In this document: one piece after another, positions 1 through 64,000 of the stretch
Position numbering within the stretch: position 1 is the first letter of the stretch
Layout of the letters: each line of letters starts with the position of its first letter
Assembly (NCBI GenBank): GCA_944390885.1
Contig: CALXRP010000002.1
Location: 1-64,000 of the forward strand
DNA: 64,000 nucleotides
Direction: 5' to 3'
Origin: an uncultured Alphaproteobacteria bacterium
GTDB taxonomy: Bacteria > Pseudomonadota > Alphaproteobacteria > RF32 > CAG-239
The notes under the pieces: model-generated
Told to the model about the DNA's origin: nothing
Databases searched by the model: none
Seen by the model: the letters and a program-made list of their open reading frames with translations, nothing else
Position numbers and translations under genes: made by a program

Positions 1-38
1 CCAGCTCTTCGCTGCCTCCCGTCCGCTCGGTGATTGAC

Positions 39-67
39 CTTATAGCCTCACCTTTCTTCATTGTCAA
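39..67 (-). promoter_or_regulatory. Strong sigma70-type promoter firing out of the left edge
   Basis: On the minus strand a perfect -35 TTGACA (62-67) and a -10 TATAAG (39-44) are separated by exactly 17 bases. Transcription would start near position 32 and leave the window at base 1. No start codon is visible in the 30 or so transcribed bases, which are GC-rich compared with the surrounding AT-rich sequence. This fits a stable RNA gene, but the product lies outside the window. Between this promoter and the infC promoter (about 70-255) I see only AT-rich non-coding sequence. Confidence 0.6.
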
Positions 68-255
68 TAACTTTTTTAAATTTTTTTTAACAATCATGTT
101 GAAAAAAGGCTAACTGATTGACAATTCGCAATATTAAATAAAAAAATTTTTAAAGTCAAACAATAATTTGGCCACAAAACTGAAGTTATAATATTTTATA
201 GAAAGAAAAAATTGTTCTTTTCCGCAGAAAATCTTGCAGAGTCGACAATATTTTC

Positions 256-283
256 TTGATATTCATCTTAACTTTTGTATTAT
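256..283 (+). promoter_or_regulatory. Probable infC promoter
   Basis: TTGATA (256-261) is followed after 16 bases by TATTAT (278-283), giving a short leader of about 30 bases before the infC start codon. This is a reasonable but not perfect sigma70-type match; other overlapping TATA-like hexamers exist at 281-290. Confidence 0.45.
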
Positions 284-320
284 ATATAAGACATGTTAAC
301 AACAACTTTGGGAGGCTACA

Positions 321-860
321 ATAGCTAGAGAAAACACCAATGCGCCAGTACGTGAAGATGACGGGCCACGCATTAATGAAGAGATTCGAGCAAAAGAAGT
401 ACGTTTAATTGATGAAACCGGTACCAACAGAGGAGTCGTTTCTGTCCGCGAAGCATTGCAGATTGCTGCCGATGCCGGATTGGACTTGATAGAAATTTCT
501 CCGCAAGCCGCACCGCCGGTTTGTAAGATATTAGATTTCGGCAAATATAAATATGAAATGCAAAAACGCAAAGCCGAAGCAAAAAAGAACCAAAAAGTCA
601 TTGAAATTAAAGAGTTAAAACTCAGACCAATGATTGATACGCATGATTATGAAGTCAAACTCAAACAGGCAAAAAAATTTTTGGGTGAAGGCAACAAAGT
701 AAAATTTACCATGCGGTATAAAGGACGCGAGATGAGCGCCAGCAATTTGGGACAAGATGTTCTGCACCGGATTCTTGATGATTTGGAAGGCTTATATAAA
801 CTTGATGCCGAACCCAAATTGGAGGGAAAGCAAATGACGATGATGATTTCTCCGGCATAA
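321..860 (+). CDS. infC: Translation initiation factor IF-3, starting at ATA
   Basis: IF-3 binds the 30S subunit and checks start-codon pairing with initiator tRNA. The protein (179 residues) covers the N-terminal domain, the linker and the C-terminal domain, with the typical segments EIRAKEVRLI, DLIEISPQAAPPVCKI, LRPMIDTHDYEVK and RYKGREM. The first in-frame ATG (456) would remove about 45 conserved residues. Homology instead continues back to an ATA codon at 321, five bases after GGAGG (311-315); a stop lies in frame at 297-299 and no ATG, GTG or TTG lies between. Known infC genes use rare starts such as AUU, which lets IF-3 repress its own translation; the ATA here is consistent with that control. 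A terminator follows directly, so rpmI-rplT are not cotranscribed here. Confidence 0.95.
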   Translation: MARENTNAPVREDDGPRINEEIRAKEVRLIDETGTNRGVVSVREALQIAADAGLDLIEISPQAAPPVCKILDFGKYKYEMQKRKAEAKKNQKVIEIKELKLRPMIDTHDYEVKLKQAKKFLGEGNKVKFTMRYKGREMSASNLGQDVLHRILDDLEGLYKLDAEPKLEGKQMTMMISPA

Positions 861-885
861 CATATATCTTCACCAATTTTCAAAA

Positions 886-919
886 GGGAGCCTCCGATTC
901 GGCTTCCTTTTTTTATTTT
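886..919 (+). terminator. Rho-independent terminator of infC
   Basis: GGGAGCC (886-892) pairs with GGCTTCC (901-907), with one G-T pair, and is followed by a run of seven T and further T-rich sequence. Confidence 0.85.
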
Positions 920-993
920 GCCACAATTTTCTTTACTTTCACTCTTGCTTTATTAATATAAAGACATACATATCACCAACAAGGACAAATAAA

Positions 994-1716
994 ATGAACA
1001 AAATTCTCAACTACATATCTGCCGGCACCGGATTCGGCTTAAAAATAATTATCCTGATTTCCTTCATCGCCTCTGCCATCACCGCAATTTACCTCCGAAA
1101 TGCCTCGGAGCAATTCATTCCGGGTGCTCAAAATATTGCTGATAAATTACTGCCTATAAAAATAAGCAATTATACCATAACAGAACCCTCAAATATTATT
1201 CGTGACGCCTCTATAGACCTGGGCACGACTTCGACCGGACCGCAGAGGTTCCCGATTATTCTGGACACGACAACCGATTCTCTGAACACGTCAAACCTTC
1301 CGTCCGGCATTTACCTGACCCGCAAATACATTTACACCGTCAGTGATAAAGAAGTTCGGACGGTTGAATACGCCGAGTCGCTGGACTTGCCCAAAACCGA
1401 TTATACCGAGCAGTTTTCTTCTTTCTTAACTTATAGCGCTGTTGCTCTGGCTGTTGCTATGCTAATTGGTATGTTTCTGGCTTATTTCCTGGCCGCTCTT
1501 TTTTACAGCTTTATGGCCTGGCTGCTTTCCGTAATTCTCCGCAAACCGGTTGCTTTCGATTCCCGGATGAGATTAAGCGTCTTGTGCCTGTTCACGATCT
1601 ATCTGCTGACATTTTTGATAAAATATGCCGGCATAAACTTATCCGGCTGGACAATATTTATTCTGATACTGGCCATGCAGGCTGTCGTCATCAAACTTCT
1701 GCCTTCGGAAAAATAA
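994..1716 (+). CDS. Multi-pass membrane protein, DUF1189-like
   Basis: The 240-residue protein starts at ATG after AAGGACAAATAAA. Residues 16-35 form an N-terminal membrane helix, then comes a polar extracytoplasmic segment of roughly 110 residues, then three or four hydrophobic helices in the C-terminal third (about 148-180, 192-212, 217-235). This layout, helix plus external domain plus helix cluster, resembles DUF1189 membrane proteins, but the assignment is by general appearance. No catalytic motif is visible. It stands alone between two terminators. Confidence 0.7.
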   Translation: MNKILNYISAGTGFGLKIIILISFIASAITAIYLRNASEQFIPGAQNIADKLLPIKISNYTITEPSNIIRDASIDLGTTSTGPQRFPIILDTTTDSLNTSNLPSGIYLTRKYIYTVSDKEVRTVEYAESLDLPKTDYTEQFSSFLTYSAVALAVAMLIGMFLAYFLAALFYSFMAWLLSVILRKPVAFDSRMRLSVLCLFTIYLLTFLIKYAGINLSGWTIFILILAMQAVVIKLLPSEK

Positions 1717-1727
1717 TAATACCCCTC

Positions 1728-1757
1728 AAGCCCGGCACTCAAACCGGGCTTTTTTTA
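1728..1757 (+). terminator. Rho-independent terminator
   Basis: A perfect 8-bp stem AAGCCCGG / CCGGGCTT (1728-1735 and 1744-1751) with an 8-base loop is followed by T-rich sequence. Confidence 0.9.
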
Positions 1758-1827
1758 TTGTGAAAAAAATTTTTTACGGATGTCTTTTCCTGCCGATTTT
1801 ATTATATTAAAACAAAAAATGAGGTAA

Positions 1828-4514
<2,687 letters not shown>

Positions 4515-4525
4515 AATATCAGACC

Positions 4526-4560
4526 TTGACTTTTTTATGTGGCTTTGCTATCACAAAGCC
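4526..4560 (+). promoter_or_regulatory. Promoter with a palindrome over the -10 box
   Basis: TTGACT (4526-4531), 17 bases, then TATCAC (4549-4554). A perfect 7-bp inverted repeat GGCTTTG / CAAAGCC (4541-4547 and 4554-4560) surrounds the -10 box. It may be an operator, or a weak terminator for the ligA-dipeptidase unit, though no T run follows. Confidence 0.45.
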
Positions 4561-4597
4561 GTAAATTTTATTATTAATCATATAATTCCATAATGTT

Positions 4598-5113
4598 ATG
4601 AATAAAAATTTGAGCATTGCATTTGGCAAAGAAGCTTGGCAAAAAGTAGAAAATACATTAAGCTTCAACAAAATGGTTTTTGGCAGCAATGGAACTTTAT
4701 ATACTTGGGACATCTTCTACGGCGGACTTTTGTGCAAAAAAATTGCGCCTGTTTTTCAAAATGATAATATCAGCTATTATCTTTCTCCCAAGAAGAACTT
4801 CCATTTGATAGTCGACCGAAAACAATCAGAAATCATTTGCTCATTTCCGTCTGATATCCCGGAATTAGAATGTTATTTTCACCCTCACGGACATGATTTT
4901 ATCATCGAATTGTCCAACAGCCGTTATCTGTTTTTATATTACCGCGACGGGCAATATAAAATTGAAACAGCCGGAACATTTCCTCAAAAAAATCAAATCC
5001 GACAAGAAATGGAAAATACCTACACTCCGGAAGCTTTTGCCAGCTGGCAGCCTGCAAACTTCTGGAAAGATGAAACTTTATCCGAGAAATTAGACGGTTT
5101 TGAAGATTATTAA
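4598..5113 (+). CDS. Hypothetical protein, 171 residues
   Basis: I do not recognise this protein. It has no signal peptide and no obvious membrane helix, is rich in aromatic residues (Phe, Tyr, Trp), and looks like a soluble mixed alpha/beta protein. It has its own promoter upstream and shares a bidirectional terminator with the convergent membrane protein gene. The coding call rests on uninterrupted length, a start placed soon after the promoter, and a terminator two bases after the stop. Confidence 0.7.
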   Translation: MNKNLSIAFGKEAWQKVENTLSFNKMVFGSNGTLYTWDIFYGGLLCKKIAPVFQNDNISYYLSPKKNFHLIVDRKQSEIICSFPSDIPELECYFHPHGHDFIIELSNSRYLFLYYRDGQYKIETAGTFPQKNQIRQEMENTYTPEAFASWQPANFWKDETLSEKLDGFEDY

Positions 5114-5116
5114 AAT

Positions 5117-5145
5117 AAAAGCACTTCTCATGAAGTGCTTTTTTC
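5117..5145. terminator. Bidirectional terminator between convergent genes
   Basis: A perfect stem AAAAGCACTTC / GAAGTGCTTTT with a 4-base loop has T-rich sequence on both strands and serves both flanking genes. Confidence 0.9.
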
Positions 5146-5149
5146 AATT

Positions 5150-5890
5150 TTAATCCTCCAAATAGAAAAATTCATAAATACGGGCAATAACAAGATTGTA
5201 ATACACCAACAACAAAGAAGACACCAACAGACAAAGCGCCTCCCATACCCAGGAGATCTCCGCAACATAATTTACAACAATCAAAGGAATATTCATAAGC
5301 AAAGCCATCAACACAAACTGCCAATAGTTTCCTTTTGTCTTTGACCAAGCCACCCGCAAAGATCCTCTGCGTCCCATCAGTGCTGCCACCCAGGCCAACA
5401 ATGGTCGATACAAAATCAACGGCATAATCAAAACCAATGCCAGATTTAAGACAATGTCCAAAAGATGAGAATCCTGCATATATTTTTGCAGAAAAAACAA
5501 ATATTCATCAACATAACTTTGCATTTCCGTTTCAGAAATAACCCCAAGCAATAACGGAATATACGGCAAAAGCAAAACGCCAAAAACAACAACAACCGTA
5601 GCAAAAATCACTTTAACGGAAGGCACCAGAGAACGCACAAACGGTTTTAACAACAAATAAGGCTTTTTATCAAAATAAAACCTGAAAAAAGCTCCCCAAA
5701 AAATATACATCACAACCAAAAGCAATAAAAACAGAGGATGTTCTGTCCCGCCCAAAACATAAACCCCTGTTATCATAAGAATATAATTTGCTAAAGCAAA
5801 CAATCCCATAATTCGCCAATTGCTCTTTAAATATTCCCAAGAAGCAAAGAAAACCTTTTTTAATGAAATCTTTTTAACAGCGTCAGACAT
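5150..5890 (-). CDS. Integral membrane protein, about six helices
   Basis: A 246-residue membrane protein of unknown function. A short cytoplasmic N-terminus rich in Lys is followed by about six hydrophobic helices and polar loops. I chose the start at 5890 (MSDAVKKISL) because an upstream extension of 19 residues to 5947 overlaps a likely promoter (TATATTAT near the start) and reads as non-coding. The Shine-Dalgarno match is weak (GGA). The general look resembles glycerophosphodiesterase membrane-domain or DUF975-type proteins, but no specific family can be claimed. Confidence 0.75.
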   Translation of the reverse strand: MSDAVKKISLKKVFFASWEYLKSNWRIMGLFALANYILMITGVYVLGGTEHPLFLLLLVVMYIFWGAFFRFYFDKKPYLLLKPFVRSLVPSVKVIFATVVVVFGVLLLPYIPLLLGVISETEMQSYVDEYLFFLQKYMQDSHLLDIVLNLALVLIMPLILYRPLLAWVAALMGRRGSLRVAWSKTKGNYWQFVLMALLMNIPLIVVNYVAEISWVWEALCLLVSSLLLVYYNLVIARIYEFFYLED

Positions 5891-6013
5891 AACAATCCAT
5901 AATATAGTTCTATAATCAAAGTAAATCTTAAATAAACACATTCTCATTAAATGTCAATATTTCATTTTTTTCAAGATGTTAACGAATATTCCGGATACTA
6001 TCCGAATACCGGC

Positions 6014-6045
6014 ATAAAAAACTGCCCGGTATTGTACCGGACAGT
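6014..6045 (-). terminator. Rho-independent terminator of the DUF2769 gene
   Basis: Inverted repeat ACTGcCCGGTA / TACCGGaCAGT (6021-6045) with a 3-base loop is followed on the minus strand by six T (6015-6020). Confidence 0.9.
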
Positions 6046-6065
6046 CAAAAAATTTTTCAATTCAT

Positions 6066-6341
6066 TTACATCCCGCCGTCTTTCAGGCAATAGTCTTCTT
6101 TTTTCAGATTATATTTTTTATGAACTTCGCATTTTTCACAAATACAACCGCGGTCTTCATGAATACAGCGGCTATGGTCAAAAGCGCAATACATCCCCTC
6201 AAAATGCTCGATATCATCAATCGGCTCCAGCATTTTTAAAAGGTTCTCTGGCATATTCTTCATTTTGCAGACCGTTGTATAAGACGGACAATGCAAGCAC
6301 AAACACTCCCGAAGATTTTCACGAGTTTTCTCTACGCGCAT
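6066..6341 (-). CDS. Small cysteine-rich protein, DUF2769-like
   Basis: A 91-residue protein with ten cysteines placed as CLCLHC near the start, then CKM, MYC, RC and CICEKC, and one near the end. The spacing of CxxC-type pairs suggests metal or Fe-S binding and matches my memory of the DUF2769 family; function unknown. AAGGAG lies four bases before the ATG, and a clear terminator follows, so it is a stand-alone gene. Confidence 0.8.
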   Translation of the reverse strand: MRVEKTRENLRECLCLHCPSYTTVCKMKNMPENLLKMLEPIDDIEHFEGMYCAFDHSRCIHEDRGCICEKCEVHKKYNLKKEDYCLKDGGM

Positions 6342-6421
6342 TCATTTTCTCCTTATCTGATATTGCGATAACTCAAAAATAAGCGCTGAATTATTCTTTC
6401 CAATCTGAACTTATGACTACA

Positions 6422-6724
6422 TCAAAAGCTGCGCACAAACTTTCCTTCTTCAATCGGGGGCAACCAGCTGCTGATTCTCCCGACAATAAAAGAAACCCTG
6501 TCAACTCTGGCCAAAGACGGTCCTTCATGACAGGCCAGAATCATCGCATCAATTTTTTCATCTTCACCGCGCATCAAAATCTCAACCGACCCGTCAGCCG
6601 CATTTCTCACCCAGCCGGAAATTCCGCTGATCTCCTCGGCTTTATGTATGGCCCACCAGCGAAAACCAATCCCCTGAACCCGGCCTTCAATTTTTATATA
6701 AACTTCCTTTTCCATCTGCTGCAT
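6422..6724 (-). CDS. acyP: Acylphosphatase
   Basis: Acylphosphatase hydrolyses the carboxyl-phosphate bond of acyl phosphates. The 100-residue protein has the signature GRVQGIGFRWW, with the phosphate-binding Arg, and the later GWVRN motif with the catalytic Asn. Length is normal. Translation may begin at 6724 or, more typically for the family, at the ATG at 6715 (MEKEVYIKI). A terminator of the upstream unit ends only a few bases before the start, so acyP must have a very short leader or depend on read-through. Confidence 0.9.
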   Translation of the reverse strand: MQQMEKEVYIKIEGRVQGIGFRWWAIHKAEEISGISGWVRNAADGSVEILMRGEDEKIDAMILACHEGPSLARVDRVSFIVGRISSWLPPIEEGKFVRSF

Positions 6725-6727
6725 TCC

Positions 6728-6752
6728 GAAAAAGGAGCCCTCAGGCTCCTTT
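6728..6752 (-). terminator. Rho-independent terminator after the ATP12 gene
   Basis: AAAGGAGCC (6731-6739) pairs with GGCTCCTTT (6744-6752) around a 4-base loop; a short T tract follows on the minus strand just before acyP. Confidence 0.75.
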
Positions 6753-6755
6753 AAC

Positions 6756-7247
6756 TCATTTCAGAAAATCCGCAACTTCATGAAGCTCTTTCTTCAATTC
6801 GCCGCGGCGTTTTTCTGCTTCTTCTTCCACGCCCCAGCTTTCGGCCTGCCACAATTCGTCAAGATAGGCCGCCTGAAAAGCCTCATCGGCATTAATCTTC
6901 TTTTTCACCAGCGCAATCGCCAACAAAACCGACTTCATATTCAGAGCAGCCACATAAAAAGCAGCAAGCTCTTTATCAGAAAAACTGTTCAGATAATCCC
7001 GCAGTTTTTCTCCCGAGGCTTTGTTTTCAGGAACATCAAGGCTTTGCGTTTTAACAAATTTAACGTTCACCTCTTCGTTTACCCATTTCAAAATCGGTCC
7101 CCAGACTTTTTCCTGCCGTTCAATCAGGCCCTTTTCATGTCCCCAGAACAGCAGCATATCCGTCTGTGAAAAGACCACCAGCCGGTCAATCACATCTTTC
7201 CGACATTTGCCGATTTCGGCCGCTGTTTTCTCTAAATAAGTATTCAT
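6756..7247 (-). CDS. ATP12-type F1-ATPase assembly factor, short form
   Basis: ATP12 proteins chaperone the F1 alpha subunit during ATP synthase assembly and in bacteria occur mainly in Alphaproteobacteria. The 163 residues match the C-terminal part of the family: SQTDMLLFWGHEKG, a WGPILKW element, a helical NMKSVLLAIAL segment, and DELWQAESWG near the C-terminus. Usual alphaproteobacterial members are about 230-260 residues. The N-terminal domain seems missing here, and no in-frame coding continues upstream, where the AsmA gene ends 12 bases away. It is last in an rluC-asmA-atp12 operon; rluC and atp12 are often neighbours in this class. Confidence 0.85.
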   Translation of the reverse strand: MNTYLEKTAAEIGKCRKDVIDRLVVFSQTDMLLFWGHEKGLIERQEKVWGPILKWVNEEVNVKFVKTQSLDVPENKASGEKLRDYLNSFSDKELAAFYVAALNMKSVLLAIALVKKKINADEAFQAAYLDELWQAESWGVEEEAEKRRGELKKELHEVADFLK

Positions 7248-7259
7248 AATCTCAGTCCC

Positions 7260-9398
7260 TTATTTCTTACCTTTCAGAATCCCCAAAATATCTTTGGCAG
7301 CACCTTTAATATCCTTAACGCTATCATTAATAACTTTCTGGGTATCCTGATAAACATCCTGTGTTGCCTGAGAAGCCTTGGACGGTGCAGGGAAGCGGCT
7401 CTGATACGGCGTTCCGGCCAATGCCGTATAACACGGCGAACTGTCGGCATCCAAAACCAGTTTAGACCCCAGATAAGCCGTTCCGCCGGTAGCTGCTACG
7501 CCGATAAGCGCCTGAACGGCTTGAGCATCATCTAATGTAATTTTAGGATCGGTAAGCGTTCCTTTAATCTTAATAAAAGAAGACAAAGCCTGCGCCAGAT
7601 TCGCATCAACAACTTTGCCGGAAAACGGCCGGAGGCTGAAGTCAATATTATCATTTACCAAATTAATACTGCCGTCGCTGACCAGATTCAACTGCTCGGC
7701 ATTCAGAGCAATCCCTTTCGGGAACACAGCCTTGCCGCCGCTGAGATCAGCCCGAACAACCGCACAATTCATATTGATATTCCGAACTTTATCCGACGAC
7801 AACTTTAACGTATTCAAGAGTTGCGTAATAAAATTACCGCTCAGAAAATCAAGTTTTCCGGTCTGGATAACGCTCTCTCCGGCAATGGCAATAACCCTTC
7901 CGTTCAGGTTATTGACCAGCTGGCGATACGTTTTTCCGGCTCCTGATAAATTAATGTCCAAATCCAGATTTCCGCCGGAAACAATACCAAAGTCCTTGCT
8001 GTCTTTAACCATAAAATCCTGATGCAGATTTTGCAGTTTCATATTATTACTTGTCAGCGTTACCGATACATTATCGTTAGCCGCATTGGCACTGAATGCC
8101 GCCTCAATTTTGCCGCCGCCGAAATCAAGCGTCAGCGGATTCACATTCAGCAAACCGTTCTGCAAACGAGCCGTAACAAAAACATTGTCCGCCTGCATGG
8201 CCTGATCGATAATCAACTGTCCGACACTCAATTTGGCCTCGGCATTAACGGTTTTTAACAACTCGAACGGAATAGCCTCATTCGGCACCAGCTCACTGGC
8301 ATGCGCCGATGCAATCAGAGCCGGCATTTGCCAAGCCATATTGCTGTTCTGGGAAAAACTCATCAAATTGATTTTATCACTTTTCAAATCTGCCCAAATC
8401 ATCGGAACTGTTCCGGCAATATTTGCCTTAACCTGACCGGCAATCACATTGTTCACCACATTCAGGCTGGAAATATCGGCCGTAATCTCTTTCAAATCTC
8501 CGGAAACAGCCGCAATCAGCGTTGTCTCGGGCGCATTAAAATTTCCGGCCGGATTATACAAATTAACATTCAGCCCAAAACTCAGATTCTTCAGCACATT
8601 CTGCAAAGCGCCGTCAATTTTCAAATCAACGCCATAAGCCTGAACAGCCACTTTAACCGGAAAATCCCCTTCGCCTTTCAACAGCGAATTGACCGAACCG
8701 ACGGTCATTTCCCCGGTAATATTCTGCTGATTATAAACCACATCAAAAGTCAGATTAATGTCGCTGTCCATACTGGCGGCATTCATCGTAATCTTATTCA
8801 CAGTTACATCAATATTTTGGTTGTTTTTCAAATTGCTGTATTTCACAACCGCATTTTCAATTACCACGTCTTTTGCAGCAAAACCGGCCAAGACCGCCGC
8901 ACCGCTGTTAACTTCGGTTCCGCTTTTTGCCGGTTTGGCATTCTCAGCCGATGCATTTTCCGCCGGTTTGTCTGCCGTTTTCACCGCACTGTCTCCGGCA
9001 GGCAGCTCCAACATCCAGTTTTGTTTTCCCTCGGCATTTTCCGTCAGAAAAATTTCGGTATTCAACAACGCAATCTTGTCAATAACAACTTGTTTTTTCA
9101 AAAGCGGCAGAATAGAAAGCTTAACCTCCAGCTCCCCGATTTTCACCATCTCCGGCTCGGTCGCCCAGGCCGCATTTGCCATCGTAACATCGTTCAAAAT
9201 CAATGTCGGCGTCAAAGAAATCCCGAGCGACGCATTTCCGATCGTCACTTCACGCCCGGTTTCTTTCAAAACCAGTTCGGTAACATAAGGCTTATACTTG
9301 TTCAAATCGAAGGTCTTAATAAAAATAAACCCGCCGACCAGAACGATAATCACCAATGTGAGCACAACGCCCAGCAAAATTTTTAATAACTTGACCAT
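7260..9398 (-). CDS. AsmA family protein
   Basis: The 712-residue protein has an N-terminal membrane anchor (residues 5-27), then a long periplasmic region of repeated beta-strand segments, and the AsmA C-terminal region with the typical phrase IKGTLTDPKITLDD. A low-complexity Ala/Glu/Lys segment sits near 133-160. AsmA-like proteins are thought to act in lipid transport or outer-membrane assembly. It lies four bases after rluC and 12 before the ATP12 gene, clearly one operon. The C-terminal tail (after about 655) is charged and helix-like. Confidence 0.92.
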   Translation of the reverse strand: MVKLLKILLGVVLTLVIIVLVGGFIFIKTFDLNKYKPYVTELVLKETGREVTIGNASLGISLTPTLILNDVTMANAAWATEPEMVKIGELEVKLSILPLLKKQVVIDKIALLNTEIFLTENAEGKQNWMLELPAGDSAVKTADKPAENASAENAKPAKSGTEVNSGAAVLAGFAAKDVVIENAVVKYSNLKNNQNIDVTVNKITMNAASMDSDINLTFDVVYNQQNITGEMTVGSVNSLLKGEGDFPVKVAVQAYGVDLKIDGALQNVLKNLSFGLNVNLYNPAGNFNAPETTLIAAVSGDLKEITADISSLNVVNNVIAGQVKANIAGTVPMIWADLKSDKINLMSFSQNSNMAWQMPALIASAHASELVPNEAIPFELLKTVNAEAKLSVGQLIIDQAMQADNVFVTARLQNGLLNVNPLTLDFGGGKIEAAFSANAANDNVSVTLTSNNMKLQNLHQDFMVKDSKDFGIVSGGNLDLDINLSGAGKTYRQLVNNLNGRVIAIAGESVIQTGKLDFLSGNFITQLLNTLKLSSDKVRNINMNCAVVRADLSGGKAVFPKGIALNAEQLNLVSDGSINLVNDNIDFSLRPFSGKVVDANLAQALSSFIKIKGTLTDPKITLDDAQAVQALIGVAATGGTAYLGSKLVLDADSSPCYTALAGTPYQSRFPAPSKASQATQDVYQDTQKVINDSVKDIKGAAKDILGILKGKK

Positions 9399-9402
9399 TA
9401 CG

Positions 9403-10335
9403 TTACTCCTTGAAATTTATACCCAAATTGTTGAGACTTTTGCAAAAATGTTCCGGCAGGGGCGCCGAAACGACCATTTTTTTATTATATAGGCACGATA
9501 AATCAATTTTGTATGCATGTAAATGAAGTTTATCGCCGATATTGGATAACCGTACCCGTTCTTTGCCGAAATATTTGTCGTCCCCGGCAATCGGCGTTCC
9601 CAGATATTCCAAATGCGCGCGGATTTGGTGCGTTCTTCCGGTCAATGGGCGTGCCTCAACCAGCGCAAATTTATCACCCAGCGTATCCAAAACCTGATAT
9701 TCCGTCACCGCCGGCTTACCGCTTTCCGTAACCATAACCTTTTCACCGATTTTCTCAAGCGGAGCTTTAATCACACCGCTCAACTGCTTCGGACAGCCGC
9801 GCACCAACGCAAGATAAGTCTTCTGCAAACTGTGCTCACGAAAAGCTTTTGTCAGCAAATCGGCATATTTGCGGTTTCTGGCCAATACCAGAATTCCGCT
9901 GGTATTCTTGTCAATCCGATGCACCAGTTTTGGCTTCTCGTCCTTTTCAAATTTCAACGCATCCAGCATCCCGTCAATATGAAAACCGGTATTTGTTCCG
10001 CCCTGCACCGCAATTCCGGACGGTTTGTTCAAAACCAGAATATTATCATCTTTATAAATAACCATACCCAAAACAAAATCTGCATCTTTTTTGCTGATTC
10101 GGTTTTGTTTCGGAGCCTCAGATTCGTCCAGATGCAGCGGCGGAATTCTGACTTCGGAACCGGCCGCAAGTTTCAATGATGTTTCAGCTTTTTTACCGTC
10201 AACCTTAATCTGCTTTGTCCGCAAAAGTTTTTGCAGATGCCCGAGGCTGAGTTTAGGATAATATTTCATAAACCAACGGTTCAGACGCATTCCGTCATCA
10301 CTTTCTTTAACTTTTATAATTTCCACACCGGACAT
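9403..10335 (-). CDS. rluC: 23S rRNA pseudouridine synthase, RluC/RluD family
   Basis: The 310-residue enzyme converts specific uridines in 23S rRNA to pseudouridine. An N-terminal S4 RNA-binding domain (about 15-65) precedes the catalytic domain with HRIDKNTSG, where Asp142 is the nucleophile, and the GRTHQIRAHL motif. RluC rather than RluD is suggested by the operon with the ATP12 gene, but sequence alone does not separate them with certainty. AAGGA lies seven bases before the ATG. First gene of a three-gene operon. Confidence 0.9.
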   Translation of the reverse strand: MSGVEIIKVKESDDGMRLNRWFMKYYPKLSLGHLQKLLRTKQIKVDGKKAETSLKLAAGSEVRIPPLHLDESEAPKQNRISKKDADFVLGMVIYKDDNILVLNKPSGIAVQGGTNTGFHIDGMLDALKFEKDEKPKLVHRIDKNTSGILVLARNRKYADLLTKAFREHSLQKTYLALVRGCPKQLSGVIKAPLEKIGEKVMVTESGKPAVTEYQVLDTLGDKFALVEARPLTGRTHQIRAHLEYLGTPIAGDDKYFGKERVRLSNIGDKLHLHAYKIDLSCLYNKKMVVSAPLPEHFCKSLNNLGINFKE

Positions 10336-10402
10336 ATTGCTTCCTTTCCAAAACTATTCGGAGTTTAACGGAACAACACCAAAAACACAAGGAATTTAAA
10401 CC

Positions 10403-10432
10403 AAAAAAAACGCGAACTTTCATCCGCGTTTT
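10403..10432 (-). terminator. Terminator overlapping the end of the small gene upstream
   Basis: AACGCGG and CGCG(T) arms flank a loop of about ten bases; on the minus strand eight T follow (10403-10410). The hairpin includes the stop codon of the 75-residue reading frame. Confidence 0.7.
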
Positions 10433-10647
10433 TTACATTTCTTTTTCTTCTCCTGACGAGCCTGCTCTCTTCTCTCCCGCCTGGAAATCTTTTTTGGCAA
10501 AACCATGTTTTCATCCGGTTTACGTTCAAAAAGCCTGTCTCCGGATGGAAAAATCCCATACTCATCTTTCAAAACACGGAGCAAATCCGCGGCTTCCGGT
10601 GTTGGTTGCACAAGCAACTCTTCAACAAAATTTTTTAGATTCGTCAT
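10420..10647 (-). CDS. Small basic hypothetical protein
   Basis: 75 residues. The N-terminal half is acidic and helical (FVEELLVQPTPEAADLLRVL); the C-terminal third is strongly basic (RRERREQARQEKKKKCKK), as in some nucleic-acid-binding or ribosome-associated small proteins. I do not recognise the family. The stop codon lies inside a terminator hairpin, which supports it as a compact transcription unit. Confidence 0.6.
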   Translation of the reverse strand: MTNLKNFVEELLVQPTPEAADLLRVLKDEYGIFPSGDRLFERKPDENMVLPKKISRRERREQARQEKKKKCKKRG

Positions 10648-10759
10648 AAAAATATTTTTATACTAATAATTTGTTTTCAGCCAAAACCTAACATCTCAAA
10701 TCTCCGCTGTCAAATCAAAAAGCCCAAAAGCTTAACCAACGCCGGCTAAAAACCCCCGC

Positions 10760-12079
10760 TTAAGCATCCTCAATCCCTTTTTTCTTTTGCTTTTCGCGGC
10801 GCAAATTATCAAAATAATCTACCCGGCGCTTGATTTCGCGCTCAAATCCGCGTTCTACCGGATGATACAGCTTAACCCGTTTGACCCCGTCCGGAAAATA
10901 ATTGGCACCGGAAAATCCGTCTTCCGTATCGGGATCATATTCATACCCCTCGCTATACCCGAGCTGTTTCATAAGCTTTGTCGGAGCATTCAAAATATTT
11001 TTCGGCGGCATCAGCGAACCGGTCTTGCGCGCCAAATCTTTGGCGGCATACATTGCCTTATACACGCCGACCGACTTGGGCGCCGTCGCCAGATAAGCCG
11101 TCAGCTGAAACACGGCCAAATCCCCTTCCGGCGATCCCAGGCGGTCATAGGTTTCCCAACAGGCAATCGCCTGTGTAACCGCATTCGGATCCGCCAGTGA
11201 AACGTCCTCCACCGCAAAGCGGGTCAACCGCCGCAGAATATACTTCGGATCTTCGCCGGCCTCAATCATCCGTGCCACCCAGTACAACGCCGCATCCACA
11301 TCCGTACCGCGCAAAGACTTATGCACGGCGGAGATCAGATTATAATGCCCGTCGCGCCCTTTGTCATAAACCGGCGCCCGCGAGCGAATAATCTTAACAA
11401 TGCTGTCCTTGTCAAATATCTCACCCGGCTGGGCATAAGCCCAAACGCTTTCCGCCAAATTTAAAATATAACGCCCGTCACCGTCGGCGGTTTCTTTCAT
11501 AAAACTGCGTGCCTCATCATCCACCGGCAATTTTTTACCCAGTTCGCGTTCGGCTCGCTGCAAAAGCTCTTCAAAATTTTCTTCATTCAGCCGGTTCAGC
11601 ACAAAAACCTGACACCGCGACAAAAGCGCCGCATTCAGTTCAAAAGACGGATTCTCCGTCGTCGCACCGACCAAAATAATCGTTCCGTCTTCTACATAAG
11701 GCAGAAAACCATCCTGCTGCGACTTGTTAAACCTGTGAATTTCATCAACAAACAAAAGTGTGCCTTTACCCTGATTCGCCCGTCTTTCCTGTGCATAGGT
11801 AAACACCCGTTTCAAATCGGCCACACCGGAAAAAACGGCTGAAATCTGCTCAAAATAAAGATTGGTATGCTCGGCAATCAGGCGCGCAATTGTCGTTTTG
11901 CCGCAGCCCGGCGGCCCCCAGAGAATAAAAGACGTAATCTTACCGGATTTGATCATCCGTCCGAGCGGGGCATTATCACCGACAATATGATCCTGTCCCA
12001 CGACTTCTTTCAAAGTCCGTGGACGCAAACGATCAGCCAACGGCCGCTTCACTTGTGACGAAAACAGCGTATCTTCCAT
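10760..12079 (-). CDS. rarA: Replication-associated recombination protein A
   Basis: RarA (MgsA) is a clamp-loader-like AAA+ ATPase acting at stalled replication forks. The 439-residue protein shows the family N-terminus (PLADRLRPRTLKEVVGQDHI), Walker A GPPGCGKTT (55-63), Walker B LLFVDEIHRFNKSQQD, sensor 1 GATTENPSF, and the C-terminal tetramerisation and MgsA domain ending in a typical HPVERGFE segment. Length is normal. It has no close same-strand partners. Confidence 0.97.
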   Translation of the reverse strand: MEDTLFSSQVKRPLADRLRPRTLKEVVGQDHIVGDNAPLGRMIKSGKITSFILWGPPGCGKTTIARLIAEHTNLYFEQISAVFSGVADLKRVFTYAQERRANQGKGTLLFVDEIHRFNKSQQDGFLPYVEDGTIILVGATTENPSFELNAALLSRCQVFVLNRLNEENFEELLQRAERELGKKLPVDDEARSFMKETADGDGRYILNLAESVWAYAQPGEIFDKDSIVKIIRSRAPVYDKGRDGHYNLISAVHKSLRGTDVDAALYWVARMIEAGEDPKYILRRLTRFAVEDVSLADPNAVTQAIACWETYDRLGSPEGDLAVFQLTAYLATAPKSVGVYKAMYAAKDLARKTGSLMPPKNILNAPTKLMKQLGYSEGYEYDPDTEDGFSGANYFPDGVKRVKLYHPVERGFEREIKRRVDYFDNLRREKQKKKGIEDA

Positions 12080-12202
12080 TTCCCCAATCGATTCTTAAAG
12101 TTCAAACTGCGCTTATCATAAACGAATATTCAAAAATTAACAGCACAAATTTTACCGCACGGAGTCTTTTTTTTGCAGCATATCTGTATAAAAAATAATT
12201 TT

Positions 12203-13429
12203 TTATCGAGCTCTCCCCCGATATAAATTTCTTTTTTGCAAAAAAGATATCATCTGTTTGGCCTTTTTCCATATATTTTCAGGTTTCAAAAACATTTCCG
12301 TTCGTTTAAGCATTGCATAATACCGTCCCCGTTTGTTATACCGTAAATACAGCTGACGAAACTCTTTTACATCTTCTCCGCAATACAAATAATCATCTTC
12401 AAAAACAGCGGCCTTTTCTTGTTCCGATCTGGCCTTCTGTAACCTCAGCAAAATATTTTCCAGTTCGGCTTTTTTATCATAAACCCGTTTTTCCCTGGCT
12501 TCCGTACAATCTTTATACCATCTTGTTTTTTCATAAGAAAAAGGATACACCCTGGCATACCTTTCTTCAAATTTGGCATATCTCTCAAAATCAAGCGGCA
12601 AATAGGCATATCTGTCCACCATTCTCTGTGCAAAAATTGCCGTTTTGACCATATCAATCCTGCCGCCGATTTTTTCAAAACTTTGCCTATCCATCTTTCT
12701 CAACTCCGGAATAAGATTCTTAACCACGGCATAAGAATTATATTTCACATCAACATTTCCGGAAAAATCGGCATTATTCACGGCTTTTTCCATTACAAAA
12801 GCCTCCGCATCCCGGCGTTCTCTTTCAGTCTTGGCATTCAAGATCATCATGGCAGAAGCAAAAACTTCGGCATGGACTTCACACCTATACAAAGAATACT
12901 CATCTTTTCCCCGCCAAAATTTCATCTTCAGCAGATCTTGCAGATTATGTCCTGCTTCATGATAAAAATTCATCACCGAATGAGCCGGACTTCTTGCCGC
13001 ATAATAAAACAATACCGAGGCACTGCCACTGCCGACATAACATCCCGAAACATCTTTACCCAGCATTTCCATATTTTTTATATACATTCCCCGGCCGCGA
13101 AAACTCTTGTCTTTCGGATTCAAAACACCGGCTTCATGCAAATATTTCAAGCTGCGGCTTCCCCAGGCTGCAAAAGCCTGACGAATAAGCGAAGCATTAT
13201 AATACCGCCGGTTAAGTCCGGAATAGCGCCGGGCAACAATTTTATCATAATCCACACACAAAAACGGACGGCCATTTGCCTTATTAATCCCCTCCAAATC
13301 AAAAATAGCATAAGCAAGCTCCCGATCCACTTTATCGGCAAACGCTGCCCGCCGGCAGAAAGGATAACACCCGCTTCGGATATAATCGGCAATTTCCTGC
13401 CTCAATTTTGCTTCACTGTATTGATACAT
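12203..13429 (-). CDS. Putative zinc metalloprotease-like protein (HEAGH motif)
   Basis: 408 residues from the ATG at 13429, chosen because AAGGGAG lies seven bases upstream; the frame runs further upstream without an RBS. The one clear motif is HEAGH at 157-161, an HExxH zinc signature, followed by acidic residues Glu184 and Glu188 (CEVHAEVFA) that could give a third ligand, as in gluzincins. There is no signal peptide or membrane helix, so any activity would be cytoplasmic or it could be an exported effector. The rest is basic, Tyr- and Arg-rich and unfamiliar. It lies 63 bases after the pentapeptide-repeat gene. Confidence 0.6.
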   Translation of the reverse strand: MYQYSEAKLRQEIADYIRSGCYPFCRRAAFADKVDRELAYAIFDLEGINKANGRPFLCVDYDKIVARRYSGLNRRYYNASLIRQAFAAWGSRSLKYLHEAGVLNPKDKSFRGRGMYIKNMEMLGKDVSGCYVGSGSASVLFYYAARSPAHSVMNFYHEAGHNLQDLLKMKFWRGKDEYSLYRCEVHAEVFASAMMILNAKTERERRDAEAFVMEKAVNNADFSGNVDVKYNSYAVVKNLIPELRKMDRQSFEKIGGRIDMVKTAIFAQRMVDRYAYLPLDFERYAKFEERYARVYPFSYEKTRWYKDCTEAREKRVYDKKAELENILLRLQKARSEQEKAAVFEDDYLYCGEDVKEFRQLYLRYNKRGRYYAMLKRTEMFLKPENIWKKAKQMISFLQKRNLYRGRAR

Positions 13430-13492
13430 AAAAAAACTCCCTTGTTTCAAATTACAACAAGAGAGCTTGATTATCAACTTTTTTCCAATTTT

Positions 13493-14749
13493 TTACGAAC
13501 GTGTATTGCCCATTGACGATTTTATTCTCCCGAGCGTTGCCGCATCAAATTCCTGCCCTTTGATACGCACTTTCTTTTTTTCTTTCACTTCTTTTTCCTG
13601 CGGCCGAATTTCTTTTTCAATTGTTTTTTCTTCCGGCACCCGCACGGCATTTTCTTTTTTCTTCTCCTTTTCCTGTTTCATTTGCTCAAGGGCCTCGCGT
13701 TTTCTGGCCTCAATAACCCCCCGCAACTCGGCATTATGCGATTTTTCTTTATCCGCTTTTTCTTTTTGTATCTCCGCCACAATCTCGGCATCCGTCGGCT
13801 CGGGAGCCTGACCGTAACCCATTTTTTGCATGAGTTTTTGCCCCATCTTCATCATATCTGAAATTTTAGTACCTTTCATCTTGGTCGTATCAATTACGCC
13901 AAACTCTTTCCGATTATTGAAAAAGTCTTCAAAATCAATATTCCAGCCTTTTCTTTTAGCCTTGTTTTTGGGTGCCAGCAGCATTTTCATCTCGGCCGGC
14001 GTCGGAACCCGCCCTAAAGCCTGAGCAATCTGCTCCGGTGTAATAATACATTGACTAAGGTCAAGCCCCCACAAATCTACTCCCGTTAAGTTACACCCCG
14101 TAAAATCCACACCGCGCAAATCAACCTTGCTTAAATCGATTCTGGACAAATCCAAAAGCGTCAGGTTCAAAAGCGTCAGCTTGAGTTTATGCGGATAATA
14201 CTTTGCCAAAAACTCAATCAGCGTCTGAAAATCTTCCAACGCCCAATCATCGATTTTAATATCCAGCAAAATGGCATCTTCAATATCAATATCTTCAAAT
14301 TTGATACCTGAAAGATTAGCACCGGTAAAATTAGTATTTTTAAGAACGGCGCCTGACAAAACGGCTCCGGTCAGATCTGCCCCGGAAAGATTGGCCCCGC
14401 TGAGATTAGACCCCGAAAAATCAACACCGCGCAAATTGGCTCCCGACAAATCCGTTCCGCTCAAATCCGCACAGGAGAAATTAGCATTTTCCAAATTCTC
14501 TCCGGCAAAATTTCCGTCTTCCAGTTTTTTTCCGGAAAATTCAATTTTTGAAAGCGGCTGATACAGCCTTTCCTCCGCTTTGCGAGCACCGGGATTAGGT
14601 TTCGTTGCCGAAACGGCACTCCATTCAAACACCGTTCCGCCATCACTCGATGTATCTGAAGCCGAGCGCTCATAAGCAATCTTTGAACTCTGAATTTTTT
14701 GTTTCAGAGCTTCTAAGTCTTTCTTGTCTGTTTCCTCGTCGCTACTCAT
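13493..14749 (-). CDS. Pentapeptide-repeat protein with charged C-terminus
   Basis: 418 residues. About 18 tandem A(D/N)LSG-type pentapeptides span roughly residues 70-155, with a second shorter set at about 195-235 (DLSRIDLSKVDLRGVDF). Such repeats fold as a right-handed quadrilateral beta helix. A low-charge linker follows, then a very charged Lys/Glu helical region from about 310 to the end. No signal peptide. Function cannot be derived; it may act as a scaffold. It follows the SPOR lipoprotein gene on the same strand by about 70 bases. Confidence 0.85.
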   Translation of the reverse strand: MSSDEETDKKDLEALKQKIQSSKIAYERSASDTSSDGGTVFEWSAVSATKPNPGARKAEERLYQPLSKIEFSGKKLEDGNFAGENLENANFSCADLSGTDLSGANLRGVDFSGSNLSGANLSGADLTGAVLSGAVLKNTNFTGANLSGIKFEDIDIEDAILLDIKIDDWALEDFQTLIEFLAKYYPHKLKLTLLNLTLLDLSRIDLSKVDLRGVDFTGCNLTGVDLWGLDLSQCIITPEQIAQALGRVPTPAEMKMLLAPKNKAKRKGWNIDFEDFFNNRKEFGVIDTTKMKGTKISDMMKMGQKLMQKMGYGQAPEPTDAEIVAEIQKEKADKEKSHNAELRGVIEARKREALEQMKQEKEKKKENAVRVPEEKTIEKEIRPQEKEVKEKKKVRIKGQEFDAATLGRIKSSMGNTRS

Positions 14750-14822
14750 TGCCTCAGCCTGTTTTTCCTAAATAGACATTTTTGTCATCATACCCTGAAT
14801 TTCAGCCTTTTGCAAGATTAAA

Positions 14823-16619
14823 CTATCTAAGGATACAACCTCTGCCGGCCTGACGCAGTTTATTGCAAATACCGACGAAACCGCCCTTTTCCGACTGAAC
14901 GATCAAACGATGGATTTCCTTACCGTCGACCGTAACCGTCTCGACCTGTCCTTGCATCTTTGCCAGCTCCGGATAATTCCGCTGCAAATCTTTCCAGGCC
15001 TTCTCGGCGTTATCACATTCAGAAAACGCCCCAAGCTGCATAACTTTCCGGCTGTTAGCCTCCGGACCATACAGGCTGAATACTCCTGCAGAAGCGGACA
15101 ATGCCGCCGGCCGGCTCACATTTTTCTTCGGCGGAATAACAACCTTTCCGCCTTCAACCACTTCTTCAAGCCAGTTTTCGTCTTTATTCCAATTTGCATC
15201 CTCCGCCGGTTTCTTTTTTTCCGGTTCCGGAGAATTAGCCAGCATTTGAACCAGATCTTGTTTAAACGCCGCTTTCAACGCCGTAACAATCTGTTTAATA
15301 TCCTTTTTCATCAATTTTTGATCAAACGGCGAAAAACCGGCATAAAAATACAAAGCTCTGAGCGCAACGGCTCTCTCGGCCAACACTTGGCTTTCTTTGC
15401 TTTCAGCCTCCAAAAGCTTGAGCTTCAAATTCAAAACTTCCAGTTTTTCGTCCGGCAGCAGATTATAGTTTTTCTCTTTCTCTCGGATCTCCTGTTTCAG
15501 CCCTTTCACTTTTTCTGCCACAACCTCATAATCCCCGGAAGCCGATTTAACCATATTATACGCAATCTCATTCTGAACAAAAATAGCGATTCCCATTTCA
15601 TTCAGCACCTTGCGGCGGACAAATTCTTTCTCCTGAACTTTCTGGCTGTCCACCCGGGCATATCCCAAAGTCGCACTCACCAAATTCTCAGCCGTATTTT
15701 TAGCCCGGGCAATCAGACCGTTGATATAAATCGGATCCTTGGCATCATAACCGTTAATCTGCAAACGCTCCACCTCCGGATAAGCCTTAAAAATATTCGC
15801 CCGGATACCGTCATAAGTTGCAGGCACGTTATCCAACCTGAATTCTTCCCGATTCTTAGCCGCCGACTTCTGAAAAACATCCAAAACATAATTACGGTCA
15901 AAATCCTCAAGCTCATAAAAACGACGTCCTTCAAGCTCAAGTTTTTTGCCGTCAAACTTCACCAGTTTTTCATACTCGTCAACATTCTGCTGCAGTTGTT
16001 TTTTGAAATTGACCAATTCATAAACAACCACTTCCAACCCTTTTTTATATTCCTTGTCTTCAACACTCAAAACACCGTTCTTTTCCTGCTTTGCCTCCAA
16101 ATCGGCCAGGATTTTCTGCTGTTTTTTCAAAAGCCTGTCTATCTCAGCAATCTTTTTGGCCGAGAATAAAGCGCTCTGGTGCGACCGAATAGCCGCCAAT
16201 GCCAGATACTGAGAGGCTTTTGCATAAATTCCCTCGTTTCTGATCGCATCGCTGTCCTCCAGATTCGCAACGGCAAACATAACCGAAAAATCCAACAGAC
16301 GGATGGAATTATACAATGGATTCTCCTCGCCCGAAACGGCGCCGCTGACATTATTCAACAATTCTCTGGCTGTAAGTTTGCTTGGATTCTTAAGTTTTTT
16401 TCCCATATTTTGCGCCGTAAAATCCACATTATATTTCACGGCTCTTGCCATCGACTGATACACATCCAGCCGTCCGGTAACCTTTTCCGGCTCCATGGCA
16501 AACGGGATCTCCTCAACCTCGATTTTCTCGCTCCCCCATTTTGTTTCATCACTGGCACATCCCGCCAAAAACAAAGAAAACACAGTCAAAAAAGACAAAC
16601 AGGAACGATAATTTTTCAT
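14823..16619 (-). CDS. Outer-membrane lipoprotein with TolC-like helices and SPOR domain
   Basis: 598 residues from ATG 16619 (a TTG two codons upstream is also possible, with AAGGA before it). A lipoprotein signal ends in LAGC, with Cys21 as the lipidation site. The middle is long and helical with heptad character, resembling outer-membrane efflux (TolC/OEP) helices; it includes KKQQKILADLEAKQ. The last 75 residues form a SPOR domain (VMQLGAFSECDNAEKAWKDL), which binds denuded peptidoglycan strands, typically at division sites. Tethering an efflux-like helical body to septal wall is unusual. Function is not known. Confidence 0.75.
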   Translation of the reverse strand: MKNYRSCLSFLTVFSLFLAGCASDETKWGSEKIEVEEIPFAMEPEKVTGRLDVYQSMARAVKYNVDFTAQNMGKKLKNPSKLTARELLNNVSGAVSGEENPLYNSIRLLDFSVMFAVANLEDSDAIRNEGIYAKASQYLALAAIRSHQSALFSAKKIAEIDRLLKKQQKILADLEAKQEKNGVLSVEDKEYKKGLEVVVYELVNFKKQLQQNVDEYEKLVKFDGKKLELEGRRFYELEDFDRNYVLDVFQKSAAKNREEFRLDNVPATYDGIRANIFKAYPEVERLQINGYDAKDPIYINGLIARAKNTAENLVSATLGYARVDSQKVQEKEFVRRKVLNEMGIAIFVQNEIAYNMVKSASGDYEVVAEKVKGLKQEIREKEKNYNLLPDEKLEVLNLKLKLLEAESKESQVLAERAVALRALYFYAGFSPFDQKLMKKDIKQIVTALKAAFKQDLVQMLANSPEPEKKKPAEDANWNKDENWLEEVVEGGKVVIPPKKNVSRPAALSASAGVFSLYGPEANSRKVMQLGAFSECDNAEKAWKDLQRNYPELAKMQGQVETVTVDGKEIHRLIVQSEKGGFVGICNKLRQAGRGCILR

Positions 16620-16741
16620 GAGCAAGGCATCCTTTGCAAAAAAATTGTAACAATATGTAACAAGAATTTAAAAGCTTTTTATCAAATTTATTGGTATATG
16701 TAAACTAAAATTAATCCAAAAACAAAATAGAGGCAAATTTA

Positions 16742-17764
16742 ATGACTGATAAAATTAGAGTGGCAGTAATTGGCGCTGGCATGATGGGCAAAAACCATCT
16801 TAAGACTTATAAAACGTTAAACAACGTAGAACTCGTCGGCGTATATGACATTTTCCCCGACGCAGCCAAAGCGGCAGCCGAAACTTTCGGAATCAAAGCC
16901 TTTTCCTCAATGGAAGAAGTCGCTGCCAACGTTGACGCGGTAAGTGTTGTAACCACTTCTGTCACCCATGCCGATGTCGGCGAATTTTTCTTAACCCGCA
17001 AAATTCATTGTATGATGGAAAAACCGCTGGCCACCACGGAAGAAGAGTGCAACCGGCTGATAAAAGCGGCAAAAGACAACAATGTTGTTTTGCTGGTCGG
17101 CCATATTGAACAGTTCAACCCGGCGGTAGAACAAATGCATCGCCTGCTTTCCGACACGTCAAAGATTCGTTCTTTAACGGCACAGCGCATGTCTGCTGCT
17201 TCCGGCCGGATCACCGATGTCGATGTTGCCATGGATTTGATGATTCACGATGCGGAAATCATTCTTTCCCTCGTCAAATCTCCGGTCAAAAGCATCAATG
17301 CCTCTGCGGTAAAAACGCCTGACCACGCCTCCGGCAAAGACTACATTACGGCGCTGATCGAGTTTGAAAACGGTGTTACCGCCAACGTAACTGCCAGCCG
17401 CATCACGCAGGCTCGCGTCCGGACTTTGGCCGTTACGACCGATACCAACTACATTGATATGGACTTCATCAACCAGAGCATCAATGTCCACACTCAGGGA
17501 CGTATGCCTTATGTCAATCAGGAAGAAATTCCGGAATGGATGCATTACGGTTTAAAAGGCAGCGTCGAACAGCTGTTTATTCCGACCAACCAACCGCTGC
17601 AGGCAGAATTGAATCACTTTATCAATTGCGTCAACGGCCTGGAAACACCGCGCATCACCGGCGAAGCCGCGCTTGAAGCTCTGCGTGTTATTTGGGGGGT
17701 TCAGCAAAAGCTCGGTTTTTTTATGCAGGACAATAATGCAAATTTGAAAGTCGCCGCGGAATAA
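16742..17764 (+). CDS. Gfo/Idh/MocA family oxidoreductase
   Basis: 340 residues. The N-terminal Rossmann fold has VAVIGAGMMGKNH, followed by the family motif EKPLA at about 93-97 and DLMIHDAEII, which holds the catalytic His/Asp region. Members oxidise or reduce sugars and sugar nucleotides with NAD(P). The substrate is not clear; UDP-GlcNAc 3-dehydrogenase (GnnA-like) is one possibility because such genes occur alone in envelope contexts, but no aminotransferase partner is here. Its stop overlaps the truA start by one base (TAATG). Confidence 0.85.
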   Translation: MTDKIRVAVIGAGMMGKNHLKTYKTLNNVELVGVYDIFPDAAKAAAETFGIKAFSSMEEVAANVDAVSVVTTSVTHADVGEFFLTRKIHCMMEKPLATTEEECNRLIKAAKDNNVVLLVGHIEQFNPAVEQMHRLLSDTSKIRSLTAQRMSAASGRITDVDVAMDLMIHDAEIILSLVKSPVKSINASAVKTPDHASGKDYITALIEFENGVTANVTASRITQARVRTLAVTTDTNYIDMDFINQSINVHTQGRMPYVNQEEIPEWMHYGLKGSVEQLFIPTNQPLQAELNHFINCVNGLETPRITGEAALEALRVIWGVQQKLGFFMQDNNANLKVAAE

Positions 17765-18504
17765 TGCGTTATAAAATCACCGTAGAATACGACGGCACAA
17801 ATTTGCTGGGCTGGCAAAGGCAGTTAGACGGCCCGAGTGTACAAGAGCATTTGGAAAATGCTCTTTTCGCTTTTACCGGCACCAAAACCGAAGTCGCCGG
17901 CGCAGGCCGAACCGATGCCGGCGTTCATGCCCTCAAGCAGGTTGCCCATTTTGATGTAGAAAAAGAATGGGATGTTTTTCGGATGAGAGAAGCCTACAAT
18001 GCTCATCTGCGCTTAATGGAAGCGCCGGTCTCCGTATTGGAGATTGAAAAAGTTCCTTCAGATTTTCACGCTCGTTTTTCTGCCAAAGGCCGCGGCTATA
18101 TTTACCGGATATTAAACCGCAAGGCGCCGCCCGCCATTGAAAAAAACCGCGTTTGGTGGGTTCCTGTTCCGCTGGATATTGAAAAAATGCGCCAAGGCGC
18201 GCAATATCTGCTCGGCAAACACGATTTCACATCTTTCCGCGCCGCCGCCTGCCAGGCCAAATCCCCGGTTAAAACGCTCGACCGGCTGGATATTGAACAA
18301 CGCGGCGAAGAAATCGTCTTTATTGTCGAAGCCCGCTCCTTTTTGCACCACCAGGTTCGCAATATGGTCGGCACCCTGCGCGAAGTCGGCGACGGCAGCC
18401 GGCAGCCGGAAGACATTAAAACGATTCTGGAAGCCTGCGATCGGCGGGTTGCCGGCCCTAACGCTCCTGCCTGCGGGCTATACCTGAATCGCGTTGAATA
18501 TTAA
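17764..18504 (+). CDS. truA: tRNA pseudouridine(38-40) synthase
   Basis: 246 residues. TruA modifies uridines 38-40 in the tRNA anticodon arm. Signature segments are EYDGTNLLGWQRQ, AGAGRTDAGVHA with the catalytic Asp, and FLHHQVRNMVGTL. Length is normal. It is translationally coupled to the oxidoreductase gene. Confidence 0.97.
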   Translation: MRYKITVEYDGTNLLGWQRQLDGPSVQEHLENALFAFTGTKTEVAGAGRTDAGVHALKQVAHFDVEKEWDVFRMREAYNAHLRLMEAPVSVLEIEKVPSDFHARFSAKGRGYIYRILNRKAPPAIEKNRVWWVPVPLDIEKMRQGAQYLLGKHDFTSFRAAACQAKSPVKTLDRLDIEQRGEEIVFIVEARSFLHHQVRNMVGTLREVGDGSRQPEDIKTILEACDRRVAGPNAPACGLYLNRVEY

Positions 18505-18533
18505 AGGTTATCAACAACTTATCTTGAGTCCTA

Positions 18534-18562
18534 TTGACATCGGTGACACCGGAATGTAACAT
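18534..18562 (+). promoter_or_regulatory. Sigma70-type promoter for a short RNA
   Basis: Perfect TTGACA (18534-18539), a 17-base spacer and TAACAT (18557-18562). The only thing before the terminator at 18600-18631 is about 60 bases of non-coding sequence. Confidence 0.65.
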
Positions 18563-18568
18563 ATTCTG

Positions 18569-18631
18569 TATGGTGGATAATTGTATCAGCCATACAATAG
18601 ACTGAACGTTTTTTTCGTTCAGTCTTTTTTT
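18569..18631 (+). ncRNA. Candidate small RNA, about 63 bases
   Basis: Downstream of the promoter at 18534-18562 lies a hairpin TGTATGG / CCATACA (18567-18573 and 18590-18596, 16-base loop) and then a perfect 9-bp terminator stem GACTGAACG / CGTTCAGTC with seven T (18600-18631). No start codon with an RBS is present. A promoter, a structured body and a strong terminator within 100 bases are the standard layout of a trans-acting small RNA. The family is unknown to me. The hairpin loop or single-stranded GGATAATTG could be the pairing region. The first hairpin would need the start at or before 18567. Confidence 0.5.
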
Positions 18632-18693
18632 ATTTTAAATTTCGGACAGGGAGCTTCGGCTCTTTTTTTTGTTAATATTAAGGAGATTATAAA

Positions 18694-19602
18694 ATGAAAG
18701 AGCATGAACAATATTTGCTGGACGTCATTCAGGGAAGACGTCCGTTCAAAAACCCCAACCCCAAATTGGGAGAAGGGAAATACTACTATCTTGACCCCAA
18801 CCAGGAATACGACGATATGGCACCGGCCCGCCCCGATCAAAAAACCTATGTCCCCAGTGAAGATTCGCCCAACCCTTATTTACAGCCCCGACCACAGGCA
18901 CAACAATCTCAACAACAACCGTAGTTTCAGGGCTATGCATCAGTTTCCGGCTCAATCCCCAACGCTGCTGCCCGCATGCACTCTTCTGCTTCGGATAACA
19001 AAAAATACGCCGAACATAATCTAAAAAAACCCAGTGCCGAAATGGCTAAAATAAAACCTTTTTTAAGAGGAGCAGAAGGGCTAGAAGAACATCCGTACCG
19101 CGATATCTATGGAAAAGTCACTGTTTGCGAGGGACACATGGTACCTAATCCTAACAAGAATATGATTGAATTTCCTTGATTGGATAAAACAACGAATATG
19201 TTGGCCAGCAACGAAAAAATCAATACCGATTCCAGTAAACTCACAAACCTTCCTTATGGACCGAATTATACGGCCGATTTTTATAAAGATAAAACCGATT
19301 TAAAACTGCCACCGGAATATTGCAAGAAATTACTTGACCACGACTTAGCCGTTCGGGAAAAAGAATTAAGCAGAGGCTTTCCGAACTATAACCGCATGAG
19401 TCCTGATATGCAACGCGCCTTAATGGACGTACATTATCAGTCTAACGCTTTTAACAAAAAAAGACCTCAAATCCGGAAATTGCATGATGCGGCAAGACAA
19501 TTTGACAAAGAAAATTTCTGCAAAGCCTTAATGCGGGATGATTCCAAACGTCCTGACCTCAAACCAAGAAATGAATGGGTATACGAACAATGTCAAAACT
19601 GA
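18694..19602 (+). pseudogene. Broken GH24-type lysozyme gene (two in-frame stops)
   Basis: One continuous reading frame of 303 codons runs from the ATG at 18694 (AAGGAG upstream) to 19602, interrupted only by TAG at 18922 and TGA at 19177. The part after the TAG reads AEGLEEHPYRDIYGKVTV, with Glu, Asp and Thr spaced 9 and 6 residues apart, exactly the T4-lysozyme catalytic triad. The C-terminal part (RMSPDMQRALMDVHYQS) matches the rest of GH24. CAG to TAG and TGG to TGA single changes explain both stops. Other genes here end normally in TGA, for example ligA and pepP, so recoding is unlikely. Probably a recently inactivated phage-type endolysin or muramidase. Confidence 0.75.
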
Positions 19603-19663
19603 TGACAAATTTATTATACTTGTATATTATTATGTTAAATTATTAAAAATAGTGAGAATATCC

Positions 19664-20122
19664 ATGAAAAAATGCTTTTACTACTTCATCACTTTATTAA
19701 TTTTATTACCAATAAAATCACACGCCAAAATAGCTTCTAATGAATTTATTTATAATCCACAAACTCTCCGTATCTCTACTACTGAAGAATTTGTTGATTA
19801 TAGATTCTACTACACCTTAAATCCTCTGTGCAGACATTGCTGGCGGCTGATTATTACACCAAACCTAATTATCCAAGATAATTTCTTAGGCACGGTAGAG
19901 TTACAAAATTGTAAACTACTAACAAACCAAAAAAATTTCATCAAATATAAATGCACAAATATTTATACACCCGGAATAACAGACATAATTGAATTCAAAA
20001 TTGGAGACTGGGATCCCACCTTCAAGGCCTATATTGTAACACGAAATAATTTCGAAATAGATGGTCGCCATGTAAGTAGACAAACTTACCTCATTGACAG
20101 TTCCAAACAAGAGAAAGACTAA
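19664..20122 (+). CDS. Secreted hypothetical protein
   Basis: 152 residues from ATG 19664 with GTGAGAAT upstream. A clear Sec signal peptide (MKKCFYYFITLLILLPIKSHA) is followed by a mature domain with four cysteines (NPLCRHCW, ELQNC, YKC) that may form disulfides in the periplasm. No family recognised. The region is more AT-rich than neighbouring core genes. It follows the broken lysozyme gene and precedes a very short secreted peptide gene by two bases. Confidence 0.7.
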   Translation: MKKCFYYFITLLILLPIKSHAKIASNEFIYNPQTLRISTTEEFVDYRFYYTLNPLCRHCWRLIITPNLIIQDNFLGTVELQNCKLLTNQKNFIKYKCTNIYTPGITDIIEFKIGDWDPTFKAYIVTRNNFEIDGRHVSRQTYLIDSSKQEKD

Positions 20123-20124
20123 TT

Positions 20125-20238
20125 ATGAAAAAAATTTACAATATACTTTTCCTTTGTTTATTTCTTTATCCGGCAACAGTATTAAGCTCGCCCTCTCATC
20201 TTCCTGAAAAAAAAGATGTTCCCTGCCCGCAATTCTGA
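20125..20238 (+). CDS. Tiny secreted peptide, 37 residues
   Basis: Starts two bases after the previous stop (TAATTATG). It encodes a signal peptide, MKKIYNILFLCLFLYPATVLS, and a mature part of about 16 residues ending in PCPQF. It may be a real small secreted peptide or the stump of a longer gene cut by an early stop. Coupling to the upstream gene and the well-formed signal sequence support translation. Confidence 0.45.
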   Translation: MKKIYNILFLCLFLYPATVLSSPSHLPEKKDVPCPQF

Positions 20239-20269
20239 CAACCCATAAACAGAGAAAGACAAAAGAACG

Positions 20270-20605
20270 TTAAAAACCGCCAACGCCTTGCCAATCACGC
20301 CGATCATTTAATCGCTCCTTACTGCGCCAGGCATCTTCTAAATCCACGCCGGTTACCGTTGCCAAAACATTCAACAAAATAAACACATCCGCTATTTCAT
20401 GTTTCAAACAACTTTTATTATCCTCCGGCAACGGATCCCGTCCGGCCACATATTGCCGACGCACCTGCCCTAACATTTCTCCGACTTCTTCCGCCAACAA
20501 TAATGAAACATGCATCAGATTATCACTAAAACCACGTTCTTTTTGCAAACGCATAATTTCCTGTTGAATATCCTTTAAAGTCGCGTCAGGTTTCAGTTCC
20601 AACAT
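20270..20605 (-). CDS. MazG-like nucleotide pyrophosphohydrolase
   Basis: 111 residues from ATG 20605, preceded by AGGAG; an earlier ATG at 20623 is also in frame. The MazG-type metal-binding motif is seen as LLAEEVGEML followed by HEIADVFILL, giving the EExxE and ExxD helices. Such enzymes hydrolyse nucleoside triphosphates, often damaged or non-canonical, to monophosphates. The gene overlaps the 3' end of tilS, so it is coupled to it. Confidence 0.85.
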   Translation of the reverse strand: MLELKPDATLKDIQQEIMRLQKERGFSDNLMHVSLLLAEEVGEMLGQVRRQYVAGRDPLPEDNKSCLKHEIADVFILLNVLATVTGVDLEDAWRSKERLNDRRDWQGVGGF

Positions 20606-21716
20606 TTGTTCTTTTCTCCTCATAAATTGCCAACCGAAGTCTATACGGTAATTTAGCCTTTAAATACTTCGGATTTTTAGCCGCAAATTCTTCCCAGCTT
20701 TGACGGCTCAAAACCTTTCCGCCGACTTTTTCACGAACAATCCAAATTTTCCGCCCGAAACTGATAATCTCACACTTACTCAACGTCCGATTTTTAAAAT
20801 TACGTTGCATAAGTGCTGCTTCCAAGCGTTCAGTCTCTTCCAAACGGGGCGGATAAACATTACCGCCGATTCTCTTCAACAGCAAGAGCAAAACCCGCAG
20901 ACGCATTTCCTGGTGAAGCTTCTGCCACTCTGCCGGCAAAAAAGAACATCCACTGTTTTCCCAAAAAGTAACATGACTTCTGACAAAACAATCTGTCTGC
21001 TGTTCCAAATAATCCCGCACCCGGTTCATTCGCGCTGCCGTAGCCGCCAGACGCTTAACGCTGATACCGGCATCTTCTTCCAAAGCCGGCAGCATTTTAC
21101 GGATTCTCACACGCAAATATTCATCATCGCGGTTTGATGGATCTTCCACCCATTGCACCCCCTGCTCCCGCAAATAAGCTCGCAGTGTTTCAGGCGCAAC
21201 ATCCAACAGCGGCCGTAAAATTTCTATACCGTTGCGCATTATTCTTTCCTGCATGGCTGCCAAACCGTCAACCCCGCTGCCGCGCTGCAAACGCATTAAA
21301 AACGTCTCAGCCTGATCCCGTTGATTATGAGCAATCAAAAGCAGCGGAACACCGTTTTCCGCACACCACTTCTGCAATAACCCATACCTGGCTTCTCGGG
21401 CAGCTTCTTCAATCCCGCTTTCAGGTTTAACACCGAGCCATTGCAAAATATGGTGTTCAACCCCGATTTTTTTCATAAGCTGCGCAGTATATTCCGCCTC
21501 CGCATCAGCTTCCGGACGAAGCTGATGGTTCACCGTCAGGGCAACTACCCGAACAAAATGCTCATCGCTCCAGTTTTTCAGCAAATAAGCTAAAGCCAAA
21601 GAATCTGCGCCGCCGGAAACCCCGACCGCCCAAACCTTTGGCTGTATCTGATATTTATCAATTATTCTTTTCAAACTTGCGGCAAAAGCTTCCCGCAGAT
21701 CTTCACTCACCGGCAC
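20586..21716 (-). CDS. tilS: tRNA(Ile)-lysidine synthetase
   Basis: 376 residues beginning at GTG, three bases after cpoB. TilS converts C34 of tRNA-Ile(CAU) to lysidine so that it reads AUA. The PP-loop ATP motif SGGADSLA is at about 34-41, and further family segments are TVNHQLRPEADAEA and LLIAHNQRDQAET. The C-terminal region is shorter and less conserved, as usual in this class. pal-cpoB-tilS gene order is typical of Alphaproteobacteria. The presence of TilS fits the ATA codon being used sparingly, including as the infC start. Confidence 0.95.
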   Translation of the reverse strand: MPVSEDLREAFAASLKRIIDKYQIQPKVWAVGVSGGADSLALAYLLKNWSDEHFVRVVALTVNHQLRPEADAEAEYTAQLMKKIGVEHHILQWLGVKPESGIEEAAREARYGLLQKWCAENGVPLLLIAHNQRDQAETFLMRLQRGSGVDGLAAMQERIMRNGIEILRPLLDVAPETLRAYLREQGVQWVEDPSNRDDEYLRVRIRKMLPALEEDAGISVKRLAATAARMNRVRDYLEQQTDCFVRSHVTFWENSGCSFLPAEWQKLHQEMRLRVLLLLLKRIGGNVYPPRLEETERLEAALMQRNFKNRTLSKCEIISFGRKIWIVREKVGGKVLSRQSWEEFAAKNPKYLKAKLPYRLRLAIYEEKRTNVGTET

Positions 21717-21719
21717 CTG

Positions 21720-22601
21720 TCAGCACCCCAGCTTTTTGGCCTCTTCCTCAGCCCGTTTTAAGATAGAAGCTTCAGCTTTCGGAAACTCTGTTTTCAAACT
21801 GCTGAAAGATTGGCAGGCCTCTGTCTTTTTTCCAAGTTCTTTCATGGACATACCCAGTTTTAACAAACTATCCGGCCCTTTTGTGCCGTTTTTATATTTT
21901 TCAATCCCCTTGGCAAAAGCAATTGCAGCACGCTGCCAGTCCTTTTTGGCATAATAGACCTCACCGAGCCAATACTGGGCATTTCCGGCCAGTTTATCAT
22001 TGGGATATCTTTTCAAAATAGAGTTAAAATTCTGATCAGCCGTTGCATAATCAGAGGTCTTCAAAGCCTCAAGTCCGGCCTGATAAAGCTCTTCTGCACT
22101 TTTTGTCTTAACCGGAGCTAAATCTTCTCCCTTGGCAACACTCTCCCCGGTAACGGATTTAGGAGCATCGGCAGCGACTTTCGGAGCAAATTTTTTGCTT
22201 TTTGCTGCCTCTGAAATTGAAACGGCACCGGCATCAGACGCCGTCGGAGCAATAGGTTTGCCTTCCAACATCTTAATTCTGACATCAATATCTTTGTTAA
22301 TAAGATCAATCTTATCTTCCAATCCCTTGATCTTAAACTCAAGCTCGTCAATACGGCCTGTCATTTTACGGATTTCCTCATCAAATTCACCGATTTTAAC
22401 GGCAAAATCCGCCGCCGAGGTAGGATTCACCTCATTATTGGCCCGATACATCTGCCGTTGCAGAATTTTCAGATCCTCTCTCAAAATGGCAATTTCATCC
22501 ATTGCCGCACTGGCGCTTTGTGCATAACCGTCCGCCGCAGCCATGGAAAAGATAACACTGCTTGTCAACAAACACATCAGAACACGAGTTTTCTTCATCA
22601 T
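21720..22601 (-). CDS. cpoB: Tol-Pal coordinating protein CpoB (YbgF)
   Basis: 293 residues from the ATG at 22601, after GAGGAAAAA. A signal peptide ending near GYAQS, a trimeric coiled coil (about 30-110), a low-complexity linker and C-terminal TPR repeats (SAEELYQAGLEALKTSDYAT onward) form the standard CpoB layout. It is periplasmic and links outer-membrane constriction by Tol-Pal with peptidoglycan synthesis. It lies downstream of pal and directly upstream of tilS. Confidence 0.93.
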   Translation of the reverse strand: MMKKTRVLMCLLTSSVIFSMAAADGYAQSASAAMDEIAILREDLKILQRQMYRANNEVNPTSAADFAVKIGEFDEEIRKMTGRIDELEFKIKGLEDKIDLINKDIDVRIKMLEGKPIAPTASDAGAVSISEAAKSKKFAPKVAADAPKSVTGESVAKGEDLAPVKTKSAEELYQAGLEALKTSDYATADQNFNSILKRYPNDKLAGNAQYWLGEVYYAKKDWQRAAIAFAKGIEKYKNGTKGPDSLLKLGMSMKELGKKTEACQSFSSLKTEFPKAEASILKRAEEEAKKLGC

Positions 22602-22704
22602 TTTTTCCTCAAATAACAAACCTGTATCAACTGTAAATTATCCTAAAATAATTCTCCGCCAAGTACAAGCCAAAACTTATATCTGCCCACATCTGAACAG
22701 CAAA

Positions 22705-22738
22705 CAAAAAGGAACGTATCCTTTGCGGGATACGTTCC
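22705..22738 (-). terminator. Strong terminator after pal
   Basis: A perfect 11-bp stem GGAACGTATCC / GGATACGTTCC with a 6-base loop is followed by T5-rich sequence on the minus strand. It separates pal from cpoB, so cpoB needs read-through or its own promoter. Confidence 0.95.
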
Positions 22739-22762
22739 TCATAACTCAGATACTGTTCAGAA

Positions 22763-23224
22763 TTAGCGCAGTTTAACAACAGTAACTGCACGACGGTTCT
22801 GAGCCCAGGCAGCTTCATTCTGACCTTCTACAGCAGGATGATCTTTACCGTAAGAAATGACAGAAATTCTGTCTGCGGCAATGCCTTTAGATACCAAATA
22901 AGCTTTTACGGCATTGGCACGACGTTCACCCAGAGCCAAGTTGTATTCTCTTGTACCTCTGTCATCGCAGTAGCCTTGAATAACGGCATCAACGTTGCTG
23001 TGGTCTTCCAGCCAACGAGCTTGGCTGTCCAAAGCTTCTCTTGCATTCAAAGACAAAGCAGAGCTGTCAAACGCAAAGTAAACTCTGTCCTCAGCATTTT
23101 CCATAAAATCGCGAGCTGCTTTGCTTTCGCATTCGCTGCCGCCAAACAGACCGCCGTCAGAGCCTACGGAAGAACAGCCGGACAAGACAACAATCGCACA
23201 AAACAAACTTAAAAGTTTTTTCAT
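22763..23224 (-). CDS. pal: Peptidoglycan-associated lipoprotein Pal
   Basis: 153 residues. A lipoprotein signal with LSGC puts the lipid on Cys17; the C-terminal OmpA-like domain has YFAFDSSALS, GYCDDRGTREYNLALGERRA and ISYGKDHP, the peptidoglycan-binding residues of Pal. It anchors the outer membrane to the cell wall as part of Tol-Pal. The start has GGAG-like sequence upstream. The non-coding 23225-23461 stretch beyond it is AT-rich and must hold its promoter. Confidence 0.96.
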   Translation of the reverse strand: MKKLLSLFCAIVVLSGCSSVGSDGGLFGGSECESKAARDFMENAEDRVYFAFDSSALSLNAREALDSQARWLEDHSNVDAVIQGYCDDRGTREYNLALGERRANAVKAYLVSKGIAADRISVISYGKDHPAVEGQNEAAWAQNRRAVTVVKLR

Positions 23225-23461
23225 ATTATTTTCTCCATATGGGTTTATTACTTAATTGCTAAACAACTAATACAGAAATAACTTAAGCAATTAATTTTTA
23301 TTTTTCAACAACAAAAACATTCTGCTGACAAAAAAAATTAAAAAAACGCAAAATTTGCTGATAAAAACATCTTCTGACCAAAAATTCAATATATAAATAG
23401 TCATAGTTCAAATTGTTTTTAACAACCGGGGCAAACCGATTCTGAACACCAAAAATTTTTC

Positions 23462-23488
23462 TTGCACAAAAAAGAAAATTCTTATACT
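23462..23488 (+). promoter_or_regulatory. Probable pheA promoter
   Basis: TTGCAC (23462-23467) and TATACT (23483-23488) with a 15-base spacer, about 30 bases before the pheA start. The spacer is short, so the -35 assignment is uncertain. Confidence 0.4.
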
Positions 23489-23517
23489 GTCGGACAGAAA
23501 AAACAAAGGAAAAATCA

Positions 23518-24354
23518 ATGACTATGAAAATTGCCTATCAGGGTGTTGCCGGTGCCTATTCGCATATTGCGGCCCGCAAACTTTTTCCGGACCAGGAATA
23601 CATCGCCTGCGACACTTTTGAAAAAGCCATGAGTTTGGTACATGAAAAACAAATCGACCTGGCCGTAATTCCGGTAGAAAATTCCAATGCCGGCCGTGTC
23701 GCAGACGTACATTTTCTGCTGCCCAAATCCGGACTATATATTGTCGGCGAATATTTTCTGCGTATTGAACATCAGCTGTGGGGATTACCGGGCAGCCGTT
23801 TGGAAAACATAGAAACCGCTTATTCCCATCCGCAGGCTCTGGCACAATGCTCCGAATTTCTGAAAAAAAACTGCATTATGCCTGTTGCTCGCATAGACAC
23901 GGCCAAATCCTGCTCCGATATCATTCGGGAAAATGACGTCAAACAAGCCGCCATAGCTTCACAATTGGCCGGAGAAATTTATGGACTGCAAAAACTGGCT
24001 TCCAATATTGAAAACGCCGCCAACAACACCACCCGTTTCTTGATTATGTCACCGCAAAAAGAAATCCCGGAATACGATGGCGGCAAATACATCACCTCTT
24101 TTATTTTTCACGCCAAAAACATCCCTGCATCTTTGTATAAAGCTCTGGGCGGATTTGCCACCAACGGCATCAACATTACCAAATTGGAAAGCTACCTGCT
24201 CGACGGCAAATTTGTTTCAGCACAGTTTTATGTTGAGATAGAAGCTCACCCGGCACAACAGGCATATAAAAATGCATTTGAGGAACTGACGTTTTTCTCC
24301 CAGGAAGTCAACATTCTGGGAACATATCAGGCCAACCCGTACCGAGATTTATAA
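23518..24354 (+). CDS. pheA: Prephenate dehydratase
   Basis: 278 residues. It makes phenylpyruvate from prephenate for phenylalanine synthesis. The catalytic domain has AYQGVAGAYSH and the NTTRF motif; the C-terminal ACT domain has ITKLESYLLDGKFVSAQFY, the form usual in Alphaproteobacteria, where the enterobacterial ESRP element is replaced. No chorismate mutase domain is fused. AAAGGA precedes the ATG, and a terminator follows. Confidence 0.96.
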   Translation: MTMKIAYQGVAGAYSHIAARKLFPDQEYIACDTFEKAMSLVHEKQIDLAVIPVENSNAGRVADVHFLLPKSGLYIVGEYFLRIEHQLWGLPGSRLENIETAYSHPQALAQCSEFLKKNCIMPVARIDTAKSCSDIIRENDVKQAAIASQLAGEIYGLQKLASNIENAANNTTRFLIMSPQKEIPEYDGGKYITSFIFHAKNIPASLYKALGGFATNGINITKLESYLLDGKFVSAQFYVEIEAHPAQQAYKNAFEELTFFSQEVNILGTYQANPYRDL

Positions 24355-24377
24355 AAAAAACTTGATTTTTTTCAATA

Positions 24378-24406
24378 AAGGGAGGATTATAAACTCCCTT
24401 TTTTAA
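24378..24406 (+). terminator. Terminator of pheA
   Basis: AAGGGAG / CTCCCTT stem (24378-24384 and 24394-24400) with a 9-base loop and a T run. Confidence 0.85.
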
Positions 24407-24426
24407 TTATTATAAAATTATTTGTT

Positions 24427-24711
24427 ATGGATAACACGACTGATTTCAATCTTGAAAACGCCGTAAAAAACGGTTCATTGACAACTTGTCATCTATACAA
24501 GTTGGGAGAGGTATATCAAAAAAAGATTAAAATCTTCAGAGAACCGGTTATCGCCAACGGCCCTTACGGTTCCCGCTTGGTCAAATTAAAAATCCGACAA
24601 CCGCATTGCCTGGAAACCGGAAAAACTTACAATCTGACCTTCCGGGTAACATTCCTGCGGGAATATTCGGTAGAAATTGAAGTGCTTTCAGCACAAGAAG
24701 CAAAAGACTGA
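24427..24711 (+). CDS. Small hypothetical protein, 94 residues
   Basis: Soluble, with no signal peptide or helix that spans a membrane. The C-terminal two thirds look like alternating beta strands (VKLKIRQPHC, YNLTFRVTFLREYSVEIEVL). I do not recognise it. It sits between the pheA terminator and a bidirectional terminator shared with the ATP synthase operon; no good RBS is visible before the ATG. Confidence 0.55.
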   Translation: MDNTTDFNLENAVKNGSLTTCHLYKLGEVYQKKIKIFREPVIANGPYGSRLVKLKIRQPHCLETGKTYNLTFRVTFLREYSVEIEVLSAQEAKD

Positions 24712-24734
24712 ACAGGTCCAAAATTCCCAAAAAA

Positions 24735-24786
24735 CACCCCCTATATGCCAATTTTAAAAACAGATTGCATAAGGGGGCGTTTTTTA
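24735..24786. terminator. Bidirectional terminator
   Basis: An imperfect long stem CACCCCCTATATGC / GCATAAGGGGGCG closes a loop of about 18 bases; six T follow on the plus strand and T-rich sequence follows on the minus strand after atpF. Confidence 0.7.
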
Positions 24787-25380
24787 TTTAGCTTTTTTCA
24801 AAAGCCCTATTGACTGATCAATCAAATAATCTTGCGTCTGATCATCGAGTTTTTCAGCCAAAACTTTTTTAACGGCACCGATACTCAACACAGAACCAAG
24901 CTCTCTGATCTCTTGTACGGCTGCCCGTTCGGCCGTAACAATCCTGTTTTGCGTATCATTCTCACGGATTTTAATCTCCTCTTCCAACTTCCGAATACGT
25001 TCGTTTTTCAGCAGCTCCATTTCATTTTCGGATTTTTTCAAAATCTCATAAGCCTCATTAGGAGCATTCAAAAACTTCTTCTCATACTCCACCCACAGCC
25101 TTTGAGCATCATCTTTCAGCTTTTGAGCATCATTAATCCGTTGGGCAATACCGTCAATTCTCTTGACCAACATCCCCTTAACCATTCTGCCGACCGGACG
25201 TGCCAACAAAACAACCACCAGAATAAAAGCAACGCCGACCCAAAACTCGGGATTTTCATAAAAAGCTCCGTAATGGTGCGCTGCATTTTCCACAGCGGCA
25301 ACCGCCGCATCGGCTGTATCAGCCAGCGTATTTTGAATCATATCAAGCTCTTCGCTGTTTACCACCGCTTCTGACGTCAT
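24784..25380 (-). CDS. atpF: ATP synthase F0 subunit b
   Basis: 198 residues. One membrane helix (about 46-64, VGVAFILVVVLLARPVG) is followed by a long charged dimerising helix that forms the peripheral stalk connecting F0 to F1. A hydrophilic N-terminal extension of about 40 residues is present. Last gene of the atpI-atpB-atpE-b'-b operon, the separate F0 operon seen in Alphaproteobacteria. Confidence 0.93.
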   Translation of the reverse strand: MTSEAVVNSEELDMIQNTLADTADAAVAAVENAAHHYGAFYENPEFWVGVAFILVVVLLARPVGRMVKGMLVKRIDGIAQRINDAQKLKDDAQRLWVEYEKKFLNAPNEAYEILKKSENEMELLKNERIRKLEEEIKIRENDTQNRIVTAERAAVQEIRELGSVLSIGAVKKVLAEKLDDQTQDYLIDQSIGLLKKAK

Positions 25381-25392
25381 TTTTTAAATCCT

Positions 25393-25878
25393 TTAGTCTT
25401 CTGCTGCCGCATTAACGGCATTTTTAATATCTTTGCGGGAAATATCCTTAACCCCTATTTTCTTCACAATTTCCCAAGCCAAACTTTCCGACATTTCATG
25501 CACCTGAGCTAAAGCCTCATCTCTGCTCTGGCTGATTTTAGCTTCACTGTCCTGAATTTGCTTGGTCAGCTTCCGATTCAGCTCCTCCTGCCGTTTGGCC
25601 ACAAGTTCGTCCAGCTCTTTTTGCATCGCCTCCAAAGAAGCCTGCGCCTGAGCCGTTGCCTCAGAAATAGCCTTTTGATAATTTTCCAGTGACTGCTCGG
25701 CCAAAGCCTTATTTTCTCTGGCTTTTTCCAAATAATCATCAATCTTTCGCTGGCGTTTATCCATAATATCGGCGATTCTGGGCAGAATGAACTTTGACAT
25801 GATGAACAACATCACAAAGAAACAGACGACCAGCCAAAACATCTGCGAAACATACCATGTCGGATCTAACTGAGGCAT
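25393..25878 (-). CDS. atpG: ATP synthase F0 subunit b'
   Basis: 161 residues. The N-terminal helix MFWLVVCFFVMLFIMSKFILPRIADIM-type sequence and the following charged coiled coil rich in Gln, Ala and Glu identify the second b-type subunit. Having b and b' as separate divergent genes, paired in a heterodimeric stalk, is typical of photosynthetic bacteria and Alphaproteobacteria. It lies 12 bases before atpF. Confidence 0.92.
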   Translation of the reverse strand: MPQLDPTWYVSQMFWLVVCFFVMLFIMSKFILPRIADIMDKRQRKIDDYLEKARENKALAEQSLENYQKAISEATAQAQASLEAMQKELDELVAKRQEELNRKLTKQIQDSEAKISQSRDEALAQVHEMSESLAWEIVKKIGVKDISRKDIKNAVNAAAED

Positions 25879-25947
25879 TTCAACTCCTGACTGTAAACAT
25901 ATTCAAAGGGCGGTGCGGCTGCCGTATCCGCACCGTTTTTTGCCGGC

Positions 25948-26169
25948 TTAATTACCGGTCAGCATAATCAAAGCCACAACCAAAGCATACAAGGCAATAG
26001 CTTCAACCGCGGCAAAACCAACCCATCCGTAAATATCAACTTCTTTTTTGACTTGCGGATTGCGGCCGACAGCCGAAATAATCGCGGTCCAAACCTGAGA
26101 CACACCCCAAGCAGAAGCCATCATACTCAAAGCGCACATACCGGCGCCGATATAAGCCATAGGTTCCAT
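25948..26169 (-). CDS. atpE: ATP synthase F0 subunit c
   Basis: 73 residues, two helices with the polar loop GRNPQ and the ion-binding Glu in FAAVEAIALYALV. The residue after this Glu is Ala, and sodium-type ligands are not obvious, so protons are the likely ion. Helix 1 is unusual: where most c subunits carry a GxGxGxG packing motif this one reads ASAWGVS, with only one of the four glycines kept. That could affect ring packing or size. The RBS is AAGGA-like. Confidence 0.95.
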   Translation of the reverse strand: MEPMAYIGAGMCALSMMASAWGVSQVWTAIISAVGRNPQVKKEVDIYGWVGFAAVEAIALYALVVALIMLTGN

Positions 26170-26220
26170 TTTTTTTCCTTTCTGTTACGTTTTACCAGTT
26201 ATAAAAACACAATGATAATA

Positions 26221-26943
26221 TCAGTGCTCGTGCAAGGCCTCGCTAAGATAAATACAGCTTAAAACCGTATAAATAAAAGCCTGCAAAAGCCCGATAAAAA
26301 TTTCAAACACCACAATTCCGGCATCAAACACAAACGGAATGACACCCAGCACGCCGGCTGCCATAATAAAGCCGGCAATAATCTTGAGCATAATATGCCC
26401 GACGGTCATATTTGCCACCAAACGTACTGTCAGGCTGAACGGCTTGCTCAAATAAGAAATCATTTCAATCGGAATAATCAGCGGGGCTAAAACCATTGGA
26501 ATACCGCGAGGCAAAAAAGTCCTAAGATACCCAAGTTTTTTCTTCTTAATACCGATTCCGATATTAAACAGCAAAGAAATTACCGAAAGTGTTCCGACTG
26601 CGGCTAAATGTGACGTAAAAGTAAAAGCATAGGGAAAAAGCCCCAATACATTGCCAAAAGCCACAAACATAAAAATCGTAAAAATAAACGGAAAATATTT
26701 CAGACCTTCCACCCCGACATTTTCACGCAGCAACCCGGCCACAAAATCATACAAACTTTCCGGCACGGACTGAGAAATCGAAGGGATAATTGTCCGCCGG
26801 CGCAAACAAAACGCCATCAGTAGTGTTGCAAGAACCACCGCCAAAACCATAAACAGGGACGAATTTGTAAAAGAAATATCATATCCGCCGACCTGAATCG
26901 GAATAATCGGTTCGATTTTAAATTGCTCCATCGGACTAGACAC
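26221..26943 (-). CDS. atpB: ATP synthase F0 subunit a
   Basis: 240 residues with about six hydrophobic helices. The conserved half-channel Arg is in FSLTVRLVANMTVGHI; the C-terminal GLLQAFIYTVLSCIYLSEAL segment, with the Gln often opposite it, is also present. It forms the proton path beside the c ring. Five bases separate it from atpI. Confidence 0.96.
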   Translation of the reverse strand: MSSPMEQFKIEPIIPIQVGGYDISFTNSSLFMVLAVVLATLLMAFCLRRRTIIPSISQSVPESLYDFVAGLLRENVGVEGLKYFPFIFTIFMFVAFGNVLGLFPYAFTFTSHLAAVGTLSVISLLFNIGIGIKKKKLGYLRTFLPRGIPMVLAPLIIPIEMISYLSKPFSLTVRLVANMTVGHIMLKIIAGFIMAAGVLGVIPFVFDAGIVVFEIFIGLLQAFIYTVLSCIYLSEALHEH

Positions 26944-26948
26944 GGCAC

Positions 26949-27251
26949 TTACTCCTTATCTTTGCCATTATTTTTTACAAACCTGTAAACATTGAGAAAA
27001 CCCGCCGCTCCGCCAAAAAACAAAAAAACGATCAAAAGCCACGGTCTGGTACCCAAATATCTGTCAGCCAAATATCCGATCGCCGCACCGACCAAAACAC
27101 CCGAGAGCAATTCCGTTCCCACCCGAAATCCGTTTTTGCTGGCAAGAACAAAAGCTGATTCCTTTTTGGGTTTTCTGGCTTCAGCCTCCTGTTTTTGAAG
27201 GCTTTTTATTCGTTCATCCATCTGTTTAATGTCGTCAGGAACTTTTCTCAT
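26949..27251 (-). CDS. atpI: ATP synthase protein I (AtpI)
   Basis: 100 residues: a charged N-terminus, then two membrane helices (GTELLSGVLVGAAIGYLADR and PWLLIVFLFFGGAAGFLNVYR), the usual AtpI hairpin. AtpI is thought to help assemble the c ring or act in magnesium supply. First gene of the F0 operon. Confidence 0.9.
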   Translation of the reverse strand: MRKVPDDIKQMDERIKSLQKQEAEARKPKKESAFVLASKNGFRVGTELLSGVLVGAAIGYLADRYLGTRPWLLIVFLFFGGAAGFLNVYRFVKNNGKDKE

Positions 27252-27299
27252 TTGCCTAATACCTTACAACAACAAATATTACCGACTTATTAAAATAGC

Positions 27300-28043
27300 T
27301 TATTTTTTTTCTTTCAAACCCAGTTTTTCGTTTAACAGGGCAGCAAACTTGCCATAGCTCGGCAGGCCATGCAAAACCTCGCGTTCATTTCCTTTAACAA
27401 TCAGAAAAGACGGTGTCCCTTGCAAATCTAAAAATTCAACGGCATTACCTCTGTTGGCCATAATCTCATTGCTAAACTTTTCTTCATTTTTCATACAATT
27501 TTTTAGCTCATTATTGCCCAAACCGCTGAGCAACGCATATTGGTTGATAATTTTTTCATATTTTGAAGAAAGAGCCCAGTCACGCTGTTTTTTAAAAAGC
27601 AGCGTAACAAAGTCATGATATTTATCGGGTTTCACACAACGCGAAACCAAAGAACCATGCATAGATTTTTTATCCAGCGGAAAATCGACAAACACCAGCT
27701 TAACCAACCCCTTGTCAATAAAATTTTCTTTAAGTTTGGGGAGCATATAAAGATGAAATTCCGAACAATGTGTACAAGCAAAAGACGAATACTCATATAT
27801 GGTCACCGGAGCGCTTGCCTTCCCCAGAATATGCCCGCGCGGCAAAGCCATTGCTTTAATTTTCGCATCACGTTCCGCTTTATCGGCAGGCGTTGCGGCC
27901 TGCACATCTTTCATCAGAACAAAACCGCCTTTACCATCTGGCACAAAGCCTTTCAGATTCAAATATCCTCCGGCCGCAAATACAAATACGGCCGCTCCTG
28001 CAATCCAAGTGCTGACTGTTTTAATAATTTCCTCAAATTTCAT
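27300..28043 (-). CDS. DsbA-like thiol:disulfide oxidoreductase
   Basis: 247 residues. An N-terminal membrane anchor or uncleaved signal (12-30) leads to a periplasmic thioredoxin-fold domain with the active site CTHC at 90-93 in SSFACTHCSEFH and the cis-Pro loop QGTPSFLIV. It oxidises or isomerises disulfides in exported proteins. It resembles the BdbD/Com1 branch of DsbA-like proteins. It lies 17 bases downstream of dciA, an order common in Alphaproteobacteria. Confidence 0.92.
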   Translation of the reverse strand: MKFEEIIKTVSTWIAGAAVFVFAAGGYLNLKGFVPDGKGGFVLMKDVQAATPADKAERDAKIKAMALPRGHILGKASAPVTIYEYSSFACTHCSEFHLYMLPKLKENFIDKGLVKLVFVDFPLDKKSMHGSLVSRCVKPDKYHDFVTLLFKKQRDWALSSKYEKIINQYALLSGLGNNELKNCMKNEEKFSNEIMANRGNAVEFLDLQGTPSFLIVKGNEREVLHGLPSYGKFAALLNEKLGLKEKK

Positions 28044-28060
28044 TTTTATTATCCGTAAAA

Positions 28061-28582
28061 TTATGCTTTTTTATTTTCGCTAAACACACTGTAGCCCAAC
28101 TTTATTAATATTTCTTTTAATTCCTTATTTTTAATATCTTCTGCTGTTTCACGAATATAATCTGCTTCTTCGCTGCTTACAACCGGGGGTCTCGCAACAT
28201 AATTTTTCTTTGCCGGCTTTTCAAACGGCTGCATTTCACTGGTTTGGACGATTCTCAGAGAAGCCACCGCAGCATAACCAAAAAATGTATTTATTTTTTC
28301 CAGCACATATTTTTCTCTGTGTTTCAACTCCAGGGCAAAAGCACCGGCCGGAACGCTCAACAGCAAAACCCCATTGCTGCGTTGATTATTTTTAAACTCA
28401 ATTTTCTCCGGAAAACAATAGCTTGCCAGTTCCGGCCCGACAATTTTCTCCCAGTTGACCAAAATATCAAAACCAACCATTCCCTTGCGGCCGAGAACTT
28501 TTTTAACCAGCGGTAAAATATTTTGAGAAACCGCCGTCAAGTCAAAATTCGTTCTGTTATTTTTACGTTGCTCTTCTGTCAT
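28061..28582 (-). CDS. dciA: DciA-like protein (DUF721)
   Basis: 173 residues from the ATG at 28582; longer upstream frames overlap the fliO gene and promoter and lack homology. The N-terminal domain (LPLVKKVLGRKG through WEKIVGPELASYCFPEKIEF and the LLLSVPAGAFALELKHREKYVLEKIN segment) matches DUF721. DciA proteins interact with the replicative helicase and help load it in bacteria without DnaC. The C-terminal tail is variable. Cotranscribed with the DsbA-like gene. Confidence 0.85.
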   Translation of the reverse strand: MTEEQRKNNRTNFDLTAVSQNILPLVKKVLGRKGMVGFDILVNWEKIVGPELASYCFPEKIEFKNNQRSNGVLLLSVPAGAFALELKHREKYVLEKINTFFGYAAVASLRIVQTSEMQPFEKPAKKNYVARPPVVSSEEADYIRETAEDIKNKELKEILIKLGYSVFSENKKA

Positions 28583-28645
28583 ACTTTCACATTTAACAAA
28601 CAAATCGCCAACTTGCAAGAGTATTAACAAGCCGGTGCGATACTG

Positions 28646-28675
28646 TTGACGAACCGCACAAAAAATGCCTATACT
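28646..28675 (+). promoter_or_regulatory. fliO-fliP promoter
   Basis: TTGACG (28646-28651), an 18-base spacer and TATACT (28670-28675) lie 34 bases before fliO and within the divergent intergenic region with dciA. Confidence 0.6.
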
Positions 28676-28709
28676 AAAACGCAAATCATCCTGACAGGAC
28701 ATAAGTTTT

Positions 28710-29006
28710 ATGGAATTGATATTGGTTTTCAAAACATTGCTGGCGCTGATATTTGTCATCGGCCTGCTTTTTCTCACGCTCTGGCTGTTCAAGACCTGCC
28801 GGCTGCACGGTTCGCAATGCCGTTTTTTCCAAAAACTGCAAGAAAACAAACGCATAAAAATCATTGAAAATCATAAACTGGATATGAAAAATTCATTATT
28901 AATTTTTCAAAAAGACGATTCTGAATTTTTACTCCTGCTCGGAAGCACACAAAATTTGCTGTTGGAAACAAAAAAAATCTCTGCCCGGAAAAATGCCCAT
29001 GACTAA
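28710..29006 (+). CDS. fliO: Flagellar biosynthesis protein FliO
   Basis: 98 residues: a membrane helix (about 4-28) and a short cytoplasmic domain with ENKRIKIIENHKLDMKNSLLIF and LLLLGSTQNLLLE, the FliO pattern. FliO aids assembly of the FliP ring of the flagellar type III export gate. Its end overlaps the fliP start by 14 bases, which supports the assignment. Confidence 0.88.
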   Translation: MELILVFKTLLALIFVIGLLFLTLWLFKTCRLHGSQCRFFQKLQENKRIKIIENHKLDMKNSLLIFQKDDSEFLLLLGSTQNLLLETKKISARKNAHD

Positions 29007-29742
29007 AAAACTGTTCTTTTTCTCTCTTATTTTTGCATTTTCGCTGTTTGCCGGTGCAGATATGGCTTTTGCCCAGTCTATCACGCTGGATGTTGCCGGA
29101 CAACCAACCGGCTCGGCCACGGCTCGGATATTCAACCTTCTGGCCGTCATAACGATTCTGTCTTTGGCGCCGTCCATCCTGATTATGATGACGTCTTTTA
29201 CAAGAATAGCCGTTGTTTTTTCCATCACTCGCAGCGCTCTGGCCACCAACTCCACCCCACCCAACATGGTACTGATCTCTTTAGCCTTGTTCCTGACAAT
29301 GTTTGTTATGGCCCCGACTTTTGAAAAATCTTGGGAACAGGGAATAAAACCGATGATTGATGAAAAAGTCGAACTCATGGAAGGCTTGGAAAAAGCTGCT
29401 GTTCCGCTCAAAGAATTTATGGTCAATAACACAAGAGAAAAAGACCTCTTGCTGTTTTCAGATCTTTCTCAAAGTCCTAAAGCAGAAAAAGTTGCCGACG
29501 CTCCGCTCAAAGTTGTTGTTCCTGCTTTTATGATCAGCGAACTCCGTCGGGCTTTTGAAATCGGTTTTCTGATATTCATTCCGTTTCTGATTATCGATAT
29601 GGTGATTGCCTCCGTCTTAATGTCAATGGGTATGATGATGTTGCCGCCAACCGTTTTGGCCATGCCGTTTAAAATAATCTTTTTTGTTTTGGTCGACGGA
29701 TGGTATCTGCTGGCCGGCTCTCTCGTTCAAAGCTTTAAGTAA
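28993..29742 (+). CDS. fliP: Flagellar export gate protein FliP
   Basis: 249 residues. A cleavable signal peptide ending in FAQS, as in most FliP proteins, precedes hydrophobic helices and the conserved segments MMTSFTRIAVVFSITR, PAFMISELRRAFEIGFLIFIPFL and MGMMMLPPTVLAMPFK. FliP forms the core of the flagellar export channel. Only fliO and fliP of the flagellar set are in this window, so whether the cell is motile cannot be decided from it. Confidence 0.97.
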   Translation: MPMTKKLFFFSLIFAFSLFAGADMAFAQSITLDVAGQPTGSATARIFNLLAVITILSLAPSILIMMTSFTRIAVVFSITRSALATNSTPPNMVLISLALFLTMFVMAPTFEKSWEQGIKPMIDEKVELMEGLEKAAVPLKEFMVNNTREKDLLLFSDLSQSPKAEKVADAPLKVVVPAFMISELRRAFEIGFLIFIPFLIIDMVIASVLMSMGMMMLPPTVLAMPFKIIFFVLVDGWYLLAGSLVQSFK

Positions 29743-29783
29743 AATTATTTTCACATGCAAAAAACATAGATTCGTTTAATATA

Positions 29784-29948
29784 ACACCCGCAGCCGGGAG
29801 ATTGGCTGTGGTGTCGAAAACATCTTACTAGATTAATTCCACGCTGGGTAGAGTTTGGGAAATAAGCCGCTTCGCGGACGAATAACCATGACTGTACCTA
29901 AACAGTTTTTCAGCTCCATCCGCCTGTTTTTAGGCGGATTTTGTTTTA
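29784..29948 (+). ncRNA. Candidate structured RNA or 5' leader
   Basis: The 165 bases after fliP form several hairpins. The first, ACACC-GCAGCC / GGCTGTGGTGT (29784-29814), is an 11-bp stem with one bulge. A CCGC-type hairpin follows near 29871, then ACTGT / ACAGT plus T5 (29890-29910), and a perfect terminator stem ATCCGCCT / AGGCGGAT with T-rich tail (29918-29948). A TATAAC-like -10 lies just before. No ORF with RBS is inside. It may be a stable RNA or a regulated leader for the gene at 29970. It matches no RNA family I can name. Confidence 0.5.
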
Positions 29949-29969
29949 ACAAATTTAAGGAGCGAGAAA

Positions 29970-30229
29970 TGTTATCAAGAAAATACAGAAAAGAATGGTT
30001 TAAGACTTTCCGAAGTTATTGCAATGCGGAATTAGACCGGATAATGACGGAAAGAGGGCTGACCAGCAGTGAATTATCCGACCATATAAACTTTATGGAA
30101 GGTCGGATAGAAAAACTGAGAAGAAACACCTGCCATGTGAGAATGGAAGAATATGTATATCTGTTTTCATTCCTGGATAAAGTCTTGGAAATAAAACTCA
30201 TCGATGCCAAAGACTATCCTTGGCAGTAA
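29970..30229 (+). CDS. Small HTH-like protein
   Basis: 86 residues from the ATG at 29970, which has AAGGAG eight bases upstream; longer frames upstream run through the hairpin region. The core, LDRIMTERGLTSSELSDHINF followed by RIEKLRRNTCHVRMEEYVYLF-type helices, resembles a lambda-repressor/XRE-like helix-turn-helix, so it is a possible DNA-binding regulator. The identification is by pattern only. It directly follows a terminator-like hairpin, so attenuation is possible. Confidence 0.6.
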
Positions 30230-30350
30230 CTTCAAAGCATTATGTCATTCACAAATCCCGTTATAGCAACGCGGCCTCTGTGGCACAGTGCTGTCAACTT
30301 GCCGCGCGCCTGCCGTGCAGGTCATCCCCGGGCGCATTATTTTTTTTATC

Positions 30351-30501
30351 GTCATCCCCGGGCTTGACCCGGGGATCCACCCTTCAAAGCACAATCTTAA
30401 CCGTGGAAAACAATGGAGCAACGCGATCCTCAGGGCACAATTCCGACAACTGACCGTTCAGGCCGTCGCCTGTGGATTGCCGGATCAAGTCCGGCAATGA
30501 C
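30351..30501. repeat. REPIN-like element: two inverted REP palindromes
   Basis: Two 29-base units, 30351-30379 and 30473-30501, are imperfect inverted copies of each other. Each is itself a palindrome: CCCCGGG-cttga-CCCGGGG on the left and TTGCCGGA-tcaag-TCCGGCAA on the right. 93 bases lie between them. A 13-base fragment of the left unit (GTCATCCCCGGGC) recurs at 30321-30333. This is the form of REP doublets (REPINs), non-autonomous elements moved by RAYT-type transposases. No RAYT gene is in the window. Confidence 0.75.
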
Positions 30502-30621
30502 ACAAGAAAAGAAAGCCCGAGAATGACAAAACTTTAATGCACAATCTCTCGTCCGGCACTTTTAACTGCCCTTTGCGAATGGCTTCGGTTTTGGAACAAA
30601 AACCGAAAGAAGCACTTAAGT

Positions 30622-30834
30622 TCCCCCTCTTTGCTAAGAGGGGGATTGGGGGCGTTAGAAATGCCCTTTAACGAGTACTTCTTAGTCTTTGTGAAAAAGA
30701 GGAAATTAAAAACACTATATGCTTTCTTGCCGTCTTAGCCTTGCGCTTAGACGGCCTGAACTTTTTCACGAAGACTTAGAAAACGAGTTCAGGGCTAGTA
30801 TTTTTGGTTACTTTTGTTACATGACAAAAGTAAC
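30622..30834. repeat. Cluster of hairpins and nested inverted repeats
   Basis: A non-coding run with a hairpin TCCCCCTCTT / AAGAGGGGGA (30622-30645), a 21-base inverted pair with 19 matches (30679-30699 and 30761-30781) enclosing a hairpin GCCGTCT / AGACGGC (30729-30755), and a perfect 11-bp hairpin GTTACTTTTGT / ACAAAAGTAAC (30807-30834). The stretch 30230-30930 contains no convincing gene; these repeats and the REPIN-like element fill it. Confidence 0.65.
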
Positions 30835-30882
30835 ATAAGAAATATCTCAGAGAAAAAACAAGAATCTCCCCCGGGGGATATG

Positions 30883-30909
30883 AAAAAGGGGGAAACAAGT
30901 TCCCCCTTT
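30883..30909 (-). terminator. Terminator of the outer-membrane protein gene
   Basis: AAAGGGGGAA / TTCCCCCTTT with a 5-base loop, followed on the minus strand by five T. Confidence 0.85.
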
Positions 30910-30930
30910 CTCTTTCACACATACAATAGC

Positions 30931-31563
30931 TTAGAATGTATAGCGAATACCGCCATAGATTTCATGGGCATTGATATTGGCATGCTCAAGTTCACCCATA
31001 TCAACATAACGGTAACCACCATCAATATTAATACACTTATTAATTCTGATTGTCAAACCGGCACCGAGGCTCCACGTAAAGTTAGTTTCCTCAAAGCTTT
31101 GCGTCGGCTGAATCAAACCATCGGAATGGCTGGTTTCTTCCATTTCCAAATACGTCCAACCAATACCGGCACTCAAATACGGGCTGATAACATAATTCGG
31201 CATAAAGTCAAAATAAGCATTAGCCATAACAGTTTTAGACTTCAGAACCATATGGCTGAAATATTTGCCGGCCAAAATCGGATTAGTTGCCGTATCGACC
31301 ATATCATCAAAATCATTACGATAGGTATATTCCAACTCAGCCCGAATATAGTTCCAACGATAACCGACAGCTCCGCTGATAAACCAAACATAATCAAAAT
31401 CCAAACGATTATCATCAAACGCACTATCATCATCTGAATTCATATTTTCATTAACGGTACCGCCACGGATTGCAAGATAAGCTCCGTCACGGGCACTGGC
31501 TGTCGCGCTCATTACGCTGCAGAATAAAGCGGCTGACAAAGCCATGAAAAAAAACTTTTTCAT
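30931..31563 (-). CDS. Outer-membrane beta-barrel protein
   Basis: 210 residues from ATG 31563 with GGAG upstream. A signal peptide ending in ATASA is followed by alternating amphipathic strands (GAYLAIRGG, WFISGAVGYRW, YLSAGIGWTYLEME, WSLGAGLTIRI) and a C-terminal IYGGIRYTF, whose final Phe is the BAM recognition signal. It looks like an eight-stranded OmpA/Omp25-like barrel. It could be a structural porin-like or adhesion protein. Confidence 0.88.
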   Translation of the reverse strand: MKKFFFMALSAALFCSVMSATASARDGAYLAIRGGTVNENMNSDDDSAFDDNRLDFDYVWFISGAVGYRWNYIRAELEYTYRNDFDDMVDTATNPILAGKYFSHMVLKSKTVMANAYFDFMPNYVISPYLSAGIGWTYLEMEETSHSDGLIQPTQSFEETNFTWSLGAGLTIRINKCINIDGGYRYVDMGELEHANINAHEIYGGIRYTF

Positions 31564-31777
31564 CAAATTAAGTCTCCAAGCTATTTTTATGCAAAATTTC
31601 TAATTTTGTCCATTTTATACTATATTTCTAAAAATTAATCAAGAATAAAATGCATAAAAATAATTATTTTTGCTCTTTGGAGGCAAAATAACACGATTTT
31701 TCTTATTAAATTATTAATTGAGAGCAAAAAAATCCTTTTTTTTGGCAAAAAATAAAAACGAATCGAGAATTTTTATG

Positions 31778-32257
31778 TCATTTTTTTGATTTTCGATAAT
31801 TATTATGACAAATAGCAATAGCCAAAGCATCGGAAGCATCATTATTTTTAGGCTTACACCCGGGCAAAAGCACTTTAACCATCATCTCCACCTGATTTTT
31901 TTCGGCATGCCCGACGCCGACAACCGCTTTTTTTACCTTATTCGGCTCATATTCGCTGACCGGAATATGATACCGAGCCGGCGCCAAAAGCACAACACCG
32001 CGCGCCTGTCCCAGTTTTATGGAAGAAAAAGGATTATTATTGACAAAAGTTTCTTCTATTGCAGCTTCATCGGGTTTATACAAATCAATCACATCACAAA
32101 TTCCCTGATGTAGCACAGCCAAACGCTCCGGCAGAGGCATCTGCGCCGTCGTCGTTACAATACCGTCAGCCACATAGCGTAACCGGTTGTTCTCAACTTC
32201 AATAATCCCCCACCCGGTAGAAGACAAGCTCGGGTCCAGCCCCAAAATCCGTATCAT
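31778..32257 (-). CDS. ruvC: Holliday junction resolvase RuvC
   Basis: 159 residues. Acidic catalytic residues Asp8, Glu69, Asp140 and Asp143 are in the expected contexts (GLDPSLSSTGWG, AIEETFVN, NNDASDALA). RuvC cuts Holliday junctions in homologous recombination. It follows yebC, a common pairing; a terminator-like hairpin lies between them. ruvA and ruvB are not adjacent here. Confidence 0.97.
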   Translation of the reverse strand: MIRILGLDPSLSSTGWGIIEVENNRLRYVADGIVTTTAQMPLPERLAVLHQGICDVIDLYKPDEAAIEETFVNNNPFSSIKLGQARGVVLLAPARYHIPVSEYEPNKVKKAVVGVGHAEKNQVEMMVKVLLPGCKPKNNDASDALAIAICHNNYRKSKK

Positions 32258-32274
32258 ACTTATTTCCTAAAAAA

Positions 32275-32309
32275 TAAAAGGCAGAAACTTGTCTACGCCC
32301 CTGCCTTTT
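32275..32309 (-). terminator. Terminator-like hairpin between yebC and ruvC
   Basis: AAAAGGCAG (32277-32285) pairs with CTGCCTTTT (32301-32309) around a 15-base loop, with T-rich sequence after it on the minus strand. ruvC starts 20 bases later, so this may attenuate rather than fully end transcription. Confidence 0.6.
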
Positions 32310-32333
32310 CTTCCCTTGTATATCTCCGCAATC

Positions 32334-33089
32334 CTATTCTTCGGCCATAGCGGCTAAAATATCTTCGGCAATTTCGGCATTATGATAAACTTGTTGAACA
32401 TCATCATCATCTTCCAAAGCCTCAACAAATGCCAAAAACTTCTCGGCCGTTTCTTTATCAGAAATACCAGTCTTTACCATCGGCTTCCAATCCAGACGAG
32501 AAGCGGAAGGTGTACCGAATTGTTTTTCCAAAGCCTCGGTAACGGCACCCAAATCATCCGGCAAAGTCTCAATTTCATGATGTTCATCATCAGAAACCAC
32601 ATCATTAGCACCTGCCTCCAATGCTGCTTCAAAAATTTTATCGGCATCGGCAACAGAAGCCGGATATTGTACAAACCCGATACGCTCAAAATTAAAAGTA
32701 ACTGAGCCGGTTTCACCCATAACACCGCCGCGTTTTCCAAAGATTGTACGAACATTTCCTGCCGTACGGTTCTTATTATCCGTCAATCCTTCAACAATAA
32801 TGGCAACTTTACCGGGGCCAAATCCCTCATAGCGGACAGATACATAATCATCACCGCCGGCAACCTGGTTAGCTTTAGAAATTGCCCGTTCAATATTGTC
32901 TTTCGGCATACTCTCTGCCCGGGCAGCCTGAATAGCCAGGCGGAGGCGTGGATTTTTGTCAGGATCAGGCAAACCGCTCTTGGCAGCAACGGTAATTTCA
33001 CGGGCCAGTTTAGCAAAAACCTTAGCTTTCTTGGCATCCTGAGCCCCTTTACGATACATAATATTTTTAAACTGGGAGTGTCCAGACAT
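32334..33089 (-). CDS. yebC: YebC/PmpR family protein
   Basis: 251 residues from the ATG at 33089, which has TTGGAGGAAAC just upstream. Family start MSGHSQFKNIMYRKGAQDAKK-type sequence and segments PKDNIERAISKA, YEGFGPGKVAIIVE, GGVMGETGSVTFNF are present. YebC-type proteins were annotated as transcription regulators; more recent work links them to translation of proline-rich stretches. Normal length. Upstream of ruvC. Confidence 0.96.
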   Translation of the reverse strand: MSGHSQFKNIMYRKGAQDAKKAKVFAKLAREITVAAKSGLPDPDKNPRLRLAIQAARAESMPKDNIERAISKANQVAGGDDYVSVRYEGFGPGKVAIIVEGLTDNKNRTAGNVRTIFGKRGGVMGETGSVTFNFERIGFVQYPASVADADKIFEAALEAGANDVVSDDEHHEIETLPDDLGAVTEALEKQFGTPSASRLDWKPMVKTGISDKETAEKFLAFVEALEDDDDVQQVYHNAEIAEDILAAMAEE

Positions 33090-33192
33090 TGTTTCCTCCA
33101 AAAAATAACGTCAATTCTTTGCGTTTTTACTCCAAAAAAAACACTGAATCAAGAAAAAATCTCACCAACCGGCACAAAAACCGGCAGCAGTT

Positions 33193-33966
33193 TTATTTCA
33201 GCACCATATATTCGATCTTTTGTTCATCCGCGCTCAAAATTTTTATCTGGTTTCCGGCAATATTAATCACGGCACCGTCACGTTTCGGAAAAGCCACATT
33301 CTGAAAACTGCCGCCATTTTCACCCGTTTGGCTATAATCCAAAACCATAAACCACATTTTGCCGTCACGAATACCGTCATATTTAATATCAATACCGCTT
33401 ATCGGTTTAGTCTGCTCTGTTTTTGAGTTTTTAACCGGAAACATTCTGAGCTCGTCAGGCGTCGGAACAAACGTAGCATCAAGAACAGCCAGTCGTCCGT
33501 TGCGGATCTGACCAATCTCGTTATATAATTGCCCATCCGGCTTAACCATAAACACAAACTTGTCAGAAAGGCTTGGAAAGAGCCGATATTCCACCCCATC
33601 AACCACCGCCGTTCCGATAACCCGATATGTTTTGTTGGCCAGAATAAGATCCGGTACGGAAGCACTGTTCATAATTCCGTCCATATTGGAACGAAGCAAA
33701 TTTTCGCGATACTTATTAACTTGATAAACTTTGCTGCTCAAAACCGTATTACCGACATAAGTGCTCTGCGGTTCATTATATTTTACACTTTTTTCATCAA
33801 CATACTCGCTGCTGACAAGTTCGGGTTCCGCCCCGGTAAAATTAACCGGATAAGTGCTGAAAGATTCCACCCAGACATTCCGTTCCGGCCACAAGTTCAA
33901 ATCGGAATACTGAAAAGAACATCCGGCTACAAGCCCCGCAGCCAAAACCATTGCTATTTTTTTCAT
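33193..33966 (-). CDS. Lipoprotein of unknown function
   Basis: 257 residues from ATG 33966 (MKKIAMVLAAG); an ATG four codons earlier is also possible. The signal peptide ends in VAGC, giving a lipoprotein. The mature part begins SFQYSDLNLWPERN and contains beta-rich segments such as YRVIGTAVVDGVEYRLF and KMWFMVLDYSQTGENG. No known domain is recognised. Probably anchored in the outer membrane facing the periplasm. Confidence 0.75.
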   Translation of the reverse strand: MKKIAMVLAAGLVAGCSFQYSDLNLWPERNVWVESFSTYPVNFTGAEPELVSSEYVDEKSVKYNEPQSTYVGNTVLSSKVYQVNKYRENLLRSNMDGIMNSASVPDLILANKTYRVIGTAVVDGVEYRLFPSLSDKFVFMVKPDGQLYNEIGQIRNGRLAVLDATFVPTPDELRMFPVKNSKTEQTKPISGIDIKYDGIRDGKMWFMVLDYSQTGENGGSFQNVAFPKRDGAVINIAGNQIKILSADEQKIEYMVLK

Positions 33967-34069
33967 CGCTTTATCCATTATATTTAAGCAGTTTGTTAAT
34001 GAAATAATAATCTAATTACTATACCATATTTACAAGATAGTAAACAACAAATTGAGAGTGTGGAATAAG

Positions 34070-34945
34070 ATGAACAATGCCGGAAGCTGCTGGCAGGTAA
34101 TATTTGCCCCGCAGGAAAATACTTCTCCGCTTTTGGAAGAATTTTTGGAAGAATATTTTGAGGTTGTCGCCTGCGACTATAACGATAACGGACAAGAAGT
34201 CCCGATGGGATACACCAGCCGCGATTTTAACGCTAAAGATCTGGAAAAACAAGCCGCCGCCCGCGGCATTGAACTTCCGTACTTTACCGTCAGCCTGCTG
34301 TCCAGCGAAAACTGGCTGAAAGACAACGTCATTGAATTTGCCCCGGTTGAAGTGGAAGACTTTCTGATTTACGGCATTCATGAAAAACAAGCCCCCAAAA
34401 CGGCCAAACTGCCGATCCGGATTTATGCGGCCACGGCTTTCGGTTCTGAACACCAGACCACCAAATCCTGCTTAAAAGCCATTTGCGAGCTCAACCGGAT
34501 GAATGCGCCGCACGCCAATATTTTGGATGTCGGCTGCGGCTCAGGCATTTTGTCTCTGGGAGCAGCCAAACTCTGGCAGCCGGAAACCCGCATTACGGCC
34601 GTAGACATTGATCAGGAGGCCGTTTGGGTAACCCGTCAAAACGCTGCGGACAACGATCTGGCCGAATTTATCACCGCTGAAGTCAGTAACGGTTACGAGG
34701 CCGAAATTGTGCAAAAAAATGCGCCTTATGACATTATATTTGCCAATATCCTCGCCCGCCCGCTGATTGAAATGGCACCGGATCTGGCTGCACATTTAAA
34801 ACCGGGCGGATACGCCGTTCTCTCCGGCTTTATCACAGACCAGGAAGAATGGGTAATCAATGCCCATACCAATCAGGGGCTGAACCTTATTAAAATATAT
34901 GAGCTTGACAACTGGCGTGCTGCTTTAATGGAGAAACCGGAATGA
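34070..34945 (+). CDS. prmA: Ribosomal protein L11 methyltransferase
   Basis: 291 residues from ATG 34070; TTG and GTG codons a few triplets upstream are alternatives. The SAM-binding motif LDVGCGSGILSLGAAKL, the acidic loop VDIDQEAVWVTRQNA, and FANILARPLIEMAP are characteristic of PrmA, which trimethylates L11 lysines and its N-terminus. Overlaps the next gene by four bases (ATGA). Confidence 0.93.
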   Translation: MNNAGSCWQVIFAPQENTSPLLEEFLEEYFEVVACDYNDNGQEVPMGYTSRDFNAKDLEKQAAARGIELPYFTVSLLSSENWLKDNVIEFAPVEVEDFLIYGIHEKQAPKTAKLPIRIYAATAFGSEHQTTKSCLKAICELNRMNAPHANILDVGCGSGILSLGAAKLWQPETRITAVDIDQEAVWVTRQNAADNDLAEFITAEVSNGYEAEIVQKNAPYDIIFANILARPLIEMAPDLAAHLKPGGYAVLSGFITDQEEWVINAHTNQGLNLIKIYELDNWRAALMEKPE

Positions 34946-36615
34946 CGCTTTCAGAATTTCAGAATTTAATCAAAGAAAAAGGCTATGACGCCTATATTGT
35001 AACCCGCAACAACATGTTTCTCGGCCAAGATATTCTGCCGGAAGAAAACCGCTTGCGTGAGCTCTCCGGCTTTAGCGGTTCCGCCGGCAATTTGCTTGTT
35101 TTTCCGGATCGGGCCGTCTTATTTGTCGACGGCCGTTACGAGCTCCAGGCCGCCCGCGAAGTTGACGCAGAAAAAATACAAGTCGTCGTTACCCGGGAAA
35201 CCATTGCCACTTGGCTGCAAAACAATATTTTTGACAATCTGAAAATCGGATACAACGCTTGGTGCCATTCCGTCAGCGAAACCGATTATTGGAACCGGGT
35301 ATTAAAACGCTTTAATTTTATTGAAGATAAAGAAAACCTGCTCAACATCCGCCCGAGCGATAAAAAATGCGAAATTTTTGAACACGACGTCAAATACGCC
35401 GGCGTTTCAATGGATGAGAAAATATCAATGCTCGTGCCGTATATTCAAAAAAACAAATGCGATGCCTATTTTCTGGCGGCCTGCGACAGCGTTTCCTGGC
35501 TGTTAAACCTACGCTCCGACTGCTTGCCCGATACACCGATTCTCCGTGCCTTTGCCTTAATCTCCGCAGACGGCGAAGTCAGCCTGTTTGCCAATGACTT
35601 CTCCAAACTCGGCGAAGAACTGGCCAAATACAACGGAAAAAACATCGGCATGGCTTATAACAATACGCCGCGGGCGGTTTTCAGCCTGATGAAAGAACAA
35701 AATATCTGGATAGAAAACCTTGCCAACCCGATTCTTTTGTGGAAAGCGGTTAAAAATCCGGTCGAGCTGGACAATCTCCGAAAAGCCCACCGCCGCGATG
35801 CCGTTGCTCTATGCCGTTTCTTACACTGGCTTGATCACAACTGGCAAAACAAAACCGAACTGGATGTTGTTGAAAAACTGCACGACTTCCGCCGCCGCGG
35901 CGAGAATTTCTTCTCCAACAGTTTTGAGACGATTGCCGGCTTTGCTCAAAACGGCGCCGTAGTCCATTACCAGCCGTCTCAGGCCACAAACCTGCCTTTA
36001 AGCGAAGGCTCGCTGCTCTTGCTCGACAGCGGCGCCCAATATTATGACGGCACAACGGATATCACCCGCACCATTGCCATCGGCACGCCGACACAAGATA
36101 TGATTGACGACTTCACCCTCGTCTTAAAAGCTCATATTGCTTTGGCTTCTGCCGTTTTTCCGGAGGGCACGTCCGGCCAGGCACTTGATATTCTGGCTCG
36201 CAGCCAACTCTGGCAACGGGGAAAAGACTACAATCACGGCACCGGCCACGGAGTCGGATTTTTCCTAAACGTTCACGAAGGCCCGCAAAATATTTCAAGC
36301 CGTAGTTCCCAAACGCCGTTTCAGCCGGGAATGGTTACCTCCGTTGAACCGGGATATTATAAAGAAAACTGCTACGGCATCCGGATTGAAAACCTTGTTG
36401 AGACCATTGACGCCGGTTTTGAAACCCCGATGTTTTGTTTCCGGCCTTTAACGCTCGTCCCCCTTGATAAACGCCTGATGAATAAATATCTCCTTACCGA
36501 ACAGGAAATCGAGTGGGTCAACGGCTATCACCGCCGGGTCTGGACAGAGATCTCGCCGCTGCTGGAAAATGCCGAACTGCAATCCTGGCTAAAGAAGGCT
36601 TGCGCCCCGCTCTGA
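34942..36615 (+). CDS. pepP: Xaa-Pro aminopeptidase (M24 family)
   Basis: 557 residues. It releases N-terminal residues before proline. Two N-terminal creatinase-like domains precede the pita-bread catalytic domain with metal ligands in LLLDSGAQYYDGTTDITRT (two Asp), GTGHGVGFFLNVHEGPQ (His), SVEPGYY (Glu) and RIENLVE (Glu). This long form resembles the eukaryote-like aminopeptidase P found in Alphaproteobacteria. Coupled to prmA. It ends in TGA. Confidence 0.95.
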   Translation: MTLSEFQNLIKEKGYDAYIVTRNNMFLGQDILPEENRLRELSGFSGSAGNLLVFPDRAVLFVDGRYELQAAREVDAEKIQVVVTRETIATWLQNNIFDNLKIGYNAWCHSVSETDYWNRVLKRFNFIEDKENLLNIRPSDKKCEIFEHDVKYAGVSMDEKISMLVPYIQKNKCDAYFLAACDSVSWLLNLRSDCLPDTPILRAFALISADGEVSLFANDFSKLGEELAKYNGKNIGMAYNNTPRAVFSLMKEQNIWIENLANPILLWKAVKNPVELDNLRKAHRRDAVALCRFLHWLDHNWQNKTELDVVEKLHDFRRRGENFFSNSFETIAGFAQNGAVVHYQPSQATNLPLSEGSLLLLDSGAQYYDGTTDITRTIAIGTPTQDMIDDFTLVLKAHIALASAVFPEGTSGQALDILARSQLWQRGKDYNHGTGHGVGFFLNVHEGPQNISSRSSQTPFQPGMVTSVEPGYYKENCYGIRIENLVETIDAGFETPMFCFRPLTLVPLDKRLMNKYLLTEQEIEWVNGYHRRVWTEISPLLENAELQSWLKKACAPL

Positions 36616-36634
36616 CAACAGGGGAGAAACACGC

Positions 36635-37096
36635 ATGAAAAAAATCTTGCCGGCTCTTTGCGCCGGAATAGCCGCTTTGTCCGTTGCTCCGGTTCGGGCG
36701 GCTTTGGTCTATGACGGAGAATACAATCCGGATCAGACAATGCAGGAATACTTTGACGCGGCTTATTATAATTACAGCAAACCGATAATCTTTGTCTTCT
36801 TCAACAACGAGCCTTGTTATGATTGCGCTGAAACGGTCGCACTGATAGAACAGGTTTATAATCAGAATTATAAAAACCTCTACAGTTTTTTCATCATAAA
36901 TTATCAAAACGACCAAGAATACAATTTCATCGGCAATTATAACCTTTCCCGTCCGCTGGAAGTTGTTTTGCAAAACGTTGAAGACGGACAGGCGCTCGGT
37001 TATCGCAAACTTGAAAATCTGCAAAATATGATATCGGACCCCTTAAGCTTTTCCGATTATCTGACTGAAGAAATAAACAGCTTTTTCGCTAATTAA
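36635..37096 (+). CDS. Periplasmic thioredoxin-like protein with CYDC
   Basis: 153 residues. A signal peptide ending in PVRAA leads to a domain with IIFVFFNNEPCYDCAETV, where CYDC sits at a thioredoxin-like active-site position after a beta strand. No canonical cis-Pro TP motif is evident; SRPLEVVL may serve. It recalls the ArsF-type nitroreductase-associated family, but that is a weak guess. It starts 19 bases after pepP with GGGGAGAAA upstream, and its last four bases overlap the convergent gene's stop. Confidence 0.7.
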   Translation: MKKILPALCAGIAALSVAPVRAALVYDGEYNPDQTMQEYFDAAYYNYSKPIIFVFFNNEPCYDCAETVALIEQVYNQNYKNLYSFFIINYQNDQEYNFIGNYNLSRPLEVVLQNVEDGQALGYRKLENLQNMISDPLSFSDYLTEEINSFFAN

Positions 37097-38112
37097 GCTT
37101 TATCCCGGAGATGAACGAGTTTTTGCTTTTTCTCTTTCATATACTCCAGCAGCCGCCGGCTTTTAATATAACGCAAATACCCTTCATAAGTCAGCAAAAG
37201 CACGCCGGAAATAACCAGCGGGAAAAGATAATAAATAACCCGATAAGCCACCAGCGCACCAAACAACAGCACCTGGTTATGCTCACCGGGAATAATATAC
37301 ATAAACAAGCCTTCAAACACGCCCAAACCGCCGGGCACCTGGCTGAAAACGCCCAAAACCTGCGCAATGATAAACACGCCGATAAAAACGTCAAACGGAA
37401 TTTGTACAAACGGCACCAATGAAAAATACAGCACCAGAGAAGCCATCAAAATATCCGCTCCGCCGATAAAAACCTGCGCCAAAGCCATTTTAAAAGACGG
37501 TATTTCAAAAGCCACGTCTTTTATCATAATCGGCTTTTTATAAAACAAGCTCGCGCCAAAGTATAATACCAGCCCGGCCACCGAAACGATTGTGATAATC
37601 AGCGTCGTCATATGAGAAATGGAACCTTCACCGAAAGCATGGTCAGGCGTTAGAAAATAGCCGAGAATAATCAAAAAGAAGCAGGCAACAAGATAGGTAA
37701 AGCCGGAAAAAGTCACCATTTTGACAATATCCGAGGCATGAAAACGCCAACGCGTATACAAACGATACCGGATAGCCCCGCCGGAAACAACGGCATGCCC
37801 GGCATTATTGCTGACCGAAAAGCCGATAAACCCGGCAAAAATCCATTTAAGCGGAGAAAGTTTGCGCCCGATATACCTGATTGCCAGAAAATCATAAGAT
37901 GACAAAGCAACATAGCCCAAAAAAGACGCTGCGGCCGCCATCAGCAGATTCTTTCCCGGAATACTGAGCACCGCATTTTGAATGTCGGCAAAATCATATT
38001 TTGACAATTGATGATACAACATATAGGCCGCCAGCCCGAAAAAAAACAAACCGGACCAGGATACAATCTTCTTTATCAGTCTCTTGGCTTTCACCGACAT
38101 CGGCATTCTCAT
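37093..38112 (-). CDS. YbhN/UPF0104-type membrane flippase-like protein
   Basis: 339 residues, about eight to nine helices. The pattern of the lysylphosphatidylglycerol synthetase transmembrane region is present: FIGFSVSNNAGHAVVSGGAIRYR near residues 94-116 and SQVPGGLGVFEGLFMY further on. Such proteins without the synthetase domain probably move or present membrane lipids. Several ATG codons near the start (38112, 38106, 38100) are possible. Product and lipid are not predictable. Confidence 0.88.
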   Translation of the reverse strand: MRMPMSVKAKRLIKKIVSWSGLFFFGLAAYMLYHQLSKYDFADIQNAVLSIPGKNLLMAAAASFLGYVALSSYDFLAIRYIGRKLSPLKWIFAGFIGFSVSNNAGHAVVSGGAIRYRLYTRWRFHASDIVKMVTFSGFTYLVACFFLIILGYFLTPDHAFGEGSISHMTTLIITIVSVAGLVLYFGASLFYKKPIMIKDVAFEIPSFKMALAQVFIGGADILMASLVLYFSLVPFVQIPFDVFIGVFIIAQVLGVFSQVPGGLGVFEGLFMYIIPGEHNQVLLFGALVAYRVIYYLFPLVISGVLLLTYEGYLRYIKSRRLLEYMKEKKQKLVHLRDKA

Positions 38113-38231
38113 CTTTCAAAAAAAAATCCGTTATTTTGCATTATAATATATGAATAAATAAATTAAATTACAATTAAATTCGCAAATTCTGGGATATTAT
38201 TAAATGTAAACTGAGCAAAAACAATTTTCTG

Positions 38232-38260
38232 TTGACAACAACGGAAAGGACGTATATAAA
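38232..38260 (+). promoter_or_regulatory. tRNA-Thr promoter
   Basis: TTGACA (38232-38237), 17 bases, TATAAA (38255-38260). The tRNA begins 15 bases later. Confidence 0.85.
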
Positions 38261-38274
38261 CACAAACAGTCAAA

Positions 38275-38350
38275 GCCGACATAGCTCAGTTGGTAGAGCT
38301 ACTGATTTGTAATCAGTGGGTCGGGAGTTCGAGTCTCTCTGTCGGCACCA
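38275..38350 (+). tRNA. tRNA-Thr, anticodon TGT
   Basis: 76 bases with encoded CCA. Acceptor arm GCCGACA / TGTCGGC, D arm GCTC...GAGC, anticodon stem ACTGA / TCAGT with loop TTTGTAA giving TGT, and T arm with GTTCGAG. It reads ACA threonine codons. Its 3' 47 bases recur exactly at 47941-47987, marking it as an island attachment site. The gene remains intact because the island end restores the 3' half. Confidence 0.97.
38304..38350. repeat. Left attachment repeat (inside intact tRNA-Thr)
   Basis: 47 bases identical to 47941-47987. It covers the anticodon loop to the CCA end of the tRNA. Confidence 0.95.
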
Positions 38351-38593
38351 TCATAAAATCACATATCTAAAATCAATACTAGAGATACTGTAACTGTTTA
38401 TTTTCCTTTCAGCTTAAAAAAAGAAGACAAGAAAAATAAATAAAACTTAGAATAAACAATGAAAAAAACTGAGTAAAAAGAAACTGCATTTTAAGCTTTA
38501 TTAAACAATGTTATAAAATTAAAAATCAGACCACAATTATCTAATATTCATTATTCACTTTCTGATTTTTTGCACAATAATAGGATTAATTTT

Positions 38594-39448
38594 CTATTTA
38601 TAAAAAACATTAAAAAAAACATTCCGATGAGCACTGTTTTCTACTCCAATTAGCTCAAAGCTATTAAAATATAGTTTTGATTTAACAAAATAATCATAAA
38701 TTTTCAGTCCGTATTTCAATACTTCAAAAATAAAATTTAGCTCAATCGTTGTTTCCTTATAATTAAATAAATCAGGACATATATCATATAATTCCATTGC
38801 ATTTTGCACTTTAGGCAAATCATCTGAAGGATGAGATAAAATAAAAGAAACACGTTGTTTGCACAAAATTTCTCGCGAATTCATATATTCCATAGAAATA
38901 TTTTTAAGAGATATTTTTTTTGCAAAAGCTACATCTGTAATATTATAATTCCACTTATTTCTAATTACAATTTCTGGATTAATTCTACCTTTAGATAAAT
39001 CCGTTGCATCAAAACCCTTCCCTAATATTTCTATTATGAAATTACCATATTTATCAACTAAAACAATAAATGATTTATTATAAGAAAGTCTATCCCCTGG
39101 AGAATCAACAAGAATTATATTATAATTTTTTGTTATCAATTTAAGAATTAAATTAGATGTATCATAAAAATTAAGTTGTACACCATTTATTTTATTCTCA
39201 CACAAACTGTCTTCTTTTTCAACTCTTACAAGAACTTTTTTACTTGGATCAAGGTTATGTAACTGAAAAAAATTTTTTACAGCCTGAAGAGCTTGGACAA
39301 ATGACGTACCTTTTCTTATCAAACACATATCATTTATAGGGATATTAAGACTTGCTAAAAGCAATGCAGTATCCCATTTTTTTAAATTAAAAAAATATTC
39401 CGATAAATTTTGTTTTTCTTTCTCTAAAGAGCTTACAATATAATGCAT
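38594..39448 (-). CDS. Island protein of unknown function, 284 residues
   Basis: Divergent from the radical SAM pair, sharing a 67-base intergenic region with it, so probably coregulated. AT-rich. No signal peptide or membrane helix. The middle has a phrase EILGKGFDATDLSKGRINPE, followed by RNKWNYNITD, which is distinctive but not tied to a family I know. Possible partner, substrate-binding or tailoring protein for the radical SAM enzymes. No RBS is obvious. Confidence 0.7.
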   Translation of the reverse strand: MHYIVSSLEKEKQNLSEYFFNLKKWDTALLLASLNIPINDMCLIRKGTSFVQALQAVKNFFQLHNLDPSKKVLVRVEKEDSLCENKINGVQLNFYDTSNLILKLITKNYNIILVDSPGDRLSYNKSFIVLVDKYGNFIIEILGKGFDATDLSKGRINPEIVIRNKWNYNITDVAFAKKISLKNISMEYMNSREILCKQRVSFILSHPSDDLPKVQNAMELYDICPDLFNYKETTIELNFIFEVLKYGLKIYDYFVKSKLYFNSFELIGVENSAHRNVFFNVFYK

Positions 39449-39515
39449 AATATTATTGAAATCTTATATTTTTTATTATAAAGTATGTACAAATTTTTTA
39501 TATAGAGGATATTAT

Positions 39516-40421
39516 ATGAAAAAAATAACTGATGCAACTATTTTTTACGACAAAATAAAAGATCAATACTCTTTCAAACTACATTCTCCATTATCAGTAT
39601 GCTGGCAGATAACGACAAAGTGTAATTTGACATGCAAATACTGCTTATCATCTTCTGGACCTCAAAACACTTATGGACTATCTACAAATAAAGCAAAAGA
39701 GGTCATAGATATGTTATCAGAAATTAATGTCAATCGTTTAGACTTTACGGGTGGAGAACCTTTTTTAAGAAAAGATTTAAAAGAGCTCATTGCATATAGC
39801 ATTGAAAAAAATATTAGTCCTTTAGTTACAACTAATACTCTGCTTTTATGCGAAGACGACATGAAATTCTTAGCTGAAAAAAATGTCCTGGTTCAAGTTA
39901 GCATTGATGGAACTCAAACGACACATAATCATATAAGAGGTGGGGATGTTTATAATACAACACTTAATAATATAAAAAAACTTATAGCATTTGGATGTAA
40001 AGTTAGGTTAAATAGTTTCATTTGTCGCTCAAATATTCAAGATATAAATAGCGTATTAAAGCTTGGAGAAAATTTAAATATTTTTTCTCATTTAATAATA
40101 TTATTTACTCCTCAAGGTCGAGGTATCAATTTTGAAAATGAAATTTTAAAAGACGAAGAAAAAGAAAATTTAAAAGATTATTTGATGAATTATATGACTC
40201 AAACAGGACGTTATATTAGACTCTATGATTATGATGAATATGAACACTCCTGTGTATTAATAACACCGGAAGGAGATGTTATTTCTCAAGCCTTACATGA
40301 AAAAGATTGTTTGAAAGTAGGTAATTTATTCGAAACCCCATTGAACACATTATTTCAAAATGACGCTTTTGATCATTTTAAACATTTAGCACATTATATA
40401 CAAAGAAGGATAAAAAAATGA
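39516..40421 (+). CDS. Radical SAM protein, PqqE/SPASM-like without extra clusters
   Basis: 301 residues from the ATG at 39516, where AGAGGA lies six bases upstream; an upstream in-frame extension is not supported. The CxxxCxxC motif is Cys36, Cys40, Cys43 (TTKCNLTCKYC), binding the 4Fe-4S cluster that cleaves S-adenosylmethionine. TGGEP is at 78-82. The C-terminal part keeps the SPASM-like layout (ITPEGDV ... KVGNLFETPLNTLF) but has lost its cysteines, apart from scattered ones. The gene overlaps the next radical SAM gene by four bases. Substrate unknown. Confidence 0.9.
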   Translation: MKKITDATIFYDKIKDQYSFKLHSPLSVCWQITTKCNLTCKYCLSSSGPQNTYGLSTNKAKEVIDMLSEINVNRLDFTGGEPFLRKDLKELIAYSIEKNISPLVTTNTLLLCEDDMKFLAEKNVLVQVSIDGTQTTHNHIRGGDVYNTTLNNIKKLIAFGCKVRLNSFICRSNIQDINSVLKLGENLNIFSHLIILFTPQGRGINFENEILKDEEKENLKDYLMNYMTQTGRYIRLYDYDEYEHSCVLITPEGDVISQALHEKDCLKVGNLFETPLNTLFQNDAFDHFKHLAHYIQRRIKK

Positions 40422-41416
40422 AAATAACTGATAACACAGAAATTTCAGGAGGAATTATATGGAATGGTTCTTTTTATCCAAAAAAAAATCTTGCTTCTGG
40501 AACAATTAGATTAGTTTTATCTTCTAAATGTAATTTTAAATGTAAATTCTGTTTTGCCGAAGGAGAAGATAAAAAAGACAGAACTCTGGACATAGATTAT
40601 ATAAAAAAGATTCTAAAAATATCAAAAGAATTTGGGATAAAAAATGTTAAACTTACAGGAGGAGAACCTTTATTATACCCTAATCTAGAAGAATTACTTA
40701 GATTTATAAAAGATGAAGACTTCAAATATCTAGATATAACGACAAATGTCTCACTTTTAGATGACAAAATGATAGATCTTTTAAACCAATATTCCGTTTA
40801 TGCTTTAACTTTAAGCTTAAGTGCATTTGACGCAAATAAATATGCAAAAATAACTGGTTTTAAAGGATTTGAAAAAATTATTAAAAATATTACAAATGCT
40901 AAAAATAAGTTTAACGGAAACCTTAGAATAAACAGTGTGGTTTTTGATGAAGGTTTTAATTTAGATGAATACAAAAATATTATAAAATTTTGTATAGAAA
41001 ATTCGCTTGGTTTAAGAATTGTTGAACCCACAACAGTAAAAAATTTAGATATTACCTATAATCACACCGCATTCAATGAAGTTAAAACATATTTAAAAAA
41101 TACATATAAATTTTTAAAGTCGCAATGCGAATCTGTAGAATATTATTTTTATGACAAGCAAAAATATATAACAGTAATGAAGAGTTTATGCGACAATAAG
41201 CTTTGTAATGTTTGTAGGGATTATATGTATATTAGACTATCTTCTGATGGAAAATTAAAGCCATGTTTGTCCCGAAAAGATACAGAAATTGATATACCTT
41301 TAAATGCATCAGAAAATTTAATTAGAAATGCATTTATAATGGCGATACACAATGTTGGAAATGGCTTACCGGATCACCCCTTCGATGGCTTGAATAATCC
41401 TTATACGTCAAGTTAA
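40418..41416 (+). CDS. MoaA-like radical SAM enzyme with second Fe-S site
   Basis: 332 residues. Cys38, Cys42 and Cys45 (SSKCNFKCKFCFAEG) bind the SAM-cleaving cluster; TGGEP is at 80-84. C-terminally CNVC (263-266) and Cys283 in SSDGKLKPCL look like the MoaA auxiliary-cluster site CxxC...C, but with 16 instead of 13 residues between. The MoaA C-terminal GG is absent (it ends PYTSS). No other molybdopterin gene is near, so a different reaction is likely. Coupled by ATGA to the upstream radical SAM gene. Confidence 0.88.
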   Translation: MKITDNTEISGGIIWNGSFYPKKNLASGTIRLVLSSKCNFKCKFCFAEGEDKKDRTLDIDYIKKILKISKEFGIKNVKLTGGEPLLYPNLEELLRFIKDEDFKYLDITTNVSLLDDKMIDLLNQYSVYALTLSLSAFDANKYAKITGFKGFEKIIKNITNAKNKFNGNLRINSVVFDEGFNLDEYKNIIKFCIENSLGLRIVEPTTVKNLDITYNHTAFNEVKTYLKNTYKFLKSQCESVEYYFYDKQKYITVMKSLCDNKLCNVCRDYMYIRLSSDGKLKPCLSRKDTEIDIPLNASENLIRNAFIMAIHNVGNGLPDHPFDGLNNPYTSS

Positions 41417-41608
41417 AATAAATATTTTCAAAAACATTGAGATTACAATTAGTTATAAAGCATACAATTTAAGCGCAATCATTTTTATAGAGTTGCATAA
41501 TTTCATGATTTGGATATTTTTATTCACTAATAAACTTTAAAATTAACCATTTCTATATAAAACAATAAACTAACAAATAGATATTTAGAAAAATTTAGTC
41601 AAAAATTA

Positions 41609-41637
41609 TTGACAAAATATTTTTCTTCAATTATCAT
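41609..41637 (+). promoter_or_regulatory. Promoter of the island proS
   Basis: TTGACA (41609-41614), 17 bases, TATCAT (41632-41637). The start site would fall near 41644, supporting a proS start downstream of the first ATG at 41641. The rest of 41417-41608 is AT-rich with no gene seen. Confidence 0.65.
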
Positions 41638-41688
41638 CTCATGACAATTAAAAATGATCTTAAAATTTTTAGAAAAAGGATAACAGAT

Positions 41689-43542
41689 ATGAAAATGAGT
41701 CATATGCTGGGACGTCGTACGAAGCAAGATCCTAGCGACGCTAAATTAAAAAGTCATAAATTACTTATTAGAGGTGGATATATACGCCCTGTTTCAAATG
41801 GTATTTATTCAATTTTGTTTCCTGGACAAAAGGTTCTAAAAAATATAGAACGAATTGTCAGAGAAGAAATGAATGATATTGAAGGTCAAGAAGTTGAAAT
41901 GCCATTGGTTCAACCTAAAGAGTTGTGGGAAGAATCCGGCCGCTATCAAAGTATTAATGATGAACTTGTTCGCTTAAAAGACCGCAACGATCACGATATG
42001 GTTCTTGCTATGACTCATGAAGAAGCAGCCGTCGCTTTAGCTCGCACCGAAGCTGTTAGCTATAAAGATTATCCATTTATGATATATCAATTTGCGAAAA
42101 AATTCCGCGATGAAGCTCGTCCTCGTGGCGGATTAATTCGAGTCAGAGAATTCACTATGAAAGATGCTTATTCTTTCCATACCAACCAGAAAGACCTTGA
42201 AGACTACTATGCTAAATGTGCCAAAGCATACAGCAGAATTTTTGCAAAAGCCGGAGTTCCAGAAGTAGTCGCTATTAAATCAGATAGTGGTATGATGGGA
42301 GGAAATGTATCTCACGAATACATGCTTTTAACCGAAGGCGGTGAAGACACAATCATAACTTGTCCTGATTGCGATTATAAAGCAAATAAAGAAGTTGCTG
42401 TATCTGAAATTCCTGTAGAAAATGGACAAGATATAGATAAACCTTTACAGAAAATTCATACTCCAAACGCTCAAAGCATTGAAGAACTTTCAGAAATGCT
42501 AAATCTACCCAAATCTCGCTTTTTGAAAACAATATTCTATAAACCTATAAGTGAAGACGGAAAACCCATTGCTGTAATGATTCGAGGGGATATTGAAGTA
42601 AATGAAAATAAATTAGCAAAAATATTAGGAGTATCTCCTGAATTTGCTAATGATGAAATGATAGAAAATTCAGGGGCTGTAGTTGGATTTGCGTCAGGTT
42701 TTGGAATTGAAGACAAATGCCACGTCATCGTAGATAAATCTGTTCAAAACGAAAAGAACTTAATTACTGGAGCAAATGAAAAAGATTATCATATTGCAAA
42801 TTTCAATCTTAACAGAGATATGCCTAACGCAAACATCTTTGATGTTGCATCAGTAAAAGAAGGTGACAGATGCGTAAATTGCGGAAGCGAATTAAAAATT
42901 AATCGCGGTATTGAAGTGGGAAATATTTTCCAATTAGGAGAAAAATACACCAGCAAAATGAATATGCGCTATATTGACGAAAATGGAAAACAACAGACAC
43001 CTATTATGGGATGCTATGGTATTGGTATTGGTCGTCTAATGGCTAGCGTTGCAGAAGTAAGAAATGATGAAAAAGGTATTATATGGCCTGTTTCTCTTGC
43101 TCCATGGAAGATGAGCATAATTTCTCTTTCTCCGAAAAACGGAAACGATACATCCATAGATGATAATGCCAAGAAAATATATACATCACTTCGCGCTAAT
43201 GGACTTGATGTGATTTGGGATGACAGAAAAGCAAGTGCCGGAGAAAAATTTGCTGATGCTGATTTACTTGGTATTCCTATGCAATTTGTCGTAAGCCCAA
43301 GAAATCTTGAAAAAGGATTAATTGAGTGGAAAGAACGCGCCACAGGAAATAAAGGTTTTGTATCTATTGATGAAGTAACGCAATTTGCAACTCAATGGTT
43401 TTCTACAGAAATGGATAAATTAAATGCCAATGCAGATAATGTAAAACCATTGCCACAAGCTGAAATATCAAATGCTCCTAAAGCAGATAACAAAATTGGT
43501 ATTTTCAGACAAATTTTAAATTCTAAAAGACAAAACTTTTAA
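41689..43542 (+). CDS. proS: Prolyl-tRNA synthetase with INS editing domain
   Basis: 617 residues from the ATG at 41689 (AAGGA eight bases upstream; family start MKMSHML). Class II motifs are in TRTEAVSYKDYPFMIYQF-like and FRDEARPRGGLIRVREF, and GCYGIGIGRL. An insertion of about 130 residues (258-388), with LKTIFYKP, is the INS editing domain of the long bacterial type. The usual Alphaproteobacterial ProRS is about 440 residues and lacks INS, so this gene is probably acquired. A C-terminal tail of about 40 residues is added. It may be the cell's only proS, or a second, inhibitor-resistant copy. Confidence 0.93.
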   Translation: MKMSHMLGRRTKQDPSDAKLKSHKLLIRGGYIRPVSNGIYSILFPGQKVLKNIERIVREEMNDIEGQEVEMPLVQPKELWEESGRYQSINDELVRLKDRNDHDMVLAMTHEEAAVALARTEAVSYKDYPFMIYQFAKKFRDEARPRGGLIRVREFTMKDAYSFHTNQKDLEDYYAKCAKAYSRIFAKAGVPEVVAIKSDSGMMGGNVSHEYMLLTEGGEDTIITCPDCDYKANKEVAVSEIPVENGQDIDKPLQKIHTPNAQSIEELSEMLNLPKSRFLKTIFYKPISEDGKPIAVMIRGDIEVNENKLAKILGVSPEFANDEMIENSGAVVGFASGFGIEDKCHVIVDKSVQNEKNLITGANEKDYHIANFNLNRDMPNANIFDVASVKEGDRCVNCGSELKINRGIEVGNIFQLGEKYTSKMNMRYIDENGKQQTPIMGCYGIGIGRLMASVAEVRNDEKGIIWPVSLAPWKMSIISLSPKNGNDTSIDDNAKKIYTSLRANGLDVIWDDRKASAGEKFADADLLGIPMQFVVSPRNLEKGLIEWKERATGNKGFVSIDEVTQFATQWFSTEMDKLNANADNVKPLPQAEISNAPKADNKIGIFRQILNSKRQNF

Positions 43543-43557
43543 CTAAAAACAACTATG

Positions 43558-43589
43558 AAAAAAGCCTAGAGTAATATCTAGGCTTTTTT
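43558..43589. terminator. Bidirectional terminator after proS
   Basis: GCCTAGA / TCTAGGC flanked by A6 and T6, with a 6-base loop. The stop codon of the minus-strand kinase gene is inside the hairpin. Confidence 0.9.
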
Positions 43590-44102
43590 CATATCTAATT
43601 TCTTAAATAAATCTACAAAGTCTTTTTTGTTTTTCACAATAAAGAAATTATTTTTATTTTTAAGATAACTGTTTATTTCTTTTTGAATTATCCCGTTACT
43701 CGTATCCCACTCCATTATCTTTTTTAAAGTAGGTTTTCTATAATGATATGCTTGAACAGGCAAATCACTATCAATCTGTTTCCCTATCAACTTTTTGGCT
43801 TTAAAAAAGCGCAATGTAAACCTCCAAGCTGCCACCAAACGAGAAACTTTTATATATACCACCAAATCAGGAACAACCTTTTCATAGAGATATTTTTGGC
43901 TACCTTCCATAACCCATACAGCATTATCTTTTTCAAATTGCTTTAGTTTTTCTAACTGCTGCTCTTTTGTATAATACTCTCCGGTATCTTTATTTCTACA
44001 AACTTCATCAATATTCAAGCGAGCAATTCCATATCTTTTTTGTATATTATACGCCAGAGTTGATTTTCCAGCACCCATTAATCCTAAAATCAAAATTTTC
44101 AT
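43578..44102 (-). CDS. P-loop kinase, FlaR/adenylate-kinase-like
   Basis: 174 residues. Walker A GLMGAGKST at 7-15, a mobile lid-like region and ALNIDE-type segment LNIDEVCR suggest a nucleoside- or small-molecule-kinase fold. It resembles proteins annotated as DNA topology modulation protein FlaR, a name without solid function. The helical YIKVSRLVAAWRFTLRFF segment fits that family. It may phosphorylate a small molecule, possibly the island product, which is speculation. Convergent with proS. Confidence 0.75.
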   Translation of the reverse strand: MKILILGLMGAGKSTLAYNIQKRYGIARLNIDEVCRNKDTGEYYTKEQQLEKLKQFEKDNAVWVMEGSQKYLYEKVVPDLVVYIKVSRLVAAWRFTLRFFKAKKLIGKQIDSDLPVQAYHYRKPTLKKIMEWDTSNGIIQKEINSYLKNKNNFFIVKNKKDFVDLFKKLDMKKA

Positions 44103-44321
44103 AACATTTCCTTTTTATATAACACTTATTTCATATAATTATCCTATTAGCAAAAAAAATACAACAAATTTTCTATAATTTCAGAAATAAATTGTTACTC
44201 TAAAAACAGTCTAAATCATTGAAAAACAGTAATATTTTTCTAAAAAGTACTTGCGTTTCTCCGTGGATATGTCAGTATAGAATATGTAAAGATAATTTAA
44301 TAAAATCAAGGAGTTAGGAAA

Positions 44322-44690
44322 ATGGAAAATGTTTTAGAAGATGAATATGATGATAGCTTTTTATCCCCTAATCATCAAAAAATCGCTGAGTTAAATGACC
44401 AATTCAGAAAGAGCTTCTGCGGTGGTAAAGTCCTTATGACTTGCGGAATTGACGCTTTGGATTGGGCTACAAAAGCAAAAATTATAAGCAAGGTACAAAA
44501 ATTTAATGAGTTTAATTTCAAAAATGACCCTCACGGAGAGCATGACTTTGGAATTGTCCAAGAAGGTGATGTAGAGGCTTATTGGAAAATTGATTATTAT
44601 GACAAAACTTTGACTTATGGCTCTGAAAATCCAGCAGATGAATCAATAACCACCAGAGTTTTAACAATTTTATTACCGATTGAATATTAA
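44322..44690 (+). CDS. DUF3768 protein
   Basis: 122 residues with the DUF3768 features: GGKVLMTCGIDAL, NFKNDPHGEHDFGIV, WKIDYYDKTLTYGSENPAD and TTRVLTILLPIEY. Such genes are frequent on plasmids and integrative elements of Alphaproteobacteria, function unknown. AAGGAG is seven bases upstream. The next gene starts 15 bases after it, likely one operon. Confidence 0.88.
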   Translation: MENVLEDEYDDSFLSPNHQKIAELNDQFRKSFCGGKVLMTCGIDALDWATKAKIISKVQKFNEFNFKNDPHGEHDFGIVQEGDVEAYWKIDYYDKTLTYGSENPADESITTRVLTILLPIEY

Positions 44691-44705
44691 TAAAGGAGAG
44701 CAAAA

Positions 44706-45407
44706 ATGACTTTTGATGTAAAAAAATACCCCGGATATACAGAGATGTTATTCCGCAATCGTAAACCAACATTAACCAGAAAGAAATCTCTTGAAACCTT
44801 TTATACCGGCGACAATAAAGAAGTTTATTTATATGACTTTTATAATAAATACTATTTCTTTATGAAATTTGAAGGTTTTGAGCCATATATTAATGTCCAC
44901 ACCGACAACAAATACCAAGTCAACCAGTTTGATAAAATGATTGAAGAATATCAAGAAAAGTTCAAAAGCATTAAAATTGATGACGTGGAAGAACAATTTG
45001 TAAATGTTGTAACCAAAAAGCAACCCGATGATATAAACCCCGAATATTTAGATTTTTGCCAAAAATACATTAAGCGAAAAGGTTTAGATGTTCCAGAAGA
45101 ACCGGTAGTCGTAACCGAGTGCCATAAAATAGGTTATGATGAAAACGGAAGAATGACCTTTGAAAAAGTTGAAATGGAAGACGACACGGAGATACAAGAG
45201 GAGCCTCAAGAAAACGCTCCTCTTTCTTTTAGCGAAAATGCGCTGGAAGAAGTCCAAGAAAACGAAGATGACGAATGGAAAGGATTTCCACCGGAAACCA
45301 TTGTTCCAATTCCGACAGATGAGATTGACGAAGAAATTTGCAACGTAAAATCTGATAAAGTCAAAAAATCTAAAAAAAAATCGAGCAAAAAGAAGTCGAA
45401 AAAATAA
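44706..45407 (+). CDS. Hypothetical protein with Lys-rich tail
   Basis: 233 residues following the DUF3768 gene by 15 bases, with AAAGGAG upstream. The N-terminal 100 residues look folded; the middle is acidic (Glu/Asp-rich) and the last 20 residues are almost only Lys and Ser. The acidic-then-basic layout suggests a nucleic-acid-associated or scaffold protein. Family not recognised. Confidence 0.65.
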   Translation: MTFDVKKYPGYTEMLFRNRKPTLTRKKSLETFYTGDNKEVYLYDFYNKYYFFMKFEGFEPYINVHTDNKYQVNQFDKMIEEYQEKFKSIKIDDVEEQFVNVVTKKQPDDINPEYLDFCQKYIKRKGLDVPEEPVVVTECHKIGYDENGRMTFEKVEMEDDTEIQEEPQENAPLSFSENALEEVQENEDDEWKGFPPETIVPIPTDEIDEEICNVKSDKVKKSKKKSSKKKSKK

Positions 45408-45419
45408 ATGAAGACAGCA

Positions 45420-45451
45420 TAATCCGGAGATTGGAAGCAATCTCCGGATTA
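45420..45451 (+). terminator. Perfect 14-bp hairpin after the DUF3768 operon
   Basis: TAATCCGGAGATTG pairs fully with CAATCTCCGGATTA around a 4-base loop. No T run follows, so it may act as an RNA stabiliser or protein site rather than an intrinsic terminator. Confidence 0.5.
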
Positions 45452-45548
45452 AGTTAGCTTATCGGGAGAAATCTTTTCCACTTGGGATTCCCCCAATTTA
45501 CAAATGGCAAACCTCGCGGGGTATTTTAATTAAAATCAGATTTTTAAA

Positions 45549-45577
45549 TTGACAAAAAATTGATTTTTTGGTATAAA
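45549..45577 (+). promoter_or_regulatory. Promoter of the 206-residue protein gene
   Basis: TTGACA (45549-45554), 17 bases, TATAAA (45572-45577). Close to consensus. Confidence 0.75.
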
Positions 45578-45620
45578 AATAATACTTATTTTTTATTATT
45601 CACTTTAATAATTCTAGTTT

Positions 45621-46241
45621 ATGAAAACAACTTTCAACAAAGAAGGCAATACTTATGAAGTATGGCTGAATGTTAAGAAAATTTTTATCGAATTTATCGG
45701 TGGCGGAGAAGATTGCTTTTTCTGTAGTATCATAACACGAGATGGACAGTATTTTCAATGTGCTGTCAGTTTCCAAAATCTGGCTCCCTTTGTATTAGTC
45801 AGAGAAAATGAACGGCTCCACATTACTTTGGAGATGATATCCTCTCAGACCTCAATGATGCGCGTATTGCAGTGCCAAAATCTTTCTCAAAAATGGACTG
45901 GCATTGCTAAGATTGAACCTCATCAGTTCATCAACCAATGTTACACATTGAAAATCGACGTTGATAAAGTATTCTTCGTTTCAATGCCATTCCATAAGTT
46001 AGGTGAAGACATCGTTTCAAGGCAACATTACTATTGCTTAATTACAGCTCCAAATTTTGGTTATGCTGTTCTTGATTGTGGCGGTGGTTTCTTTAAAAAG
46101 ATTTTCAATCTTAAGTCCGGCGACAAGGCAGAGATAACAGTTGCCAAAAAGCAATGTGCTGATTATTTGGTTATTGTAAACTACCAACAAGCTCCGGCTC
46201 CACAGAAATCACTTAACCATACATTGTTTATGTTGCCATAG
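45621..46241 (+). CDS. Hypothetical island protein, 206 residues
   Basis: No recognised domain, signal peptide or membrane helix. It has several Cys residues (about seven) and a glycine-rich stretch GGGFFKK. Its sequence uses alternating strands (FFCSIITRDGQYFQCAVSF). It has its own promoter and is followed by a clear terminator. Its GC content is nearer to the flanks than the radical SAM genes, so the island may be a mosaic. Confidence 0.65.
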   Translation: MKTTFNKEGNTYEVWLNVKKIFIEFIGGGEDCFFCSIITRDGQYFQCAVSFQNLAPFVLVRENERLHITLEMISSQTSMMRVLQCQNLSQKWTGIAKIEPHQFINQCYTLKIDVDKVFFVSMPFHKLGEDIVSRQHYYCLITAPNFGYAVLDCGGGFFKKIFNLKSGDKAEITVAKKQCADYLVIVNYQQAPAPQKSLNHTLFMLP

Positions 46242-46262
46242 AGGCTTACGCTGTTAAATTCT

Positions 46263-46294
46263 AAAGTCCGTTATAAAAAAACGGACTTTTTTTT
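46263..46294. terminator. Terminator downstream of the 206-residue protein gene
   Basis: AAAGTCCGT / ACGGACTTT with a loop of A-rich sequence, followed by eight T on the plus strand. Confidence 0.9.
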
Positions 46295-46301
46295 ATGTAT
46301 T

Positions 46302-46490
46302 TTATTTCAATAGCAAGATTCCGCTTAGACCATATTTATTTAAACCTTCAAAACGACCATTTTCATCTGTTATAAAAATTCCTTTTTCTGAAAAATCAAC
46401 TTGCTGATTTTTTGGCATTTGTTTCAACATTCTATTTTTAAAATAATGGATAGTTCCTTTTTGGTCTTTCCAAAAGCCTGCAGTACACAA
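46302..46490 (-). CDS. Short fragment-like hypothetical protein
   Basis: 62 residues beginning at a TTG. The frame continues further upstream as KYVAGENT before a stop, without ATG, so this looks like the 3' end of a broken gene. FEGLNKYGLSGILLLK and GFWKDQKGTIHYFKN appear protein-like. Terminator sharing with the convergent gene supports a once-real gene. Low confidence. Confidence 0.35.
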   Translation of the reverse strand: MCTAGFWKDQKGTIHYFKNRMLKQMPKNQQVDFSEKGIFITDENGRFEGLNKYGLSGILLLK

Positions 46491-46580
46491 CGTATTCTCT
46501 CCAGCGACATATTTTATTATTCATATTTTTAATAAATATTAAAAATATATGTTTAATATCTTCTTTATAAATCTATAACA

Positions 46581-47750
46581 ATGGACATATTAATGATTAA
46601 AAATTTAAGAATTTTTCCAATTTTTGAAATATTTTACAGATTTACCCCTCATTTTTTAATTGCTCCTTTGTATTATCAAGAGATTTTAGGTTCATATACC
46701 TTAGCTATGGCTGTATTTTCTACAACTCTTATAAGTTGTTCTATTTCTGAAATTCCAATGGGAATCATTTCAGATTTTATTGGCAGAAAAAGAACTATTA
46801 TTTTTGCCTCATTTTGTAATTTTTTTAGTTTTCTGTTATTTATTCTTGCTGGAATATTTGAACAATACTCTAATGTTTTGTGCTTTTCTGCTGCTATCGT
46901 TTTAGGATTATCTCAGGCATTATATAGCGGTACACTTGATGCTTTTATTTACGAAAGTATTAAAGCCAGCAATCAACTTGAAGATTATAATAGACTTTAC
47001 AGCCGCATAAAAGGTCTTGGAGCTATGTCATCAGCGATTTCTGCTTTATTATCGGGAATTTTAAGTTATTACTATCCCTACATTATTTGTTTTTATCTAT
47101 CTGGTTTTGCCGCTGTTATGACAATGATAATTGGCTTATTTTATTATAATATAGATTATTCTTCTGCATATTTTTCATATAAAAATTTAAAAGAACACCT
47201 TAAAAACATTTATCTTTTTTATAAAAACAATACAAAACTTCGTTGGATAAGTTTGGCTAAAATTATGGGAGATAATGTTAGTTATCGAATTGATATAATT
47301 TATTTTAAGATGTTAATTCCTGAATATTTATTAGGAACTCCTAGGATGCTGAAGAAATTTTGCGAATGTATCAGTTATATCTATGCTTCATATTTAATTG
47401 AAAAATTTAAGCCAATCGGCGTTTTGATTATCTCAAATTCATATATGATTGCCATTCGAAGCTTGGCTATTGGATTAAACAACTTCTTATCCCCATTTAT
47501 AATATCTTTGGTTGATTTATTAGACGGGACATCTTCAACATCTTTCTCTAATTTATTACAGCATGAATATAGCGACAAACAACGAGCAACAATGGAATCT
47601 ATTATAAGTATGGTATCAACAATTTGGACATCAATATTGTTGCTATTAATTGGTATTGTAATTGATTATACAGGTGTTCGTTTTGCTTTATTCGTATTAA
47701 TCATATATAGATTTATTCGTTATTTTATTTATTATAAAGTTTTGAGATAA
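46581..47750 (+). CDS. MFS transporter
   Basis: 389 residues, about 12 hydrophobic helices. The loop between helices 2 and 3 has GIISDFIGRKRT (61-72), the major facilitator motif A. No drug class can be inferred, but in an island with radical SAM enzymes an exporter of the product, or an importer, is plausible. No good RBS is visible. AT-rich like the radical SAM genes. Confidence 0.88.
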   Translation: MDILMIKNLRIFPIFEIFYRFTPHFLIAPLYYQEILGSYTLAMAVFSTTLISCSISEIPMGIISDFIGRKRTIIFASFCNFFSFLLFILAGIFEQYSNVLCFSAAIVLGLSQALYSGTLDAFIYESIKASNQLEDYNRLYSRIKGLGAMSSAISALLSGILSYYYPYIICFYLSGFAAVMTMIIGLFYYNIDYSSAYFSYKNLKEHLKNIYLFYKNNTKLRWISLAKIMGDNVSYRIDIIYFKMLIPEYLLGTPRMLKKFCECISYIYASYLIEKFKPIGVLIISNSYMIAIRSLAIGLNNFLSPFIISLVDLLDGTSSTSFSNLLQHEYSDKQRATMESIISMVSTIWTSILLLLIGIVIDYTGVRFALFVLIIYRFIRYFIYYKVLR

Positions 47751-47940
47751 AAACTACAATTAAACCATATCTTAACTTTTTGGAGCCATAAAAAAGCTCA
47801 ACAGATAACTTTTGATACTTGTAACAGGCTGGTGGGAGCTTGTTTTAGCGTGGTAGCTCGATGATAGCCCAGCAAAAAAATAGCTAAATTTTCAAGATTA
47901 ACACATTGATTTACAAAGATAATATCTTGCAAACGCAGTC

Positions 47941-47987
47941 GATTTGTAATCAGTGGGTCGGGAGTTCGAGTCTCTCTGTCGGCACCA
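47941..47987. repeat. Right attachment repeat (tRNA-Thr 3' fragment)
   Basis: 47 bases identical to 38304-38350. It lacks the 5' half of the tRNA and cannot make a functional tRNA. Confidence 0.95.
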
Positions 47988-47992
47988 GTTTT

Positions 47993-48022
47993 CAAGCCCC
48001 TGAAATTCAAGGGCTTTTTCTT
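47993..48022 (+). terminator. Original tRNA-Thr terminator, displaced by the island
   Basis: AGCCC-c-TGAA / TTCA-a-GGGCT hairpin with a T-rich tail lies just outside the right repeat. It presumably ended the tRNA transcript before the island separated it from the gene. Confidence 0.75.
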
Positions 48023-48026
48023 TTAT

Positions 48027-48203
48027 TTAATTCATTTTAACAGATTTTTCCAAACAAAAAGCCAGCCCTCCGTTCAAAAACAAAGGGCTAGCAATCACAA
48101 AGCACAATCCGATCACTGCCTCAAAACATTTTAAGCAGTCCATACAATCGCCTCTGTCCAAATTCTGCTTGGCCAAACCGACATCGGCAAAAATATCAGA
48201 CAT
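48027..48203 (-). CDS. Small Cys-containing hydrophobic protein, 58 residues
   Basis: Starts 19 bases after the aldo/keto reductase stop on the same strand. It reads MSDIFADVGLAKQNL, a cysteine cluster CMDCLKC, then a hydrophobic stretch (AVIGLCFVIASPLFL). It could be a small membrane or metal-binding protein. No good RBS is visible, so it may not be translated. Family unknown. Confidence 0.4.
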   Translation of the reverse strand: MSDIFADVGLAKQNLDRGDCMDCLKCFEAVIGLCFVIASPLFLNGGLAFCLEKSVKMN

Positions 48204-48222
48204 TTCCGTTTTTCAAAAATTT

Positions 48223-49461
48223 CTATACCTCAAAAGTCTTTGCAACTTCTTTCATCCACTTGCTGATTTCAATATGCTGCGGACAATGTTGTTGACAAAG
48301 CTTGCATCCGATACAGGCTGAAGCCTTACCATGTTCTTTAGCCAGATTGGCATATTGCTCTCTGCGAGCACGAACCGGTTTCTTTGACCATCCCTGCTTT
48401 TCAGCATTATATAAAGCAAAATATTCCGGTATGGCTATTTTCATCGGACAATACTCAACACAATACCGACAGGCCGTACAGGGAACAGATACTGTTTTAT
48501 GCAAAGTCTTAATAGCATTCTCAACAACTTGCATTTCTTTCTTGTTCAATGGCTTAAAATTCTGCATATAAGAAGTATTGTCTTCCAATTGTTCCATATT
48601 GGACATACCGCTCAGCACCATCATCACGCCGTCAAGGCTGGCCGCATAACGGATTGCCCATGAAGCCACAGACATCTCCGGCTCGGCATCTTTAAAGATT
48701 TTCTCAACCGGATCCGGCACCTCCGCCAGACTTCCGCCTTTAACCGGCTCCATAACAATTACGGGTTTATTATATTTCTGAGCAATTTCATAACATTTCC
48801 GCGCCTGAATATCCTCACTGTCCCAATCTATATAGTTAATTTGCAGTTGAACAAAATCAACCTCAGGATGTTCCTTAAGCACCTCTTCCAACATTTCGGC
48901 TTTATCATGAAAAGAAAATCCCATTTGCTTGACTTTTCCTTCTTTTTTCTTATCTGCCACAAATTTAAAACTGTCATACTTGCGCACATTGCCAATTGTA
49001 TTAGCATTAATATTATGAACAAGATAATAATCAAAATAATCCAGACCGGTCTTTTCAAGCTGCTTATTAAAAATTTCTTCCTGCTCTGCCTTGTTTTTAA
49101 TTGAGCCGACCGGCAATTTGCTGGCAACGGTAAATTTATTGCGCGGATGCCGTTCTACCAAAGATTTTCTGATAGCTACTTCGCTTTCATACCCCATATA
49201 CATCCAAGCCGTATCAAAATATGTAAATCCGCGTTCAAGAAAAGTATCAACCATTTTGTTCAGAACATCATAATCAATAGCCGTCTGATCGTCCGGATTC
49301 TTCAATGGCAGGCGCATAAAACCGAAACCAAGTTTGTTTTTCGGATCAATTTTGGCTTTAACGGCATCCGAAACCGCAACGGCTTCCGCCAAAGTGAGTT
49401 TTGGCAAAGCTGACAAAGCAAAAACCGCCAAAGTGCTCATTAAAAATTCCCGTCTGTTCAT
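48223..49461 (-). CDS. Fe-S aldo/keto reductase, exported
   Basis: 412 residues. The N-terminus MNRREFLMSTLAVFALSALPK resembles a twin-arginine signal, so the protein may fold with cofactor before export. The aldo/keto reductase barrel keeps Asp and Tyr in YFDTAWMYMG, Lys in VASKLP and His in YYLVHNIN. Two C-terminal ferredoxin-type 4Fe-4S sites are formed by Cys328/331/334/338 and Cys383/386/389/393. It may pass electrons in a redox pathway. A 12-base repeat ATGGTCTAAGTC occurs at its start codon and at its promoter. Confidence 0.92.
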   Translation of the reverse strand: MNRREFLMSTLAVFALSALPKLTLAEAVAVSDAVKAKIDPKNKLGFGFMRLPLKNPDDQTAIDYDVLNKMVDTFLERGFTYFDTAWMYMGYESEVAIRKSLVERHPRNKFTVASKLPVGSIKNKAEQEEIFNKQLEKTGLDYFDYYLVHNINANTIGNVRKYDSFKFVADKKKEGKVKQMGFSFHDKAEMLEEVLKEHPEVDFVQLQINYIDWDSEDIQARKCYEIAQKYNKPVIVMEPVKGGSLAEVPDPVEKIFKDAEPEMSVASWAIRYAASLDGVMMVLSGMSNMEQLEDNTSYMQNFKPLNKKEMQVVENAIKTLHKTVSVPCTACRYCVEYCPMKIAIPEYFALYNAEKQGWSKKPVRARREQYANLAKEHGKASACIGCKLCQQHCPQHIEISKWMKEVAKTFEV

Positions 49462-49530
49462 GGTCTAAGTCTCCGTAAAAAATTCCACTCCATTTCTGTA
49501 GTTTAATTTTTAAAGTATGGTCTAAGTCAA
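49460..49530 (-). promoter_or_regulatory. Promoter and repeated 12-mer for the Fe-S aldo/keto reductase
   Basis: TTGACT (49525-49530, minus strand) with a 17-base spacer to ATTAAA (49502-49507) or a 19-base spacer to TAAACT. The 12-mer ATGGTCTAAGTC is present at 49460-49471 and 49517-49528, the second overlapping the -35 box. The pair may be an operator. The 19-base spacing recalls MerR-type promoters, but this is uncertain. Confidence 0.4.
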
Positions 49531-49620
49531 GATTTTTTTTAATTTTTTTAATAAATTTCTTATAAAAAAATAAAGCAAAATTGATTCCCTGATTACCGGC
49601 CGGCAACAAATACTCCAAAT

Positions 49621-49658
49621 AAAAAAAATGCCCAAAGCACAAAGCAACAGGCATTTTT
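49621..49658 (-). terminator. Terminator of the small membrane protein gene
   Basis: AAAATGCC / GGCATTTTT (49628-49632 core and 49650-49654) with a 17-base loop and a T run on the minus strand. Confidence 0.65.
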
Positions 49659-49722
49659 CTCTCTACGGAAAATTTATGAGTAGTAAAAATTTTTGACTAT
49701 AAATCAAGCTTAAAAAATACCG

Positions 49723-49950
49723 CTACTCGGCCTTTTTAACAGTATCTATAATCTTTGCAATTCCGTCTTCGCGGCCGCTTTGCTCTTCTGCTTCAATCTG
49801 GGCATGAACATGGTCGGCAATATGCTTAATTTTATGCCAAAACCCGTTTTCCCAAGCCACAACCGTACCCCAAATAGCCATTACCGATACAATAATCGTG
49901 CAAATGGCCTCCATAATTTCCATCTTGTCTTTAAAACTGAGCTTATCCAT
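49723..49950 (-). CDS. Small single-pass membrane protein
   Basis: 75 residues: a short charged N-terminus (MDKLSFKDKMEI), one membrane helix (about 13-34, MEAICTIIVSVMAIWGTVVAWENG), then a charged helix with His and Glu. AGGAGG lies seven bases before the ATG, the best RBS in this part. Function unknown. Confidence 0.75.
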   Translation of the reverse strand: MDKLSFKDKMEIMEAICTIIVSVMAIWGTVVAWENGFWHKIKHIADHVHAQIEAEEQSGREDGIAKIIDTVKKAE

Positions 49951-50079
49951 ATCTGCCTCCTCTGCAGATATACGCCGCCCGGGCTGTAATTCAATCAGAT
50001 TTATACCAATTATCTAAAATCATTATAGATTTTTTCACCTTTTCAAACTATCTTAAAAACATATAACAAAGGACGCCAA

Positions 50080-50457
50080 ATGACTGATAAACAAAAAATG
50101 CCGATTGCCGGTCTGCACTGCCACCAATGCGGAAAAGTTGAAGAAATCTTGCCTGATATGCCGGATTCCCTGACGTTTGAAAAAGCTTCCGAAACTTTTC
50201 AGCTCATCAGCGATCCTGCCCGCCTGCGCATTCTCTGGCTGCTGTGCCACCGTGAAGTCTGCGTCAATAACATTGCCCTCTGCGTTAATATGAGCGCACC
50301 TGCCGTTTCCCACCACCTGCGGCTGCTCAAACAGGCCGGATTGCTGACCAGCCGGCGCGAAGGCAAAGAAATGTATTACAAACTGGCACAAACACCGGAA
50401 GCCTCCCTTGTTCACAAAGCCGTAGATGACATCCTCGACATCAAATGCCCCGCTTAA
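50080..50457 (+). CDS. ArsR/SmtB family metal-responsive regulator
   Basis: 125 residues. A winged-helix domain with LISDPARLRILWLL, EVCVNNIALCVNMSAPAVSHHLRLLKQAGL and RREGKEMYYKL matches ArsR/SmtB. The N-terminal CHQC and the EVCVN cysteines are possible metal ligands, as in CadC-type sensors. It lies at the head of an HMA chaperone and P-type ATPase operon and probably represses it. Confidence 0.93.
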   Translation: MTDKQKMPIAGLHCHQCGKVEEILPDMPDSLTFEKASETFQLISDPARLRILWLLCHREVCVNNIALCVNMSAPAVSHHLRLLKQAGLLTSRREGKEMYYKLAQTPEASLVHKAVDDILDIKCPA

Positions 50458-50470
50458 ATAAAAAACCTTC

Positions 50471-50515
50471 TTGACATTTATCAAAATCGATTATATAATT
50501 AAACATATATTTAAT
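50471..50515 (+). promoter_or_regulatory. Consensus promoter with overlapping operator
   Basis: Perfect TTGACA (50471-50476), 17 bases and perfect TATAAT (50494-50499). An 18-base imperfect palindrome ATTAAAcATATaTTTAAT (50498-50515) overlaps the -10 and start site, a position and AT-rich form expected for an ArsR/SmtB operator. It drives the HMA and ATPase genes. A perfect promoter blocked by a repressor is the usual metal-efflux arrangement. Confidence 0.85.
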
Positions 50516-50533
50516 CGTTTAAGCGAGGATGCT

Positions 50534-50749
50534 ATGAAAAAAACTTACAAATTGGAGAACTTGGACTGCGCCAACTGTGCTGCCAAAATTGAAAATGCCG
50601 TTAAGGAAATCGAGGGCGTTATCAATGCTTCCGTCAGTTTCATGACCCAAAGACTGACAATCGAAACCGAAGCCGACCTTGATGAAATTATGACAAAGGT
50701 AAAAAAGATTGTCCGCACGATTGAACCGGATTGTGAAATTATTTTTTAA
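50534..50749 (+). CDS. Stand-alone HMA metal chaperone
   Basis: 71 residues from the ATG at 50534 (GAGG five bases upstream). A ferredoxin-like HMA domain with LDCANCAAKIE, the two metal-binding Cys, and EGVINASVSFMTQRLTI. Many P1B ATPases carry this as an N-terminal domain; here it is separate. It may deliver metal to the ATPase encoded 12 bases downstream. Confidence 0.92.
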   Translation: MKKTYKLENLDCANCAAKIENAVKEIEGVINASVSFMTQRLTIETEADLDEIMTKVKKIVRTIEPDCEIIF

Positions 50750-50761
50750 AAAGAGGTCAAT

Positions 50762-52615
50762 ATGAATAAAAGCCTGAAAAAATTGCTCAAAAAAATCATC
50801 ATCGCGGCCCTGCTGTTCCTGGCCGGCTTTTTTCCGTTGCCGCAAACATGGCAGCTGCTTTTATTCATTGCCTCATACCTGCTGGTCGGCAGCGACATTA
50901 TCCTTAAAGCTTTTCGCAATCTTTTCAAAGGACAGATTTTTGATGAAAACTTTCTGATGTCGCTGGCCACTTTCGGCGCTTTTGTCCTTGGGGAATATTC
51001 CGAGGCCGTTGCCGTTATGCTGTTTTTCCAAATCGGAGAATTTTTTCAAAGCTACGCCGTCAATCAATCGCGCAAATCCATTGCGGCTCTGATGGACATC
51101 CGCCCGGATTATGCCAATGTCCGCCGCGGTAAAAAAATTGTTACGGTCAGCCCGGAAGAAGTCAAAATCGGAGAAACCATCGTCATCCGTCCGGGAGAAC
51201 GGATTCCTTTGGACGGCACGATCATCAAAGGCTCATCAACGCTTGACACAGCAGCATTAACCGGAGAATCCCTGCCCCGGGACGTTGCCGTCAATGACGA
51301 GGTCTTGAGCGGCTGCATCAACTTGACCGGCGTTCTGGAAGTGCAAACCGCCAAAGAATTTTCAGCCTCAACCGTTTCGCAAATCCTTGACCTGGTTGAA
51401 AACGCCTCCTCGCAAAAAGCCGGCATAGAAAATTTCATCACTCGTTTTGCCCGTTACTACACGCCGGCCGTTGTAATCATCGCGGCATTACTGGCTCTCG
51501 TTCCGCCCCTTGCCCTTGGGACTTTTGACTTTCGCGATTGGGGCTACCGCGCTATCACTTTTCTGGTCATCTCCTGCCCCTGCGCTTTGGTTATCTCAAT
51601 TCCGCTCAGTTTTTTCGGTGGACTGGGTGCAGCCTCGCGCTGTGGAATCCTGATAAAAGGAAGCAACTATCTTGAAGCGCTTGCAAACGCACATACCGTC
51701 GTGTTTGACAAGACCGGAACCTTGACCAAAGGCTTGTTCAAAGTCTCAAAAATCTGTCCGGAAAACATTTCAAAGGCAGAGCTTTTGAGCCTGGCTGCCC
51801 ATATTGAAGCCCTCTCAAAACACCCGATTGCTCTGTCCATCCGCGAGGCATACGGACAAGAACCGGATATGGCAGTCATATCATCAGTCAATGAACTGCC
51901 AGGCAAAGGAATAACCGCCGTCATCGGCGCTGACAATGTCGCCGCCGGCAATCTGAAATTCATTCAAGGCCTGGGCATTGCCGTCAAAGAAAATCATACC
52001 CCCGGCACGGCTGTTTATTTTGCCGTCAATCAAAAATACGCCGGCTGCATCATAATCGAAGATGAGATTCGAGAAGATGCTGCTGCCGCCATTACCGCCC
52101 TAAAGACCGAAGGTGTCTCCCAAACCGTCATGCTGACCGGAGACCGCAGTGACATTGGCAAAAAGATTGCTTCCGCCGCCGGAATTGATAAATATTTTGC
52201 CAATCTCCTTCCGGCAGGAAAAGTCCAAAAAATTGAGGAACTGCTGAAACAAAACGCCGATCTGGGAAAAGTTATTTTTGTCGGCGATGGCATAAATGAC
52301 GCCCCTGTTCTTGCCCGCTCCGATATTGGTATTGCCATGGGAGGCATCGGCTCTGACGCTGCCATTGAAGCCGCGGACATTGTTATTATGACGGATGAAC
52401 CGTCCAAAATCCCTTCCGCCATCCGCATTGCCCGCAAAACCTTAAGGATAGCCAAAGAAAATATTATCTTTGCCTTAGGCGTCAAATTTTTGGTTCTGGG
52501 TTTGGGAGCCGCCGGCTATGCCTCGATTTGGGCAGCGGTTTTTGCCGATGTCGGCGTCTCGGTCATTGCAATTTTGAATGCCGCCCGAGCACTCCGTCTG
52601 CATAAAAATTGCTAA
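50762..52615 (+). CDS. P1B-type heavy-metal exporting ATPase (Zn/Cd/Pb type)
   Basis: 617 residues, lacking an N-terminal HMA domain. Actuator TGES (167-170), membrane CPC motif (272-274), phosphorylated Asp316 in DKTGT, SKHPIA, and VGDGINDAP are present. The last membrane helix has FADVGVSVIAILNAARALR with an acidic residue typical of the P1B-2 (Zn, Cd, Pb) group. It exports metal out of the cytoplasm. ATPase of the operon with the separate HMA protein. Confidence 0.93.
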   Translation: MNKSLKKLLKKIIIAALLFLAGFFPLPQTWQLLLFIASYLLVGSDIILKAFRNLFKGQIFDENFLMSLATFGAFVLGEYSEAVAVMLFFQIGEFFQSYAVNQSRKSIAALMDIRPDYANVRRGKKIVTVSPEEVKIGETIVIRPGERIPLDGTIIKGSSTLDTAALTGESLPRDVAVNDEVLSGCINLTGVLEVQTAKEFSASTVSQILDLVENASSQKAGIENFITRFARYYTPAVVIIAALLALVPPLALGTFDFRDWGYRAITFLVISCPCALVISIPLSFFGGLGAASRCGILIKGSNYLEALANAHTVVFDKTGTLTKGLFKVSKICPENISKAELLSLAAHIEALSKHPIALSIREAYGQEPDMAVISSVNELPGKGITAVIGADNVAAGNLKFIQGLGIAVKENHTPGTAVYFAVNQKYAGCIIIEDEIREDAAAAITALKTEGVSQTVMLTGDRSDIGKKIASAAGIDKYFANLLPAGKVQKIEELLKQNADLGKVIFVGDGINDAPVLARSDIGIAMGGIGSDAAIEAADIVIMTDEPSKIPSAIRIARKTLRIAKENIIFALGVKFLVLGLGAAGYASIWAAVFADVGVSVIAILNAARALRLHKNC

Positions 52616-52711
52616 AACGGCCATTCTCAAATATCCCCATTTCTTGGCAATCCGACTTGCAATCCCGTCAGAACGGCATAAAATAAACAAAAATATTGCC
52701 AAAGGAAGCCT

Positions 52712-53710
52712 ATGAAAATAAATTGCCGCTCAATTTTGTTCAAACTGGGATTAAGCCTCATCGCCGTTTCTCTGCTGGCTTCGACTATTCGTTATTATGC
52801 CATTGAAACTTTCCGCGAAGGAAGCAGCCGCAGTTTACTCGTACCGGCCGGACAAATGCTGGAACCGGAAAAAAGCAAATTCACTTTCTCCGCCGTCAGC
52901 GACACCGGAGCACACAATGCTCCGATAGAAAGAATATTAAGACAAATCCGCCACTCAAAATCAGAATTTGTATTATATTTGGGCGACCTGGTTCGTTATC
53001 GCAACGAAAGTCACTTTCGCTGGATAACCTCAGAACTTTCCGAAAAATTAAAACGGCTTCATTTCTATGCCGTTCCGGGAAATCATGAGATCACGCGCAA
53101 AGACGGAAAGGTAGACCGTTCATTATATAACGCCGTCTTTGGACCGTCTTATTACTGGTTCAGCTACGGCAACACACTTTTCATCGCTCTTGATTCGTCC
53201 GAAAGCAAAATCGACAACAAACAATTTGAATGGCTTGGCAATACGCTGAAACACATCCGTCCGCTGTACAAACACTGTATTGTCTTCACCCACGTTCCGC
53301 CAATCAATCCGGAACGCCCGGGTTATAAAGTTTTGGATGACTATTCTCGCAACCGATTGGCAAAACTTCTGCCGCAGGGAAATGTCACCCTCTTGCTGGC
53401 CGGACATGTCCATAATTTCCAGGAAAGCACCTTTGCCGGCATACCTTTTTACACATTGCCGTCTTCCGGACAGGAAATCCGCTCCGAAATTCAGAAATTC
53501 GGCTATGTCGATGTCAAAATCAACAATGACAAAATTGAAAAAGTAAAACCCCGCTACGTCCACGGGAACGACGATGTCGAGTTTTTTGAAAGCTTTGCCA
53601 GCAGCATTTTAGTCAAAGAAAGCATCCACACTTTTGCCGTCTGGACACTTTGTGCCGGACTGCTGTTCCTGCTCGCAGCCGCCGTGTTGAAATTGAAGAA
53701 AAAAGGCTAA
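52712..53710 (+). CDS. Membrane-anchored metallophosphoesterase
   Basis: 332 residues. An N-terminal membrane helix (8-28) and C-terminal helix (about 300-325) bracket a calcineurin-like domain with motifs SAVSDTGAHN, YLGDLVRYR, VPGNHEI, FTHVPP and LAGHVHNF, the two-metal ligands. Asp in the first motif is present (SDTG), but the usual DxH is altered to DxG-type, so activity should be checked. The catalytic domain faces the periplasm. Its stop overlaps that of the convergent gene. Confidence 0.88.
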   Translation: MKINCRSILFKLGLSLIAVSLLASTIRYYAIETFREGSSRSLLVPAGQMLEPEKSKFTFSAVSDTGAHNAPIERILRQIRHSKSEFVLYLGDLVRYRNESHFRWITSELSEKLKRLHFYAVPGNHEITRKDGKVDRSLYNAVFGPSYYWFSYGNTLFIALDSSESKIDNKQFEWLGNTLKHIRPLYKHCIVFTHVPPINPERPGYKVLDDYSRNRLAKLLPQGNVTLLLAGHVHNFQESTFAGIPFYTLPSSGQEIRSEIQKFGYVDVKINNDKIEKVKPRYVHGNDDVEFFESFASSILVKESIHTFAVWTLCAGLLFLLAAAVLKLKKKG

Positions 53711-54111
53711 AGCGGCAAAAGCGCAGCTGCTGCACTATCCCAGTCGGCATAATTTCCGTTAAGCGCCATATCATTTTTATCCCGCAGCTGGTACAAAACC
53801 GCCTCGCTGTCATAAACAAGATAGTCAAAATCATTATACCCCAGAATGAGCGCGCCGGTATCAGCCATGGCATTTTTCAAATTTTCATGAATAAGATCAG
53901 AAAACGGACCATCCGGATTAACGGCAAAAATTTCACAGCCGCTTCCGCGCACACCGTTGCATTCTTTAAGGAAATTGGCAAAATCATCCGGCAGTTCCGC
54001 CAGTCTGCTCCGTTTCATTTCGATTTTGTAAATCAAAACTTTTCGCGCATCAATCCCTTCGCCGCACCAAAGTTCATCGCTGTCTGCAATCATTTCCGCC
54101 AGTTCCGACAT
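53707..54111 (-). CDS. SUKH (SMI1/KNR4)-like protein, possible immunity protein
   Basis: 134 residues with a pattern LPDDFANFLKECNGVRGSGCEIF, followed by IFAVNPDG, LILGYNDFDYLVYD, and WDSAAAALL, resembling SMI1/KNR4 folds (YrhA-type). These are often immunity proteins to polymorphic toxins. It starts two bases after the stop of the upstream 477-residue protein, on the same strand, so the two are translated as a unit. Immunity is inferred from fold and position. Confidence 0.7.
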   Translation of the reverse strand: MSELAEMIADSDELWCGEGIDARKVLIYKIEMKRSRLAELPDDFANFLKECNGVRGSGCEIFAVNPDGPFSDLIHENLKNAMADTGALILGYNDFDYLVYDSEAVLYQLRDKNDMALNGNYADWDSAAAALLPL

Positions 54112-54113
54112 GT

Positions 54114-55547
54114 TTAATACCTCTGTCTTTCACGTTTTACAAAATTACTTTGTTCTTTCATCTGCCCGATCTTATTCTCATAATCTTTAGCATCTTTCTC
54201 ATTCAGGCTAAAACTCATCCCTTTGCTCAAACCGCCGACACAACAGACATCTTTTTTAAAACGCAAACGCCTGATTGTTTCCTCATGCATAACAACTTCT
54301 TTAATTTTTCGAGGCTTCCACTCCTCCGAAGCATTGCGCTTTTCGGCCTCTTTTCTGCGGCAATAAGCCTTCCCGAGCGGCTCATCCATCCGGTGCAACA
54401 AATCATGGATTCGGGGAATCCGCCGCGGCGGAAAATCATTTTCGGTTTCACAAGCGTCTCTGGTCCAAGAGGCAATTTTTTGTCGTGATTTTTTATCATC
54501 CACTCTGTCAAAAATCGTCACAAAATTATCAATTGCATTAGCTGCGGCATAATCATTGGCATCTTTAATGTTTTCTTTATGATGAACGCTGGCTTCGATC
54601 CAACCTCCGTCAACCGTTCTGATCAACGGCGGAAACTGGCTTTTTTCACGCATAAATTTTGCCACATTTTCAAATTCTTCTTCATCCACCCCCATCTTGC
54701 CGAGCAACAGCTTCAAATCTTTTTCATGATTATTGATCAGAATCTCGCAAAAAACATTTTTTGCCCCGTTAAAAACATGCGCTTTACGTTTAAACTGGTT
54801 GCCCCGGCTAAAATCATCAAACACAATCTGCTCAATATCCGACACCGGCATCTTAACGGCCAATTCCGGCGGAACATTCATCTTTACAAAAGCTTTCTTC
54901 ATGGCTTTGTCAAAATTTTTAAATGCAGGCTGTTGTTTCATCAACTGCCACGCCGCCGACTTCTCCAAATCATAGTCCTCTATCCGATAGCGCTTGGAAA
55001 CATCACGCGTATTTAAATATTCGGCATAAACTTCAGAAATCCTGCTGCCGTTTTGCCGTTCGACAAAACCGTTAAAAGCCATACGCATGGTCCTCCGAGC
55101 CTCCGTCGGGGGCGGAACAATAGTTTTTTCCTCTCGCTCTATCATACCCGACATAGCCTTGTCTAAAGCTTTTCGAGCATCTTCCGGATTTTTAATGCGG
55201 AAGATTGTATACTTCAAATCCGCCGTCAGATTGTCATGTAAGCAAAACCCGTCAAGTTCTTCTTTCAAAGCATTATAAAAATCTTTCTGTTCCCATCCAG
55301 GCTTATAATCCCCGTTTAACAAAGAAAAAATATCTTCCGGGGTTTTAATATCTTCAGGAACCTCTTCCATAGCCTGAACCACCGTAACCAGAATATCCAG
55401 TTCGTTATAAATTCGGGCTTCGTCACGCAAAAGTTTTTCATAAGAAGAAATTTCCGGCACGGCCTGCCGCTGACCCAAAGGCGCCTTACCGGTACGCGGA
55501 ATAGTCTTACCGGGCAGAGGAGGCATATTTTGCTTAAGTAGTTTCAT
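54114..55547 (-). CDS. Large hypothetical protein, possible toxin partner
   Basis: 477 residues, soluble, no signal peptide. An N-terminal Pro-rich stretch (PPLPGKTIPRTGKAPLGQ) is followed by helical segments. Around residues 315-350, WIEASVHHKENIKDANDY and NAIDNFVTIFD recall the His-His...Asn pattern of HNH-type nucleases, though the match is weak. The gene is cotranscribed with the SUKH-like gene. The toxin idea is inference. Family not recognised. Confidence 0.55.
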   Translation of the reverse strand: MKLLKQNMPPLPGKTIPRTGKAPLGQRQAVPEISSYEKLLRDEARIYNELDILVTVVQAMEEVPEDIKTPEDIFSLLNGDYKPGWEQKDFYNALKEELDGFCLHDNLTADLKYTIFRIKNPEDARKALDKAMSGMIEREEKTIVPPPTEARRTMRMAFNGFVERQNGSRISEVYAEYLNTRDVSKRYRIEDYDLEKSAAWQLMKQQPAFKNFDKAMKKAFVKMNVPPELAVKMPVSDIEQIVFDDFSRGNQFKRKAHVFNGAKNVFCEILINNHEKDLKLLLGKMGVDEEEFENVAKFMREKSQFPPLIRTVDGGWIEASVHHKENIKDANDYAAANAIDNFVTIFDRVDDKKSRQKIASWTRDACETENDFPPRRIPRIHDLLHRMDEPLGKAYCRRKEAEKRNASEEWKPRKIKEVVMHEETIRRLRFKKDVCCVGGLSKGMSFSLNEKDAKDYENKIGQMKEQSNFVKRERQRY

Positions 55548-55756
55548 TTCTTATTCCTCTCACGCCTTTTTGTCTATATTAACACAAAAAAGACGCCTAT
55601 ACAATAGAATAAAGCAAAATATTTAAGAAAAGATTGCCAAAAATAAAGAATGGAAACAGTATATTCGCCATTTTTTGAAGCAGCTTCGCTCGCCGTCAAG
55701 CACACCATATTACACCCGGCTTGGTGCCCGAACCATACATCTCATAAAAAAGCCAT

Positions 55757-55779
55757 AAAAAAACCCGCTTTTCAGCGGG
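55757..55779 (-). terminator. Terminator of the tRNA-Gln transcript
   Basis: CCCGCT / AGCGGG (55764-55769 and 55774-55779) with a 4-base loop and seven T on the minus strand. Confidence 0.9.
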
Positions 55780-55788
55780 CTCTTGTAA

Positions 55789-55862
55789 TGGCTCCCCCTC
55801 ATGGATTCGAACCACGATACCAACAACCAGAATGTCGTGTCCTACCGTTAGACGAAGGGGGA
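55789..55862 (-). tRNA. tRNA-Gln, anticodon CTG
   Basis: 74 bases with encoded CCA. Acceptor TCCCCCT / AGGGGGA, anticodon stem CGACA / TGTTG around loop TTCTGGT giving CTG, T arm with GTTCGAATCC, and discriminator G as expected for Gln. It reads CAG codons. Confidence 0.93.
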
Positions 55863-55882
55863 ATAATCATTTAACGCTATAT

Positions 55883-55911
55883 CTTCTACGCCGCTTTCTT
55901 TTCAGAGTCAA
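55883..55911 (-). promoter_or_regulatory. tRNA-Gln promoter
   Basis: TTGACT (55906-55911, minus), 17-base spacer, TAGAAG (55883-55888). Transcription would begin about 12 bases before the tRNA. Confidence 0.55.
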
Positions 55912-56035
55912 TATTTTTTCGCATTTATTAAAAAAATTTTTCTCCCCCTCTTGCCAAACCGGCCAAAAAATGGCAAATTATAAAAAGAGGCAGACAGAAT
56001 CTGTCTTCAATAATTATAGAAACAGGAATTTTATC

Positions 56036-56203
56036 ATGAATAACCGAACTTCCAAAGCTAGTTTAATTAGCGGCGAAGCTCATCCGGCTCACAGTGAGCC
56101 TCCGCTTTTTAAAATCATCGACTTTTCTTCTCCAATTCACCCGAAGGCGTGGGTTAATAAATTACGCAATGATGAGGGCTGTACGGTTCTGAAAGGAGTG
56201 TAA
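56036..56203 (+). CDS. Small protein coupled to the acetyltransferase gene
   Basis: 55 residues from ATG 56036, with AGGA upstream. Its stop lies two bases before the acetyltransferase start, whose RBS (AAGGAG) is inside this frame. PKAWVNKLRNDEGCTVLK is the most protein-like segment. It may be a leader peptide or a small partner protein. Unknown family. Confidence 0.5.
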   Translation: MNNRTSKASLISGEAHPAHSEPPLFKIIDFSSPIHPKAWVNKLRNDEGCTVLKGV

Positions 56204-56205
56204 CG

Positions 56206-56700
56206 ATGCTCACTTTCAGAGATCACATTATCCCGGAAGACATCGAAGCCGTCCGCCGAATTTCGTCTTCTACCGGCGTTTTTGACAGCGCCGATACGGA
56301 AATCACCGTCGAACTGGCACGCGATGCCTTGGCACAACAACAAAACGGCGACGATGAAATTGCCCATGATATCCGCTTTTTGTTCGCCGAACAAAACGGA
56401 CAAACCTGTGCCTACGCTTGCTACGGACATATTGCCGATTCCGATTCGACTTACGAATTGTATTGGCTATCAACGCACAATGATTTCCGGGGGCAAGGTA
56501 TCGGCAAAAAACTGATAACCAGACTGATTGAAAAAATCCAGGAGCTCGGCGGCTCAAAACTCTACATAAAAACCGACGGCAAAGACCTATACAAACCGAC
56601 CCGCTGTTTCTATGACTCCTGCGGTTTTACGGTTGAGGCACGCCTCAAGCAATACTATGATAAAAACGACGATTGCTATATCTATTCAATGTGTCTGTAA
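56206..56700 (+). CDS. GNAT family N-acetyltransferase
   Basis: 164 residues. The acetyl-CoA binding motif A is seen as DFRGQGIGKKLITRLIEKI; the C-terminal part has GFTVEARLKQYY. Substrate unknown. AAGGAG precedes the ATG. It shares a bidirectional terminator with aspS. Confidence 0.9.
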   Translation: MLTFRDHIIPEDIEAVRRISSSTGVFDSADTEITVELARDALAQQQNGDDEIAHDIRFLFAEQNGQTCAYACYGHIADSDSTYELYWLSTHNDFRGQGIGKKLITRLIEKIQELGGSKLYIKTDGKDLYKPTRCFYDSCGFTVEARLKQYYDKNDDCYIYSMCL

Positions 56701-56701
56701 C

Positions 56702-56728
56702 AAAAAGCCGGGAATTTCCCGGCTTTTT
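56702..56728. terminator. Bidirectional terminator between the acetyltransferase gene and aspS
   Basis: AAAAAGCCGGGAA / TTCCCGGCTTTTT with minimal loop, T-rich on both strands. Confidence 0.95.
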
Positions 56729-56730
56729 AT

Positions 56731-58503
56731 TTATTTCTTGTCCTCTGTCGGAACCACTTTAATATGCAGTTCATCAAGCTGTTGCTGCGTCACATAGTTC
56801 GGCGCCTGCATCATCAAATCTTGCGCCTTACCGTTCAGCGGGAACAATATCACATCGCGGATAATCGGCTCGTCCAAAAGCAGCATAACCGTGCGGTCAA
56901 TTCCCGGGGCACATCCGGCGTGAGGCGGAGCACCATACTTAAAGGCATTAATCATCCCGCCGAATTTATTGTCAACAACACTGTGATCATAACCGGCAAT
57001 TTCAAAGGCTTTATACATAATCTCCGGTTTATGGTTTCGAACCGCACCGGAAGCCAGTTCCACCCCGTTGCATACCATATCATACTGATAAGCATAAATA
57101 TCCAACGGATTTTTCGTCATCAAAGCTTCCATTCCGCCCTGCGGCATAGAAAAAGGATTATGCGAAAATTCAATAGCACCGGTCTCCTCATTTTCCTCAT
57201 AAAACGGAAAATCAACCACCCAACAAATACGAAAGACATTTTCTTCGTTAATGCCAAGCTCTTCACCGAGACGCAAACGAACCCGACCGGTAAACTTGGC
57301 AAATTTCATACCCTTACCGACCATAAAGATAACGGCATCACCGTCTTTAAGACCCAGCGCGGTCTTAATTTCCTCCAATTTTTCCGCACTCAACAATTTG
57401 GCAATTCCTTTGGCTCCGGCCGGTGCAAATGCAATATAGGCAATCCCGCCCATTCCTTCTTCTTTGGCATAAGCATCAAGCTTATCAAAGAAAGAACGCG
57501 GCTTTTCAGCCTGCCCCGGCAGCACAATCGCCCGCACGCTGTCTCCCTCGGCAACACGACTGTCATAAACGCCGAAACCTGAATTTCCGAACAAAGCCGT
57601 TGCCTCCTGAATAATCAACGGATTACGCAAATCCGGCTTATCCGAACCATATTTCAACATAGCTTCACGGAACGGAATACGCATAAACGGAGCCTGATCA
57701 ACCTTTTTGCCGTTGGCAAACTTATTAAACACGCCACCCATAACGTATTCGATTGCCTTAAAAACATCTTCCTGCGTCACAAAAGACATCTCCATATCGA
57801 GCTGATAAAATTCCCCCGGAGAACGATCAGCCCGCGGGTCTTCATCACGAAAACACGGAGCAATCTGAAAATAACGATCAAAACCCGATACCATCAACAG
57901 CTGCTTAAACTGTTGTGGAGCCTGCGGCAAAGCATAAAATTTGCCCGGATTAATACGAGAAGGCACCAAAAAGTCGCGTGCCCCTTCCGGAGAAGAAGCC
58001 GTCAAAATCGGGGTCTGATACTCCGTGAATCCCTGTTCCGTCATCAAACGGCGCATTTCCGCAATCACCTGTGAACGCAGAATGATATTTTTATGAATCC
58101 TGTCTTTGCGCAAATCCAAAAAACGATATTTCAAACGCAGCTCTTCCGGCGCATCATCTTCAACAGCCACCTGAATAGGCAAAACATCAGCCTCGGAATA
58201 AACCTCCAGCTCGGAAACTTTAATCTCAACTTCGCCGGTCGGCATATTTTTATTAATATTTTCCCGGATAACAACCGTCCCGTCAATTCCGATAACCGAT
58301 TCGGGACGCAAAGCCTGGATTTTTGCAAACAAATCTGAATCGCTGTCGAAAACACATTGGGTAATGCCGTAATGATCTCGCAAATCCACAAAACAAAGAC
58401 TGCCCAAATTTCTCTTCCGATGAATCCATCCGGCAAGTTTAACCTGTTTTCCGGCATCTTCTCGACGAAGCTGGCCGCAGGTATGTGTACGATAGCTATT
58501 CAT
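56731..58503 (-). CDS. aspS: Aspartyl-tRNA synthetase
   Basis: 590 residues. Anticodon-binding OB fold at the N-terminus ([23 protein letters not shown]), class II motif 2 [24 protein letters not shown], the bacterial insertion (GAD) domain, and motif 3 [14 protein letters not shown] near the end. Normal bacterial length. Alphaproteobacterial AspRS often also charges tRNA-Asn; whether it does so here cannot be told. Minus strand, divergent from rnd beyond two hypothetical genes. Confidence 0.98.
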
Positions 58504-58603
58504 GTAAACCTCTTTAATTTTTAGTTATAATTAGATTTTTATTAGTAGAACCGATTTCACACAAAATCAAGCCCATTCTATACCGATACGCAGAAAATCG
58601 ACA

Positions 58604-58636
58604 TAAAAAAAGAGGGAACCGTCTGGCCCCTCTTTA
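58604..58636 (-). terminator. Terminator of the two-gene hypothetical operon
   Basis: AGAGGG / CCCTCT arms (58611-58616 and 58628-58633) and a T run on the minus strand. Confidence 0.85.
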
Positions 58637-58637
58637 A

Positions 58638-59174
58638 TTAACAAACGCAAATACGGTTATAAATGCATGGCAACTGCCCGGATATCCCAAGACAATGCAA
58701 AAGCACTGCATTTTCCCAGTCCCGAATATCTTCTCTGCCCAGCTCCGCAGCACCGCAAATCCGGCACCCTTCTCCCGGCACGTCAAACATAAAGGCAGGA
58801 ACGTCAACACCTCTTGAAGCACTCGACTGATTTGCAAAAACCAGCCAATCTTCAGCTGTTTCAGCCGCTGTTTTGTCATCTGCAGCCCAAGAGTCAAACA
58901 CTCTCAACGAAACCGGATACCCCAGGCTCTGACAACCATTCAGCAAATGTCTCCTGAACAAACCATGCAAACGTAAAGCATCTTCCTTTTCCCACTCCGA
59001 AAGGCAAATAACCACCCCCGGAATTTTACCGGCACAAACATTTTTGTTAACGGCCGCCGCCGGATAAACCAGAGCTTCCAAACCGGCCGCAATAATCTGT
59101 TCCGCTACCTGTTCAGTAGCTTCTTGCACTGTCCCGGCATTTTTCATCCTGACAAAAATTAAAATATCTTTCAT
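58638..59174 (-). CDS. Hypothetical protein, 178 residues
   Basis: From the ATG at 59174 (MKDILIFVRMKNAG); further upstream frame overlaps the previous gene. Contains CRICGAAELG, a CxxC pair, and LVYPAAAVNKNVCAG. No family recognised. It starts 11 bases after the end of the other hypothetical gene, and both probably form one operon ending at the terminator at 58604. Confidence 0.65.
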   Translation of the reverse strand: MKDILIFVRMKNAGTVQEATEQVAEQIIAAGLEALVYPAAAVNKNVCAGKIPGVVICLSEWEKEDALRLHGLFRRHLLNGCQSLGYPVSLRVFDSWAADDKTAAETAEDWLVFANQSSASRGVDVPAFMFDVPGEGCRICGAAELGREDIRDWENAVLLHCLGISGQLPCIYNRICVC

Positions 59175-59185
59175 AACATAAAGAT

Positions 59186-59782
59186 TTAAAATTTTCCCAT
59201 TGCATAAACCCGGGAAAGCACCGGCTGCCCTACGGCAAATTGTTTTTTGGCAGTTTGATGAACCTGATGGCAACAATCCAGCCAATACGCCAAATCATCA
59301 TAATCTCTCCTGCTACCGACCGCACGCAAAGTCAGATTTCTCCCTTCTTTGACAATAAACGCCCGCAAAATAACATTATGTTGTTTGTAAAAGTCATAAA
59401 GCAAATTGCAATATAACGCAACCGCTGTTTTATCACTTTCGTTTTCCGGCGGCAAAGATACGCCGACGGCACATGACGCACGGCGCCAGCCAAAATCGGC
59501 TGTTGCCCAAAAATCACTCTCGGGAAAACGTTTTTTGATCTGCATTGACAAAGCCTTAATATGCCTGAAACTCTCTGCCGACAATTCGGCAATCATCCCA
59601 TAAGTCGGCAACTCGGCACCATTCAGATAAGCCCCGCAATAAATGCCTTTCAAACATCCGCAGCACTCTTCTTCAATAATTTCGCGCAAAATATGCTTTT
59701 TACCGACAGGAAAACCACCTTGGCAGGAAAAAACGCCCAAAGAAGCACTTCGGTAACCTAAAAATAACTTTACCGTACTCAT
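59186..59782 (-). CDS. Hypothetical protein, 198 residues
   Basis: Soluble, Cys-rich in the N-terminal third (EECCGCLKGIYCGAY), with a WLDCCHQVHQTA segment later. No signal peptide. No recognised domain. First gene of a two-gene operon; no clear RBS. The high cysteine number in both proteins suggests metal or Fe-S binding, which is inference. Confidence 0.65.
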   Translation of the reverse strand: MSTVKLFLGYRSASLGVFSCQGGFPVGKKHILREIIEEECCGCLKGIYCGAYLNGAELPTYGMIAELSAESFRHIKALSMQIKKRFPESDFWATADFGWRRASCAVGVSLPPENESDKTAVALYCNLLYDFYKQHNVILRAFIVKEGRNLTLRAVGSRRDYDDLAYWLDCCHQVHQTAKKQFAVGQPVLSRVYAMGKF

Positions 59783-59937
59783 AATCGTTTATTTTTTAGT
59801 TAATAATTCTGTAAATAATCTCTAATTGAAAGCTACAAATAACATAAAACAAAACAAAAAGCAAGCAACTCCGATTAAAAAAATATTAAACATATGCTGC
59901 TAAATTAAAACAAAAATAGAAAATTAAGGCTTAAATT

Positions 59938-61092
59938 ATGATAAAATTAATTGAAGACACCGCCTCTTTGGAGGCTTTTTGTGCCCAATTGCAAAATCAA
60001 AAATTCATAACCATTGATCTGGAATTTATCCGCGAGAAAACCTATTATGCCGAACTTGCCCTGATCCAAGTCGGTTCTGAGGCCGAATGCGCCATTATTG
60101 ACCCTCTGGCTCCGGATCTGAACATGCACAGTTTTTTTCTGTTGTTGGAGAACCCGAAAATAGAAAAGGTCTTTCACGCCGGACATCAGGATATAGAAAT
60201 TCTGTATATGCTGACGCACAAAATCCCCTATCCTGTTTTTGATACTCAGATCGTTGCCCAAGTCTGCGGTTTTGGAGAAAATGTCAGTTATGAAAATCTG
60301 GTCAAATCAATTTGCGGCATAGAACTCGACAAATCATACCGTGTCAGCAACTGGCTGCAACGCCCGCTTTCGGAGCGGCAGCTGGAATATGCCCTTGCCG
60401 ACGTAACCCACCTGATAAAAATTTACCGGCACTTAAAATCCGAAGCCGAAAAAAATAACCGGATGGAATGGCTGAAAGAAGAAATGGAAAACGTCTATAA
60501 TCCGGATACTTATATTATCAAACCGGAAGATGCCTGGATGCGTCTGCGCGCCCGTTCCCACCACCCGTTTTTTCTGACGGTTTTAAGAGAACTTTGCGCC
60601 TGGCGGGAAAGACGGGCCCAATCCCGCAACATCACACGGCAGGTCATTATCAAAGATGACTGCCTGGCCAACATTGCCTCTCTTTGCCCGCATAATCATG
60701 AAGAACTCGCTCAGATCCGCGGCATGAGAAAAGACATTGCCGACGGCAAACTGGCTGCTGAAATCATCGACATCATCTGCAAATGTGATAAAATCCCGCC
60801 CGAGGATTATGTCGTTCCGCCCAAAGAAAAGAAAATCCCCGGCTATTCCACGGCATTATACGAGTTGTTAAAACTGCTGTTAAAACTCAAAGCGCAGGAA
60901 CATCAGGTCGTTGCCCGGCTCATCGCCCATGATGATGACTTAAAAGAGTTCGCCTCGGCCAAAAACGATGCCCGCAACCCCATTCTGAAAGGCTGGCGAA
61001 AAGAAGTTTTCGGAGAAGCCGCTTTAGCACTTCGCAGCGGAAAAATAAGCATCAGCTACAATCCGAAATCACACAAAATAGAAATCAAATAG
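59938..61092 (+). CDS. rnd: Ribonuclease D
   Basis: 384 residues. RNase D is a 3'-5' exonuclease that trims tRNA precursors. DEDDy residues are Asp27 and Glu29 (TIDLEF), Asp85 (HAGHQDIEIL), Tyr151 and Asp155 (EYALADV). An HRDC domain follows (about 205-285, PFFLTVLRELCAWRERRA). aspS and rnd are close neighbours in many Alphaproteobacteria. A strong symmetric terminator follows. Confidence 0.96.
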   Translation: MIKLIEDTASLEAFCAQLQNQKFITIDLEFIREKTYYAELALIQVGSEAECAIIDPLAPDLNMHSFFLLLENPKIEKVFHAGHQDIEILYMLTHKIPYPVFDTQIVAQVCGFGENVSYENLVKSICGIELDKSYRVSNWLQRPLSERQLEYALADVTHLIKIYRHLKSEAEKNNRMEWLKEEMENVYNPDTYIIKPEDAWMRLRARSHHPFFLTVLRELCAWRERRAQSRNITRQVIIKDDCLANIASLCPHNHEELAQIRGMRKDIADGKLAAEIIDIICKCDKIPPEDYVVPPKEKKIPGYSTALYELLKLLLKLKAQEHQVVARLIAHDDDLKEFASAKNDARNPILKGWRKEVFGEAALALRSGKISISYNPKSHKIEIK

Positions 61093-61098
61093 ATATTT

Positions 61099-61130
61099 AT
61101 CAAAAAACCCCACTCCCGGGGTTTTTTGAT
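61099..61130. terminator. Terminator downstream of rnd
   Basis: ATCAAAAAACCCC pairs perfectly with GGGGTTTTTTGAT around a 6-base loop; symmetric, works for plus-strand rnd and possibly the minus-strand hydrolase gene. Confidence 0.9.
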
Positions 61131-61193
61131 ATCCGTTTCACAAAATTTCTGTTTTCTCAGACAAGAAGGCAGAAAACCAGCAAAATTTTTCAA

Positions 61194-62258
61194 TCATTTC
61201 AAATTGGTTTTGAAAAATTTCTCAATTTTATCAAACGGAATTTTGTCTTTTTGATCATACAAATCCACATGATTCGCCCCCGGAATAATCATCAGCTCTT
61301 TATTGTCTCCCTTCAGTTTTTTATAGGCATCTTCGCTAAAATAACGGCTGTGCGCCTTTTCACCATGCAGCATAAGCACAGCGCTTCTGATTTCACCGCT
61401 GTAAGCCAAAATCGGCATATTCATAAAAGATAAGACAGAAGTCATATTCCAGTTGCCGTTTGAATTGATGGAACGTTTATGAAAACCGCGCGGCGTCTTA
61501 TAATAGCCGTAATAATCCTGCACAAATTGCGGCTCTTCGCCTGTCAGTTTTTCCGGCAGCCCCGGCGCTTTGGCAAAAGTACCGTTTTTAAAATCTTCCG
61601 TTCTCTGTTCATTAAGTTTCTGCCGCAGCTCATAACGCTCTTTCTCACCCATCGCGTCAAAATAACCATTGGCATTTACCCGGCTCATATCATACATCGT
61701 CGATGTAACGGTTGCCTTAATGCGTGGATCATTTGCCGCCGCATTCAAAGCAAACCCGCCAAACCCGCAAATACCGATGATTCCGATTTTATCGGCGTCA
61801 ATTTCCGGCTGAACACTCAAAAAATCAACTGCCGCGCTAAAATCCTCAGTATTAATATCCGGAGAGGCCACATTACGGGGCTCTCCGCCGCTCTCGCCGG
61901 TATAAGACGGATCAAAAGCCAATGCGGCAAAACCGCGCTCAGCCATTGTTTGTGCATACAAACCCGAGGCCTGCTCTTTTACCGCCCCGAACGGACCGCT
62001 GACGGCAATCGCCGGCAACTTGCCTGTCTTCCTGTCTTTTGGCAGATACAAATCTCCGGTTAGCTCAATACCGTATCTGTTCTTAAACTTAACCTTTTTC
62101 ACGTCAACAGCTTCACTCCGGGCAAAAACCTTATCCCCCCCGTTGTTTTTCTCTCCATTCATAATTTCTGCTCCTCTTGCATTTGACATTAAAACAAATA
62201 CCAGGGTCAAACCCCATAAAACTGAATTAAAAATTCTTTTGTTAAAAACAATATTCAT
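61194..62258 (-). CDS. Exported alpha/beta hydrolase with Cys nucleophile
   Basis: 354 residues. A signal peptide (MSNARGAEI boundary) precedes an alpha/beta hydrolase domain of the dienelactone-hydrolase-like group. The nucleophile elbow GICGFGG carries Cys164 in place of the common Ser; other candidate triad residues are Asp or Glu before the C-terminal GANHVDLYD His. Such a Cys is also seen in dienelactone hydrolases. Substrate unknown. Divergently transcribed from a LysR regulator gene, which probably controls it. Confidence 0.85.
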   Translation of the reverse strand: MNIVFNKRIFNSVLWGLTLVFVLMSNARGAEIMNGEKNNGGDKVFARSEAVDVKKVKFKNRYGIELTGDLYLPKDRKTGKLPAIAVSGPFGAVKEQASGLYAQTMAERGFAALAFDPSYTGESGGEPRNVASPDINTEDFSAAVDFLSVQPEIDADKIGIIGICGFGGFALNAAANDPRIKATVTSTMYDMSRVNANGYFDAMGEKERYELRQKLNEQRTEDFKNGTFAKAPGLPEKLTGEEPQFVQDYYGYYKTPRGFHKRSINSNGNWNMTSVLSFMNMPILAYSGEIRSAVLMLHGEKAHSRYFSEDAYKKLKGDNKELMIIPGANHVDLYDQKDKIPFDKIEKFFKTNLK

Positions 62259-62386
62259 CTTTTGCTCCCGATTTATTGCAAAACTCTTTATACCTAATCA
62301 TAAATTCTTCTTTACAAAATAGCAAATACTCATATCCTATATCATATTATGCCTTTAAAGCATATCACTCAAAAAGGAGACAGAAT

Positions 62387-63295
62387 ATGGAACTCAGGGT
62401 ATTGCGCTATTTTCTGGCCGTCGCTGACCAGGGCAGCATAACCAAAGCAGCCGATTTTTTGCATATCACCCAACCCACCCTTTCCAGACAGTTAAAAGAT
62501 CTGGAAGAAGAACTCGGCCTGCCGCTTTTCGTCCGCAGCAGTCATAATGTCATCCTCACCCCCGAAGGAGCCATCCTGCGCCAGCGTGCCGAAGAAATAC
62601 TGGATATGGTTCAAAAAACCAAAAACGAATTTAACACCACTCCCACAGACATCTCCGGAGACATTTACATCGGCGGCGGCGAAACCGGCAGCATGCGTCT
62701 GATTGCCGGAATAATAAAAGAACTGCAGCAAAAATATCCAAACATTTGTTACCATTTATATAGCGGCAATGCCGAAAATGTTACCGAGCGTTTAGACAAG
62801 GGGCTGCTTGATTTCGGCGTATTGATTCAGCCGACGGATCTGTCAAAATACTGCAGCATATCCCTGCCGGAAAAAGACGTCTGGGGCGTTATTATGCCCA
62901 AAGACTGCAGCCTCGCAAAAAAAGCAAGCATTACCAAAGCAGACTTGACTAACCTTCCTTTGATATGCTCCCAACAGGCAATCCGGCAAACACCTGCCCG
63001 CAATGATTTCAAAAACTGGTTTGGCAAAGATTTTAATAAACTAAACATCGTCGCCACCTACAATCTGGTCTTCAACGCCGCCTTACTGGCCGAGCAGAAA
63101 ATCGGTTATGTCCTGAGCCTTGACCGGCTTATTGATTCTATGGACAGTAACGTTTGTTTCCGCCCTTTCAGCCCGAGACTGGAATCCGGTTTGGATATTG
63201 TTTGGAAAAAGAACCGGATATTTTCTCCCGCCGCTCAAATATTCCTCGAGACACTCCGGCAAAAATTCGGCCCCGGATCATCACCGGAGCCGTAA
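62387..63295 (+). CDS. LysR family transcriptional regulator
   Basis: 302 residues from the ATG at 62387, with AAAGGAGA upstream. Winged-helix DNA-binding domain at 1-60 (MELRVLRYFLAVADQGSITKAADFLHITQPTLSRQL-type), linker helix, and periplasmic-binding-like effector domain. LysR regulators usually control the divergently transcribed neighbour, here the alpha/beta hydrolase. The intergenic region (62259-62386) is AT-rich. Confidence 0.95.
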   Translation: MELRVLRYFLAVADQGSITKAADFLHITQPTLSRQLKDLEEELGLPLFVRSSHNVILTPEGAILRQRAEEILDMVQKTKNEFNTTPTDISGDIYIGGGETGSMRLIAGIIKELQQKYPNICYHLYSGNAENVTERLDKGLLDFGVLIQPTDLSKYCSISLPEKDVWGVIMPKDCSLAKKASITKADLTNLPLICSQQAIRQTPARNDFKNWFGKDFNKLNIVATYNLVFNAALLAEQKIGYVLSLDRLIDSMDSNVCFRPFSPRLESGLDIVWKKNRIFSPAAQIFLETLRQKFGPGSSPEP

Positions 63296-63315
63296 AAATA
63301 GTTTGAAAATTATTT

Positions 63316-64000
63316 TTATTTATCGCGCTCGACAATATATTGTGCCAAATCTTTCAGAACTTGAGCTTTATCGCCGAAAATCTCCAATGCAGATTTTGCA
63401 TCTTCCACCAGTTTGGCGGCAATACCCCTCGCCTCATCCAAACCGCACAAGCCAACAAAAGTAAGCTTGTCCTGCTCTGCGTCTTTATGCAGTTTCTTGC
63501 CGACCAGCTCCTGGTTTCCGACCACGTCAAGAATATCATCAGCAATTTGAAAAGCCATACCGACATTCCGGGCATAAATCATCAAGGCATTATGTTCTTC
63601 GGTAGAAGCATGTCCCAAAACAGAACCTGCTTCACAGGCAAACCGCAGCAAGCGGCCGGTTTTCATCGCCTCAATATTTTTAATCAAATCATATTGATCA
63701 TTTTGCGGCTTCTCACGTTCGGCGTACAAATCCAGCATCTGACCGGCGACCATACCGTTAAAAGCACCGGCCGCCTGAGCCAAAAGCTGAATCAGCTGGC
63801 AGCGGATTCGGGCATCGTCAGATGTTTTCTTATGGCTGAGGATCTCAAAAGCATAAGTCAGCAGCCCGTCACCGGCCAAAATTGCCGTAGCCTCGTCAAA
63901 TTGTTTATGACAGGTCGGCTTGCCGCGCCGCAAATCATCATTGTCCATTGCCGGCAAATCATCATGAATCAGTGAATAAGAATGCAAACATTCCAAAGCC
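63316..64000 (-). CDS. ispA: Farnesyl diphosphate synthase (5' part cut by window edge)
   Basis: At least 228 residues; the 5' end lies beyond base 64000. The first Asp-rich motif DDLPAMDND and the second DDILD are present, with GKPTCHKQFDEATAILAGDGLLT between the two. It condenses IPP with DMAPP and GPP for isoprenoid synthesis (undecaprenyl-PP, quinones). The form is IspA-type. No downstream gene is seen on the same strand. Confidence 0.93.
   Translation of the reverse strand, partial: ALECLHSYSLIHDDLPAMDNDDLRRGKPTCHKQFDEATAILAGDGLLTYAFEILSHKKTSDDARIRCQLIQLLAQAAGAFNGMVAGQMLDLYAEREKPQNDQYDLIKNIEAMKTGRLLRFACEAGSVLGHASTEEHNALMIYARNVGMAFQIADDILDVVGNQELVGKKLHKDAEQDKLTFVGLCGLDEARGIAAKLVEDAKSALEIFGDKAQVLKDLAQYIVERDK

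Follow-up and report, generated by a model that had tools for sequence, protein, structure and literature searches.

A second, P-type prolyl-tRNA synthetase on an integrase-free tRNA-Thr island of an uncultured alphaproteobacterium: a possible bypass of the native enzyme

The analyzed window (a 64,000-nt stretch of one contig of an uncultured gut-type alphaproteobacterium, designated here G000) contains a tRNA-Thr(TGT) gene (38275–38350, + strand; predicted with ARAGORN and Rfam), whose 3′ part (attL, 38304–38350, +) is repeated as a second perfect copy of the 47-nt tRNA 3′ end at 47941–47987 (attR, +). The two copies, spaced by 9637 nt, flank a 9.64-kb AT-rich island. The next-best direct repeat across 14.5 kb is 25 nt long with 80% identity, and apart from the two at the island ends, the 1.70-Mb genome contains no perfect copy of the 47-nt sequence. 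The GC content, calculated per kb, is 25–36% within the island versus 34–52% in its flanks. Both a foreign base composition and a tRNA 3′-end direct repeat on both boundaries, as expected of a tRNA island, were therefore found, and an unoccupied site was identified in G006, a genome of the same genus. Its left flank (7.5 kb, 91.7% identity) is colinear up to the tRNA end, which is joined straight to the sequence located 3′ of attR in G000; this pre-insertion junction is followed for 42 nt by the matching post-attR sequence and then by other, incoming DNA. The G006 gene encodes the same tRNA, with a difference in the T-arm.

The conserved right end of the element (47801–47940, +; with an arm-type repeat GTGGTAGCTCGATGATAGC at 47850–47868) has counterparts of 89–91% identity beside the same 47-nt core in the relatives G001, G004 and G002. 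The cargo behind this shared end in the three relatives is unrelated (Abi_2, AbiE (AbiEii), and a HATPase/STAS/PIN set), which indicates that the island is one cassette of a modular family of tRNA-Thr insertions moved in trans. Moreover, a segment of about 92 nt (45455–45545) recurs in G001 and G002, where it lies close to the right ends of other elements. None of the island genes encodes an integrase of its own. The only recombinases found in the whole genome were two XerC/XerD-like proteins, and no candidate integrase able to act in trans on the island was found in G000. No conjugative element sharing the island ends turned up either. In G001, decayed integrase fragments adjoin the same att. 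Ends common to other elements, combined with the lack of a recombinase, are the features of a cis-mobilizable element (CIME) or a trans-mobilized cassette. Genome comparison thus shows insertion of the island at tRNA-Thr, for which, as we infer, the integrase would have been supplied in trans. An excised form of the island would carry a junction in which the 47-nt core links the right end to TCATAAAATC.

The initial annotation had described a perfect 47-bp tRNA-end repeat around AT-rich DNA, which the repeat scan and the GC profile bear out. It had also proposed an island in tRNA-Thr devoid of an integrase, to be checked by looking for an empty tRNA-Thr site in close relatives; the G006 junction provides such a site, and the right ends with other cargo in three relatives and the low divergence of the synthetase described below support the proposal as well. 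All of the genes that it named are present, and two further ORFs that it had missed (genes G and H) were added.

The left part of the island is occupied by gene A (38594–39448, −; 284 aa), for which no homologues were found and whose structural model was unusable (pLDDT 37), and by a divergently oriented pair of radical SAM genes. Gene B (39516–40421, +), most likely starting at ATG 39516, encodes a 301-aa enzyme with the CNLTCKYC motif and without a full SPASM domain. Its nearest models are the mycofactocin maturase, SkfB and viperin, none of which is reached at the family level. It aligns in full length with a model of kinase-associated prokaryotic viperins (97 bits), whereas the MftC and PqqE controls match only the N-terminal part of this model (65–71 bits); nevertheless, with 73 bits it stays well short of the curated cut-off for viperins (180 bits). 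Identification as a viperin was therefore rejected, the full-length match being suggestive but below the family level, with controls only 20–30 bits lower. Gene C (40418–41416, +), which overlaps gene B by 4 nt, encodes a MoaA-like radical SAM enzyme with a C-terminal Cys motif. It scored 145–174 bits against MoaA models with cut-offs of 231–325 and ends with NPYTSS in place of the C-terminal GG, and thus was not assigned to MoaA. Only unremarkable short ORFs, and no obvious precursor peptide, were found beside the pair.

Downstream of the pair lies the cargo of clearest function, i.e., a second prolyl-tRNA synthetase (ProRS) of the bacterial P-type with an INS editing domain (41641–43542, +). 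Its true start is most likely codon 17 (41689), where its homologues begin. The protein exceeds both NCBIfam cut-offs (683 vs. 558 bits and 588 vs. 307 bits); alignments with PDB sequences reveal the motifs of class II enzymes together with the RPR motif that contacts the tRNA, and the INS/YbaK domain is intact. The gene is preceded by a predicted sigma-70 promoter (41609–41637, +; TTGACA-17-TATCAT, 11/12, a consensus match only), which ranks first in the candidate list for the region and has a counterpart in G001 (TTGATA/TATCAT). It is followed by a predicted bidirectional intrinsic terminator between the ProRS and kinase-like genes (43554–43593; −24.2 kcal/mol, z = −8.3). These predictions support the view that the gene is a transcription unit of its own; no leader RNA or T-box upstream of it was matched in Rfam. 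The two host tRNA-Pro genes examined carry C1:G72 and A73, which are identity bases of P-type ProRS (PMC12152171), and charging of these two tRNAs by the island enzyme appears feasible.

The remaining cargo comprises gene E (43578–44102, −; 174 aa), encoding a P-loop kinase-like protein weakly similar to FlaR/'DNA topology modulation' proteins, gene F (44322–44690, +), encoding a DUF3768 protein whose homologues in G004 and G005 adjoin integrase-like genes, gene G (44706–45407, +; 233 aa), gene H (45621–46241, +; 206 aa), and gene I (46581–47750, +), encoding a 389-aa MFS transporter, weakly similar to drug-efflux models.

The possibility that the island enzyme is the sole ProRS of its host was ruled out, as an intact native gene of the E-type is present on contig C10 (42482–43996), which scored only about 1e-5 against the island enzyme and whose nearest solved structures are the ProRSs of Thermus thermophilus and human. 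A synthetase of a second type thus stands beside an intact native one, as would be expected of an IleRS2-like resistance enzyme. The E-type was found in 144 of the 152 genomes of the family, and the P-type in three, i.e., G000, G001 and G018. The enzymes of G000 and G001 are 99% identical, and both genomes keep the E-type. In G018, which represents a related genus, the P-type (70% identical to the island enzyme and its sister in the tree, 98/93) occurs alone, the E-type being absent at two thresholds. This occurrence as the sole ProRS indicates that acquisition of the P-type can ultimately lead to the native enzyme being replaced. Taken together, the sequence comparisons support an island ProRS that is foreign to the family and redundant with the native enzyme.

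Between G000 and G001, the synonymous divergence (dS) of the island ProRS is 0.03, compared with 0.38 for the native ProRS and 0.37 for the flanking peptidase, i.e., about ten times below that of core genes, and we count this gap as probable lateral spread. The 7 nonsynonymous and 12 synonymous changes point to purifying selection (p = 1e-4 to 1e-3), which shows, as far as substitution patterns tell, that the enzyme is useful now or was so until recently, and says nothing about a role in resistance. The native ProRS is constrained too (dN/dS about 0.06). In the apparently inverted G001 locus, which lacks A and B and keeps radical SAM gene C only as a stump, the ProRS gene is intact; most of the cargo neighboring the ProRS gene was lost and the ProRS was kept, and the 3′ end of the radical SAM gene already adjoined the ProRS gene in the shared ancestor. 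Apart from this dead stump, neither A, B nor C was found in the available flanks of 24 related ProRS loci. Nor were the pair and gene A found elsewhere by collection scans, which match short exact peptides and reach close relatives only, so that distant homologues may exist. A conserved A-B-C-ProRS module was consequently rejected for want of co-occurrence, and across the genomes compared the synthetase was not accompanied by conserved biosynthetic genes, as it would be in a self-immunity cluster. The initial annotation had suggested that the locus could be an undescribed metabolite or tRNA-linked system and proposed a search for co-occurring island proteins; the absence of co-location beyond the G001 stump, together with a ProRS that forms a predicted separate unit and survives the loss of the pair, leaves such a system unsupported as a single functional unit.

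The closest known parallel is IleRS2, a second, mupirocin-tolerant IleRS (PMC4861432). Each case involves a synthetase with two ancient types, of which the second can coexist with the first and the foreign one may bypass its inhibited counterpart (PMC4861432). Here, however, the enzyme is a ProRS, the polarity is reversed, as the E-type is native and the P-type acquired, the gene sits in a tRNA-inserted cassette, and the bypass is a proposed one. The E-type occurs in about 22% of bacteria (PMC12152171). The island enzyme has the P-type architecture, with the INS domain and RPR motif, and the native one is of the E-type (PMC12152171), yet in this case both types occur in one genome, the second on a mobile island. 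The island also resembles ICE-derived CIMEs, which arise by accretion or deletion (PMC5704250), in being att-flanked, lacking a recombinase and sharing its ends with neighboring elements, and in the decayed integrase fragments beside elements in G001, but differs in that the analysis revealed no conjugative partner sharing its ends. Like the vcr islands of Dehalococcoides in tRNA/ssrA genes (PMC3146451), it combines insertion into a tRNA-type gene with horizontally acquired cargo, though without an integrase.

The explanation that we prefer, and hold with about even confidence, is a tRNA-inserted, trans-integrated cassette island that brings in a P-type ProRS most likely as a bypass of an inhibited host E-type enzyme; it is the redundancy and foreign type of the ProRS that point to bypass or resistance. 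A trans-supplied integrase would insert the cassette by site-specific recombination at the 3′ end of tRNA-Thr(TGT), which would stay intact because attP carries a replacement 3′ end. The P-type ProRS would be expressed from its own predicted promoter and, when a competitor-, plant- or diet-derived compound blocks the E-type enzyme, may charge the host tRNA-Pro; its gain could lead to loss of the native synthetase, as in the related genus. The P-type enzyme of Klebsiella is likewise strongly affected by halofuginone, the best known inhibitor of ProRS (PMC13003883). The type of a ProRS is therefore no predictor of resistance by itself, and simple halofuginone resistance is weakened as an explanation (PMC13003883).

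Exchange of aminoacyl-tRNA synthetases between lineages is common, and the P-type is the ordinary single-copy ProRS in the nearest reduced alphaproteobacterial genomes. The enzyme might thus have hitch-hiked into the genome, duplicating the native function and sometimes replacing it (as in G018), with no inhibitor involved. We consider such a neutral or opportunistic gain rather unlikely, as both synthetases are constrained, the second was retained in G001 after loss of most neighboring cargo, and it is carried, with a predicted promoter of its own, by a mobile cassette. Selection for the INS domain itself, which would remove Ala-tRNA-Pro or resist proline analogues, agrees with its intactness in the island enzyme and its lack in E-type ProRS (PMC12152171), and yet seems hardly probable at all, since a free-standing editing protein would be a simpler gain and the native enzyme, uninhibited, would go on mischarging.

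Other readings give weight to the rest of the cargo. Gene A and the two radical SAM enzymes (perhaps with the kinase) could make a ProRS-directed antibiotic, with the ProRS as self-immunity and the MFS protein as exporter. This proposal fits an island on which tailoring-type enzymes lie close to a redundant enzyme of the target type and to a transporter weakly resembling drug-efflux models, and it fits the ancestral adjacency of the radical SAM 3′ end and the ProRS gene; it is nevertheless decidedly unlikely, given that exact-peptide scans found the pair and A nowhere else, related ProRS loci lack A/B/C in their available flanks, the ProRS outlasts these genes in G001, and no obvious precursor peptide adjoins the pair. 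A minimal version, in which the two radical SAM enzymes and the orphan protein would make a hitherto undescribed E-type ProRS inhibitor, the P-type would protect the carrier, and G001 and G018, having kept the synthetase but lost the pathway, would be resistant cheaters, is at best as doubtful. Finally, an anti-phage cassette in which B and the P-loop kinase act as a viperin-like pair and the ProRS spares translation would suit the Abi_2, AbiEii and PIN/STAS/HATPase genes carried by the sister cassettes, and the full-length match of gene B to the kinase-associated viperin model (97 bits vs. 65–71 for MftC/PqqE). This appears highly improbable, as B is far under the viperin cut-off (73 vs. 180 bits) and nearer to the maturases of mycofactocin and of sactipeptides, the score for the kinase is low (24.5 bits), and we know of no defence system with a ProRS.

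A mobile ProRS of the other type, together with a fully switched relative, offers a concrete and testable route to the replacement of an essential synthetase. The tRNA-Thr site is an integrase-free hotspot, where other cassettes carry abortive-infection genes. Furthermore, the island ProRS may be a sign that gut communities are exposed to some pressure directed at ProRS; such a pressure would be relevant given that the enzyme is a drug target.

A perfect second copy of the 47-nt 3' end of tRNA-Thr(TGT) (38275-38350), the insertion target, was found at 47941-47987 (attR), 9637 nt from the copy within the tRNA gene (attL, 38304-38350); the runner-up direct repeat in the region was 25 nt at 80%, and no third perfect copy was present in the genome of the window, G000 (1.70 Mb, 35 contigs). 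The GC content per kb was 25-36% between the copies vs 34-52% outside. The initial annotation, which had described a tRNA 3'-end repeat bracketing AT-rich DNA, was thus borne out by the repeat search and the GC profile; its list of island genes was also correct, and two further unknown ORFs (44706-45407 and 45621-46241) were added. The relatives used for comparison, mainly metagenome assemblies, are uncultured Alphaproteobacteria, several of them from animal gut or rumen according to the record titles.

The proposed search for an empty tRNA-Thr site was answered by G006, another species of the same genus. Its 7.5-kb left flank is 91.7% identical up to the final tRNA base, and the tRNA continues there into the same sequence as attR does (window 47941-48029 corresponds to L113 9603-9691, 91%), so the left flank is there joined to 42 nt of the right flank without the island; farther right, other inserted DNA and a rearranged chromosome follow. 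Judged from these alignments, the island is an insertion into tRNA-Thr(TGT). The T-arm reads CGCGG..CCGTG (native) in G006 vs GGGAG..CTCTC in both window copies, with both stem strands changed together and pairing preserved, as would be expected if the attP of the element supplies a replacement tRNA 3' end. Relative to the ArsR/CadA-like genes, the aldo-keto reductase gene adjoining attR (48169-49559) has the opposite orientation to that seen in G001 and G006, and larB/larC-like genes that take up several kb in G001 are missing from the interval between these genes. In G006 (contig C3, L113:15684-17441), the interval from tRNA-Thr to the aldo-keto reductase gene holds tRNA-Asp, next an AsnRS/AspRS-like synthetase (tRNA-synt_2, 249 bits), and after it genes resembling sugar epimerases and sialate synthases; this is perhaps a second insertion with a synthetase.

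The right end of the island, spanning the 120-140 nt ahead of attR, contains a repeat of the form GTGGTAGCTCGGTGGTAGC, and recurs together with the 47-nt core in G001 and G004 (core identical) and in G002 (one core mismatch). The cargo behind it differs per genome: Abi_2 in G004; in G002, AbiEii plus an AbiEi-like gene upstream, enclosed by two consecutive right ends; and in G001 a HATPase/DUF4325/PIN set. No intact integrase was found in these three cargo stretches, and the only two tyrosine recombinases of G000 are XerC/XerD-like, with counterparts throughout the genus; therefore, the island probably owes its transfer to an integrase provided in trans, and it is likely not mobile at present. 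Two decayed integrase fragments (92% alike) lie close to the same att family in G001. The right ends on G002 contig C77 (L116:105-3016), about 2.6 kb apart, flank the AbiEi-like/AbiEii pair and make up a tandem array of small cassettes without an integrase. On G001 contig C27 (L067:1233-1526), a broken 38-nt tRNA-Thr 5' half precedes a second tRNA-Thr with incomplete pairing between the acceptor 5' strand (AAAGACA) and the 3' strand, an arrangement that suggests repeated insertions at this tRNA. A 92-nt segment (45455-45545) has 92-93% identical counterparts close to the right ends of further elements, one in G001 (L061:17539-17630) and one in G002 (L116:105-202).

The prolyl-tRNA synthetase (ProRS) of the island (41641..43542, +) is of the P-type: it exceeds the NCBIfam cut-offs, has an INS/YbaK domain, aligns over its full length with solved bacterial ProRS and contains the RPR contact in motif 2. 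A complete E-type ProRS, nearest to those of T. thermophilus and human, is also encoded in G000 (C10:42482-43996). The E-type was detected in 144 of 152 family genomes, several misses being incomplete genomes, and the P-type in three: G000 and G001, which have both, and G018 (99% complete, 5 contigs), where it is the only ProRS (C2, L062:9809-11593) and no E-type was found even at a laxer threshold; G031, a congener of G018, has the E-type. In the ProRS tree these three P-type proteins form one clade (support 98/93), adjoining single-copy ProRS of small-genome alphaproteobacteria (100/100). As the E-type is absent from the genomes of those loci, except that of L159, the island ProRS most likely derives from such a lineage. 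The same ProRS match as that of G018 C2, which belongs to this alphaproteobacterial family, was given by JAISVX010000003.1 (L139), so its record name, 'Lactobacillaceae bacterium Mx356_bin52', looks wrong.

The ProRS genes of G000 and G001 show differences at 19 of 1899 sites (dS 0.03), far under the dS of the native ProRS (0.38) and a flanking peptidase (0.37), which places the sharing of this gene well after the divergence of the hosts; sequence divergence thus demonstrates lateral spread. Seven of the changes are nonsynonymous and 12 synonymous, the former below neutral expectation (p = 9e-5 to 1e-3, kappa 1-4); the native ProRS is likewise constrained (dN/dS about 0.06). At the G001 locus, a split and inverted one that calls for cautious reading, the ProRS is intact despite the absence of genes A (38594..39448, -) and B (39516..40421, +) and the reduction of gene C (40418..41416, +) to its last third, which argues that its retention is independent of all three. 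A strong bidirectional terminator is predicted at the ProRS, and its predicted promoter (TTGACA-17-TATCAT, 11/12) was the first listed for the island, sites of all grades being as numerous in shuffles. When window 41060-43542 is set against L061:10286-12771, the adjoining radical SAM 3' end (18/357 differences) and the intergenic region prove significantly less conserved than the coding sequence of the ProRS (19/1902), synonymous sites included (Fisher p about 2e-5), perhaps owing to recombination or re-transfer of the ProRS alone.

Genes B and C, overlapping by 4 nt, encode radical SAM proteins: B (301 aa) has its best matches among mycofactocin, SkfB and viperin models, reaching family level for none, and C is MoaA-like, under the MoaA cut-offs and without the C-terminal GG. 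Gene A has no detectable homologue. Co-occurrence of the island genes across genomes had been suggested as a check in the initial annotation; within their limits, the scans turned up neither the B-C pair nor gene A at any other locus. Gene E (43578..44102, -) is weakly kinase-like, gene F (44322..44690, +) is a DUF3768 gene with homologues next to integrase-like genes in G004 and G005, and gene I (46581..47750, +) encodes an MFS protein weakly similar to drug-efflux models. That the island is an antibiotic-making cassette with the ProRS as immunity is possible, because gene C adjoined the ProRS in the ancestor; the comparative data, however, lend it no support.

The nearest known parallel to the island ProRS is the pairing of IleRS1 with IleRS2, a second synthetase type that gives mupirocin tolerance (PMC4861432). 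Halofuginone acts on a P-type ProRS as well (PMC13003883), which weakens simple halofuginone resistance as a reading. The two host tRNA-Pro genes examined have C1 at the start and G72-A73 at the end, matching the P-type tRNA-Pro identity bases (PMC12152171), and by these bases the host tRNA-Pro suits the island enzyme. The analysis thus reveals an att-flanked, laterally spread cassette in an E-type host; its P-type ProRS is conserved and organised independently, and most likely maintains proline charging while the native enzyme is blocked.
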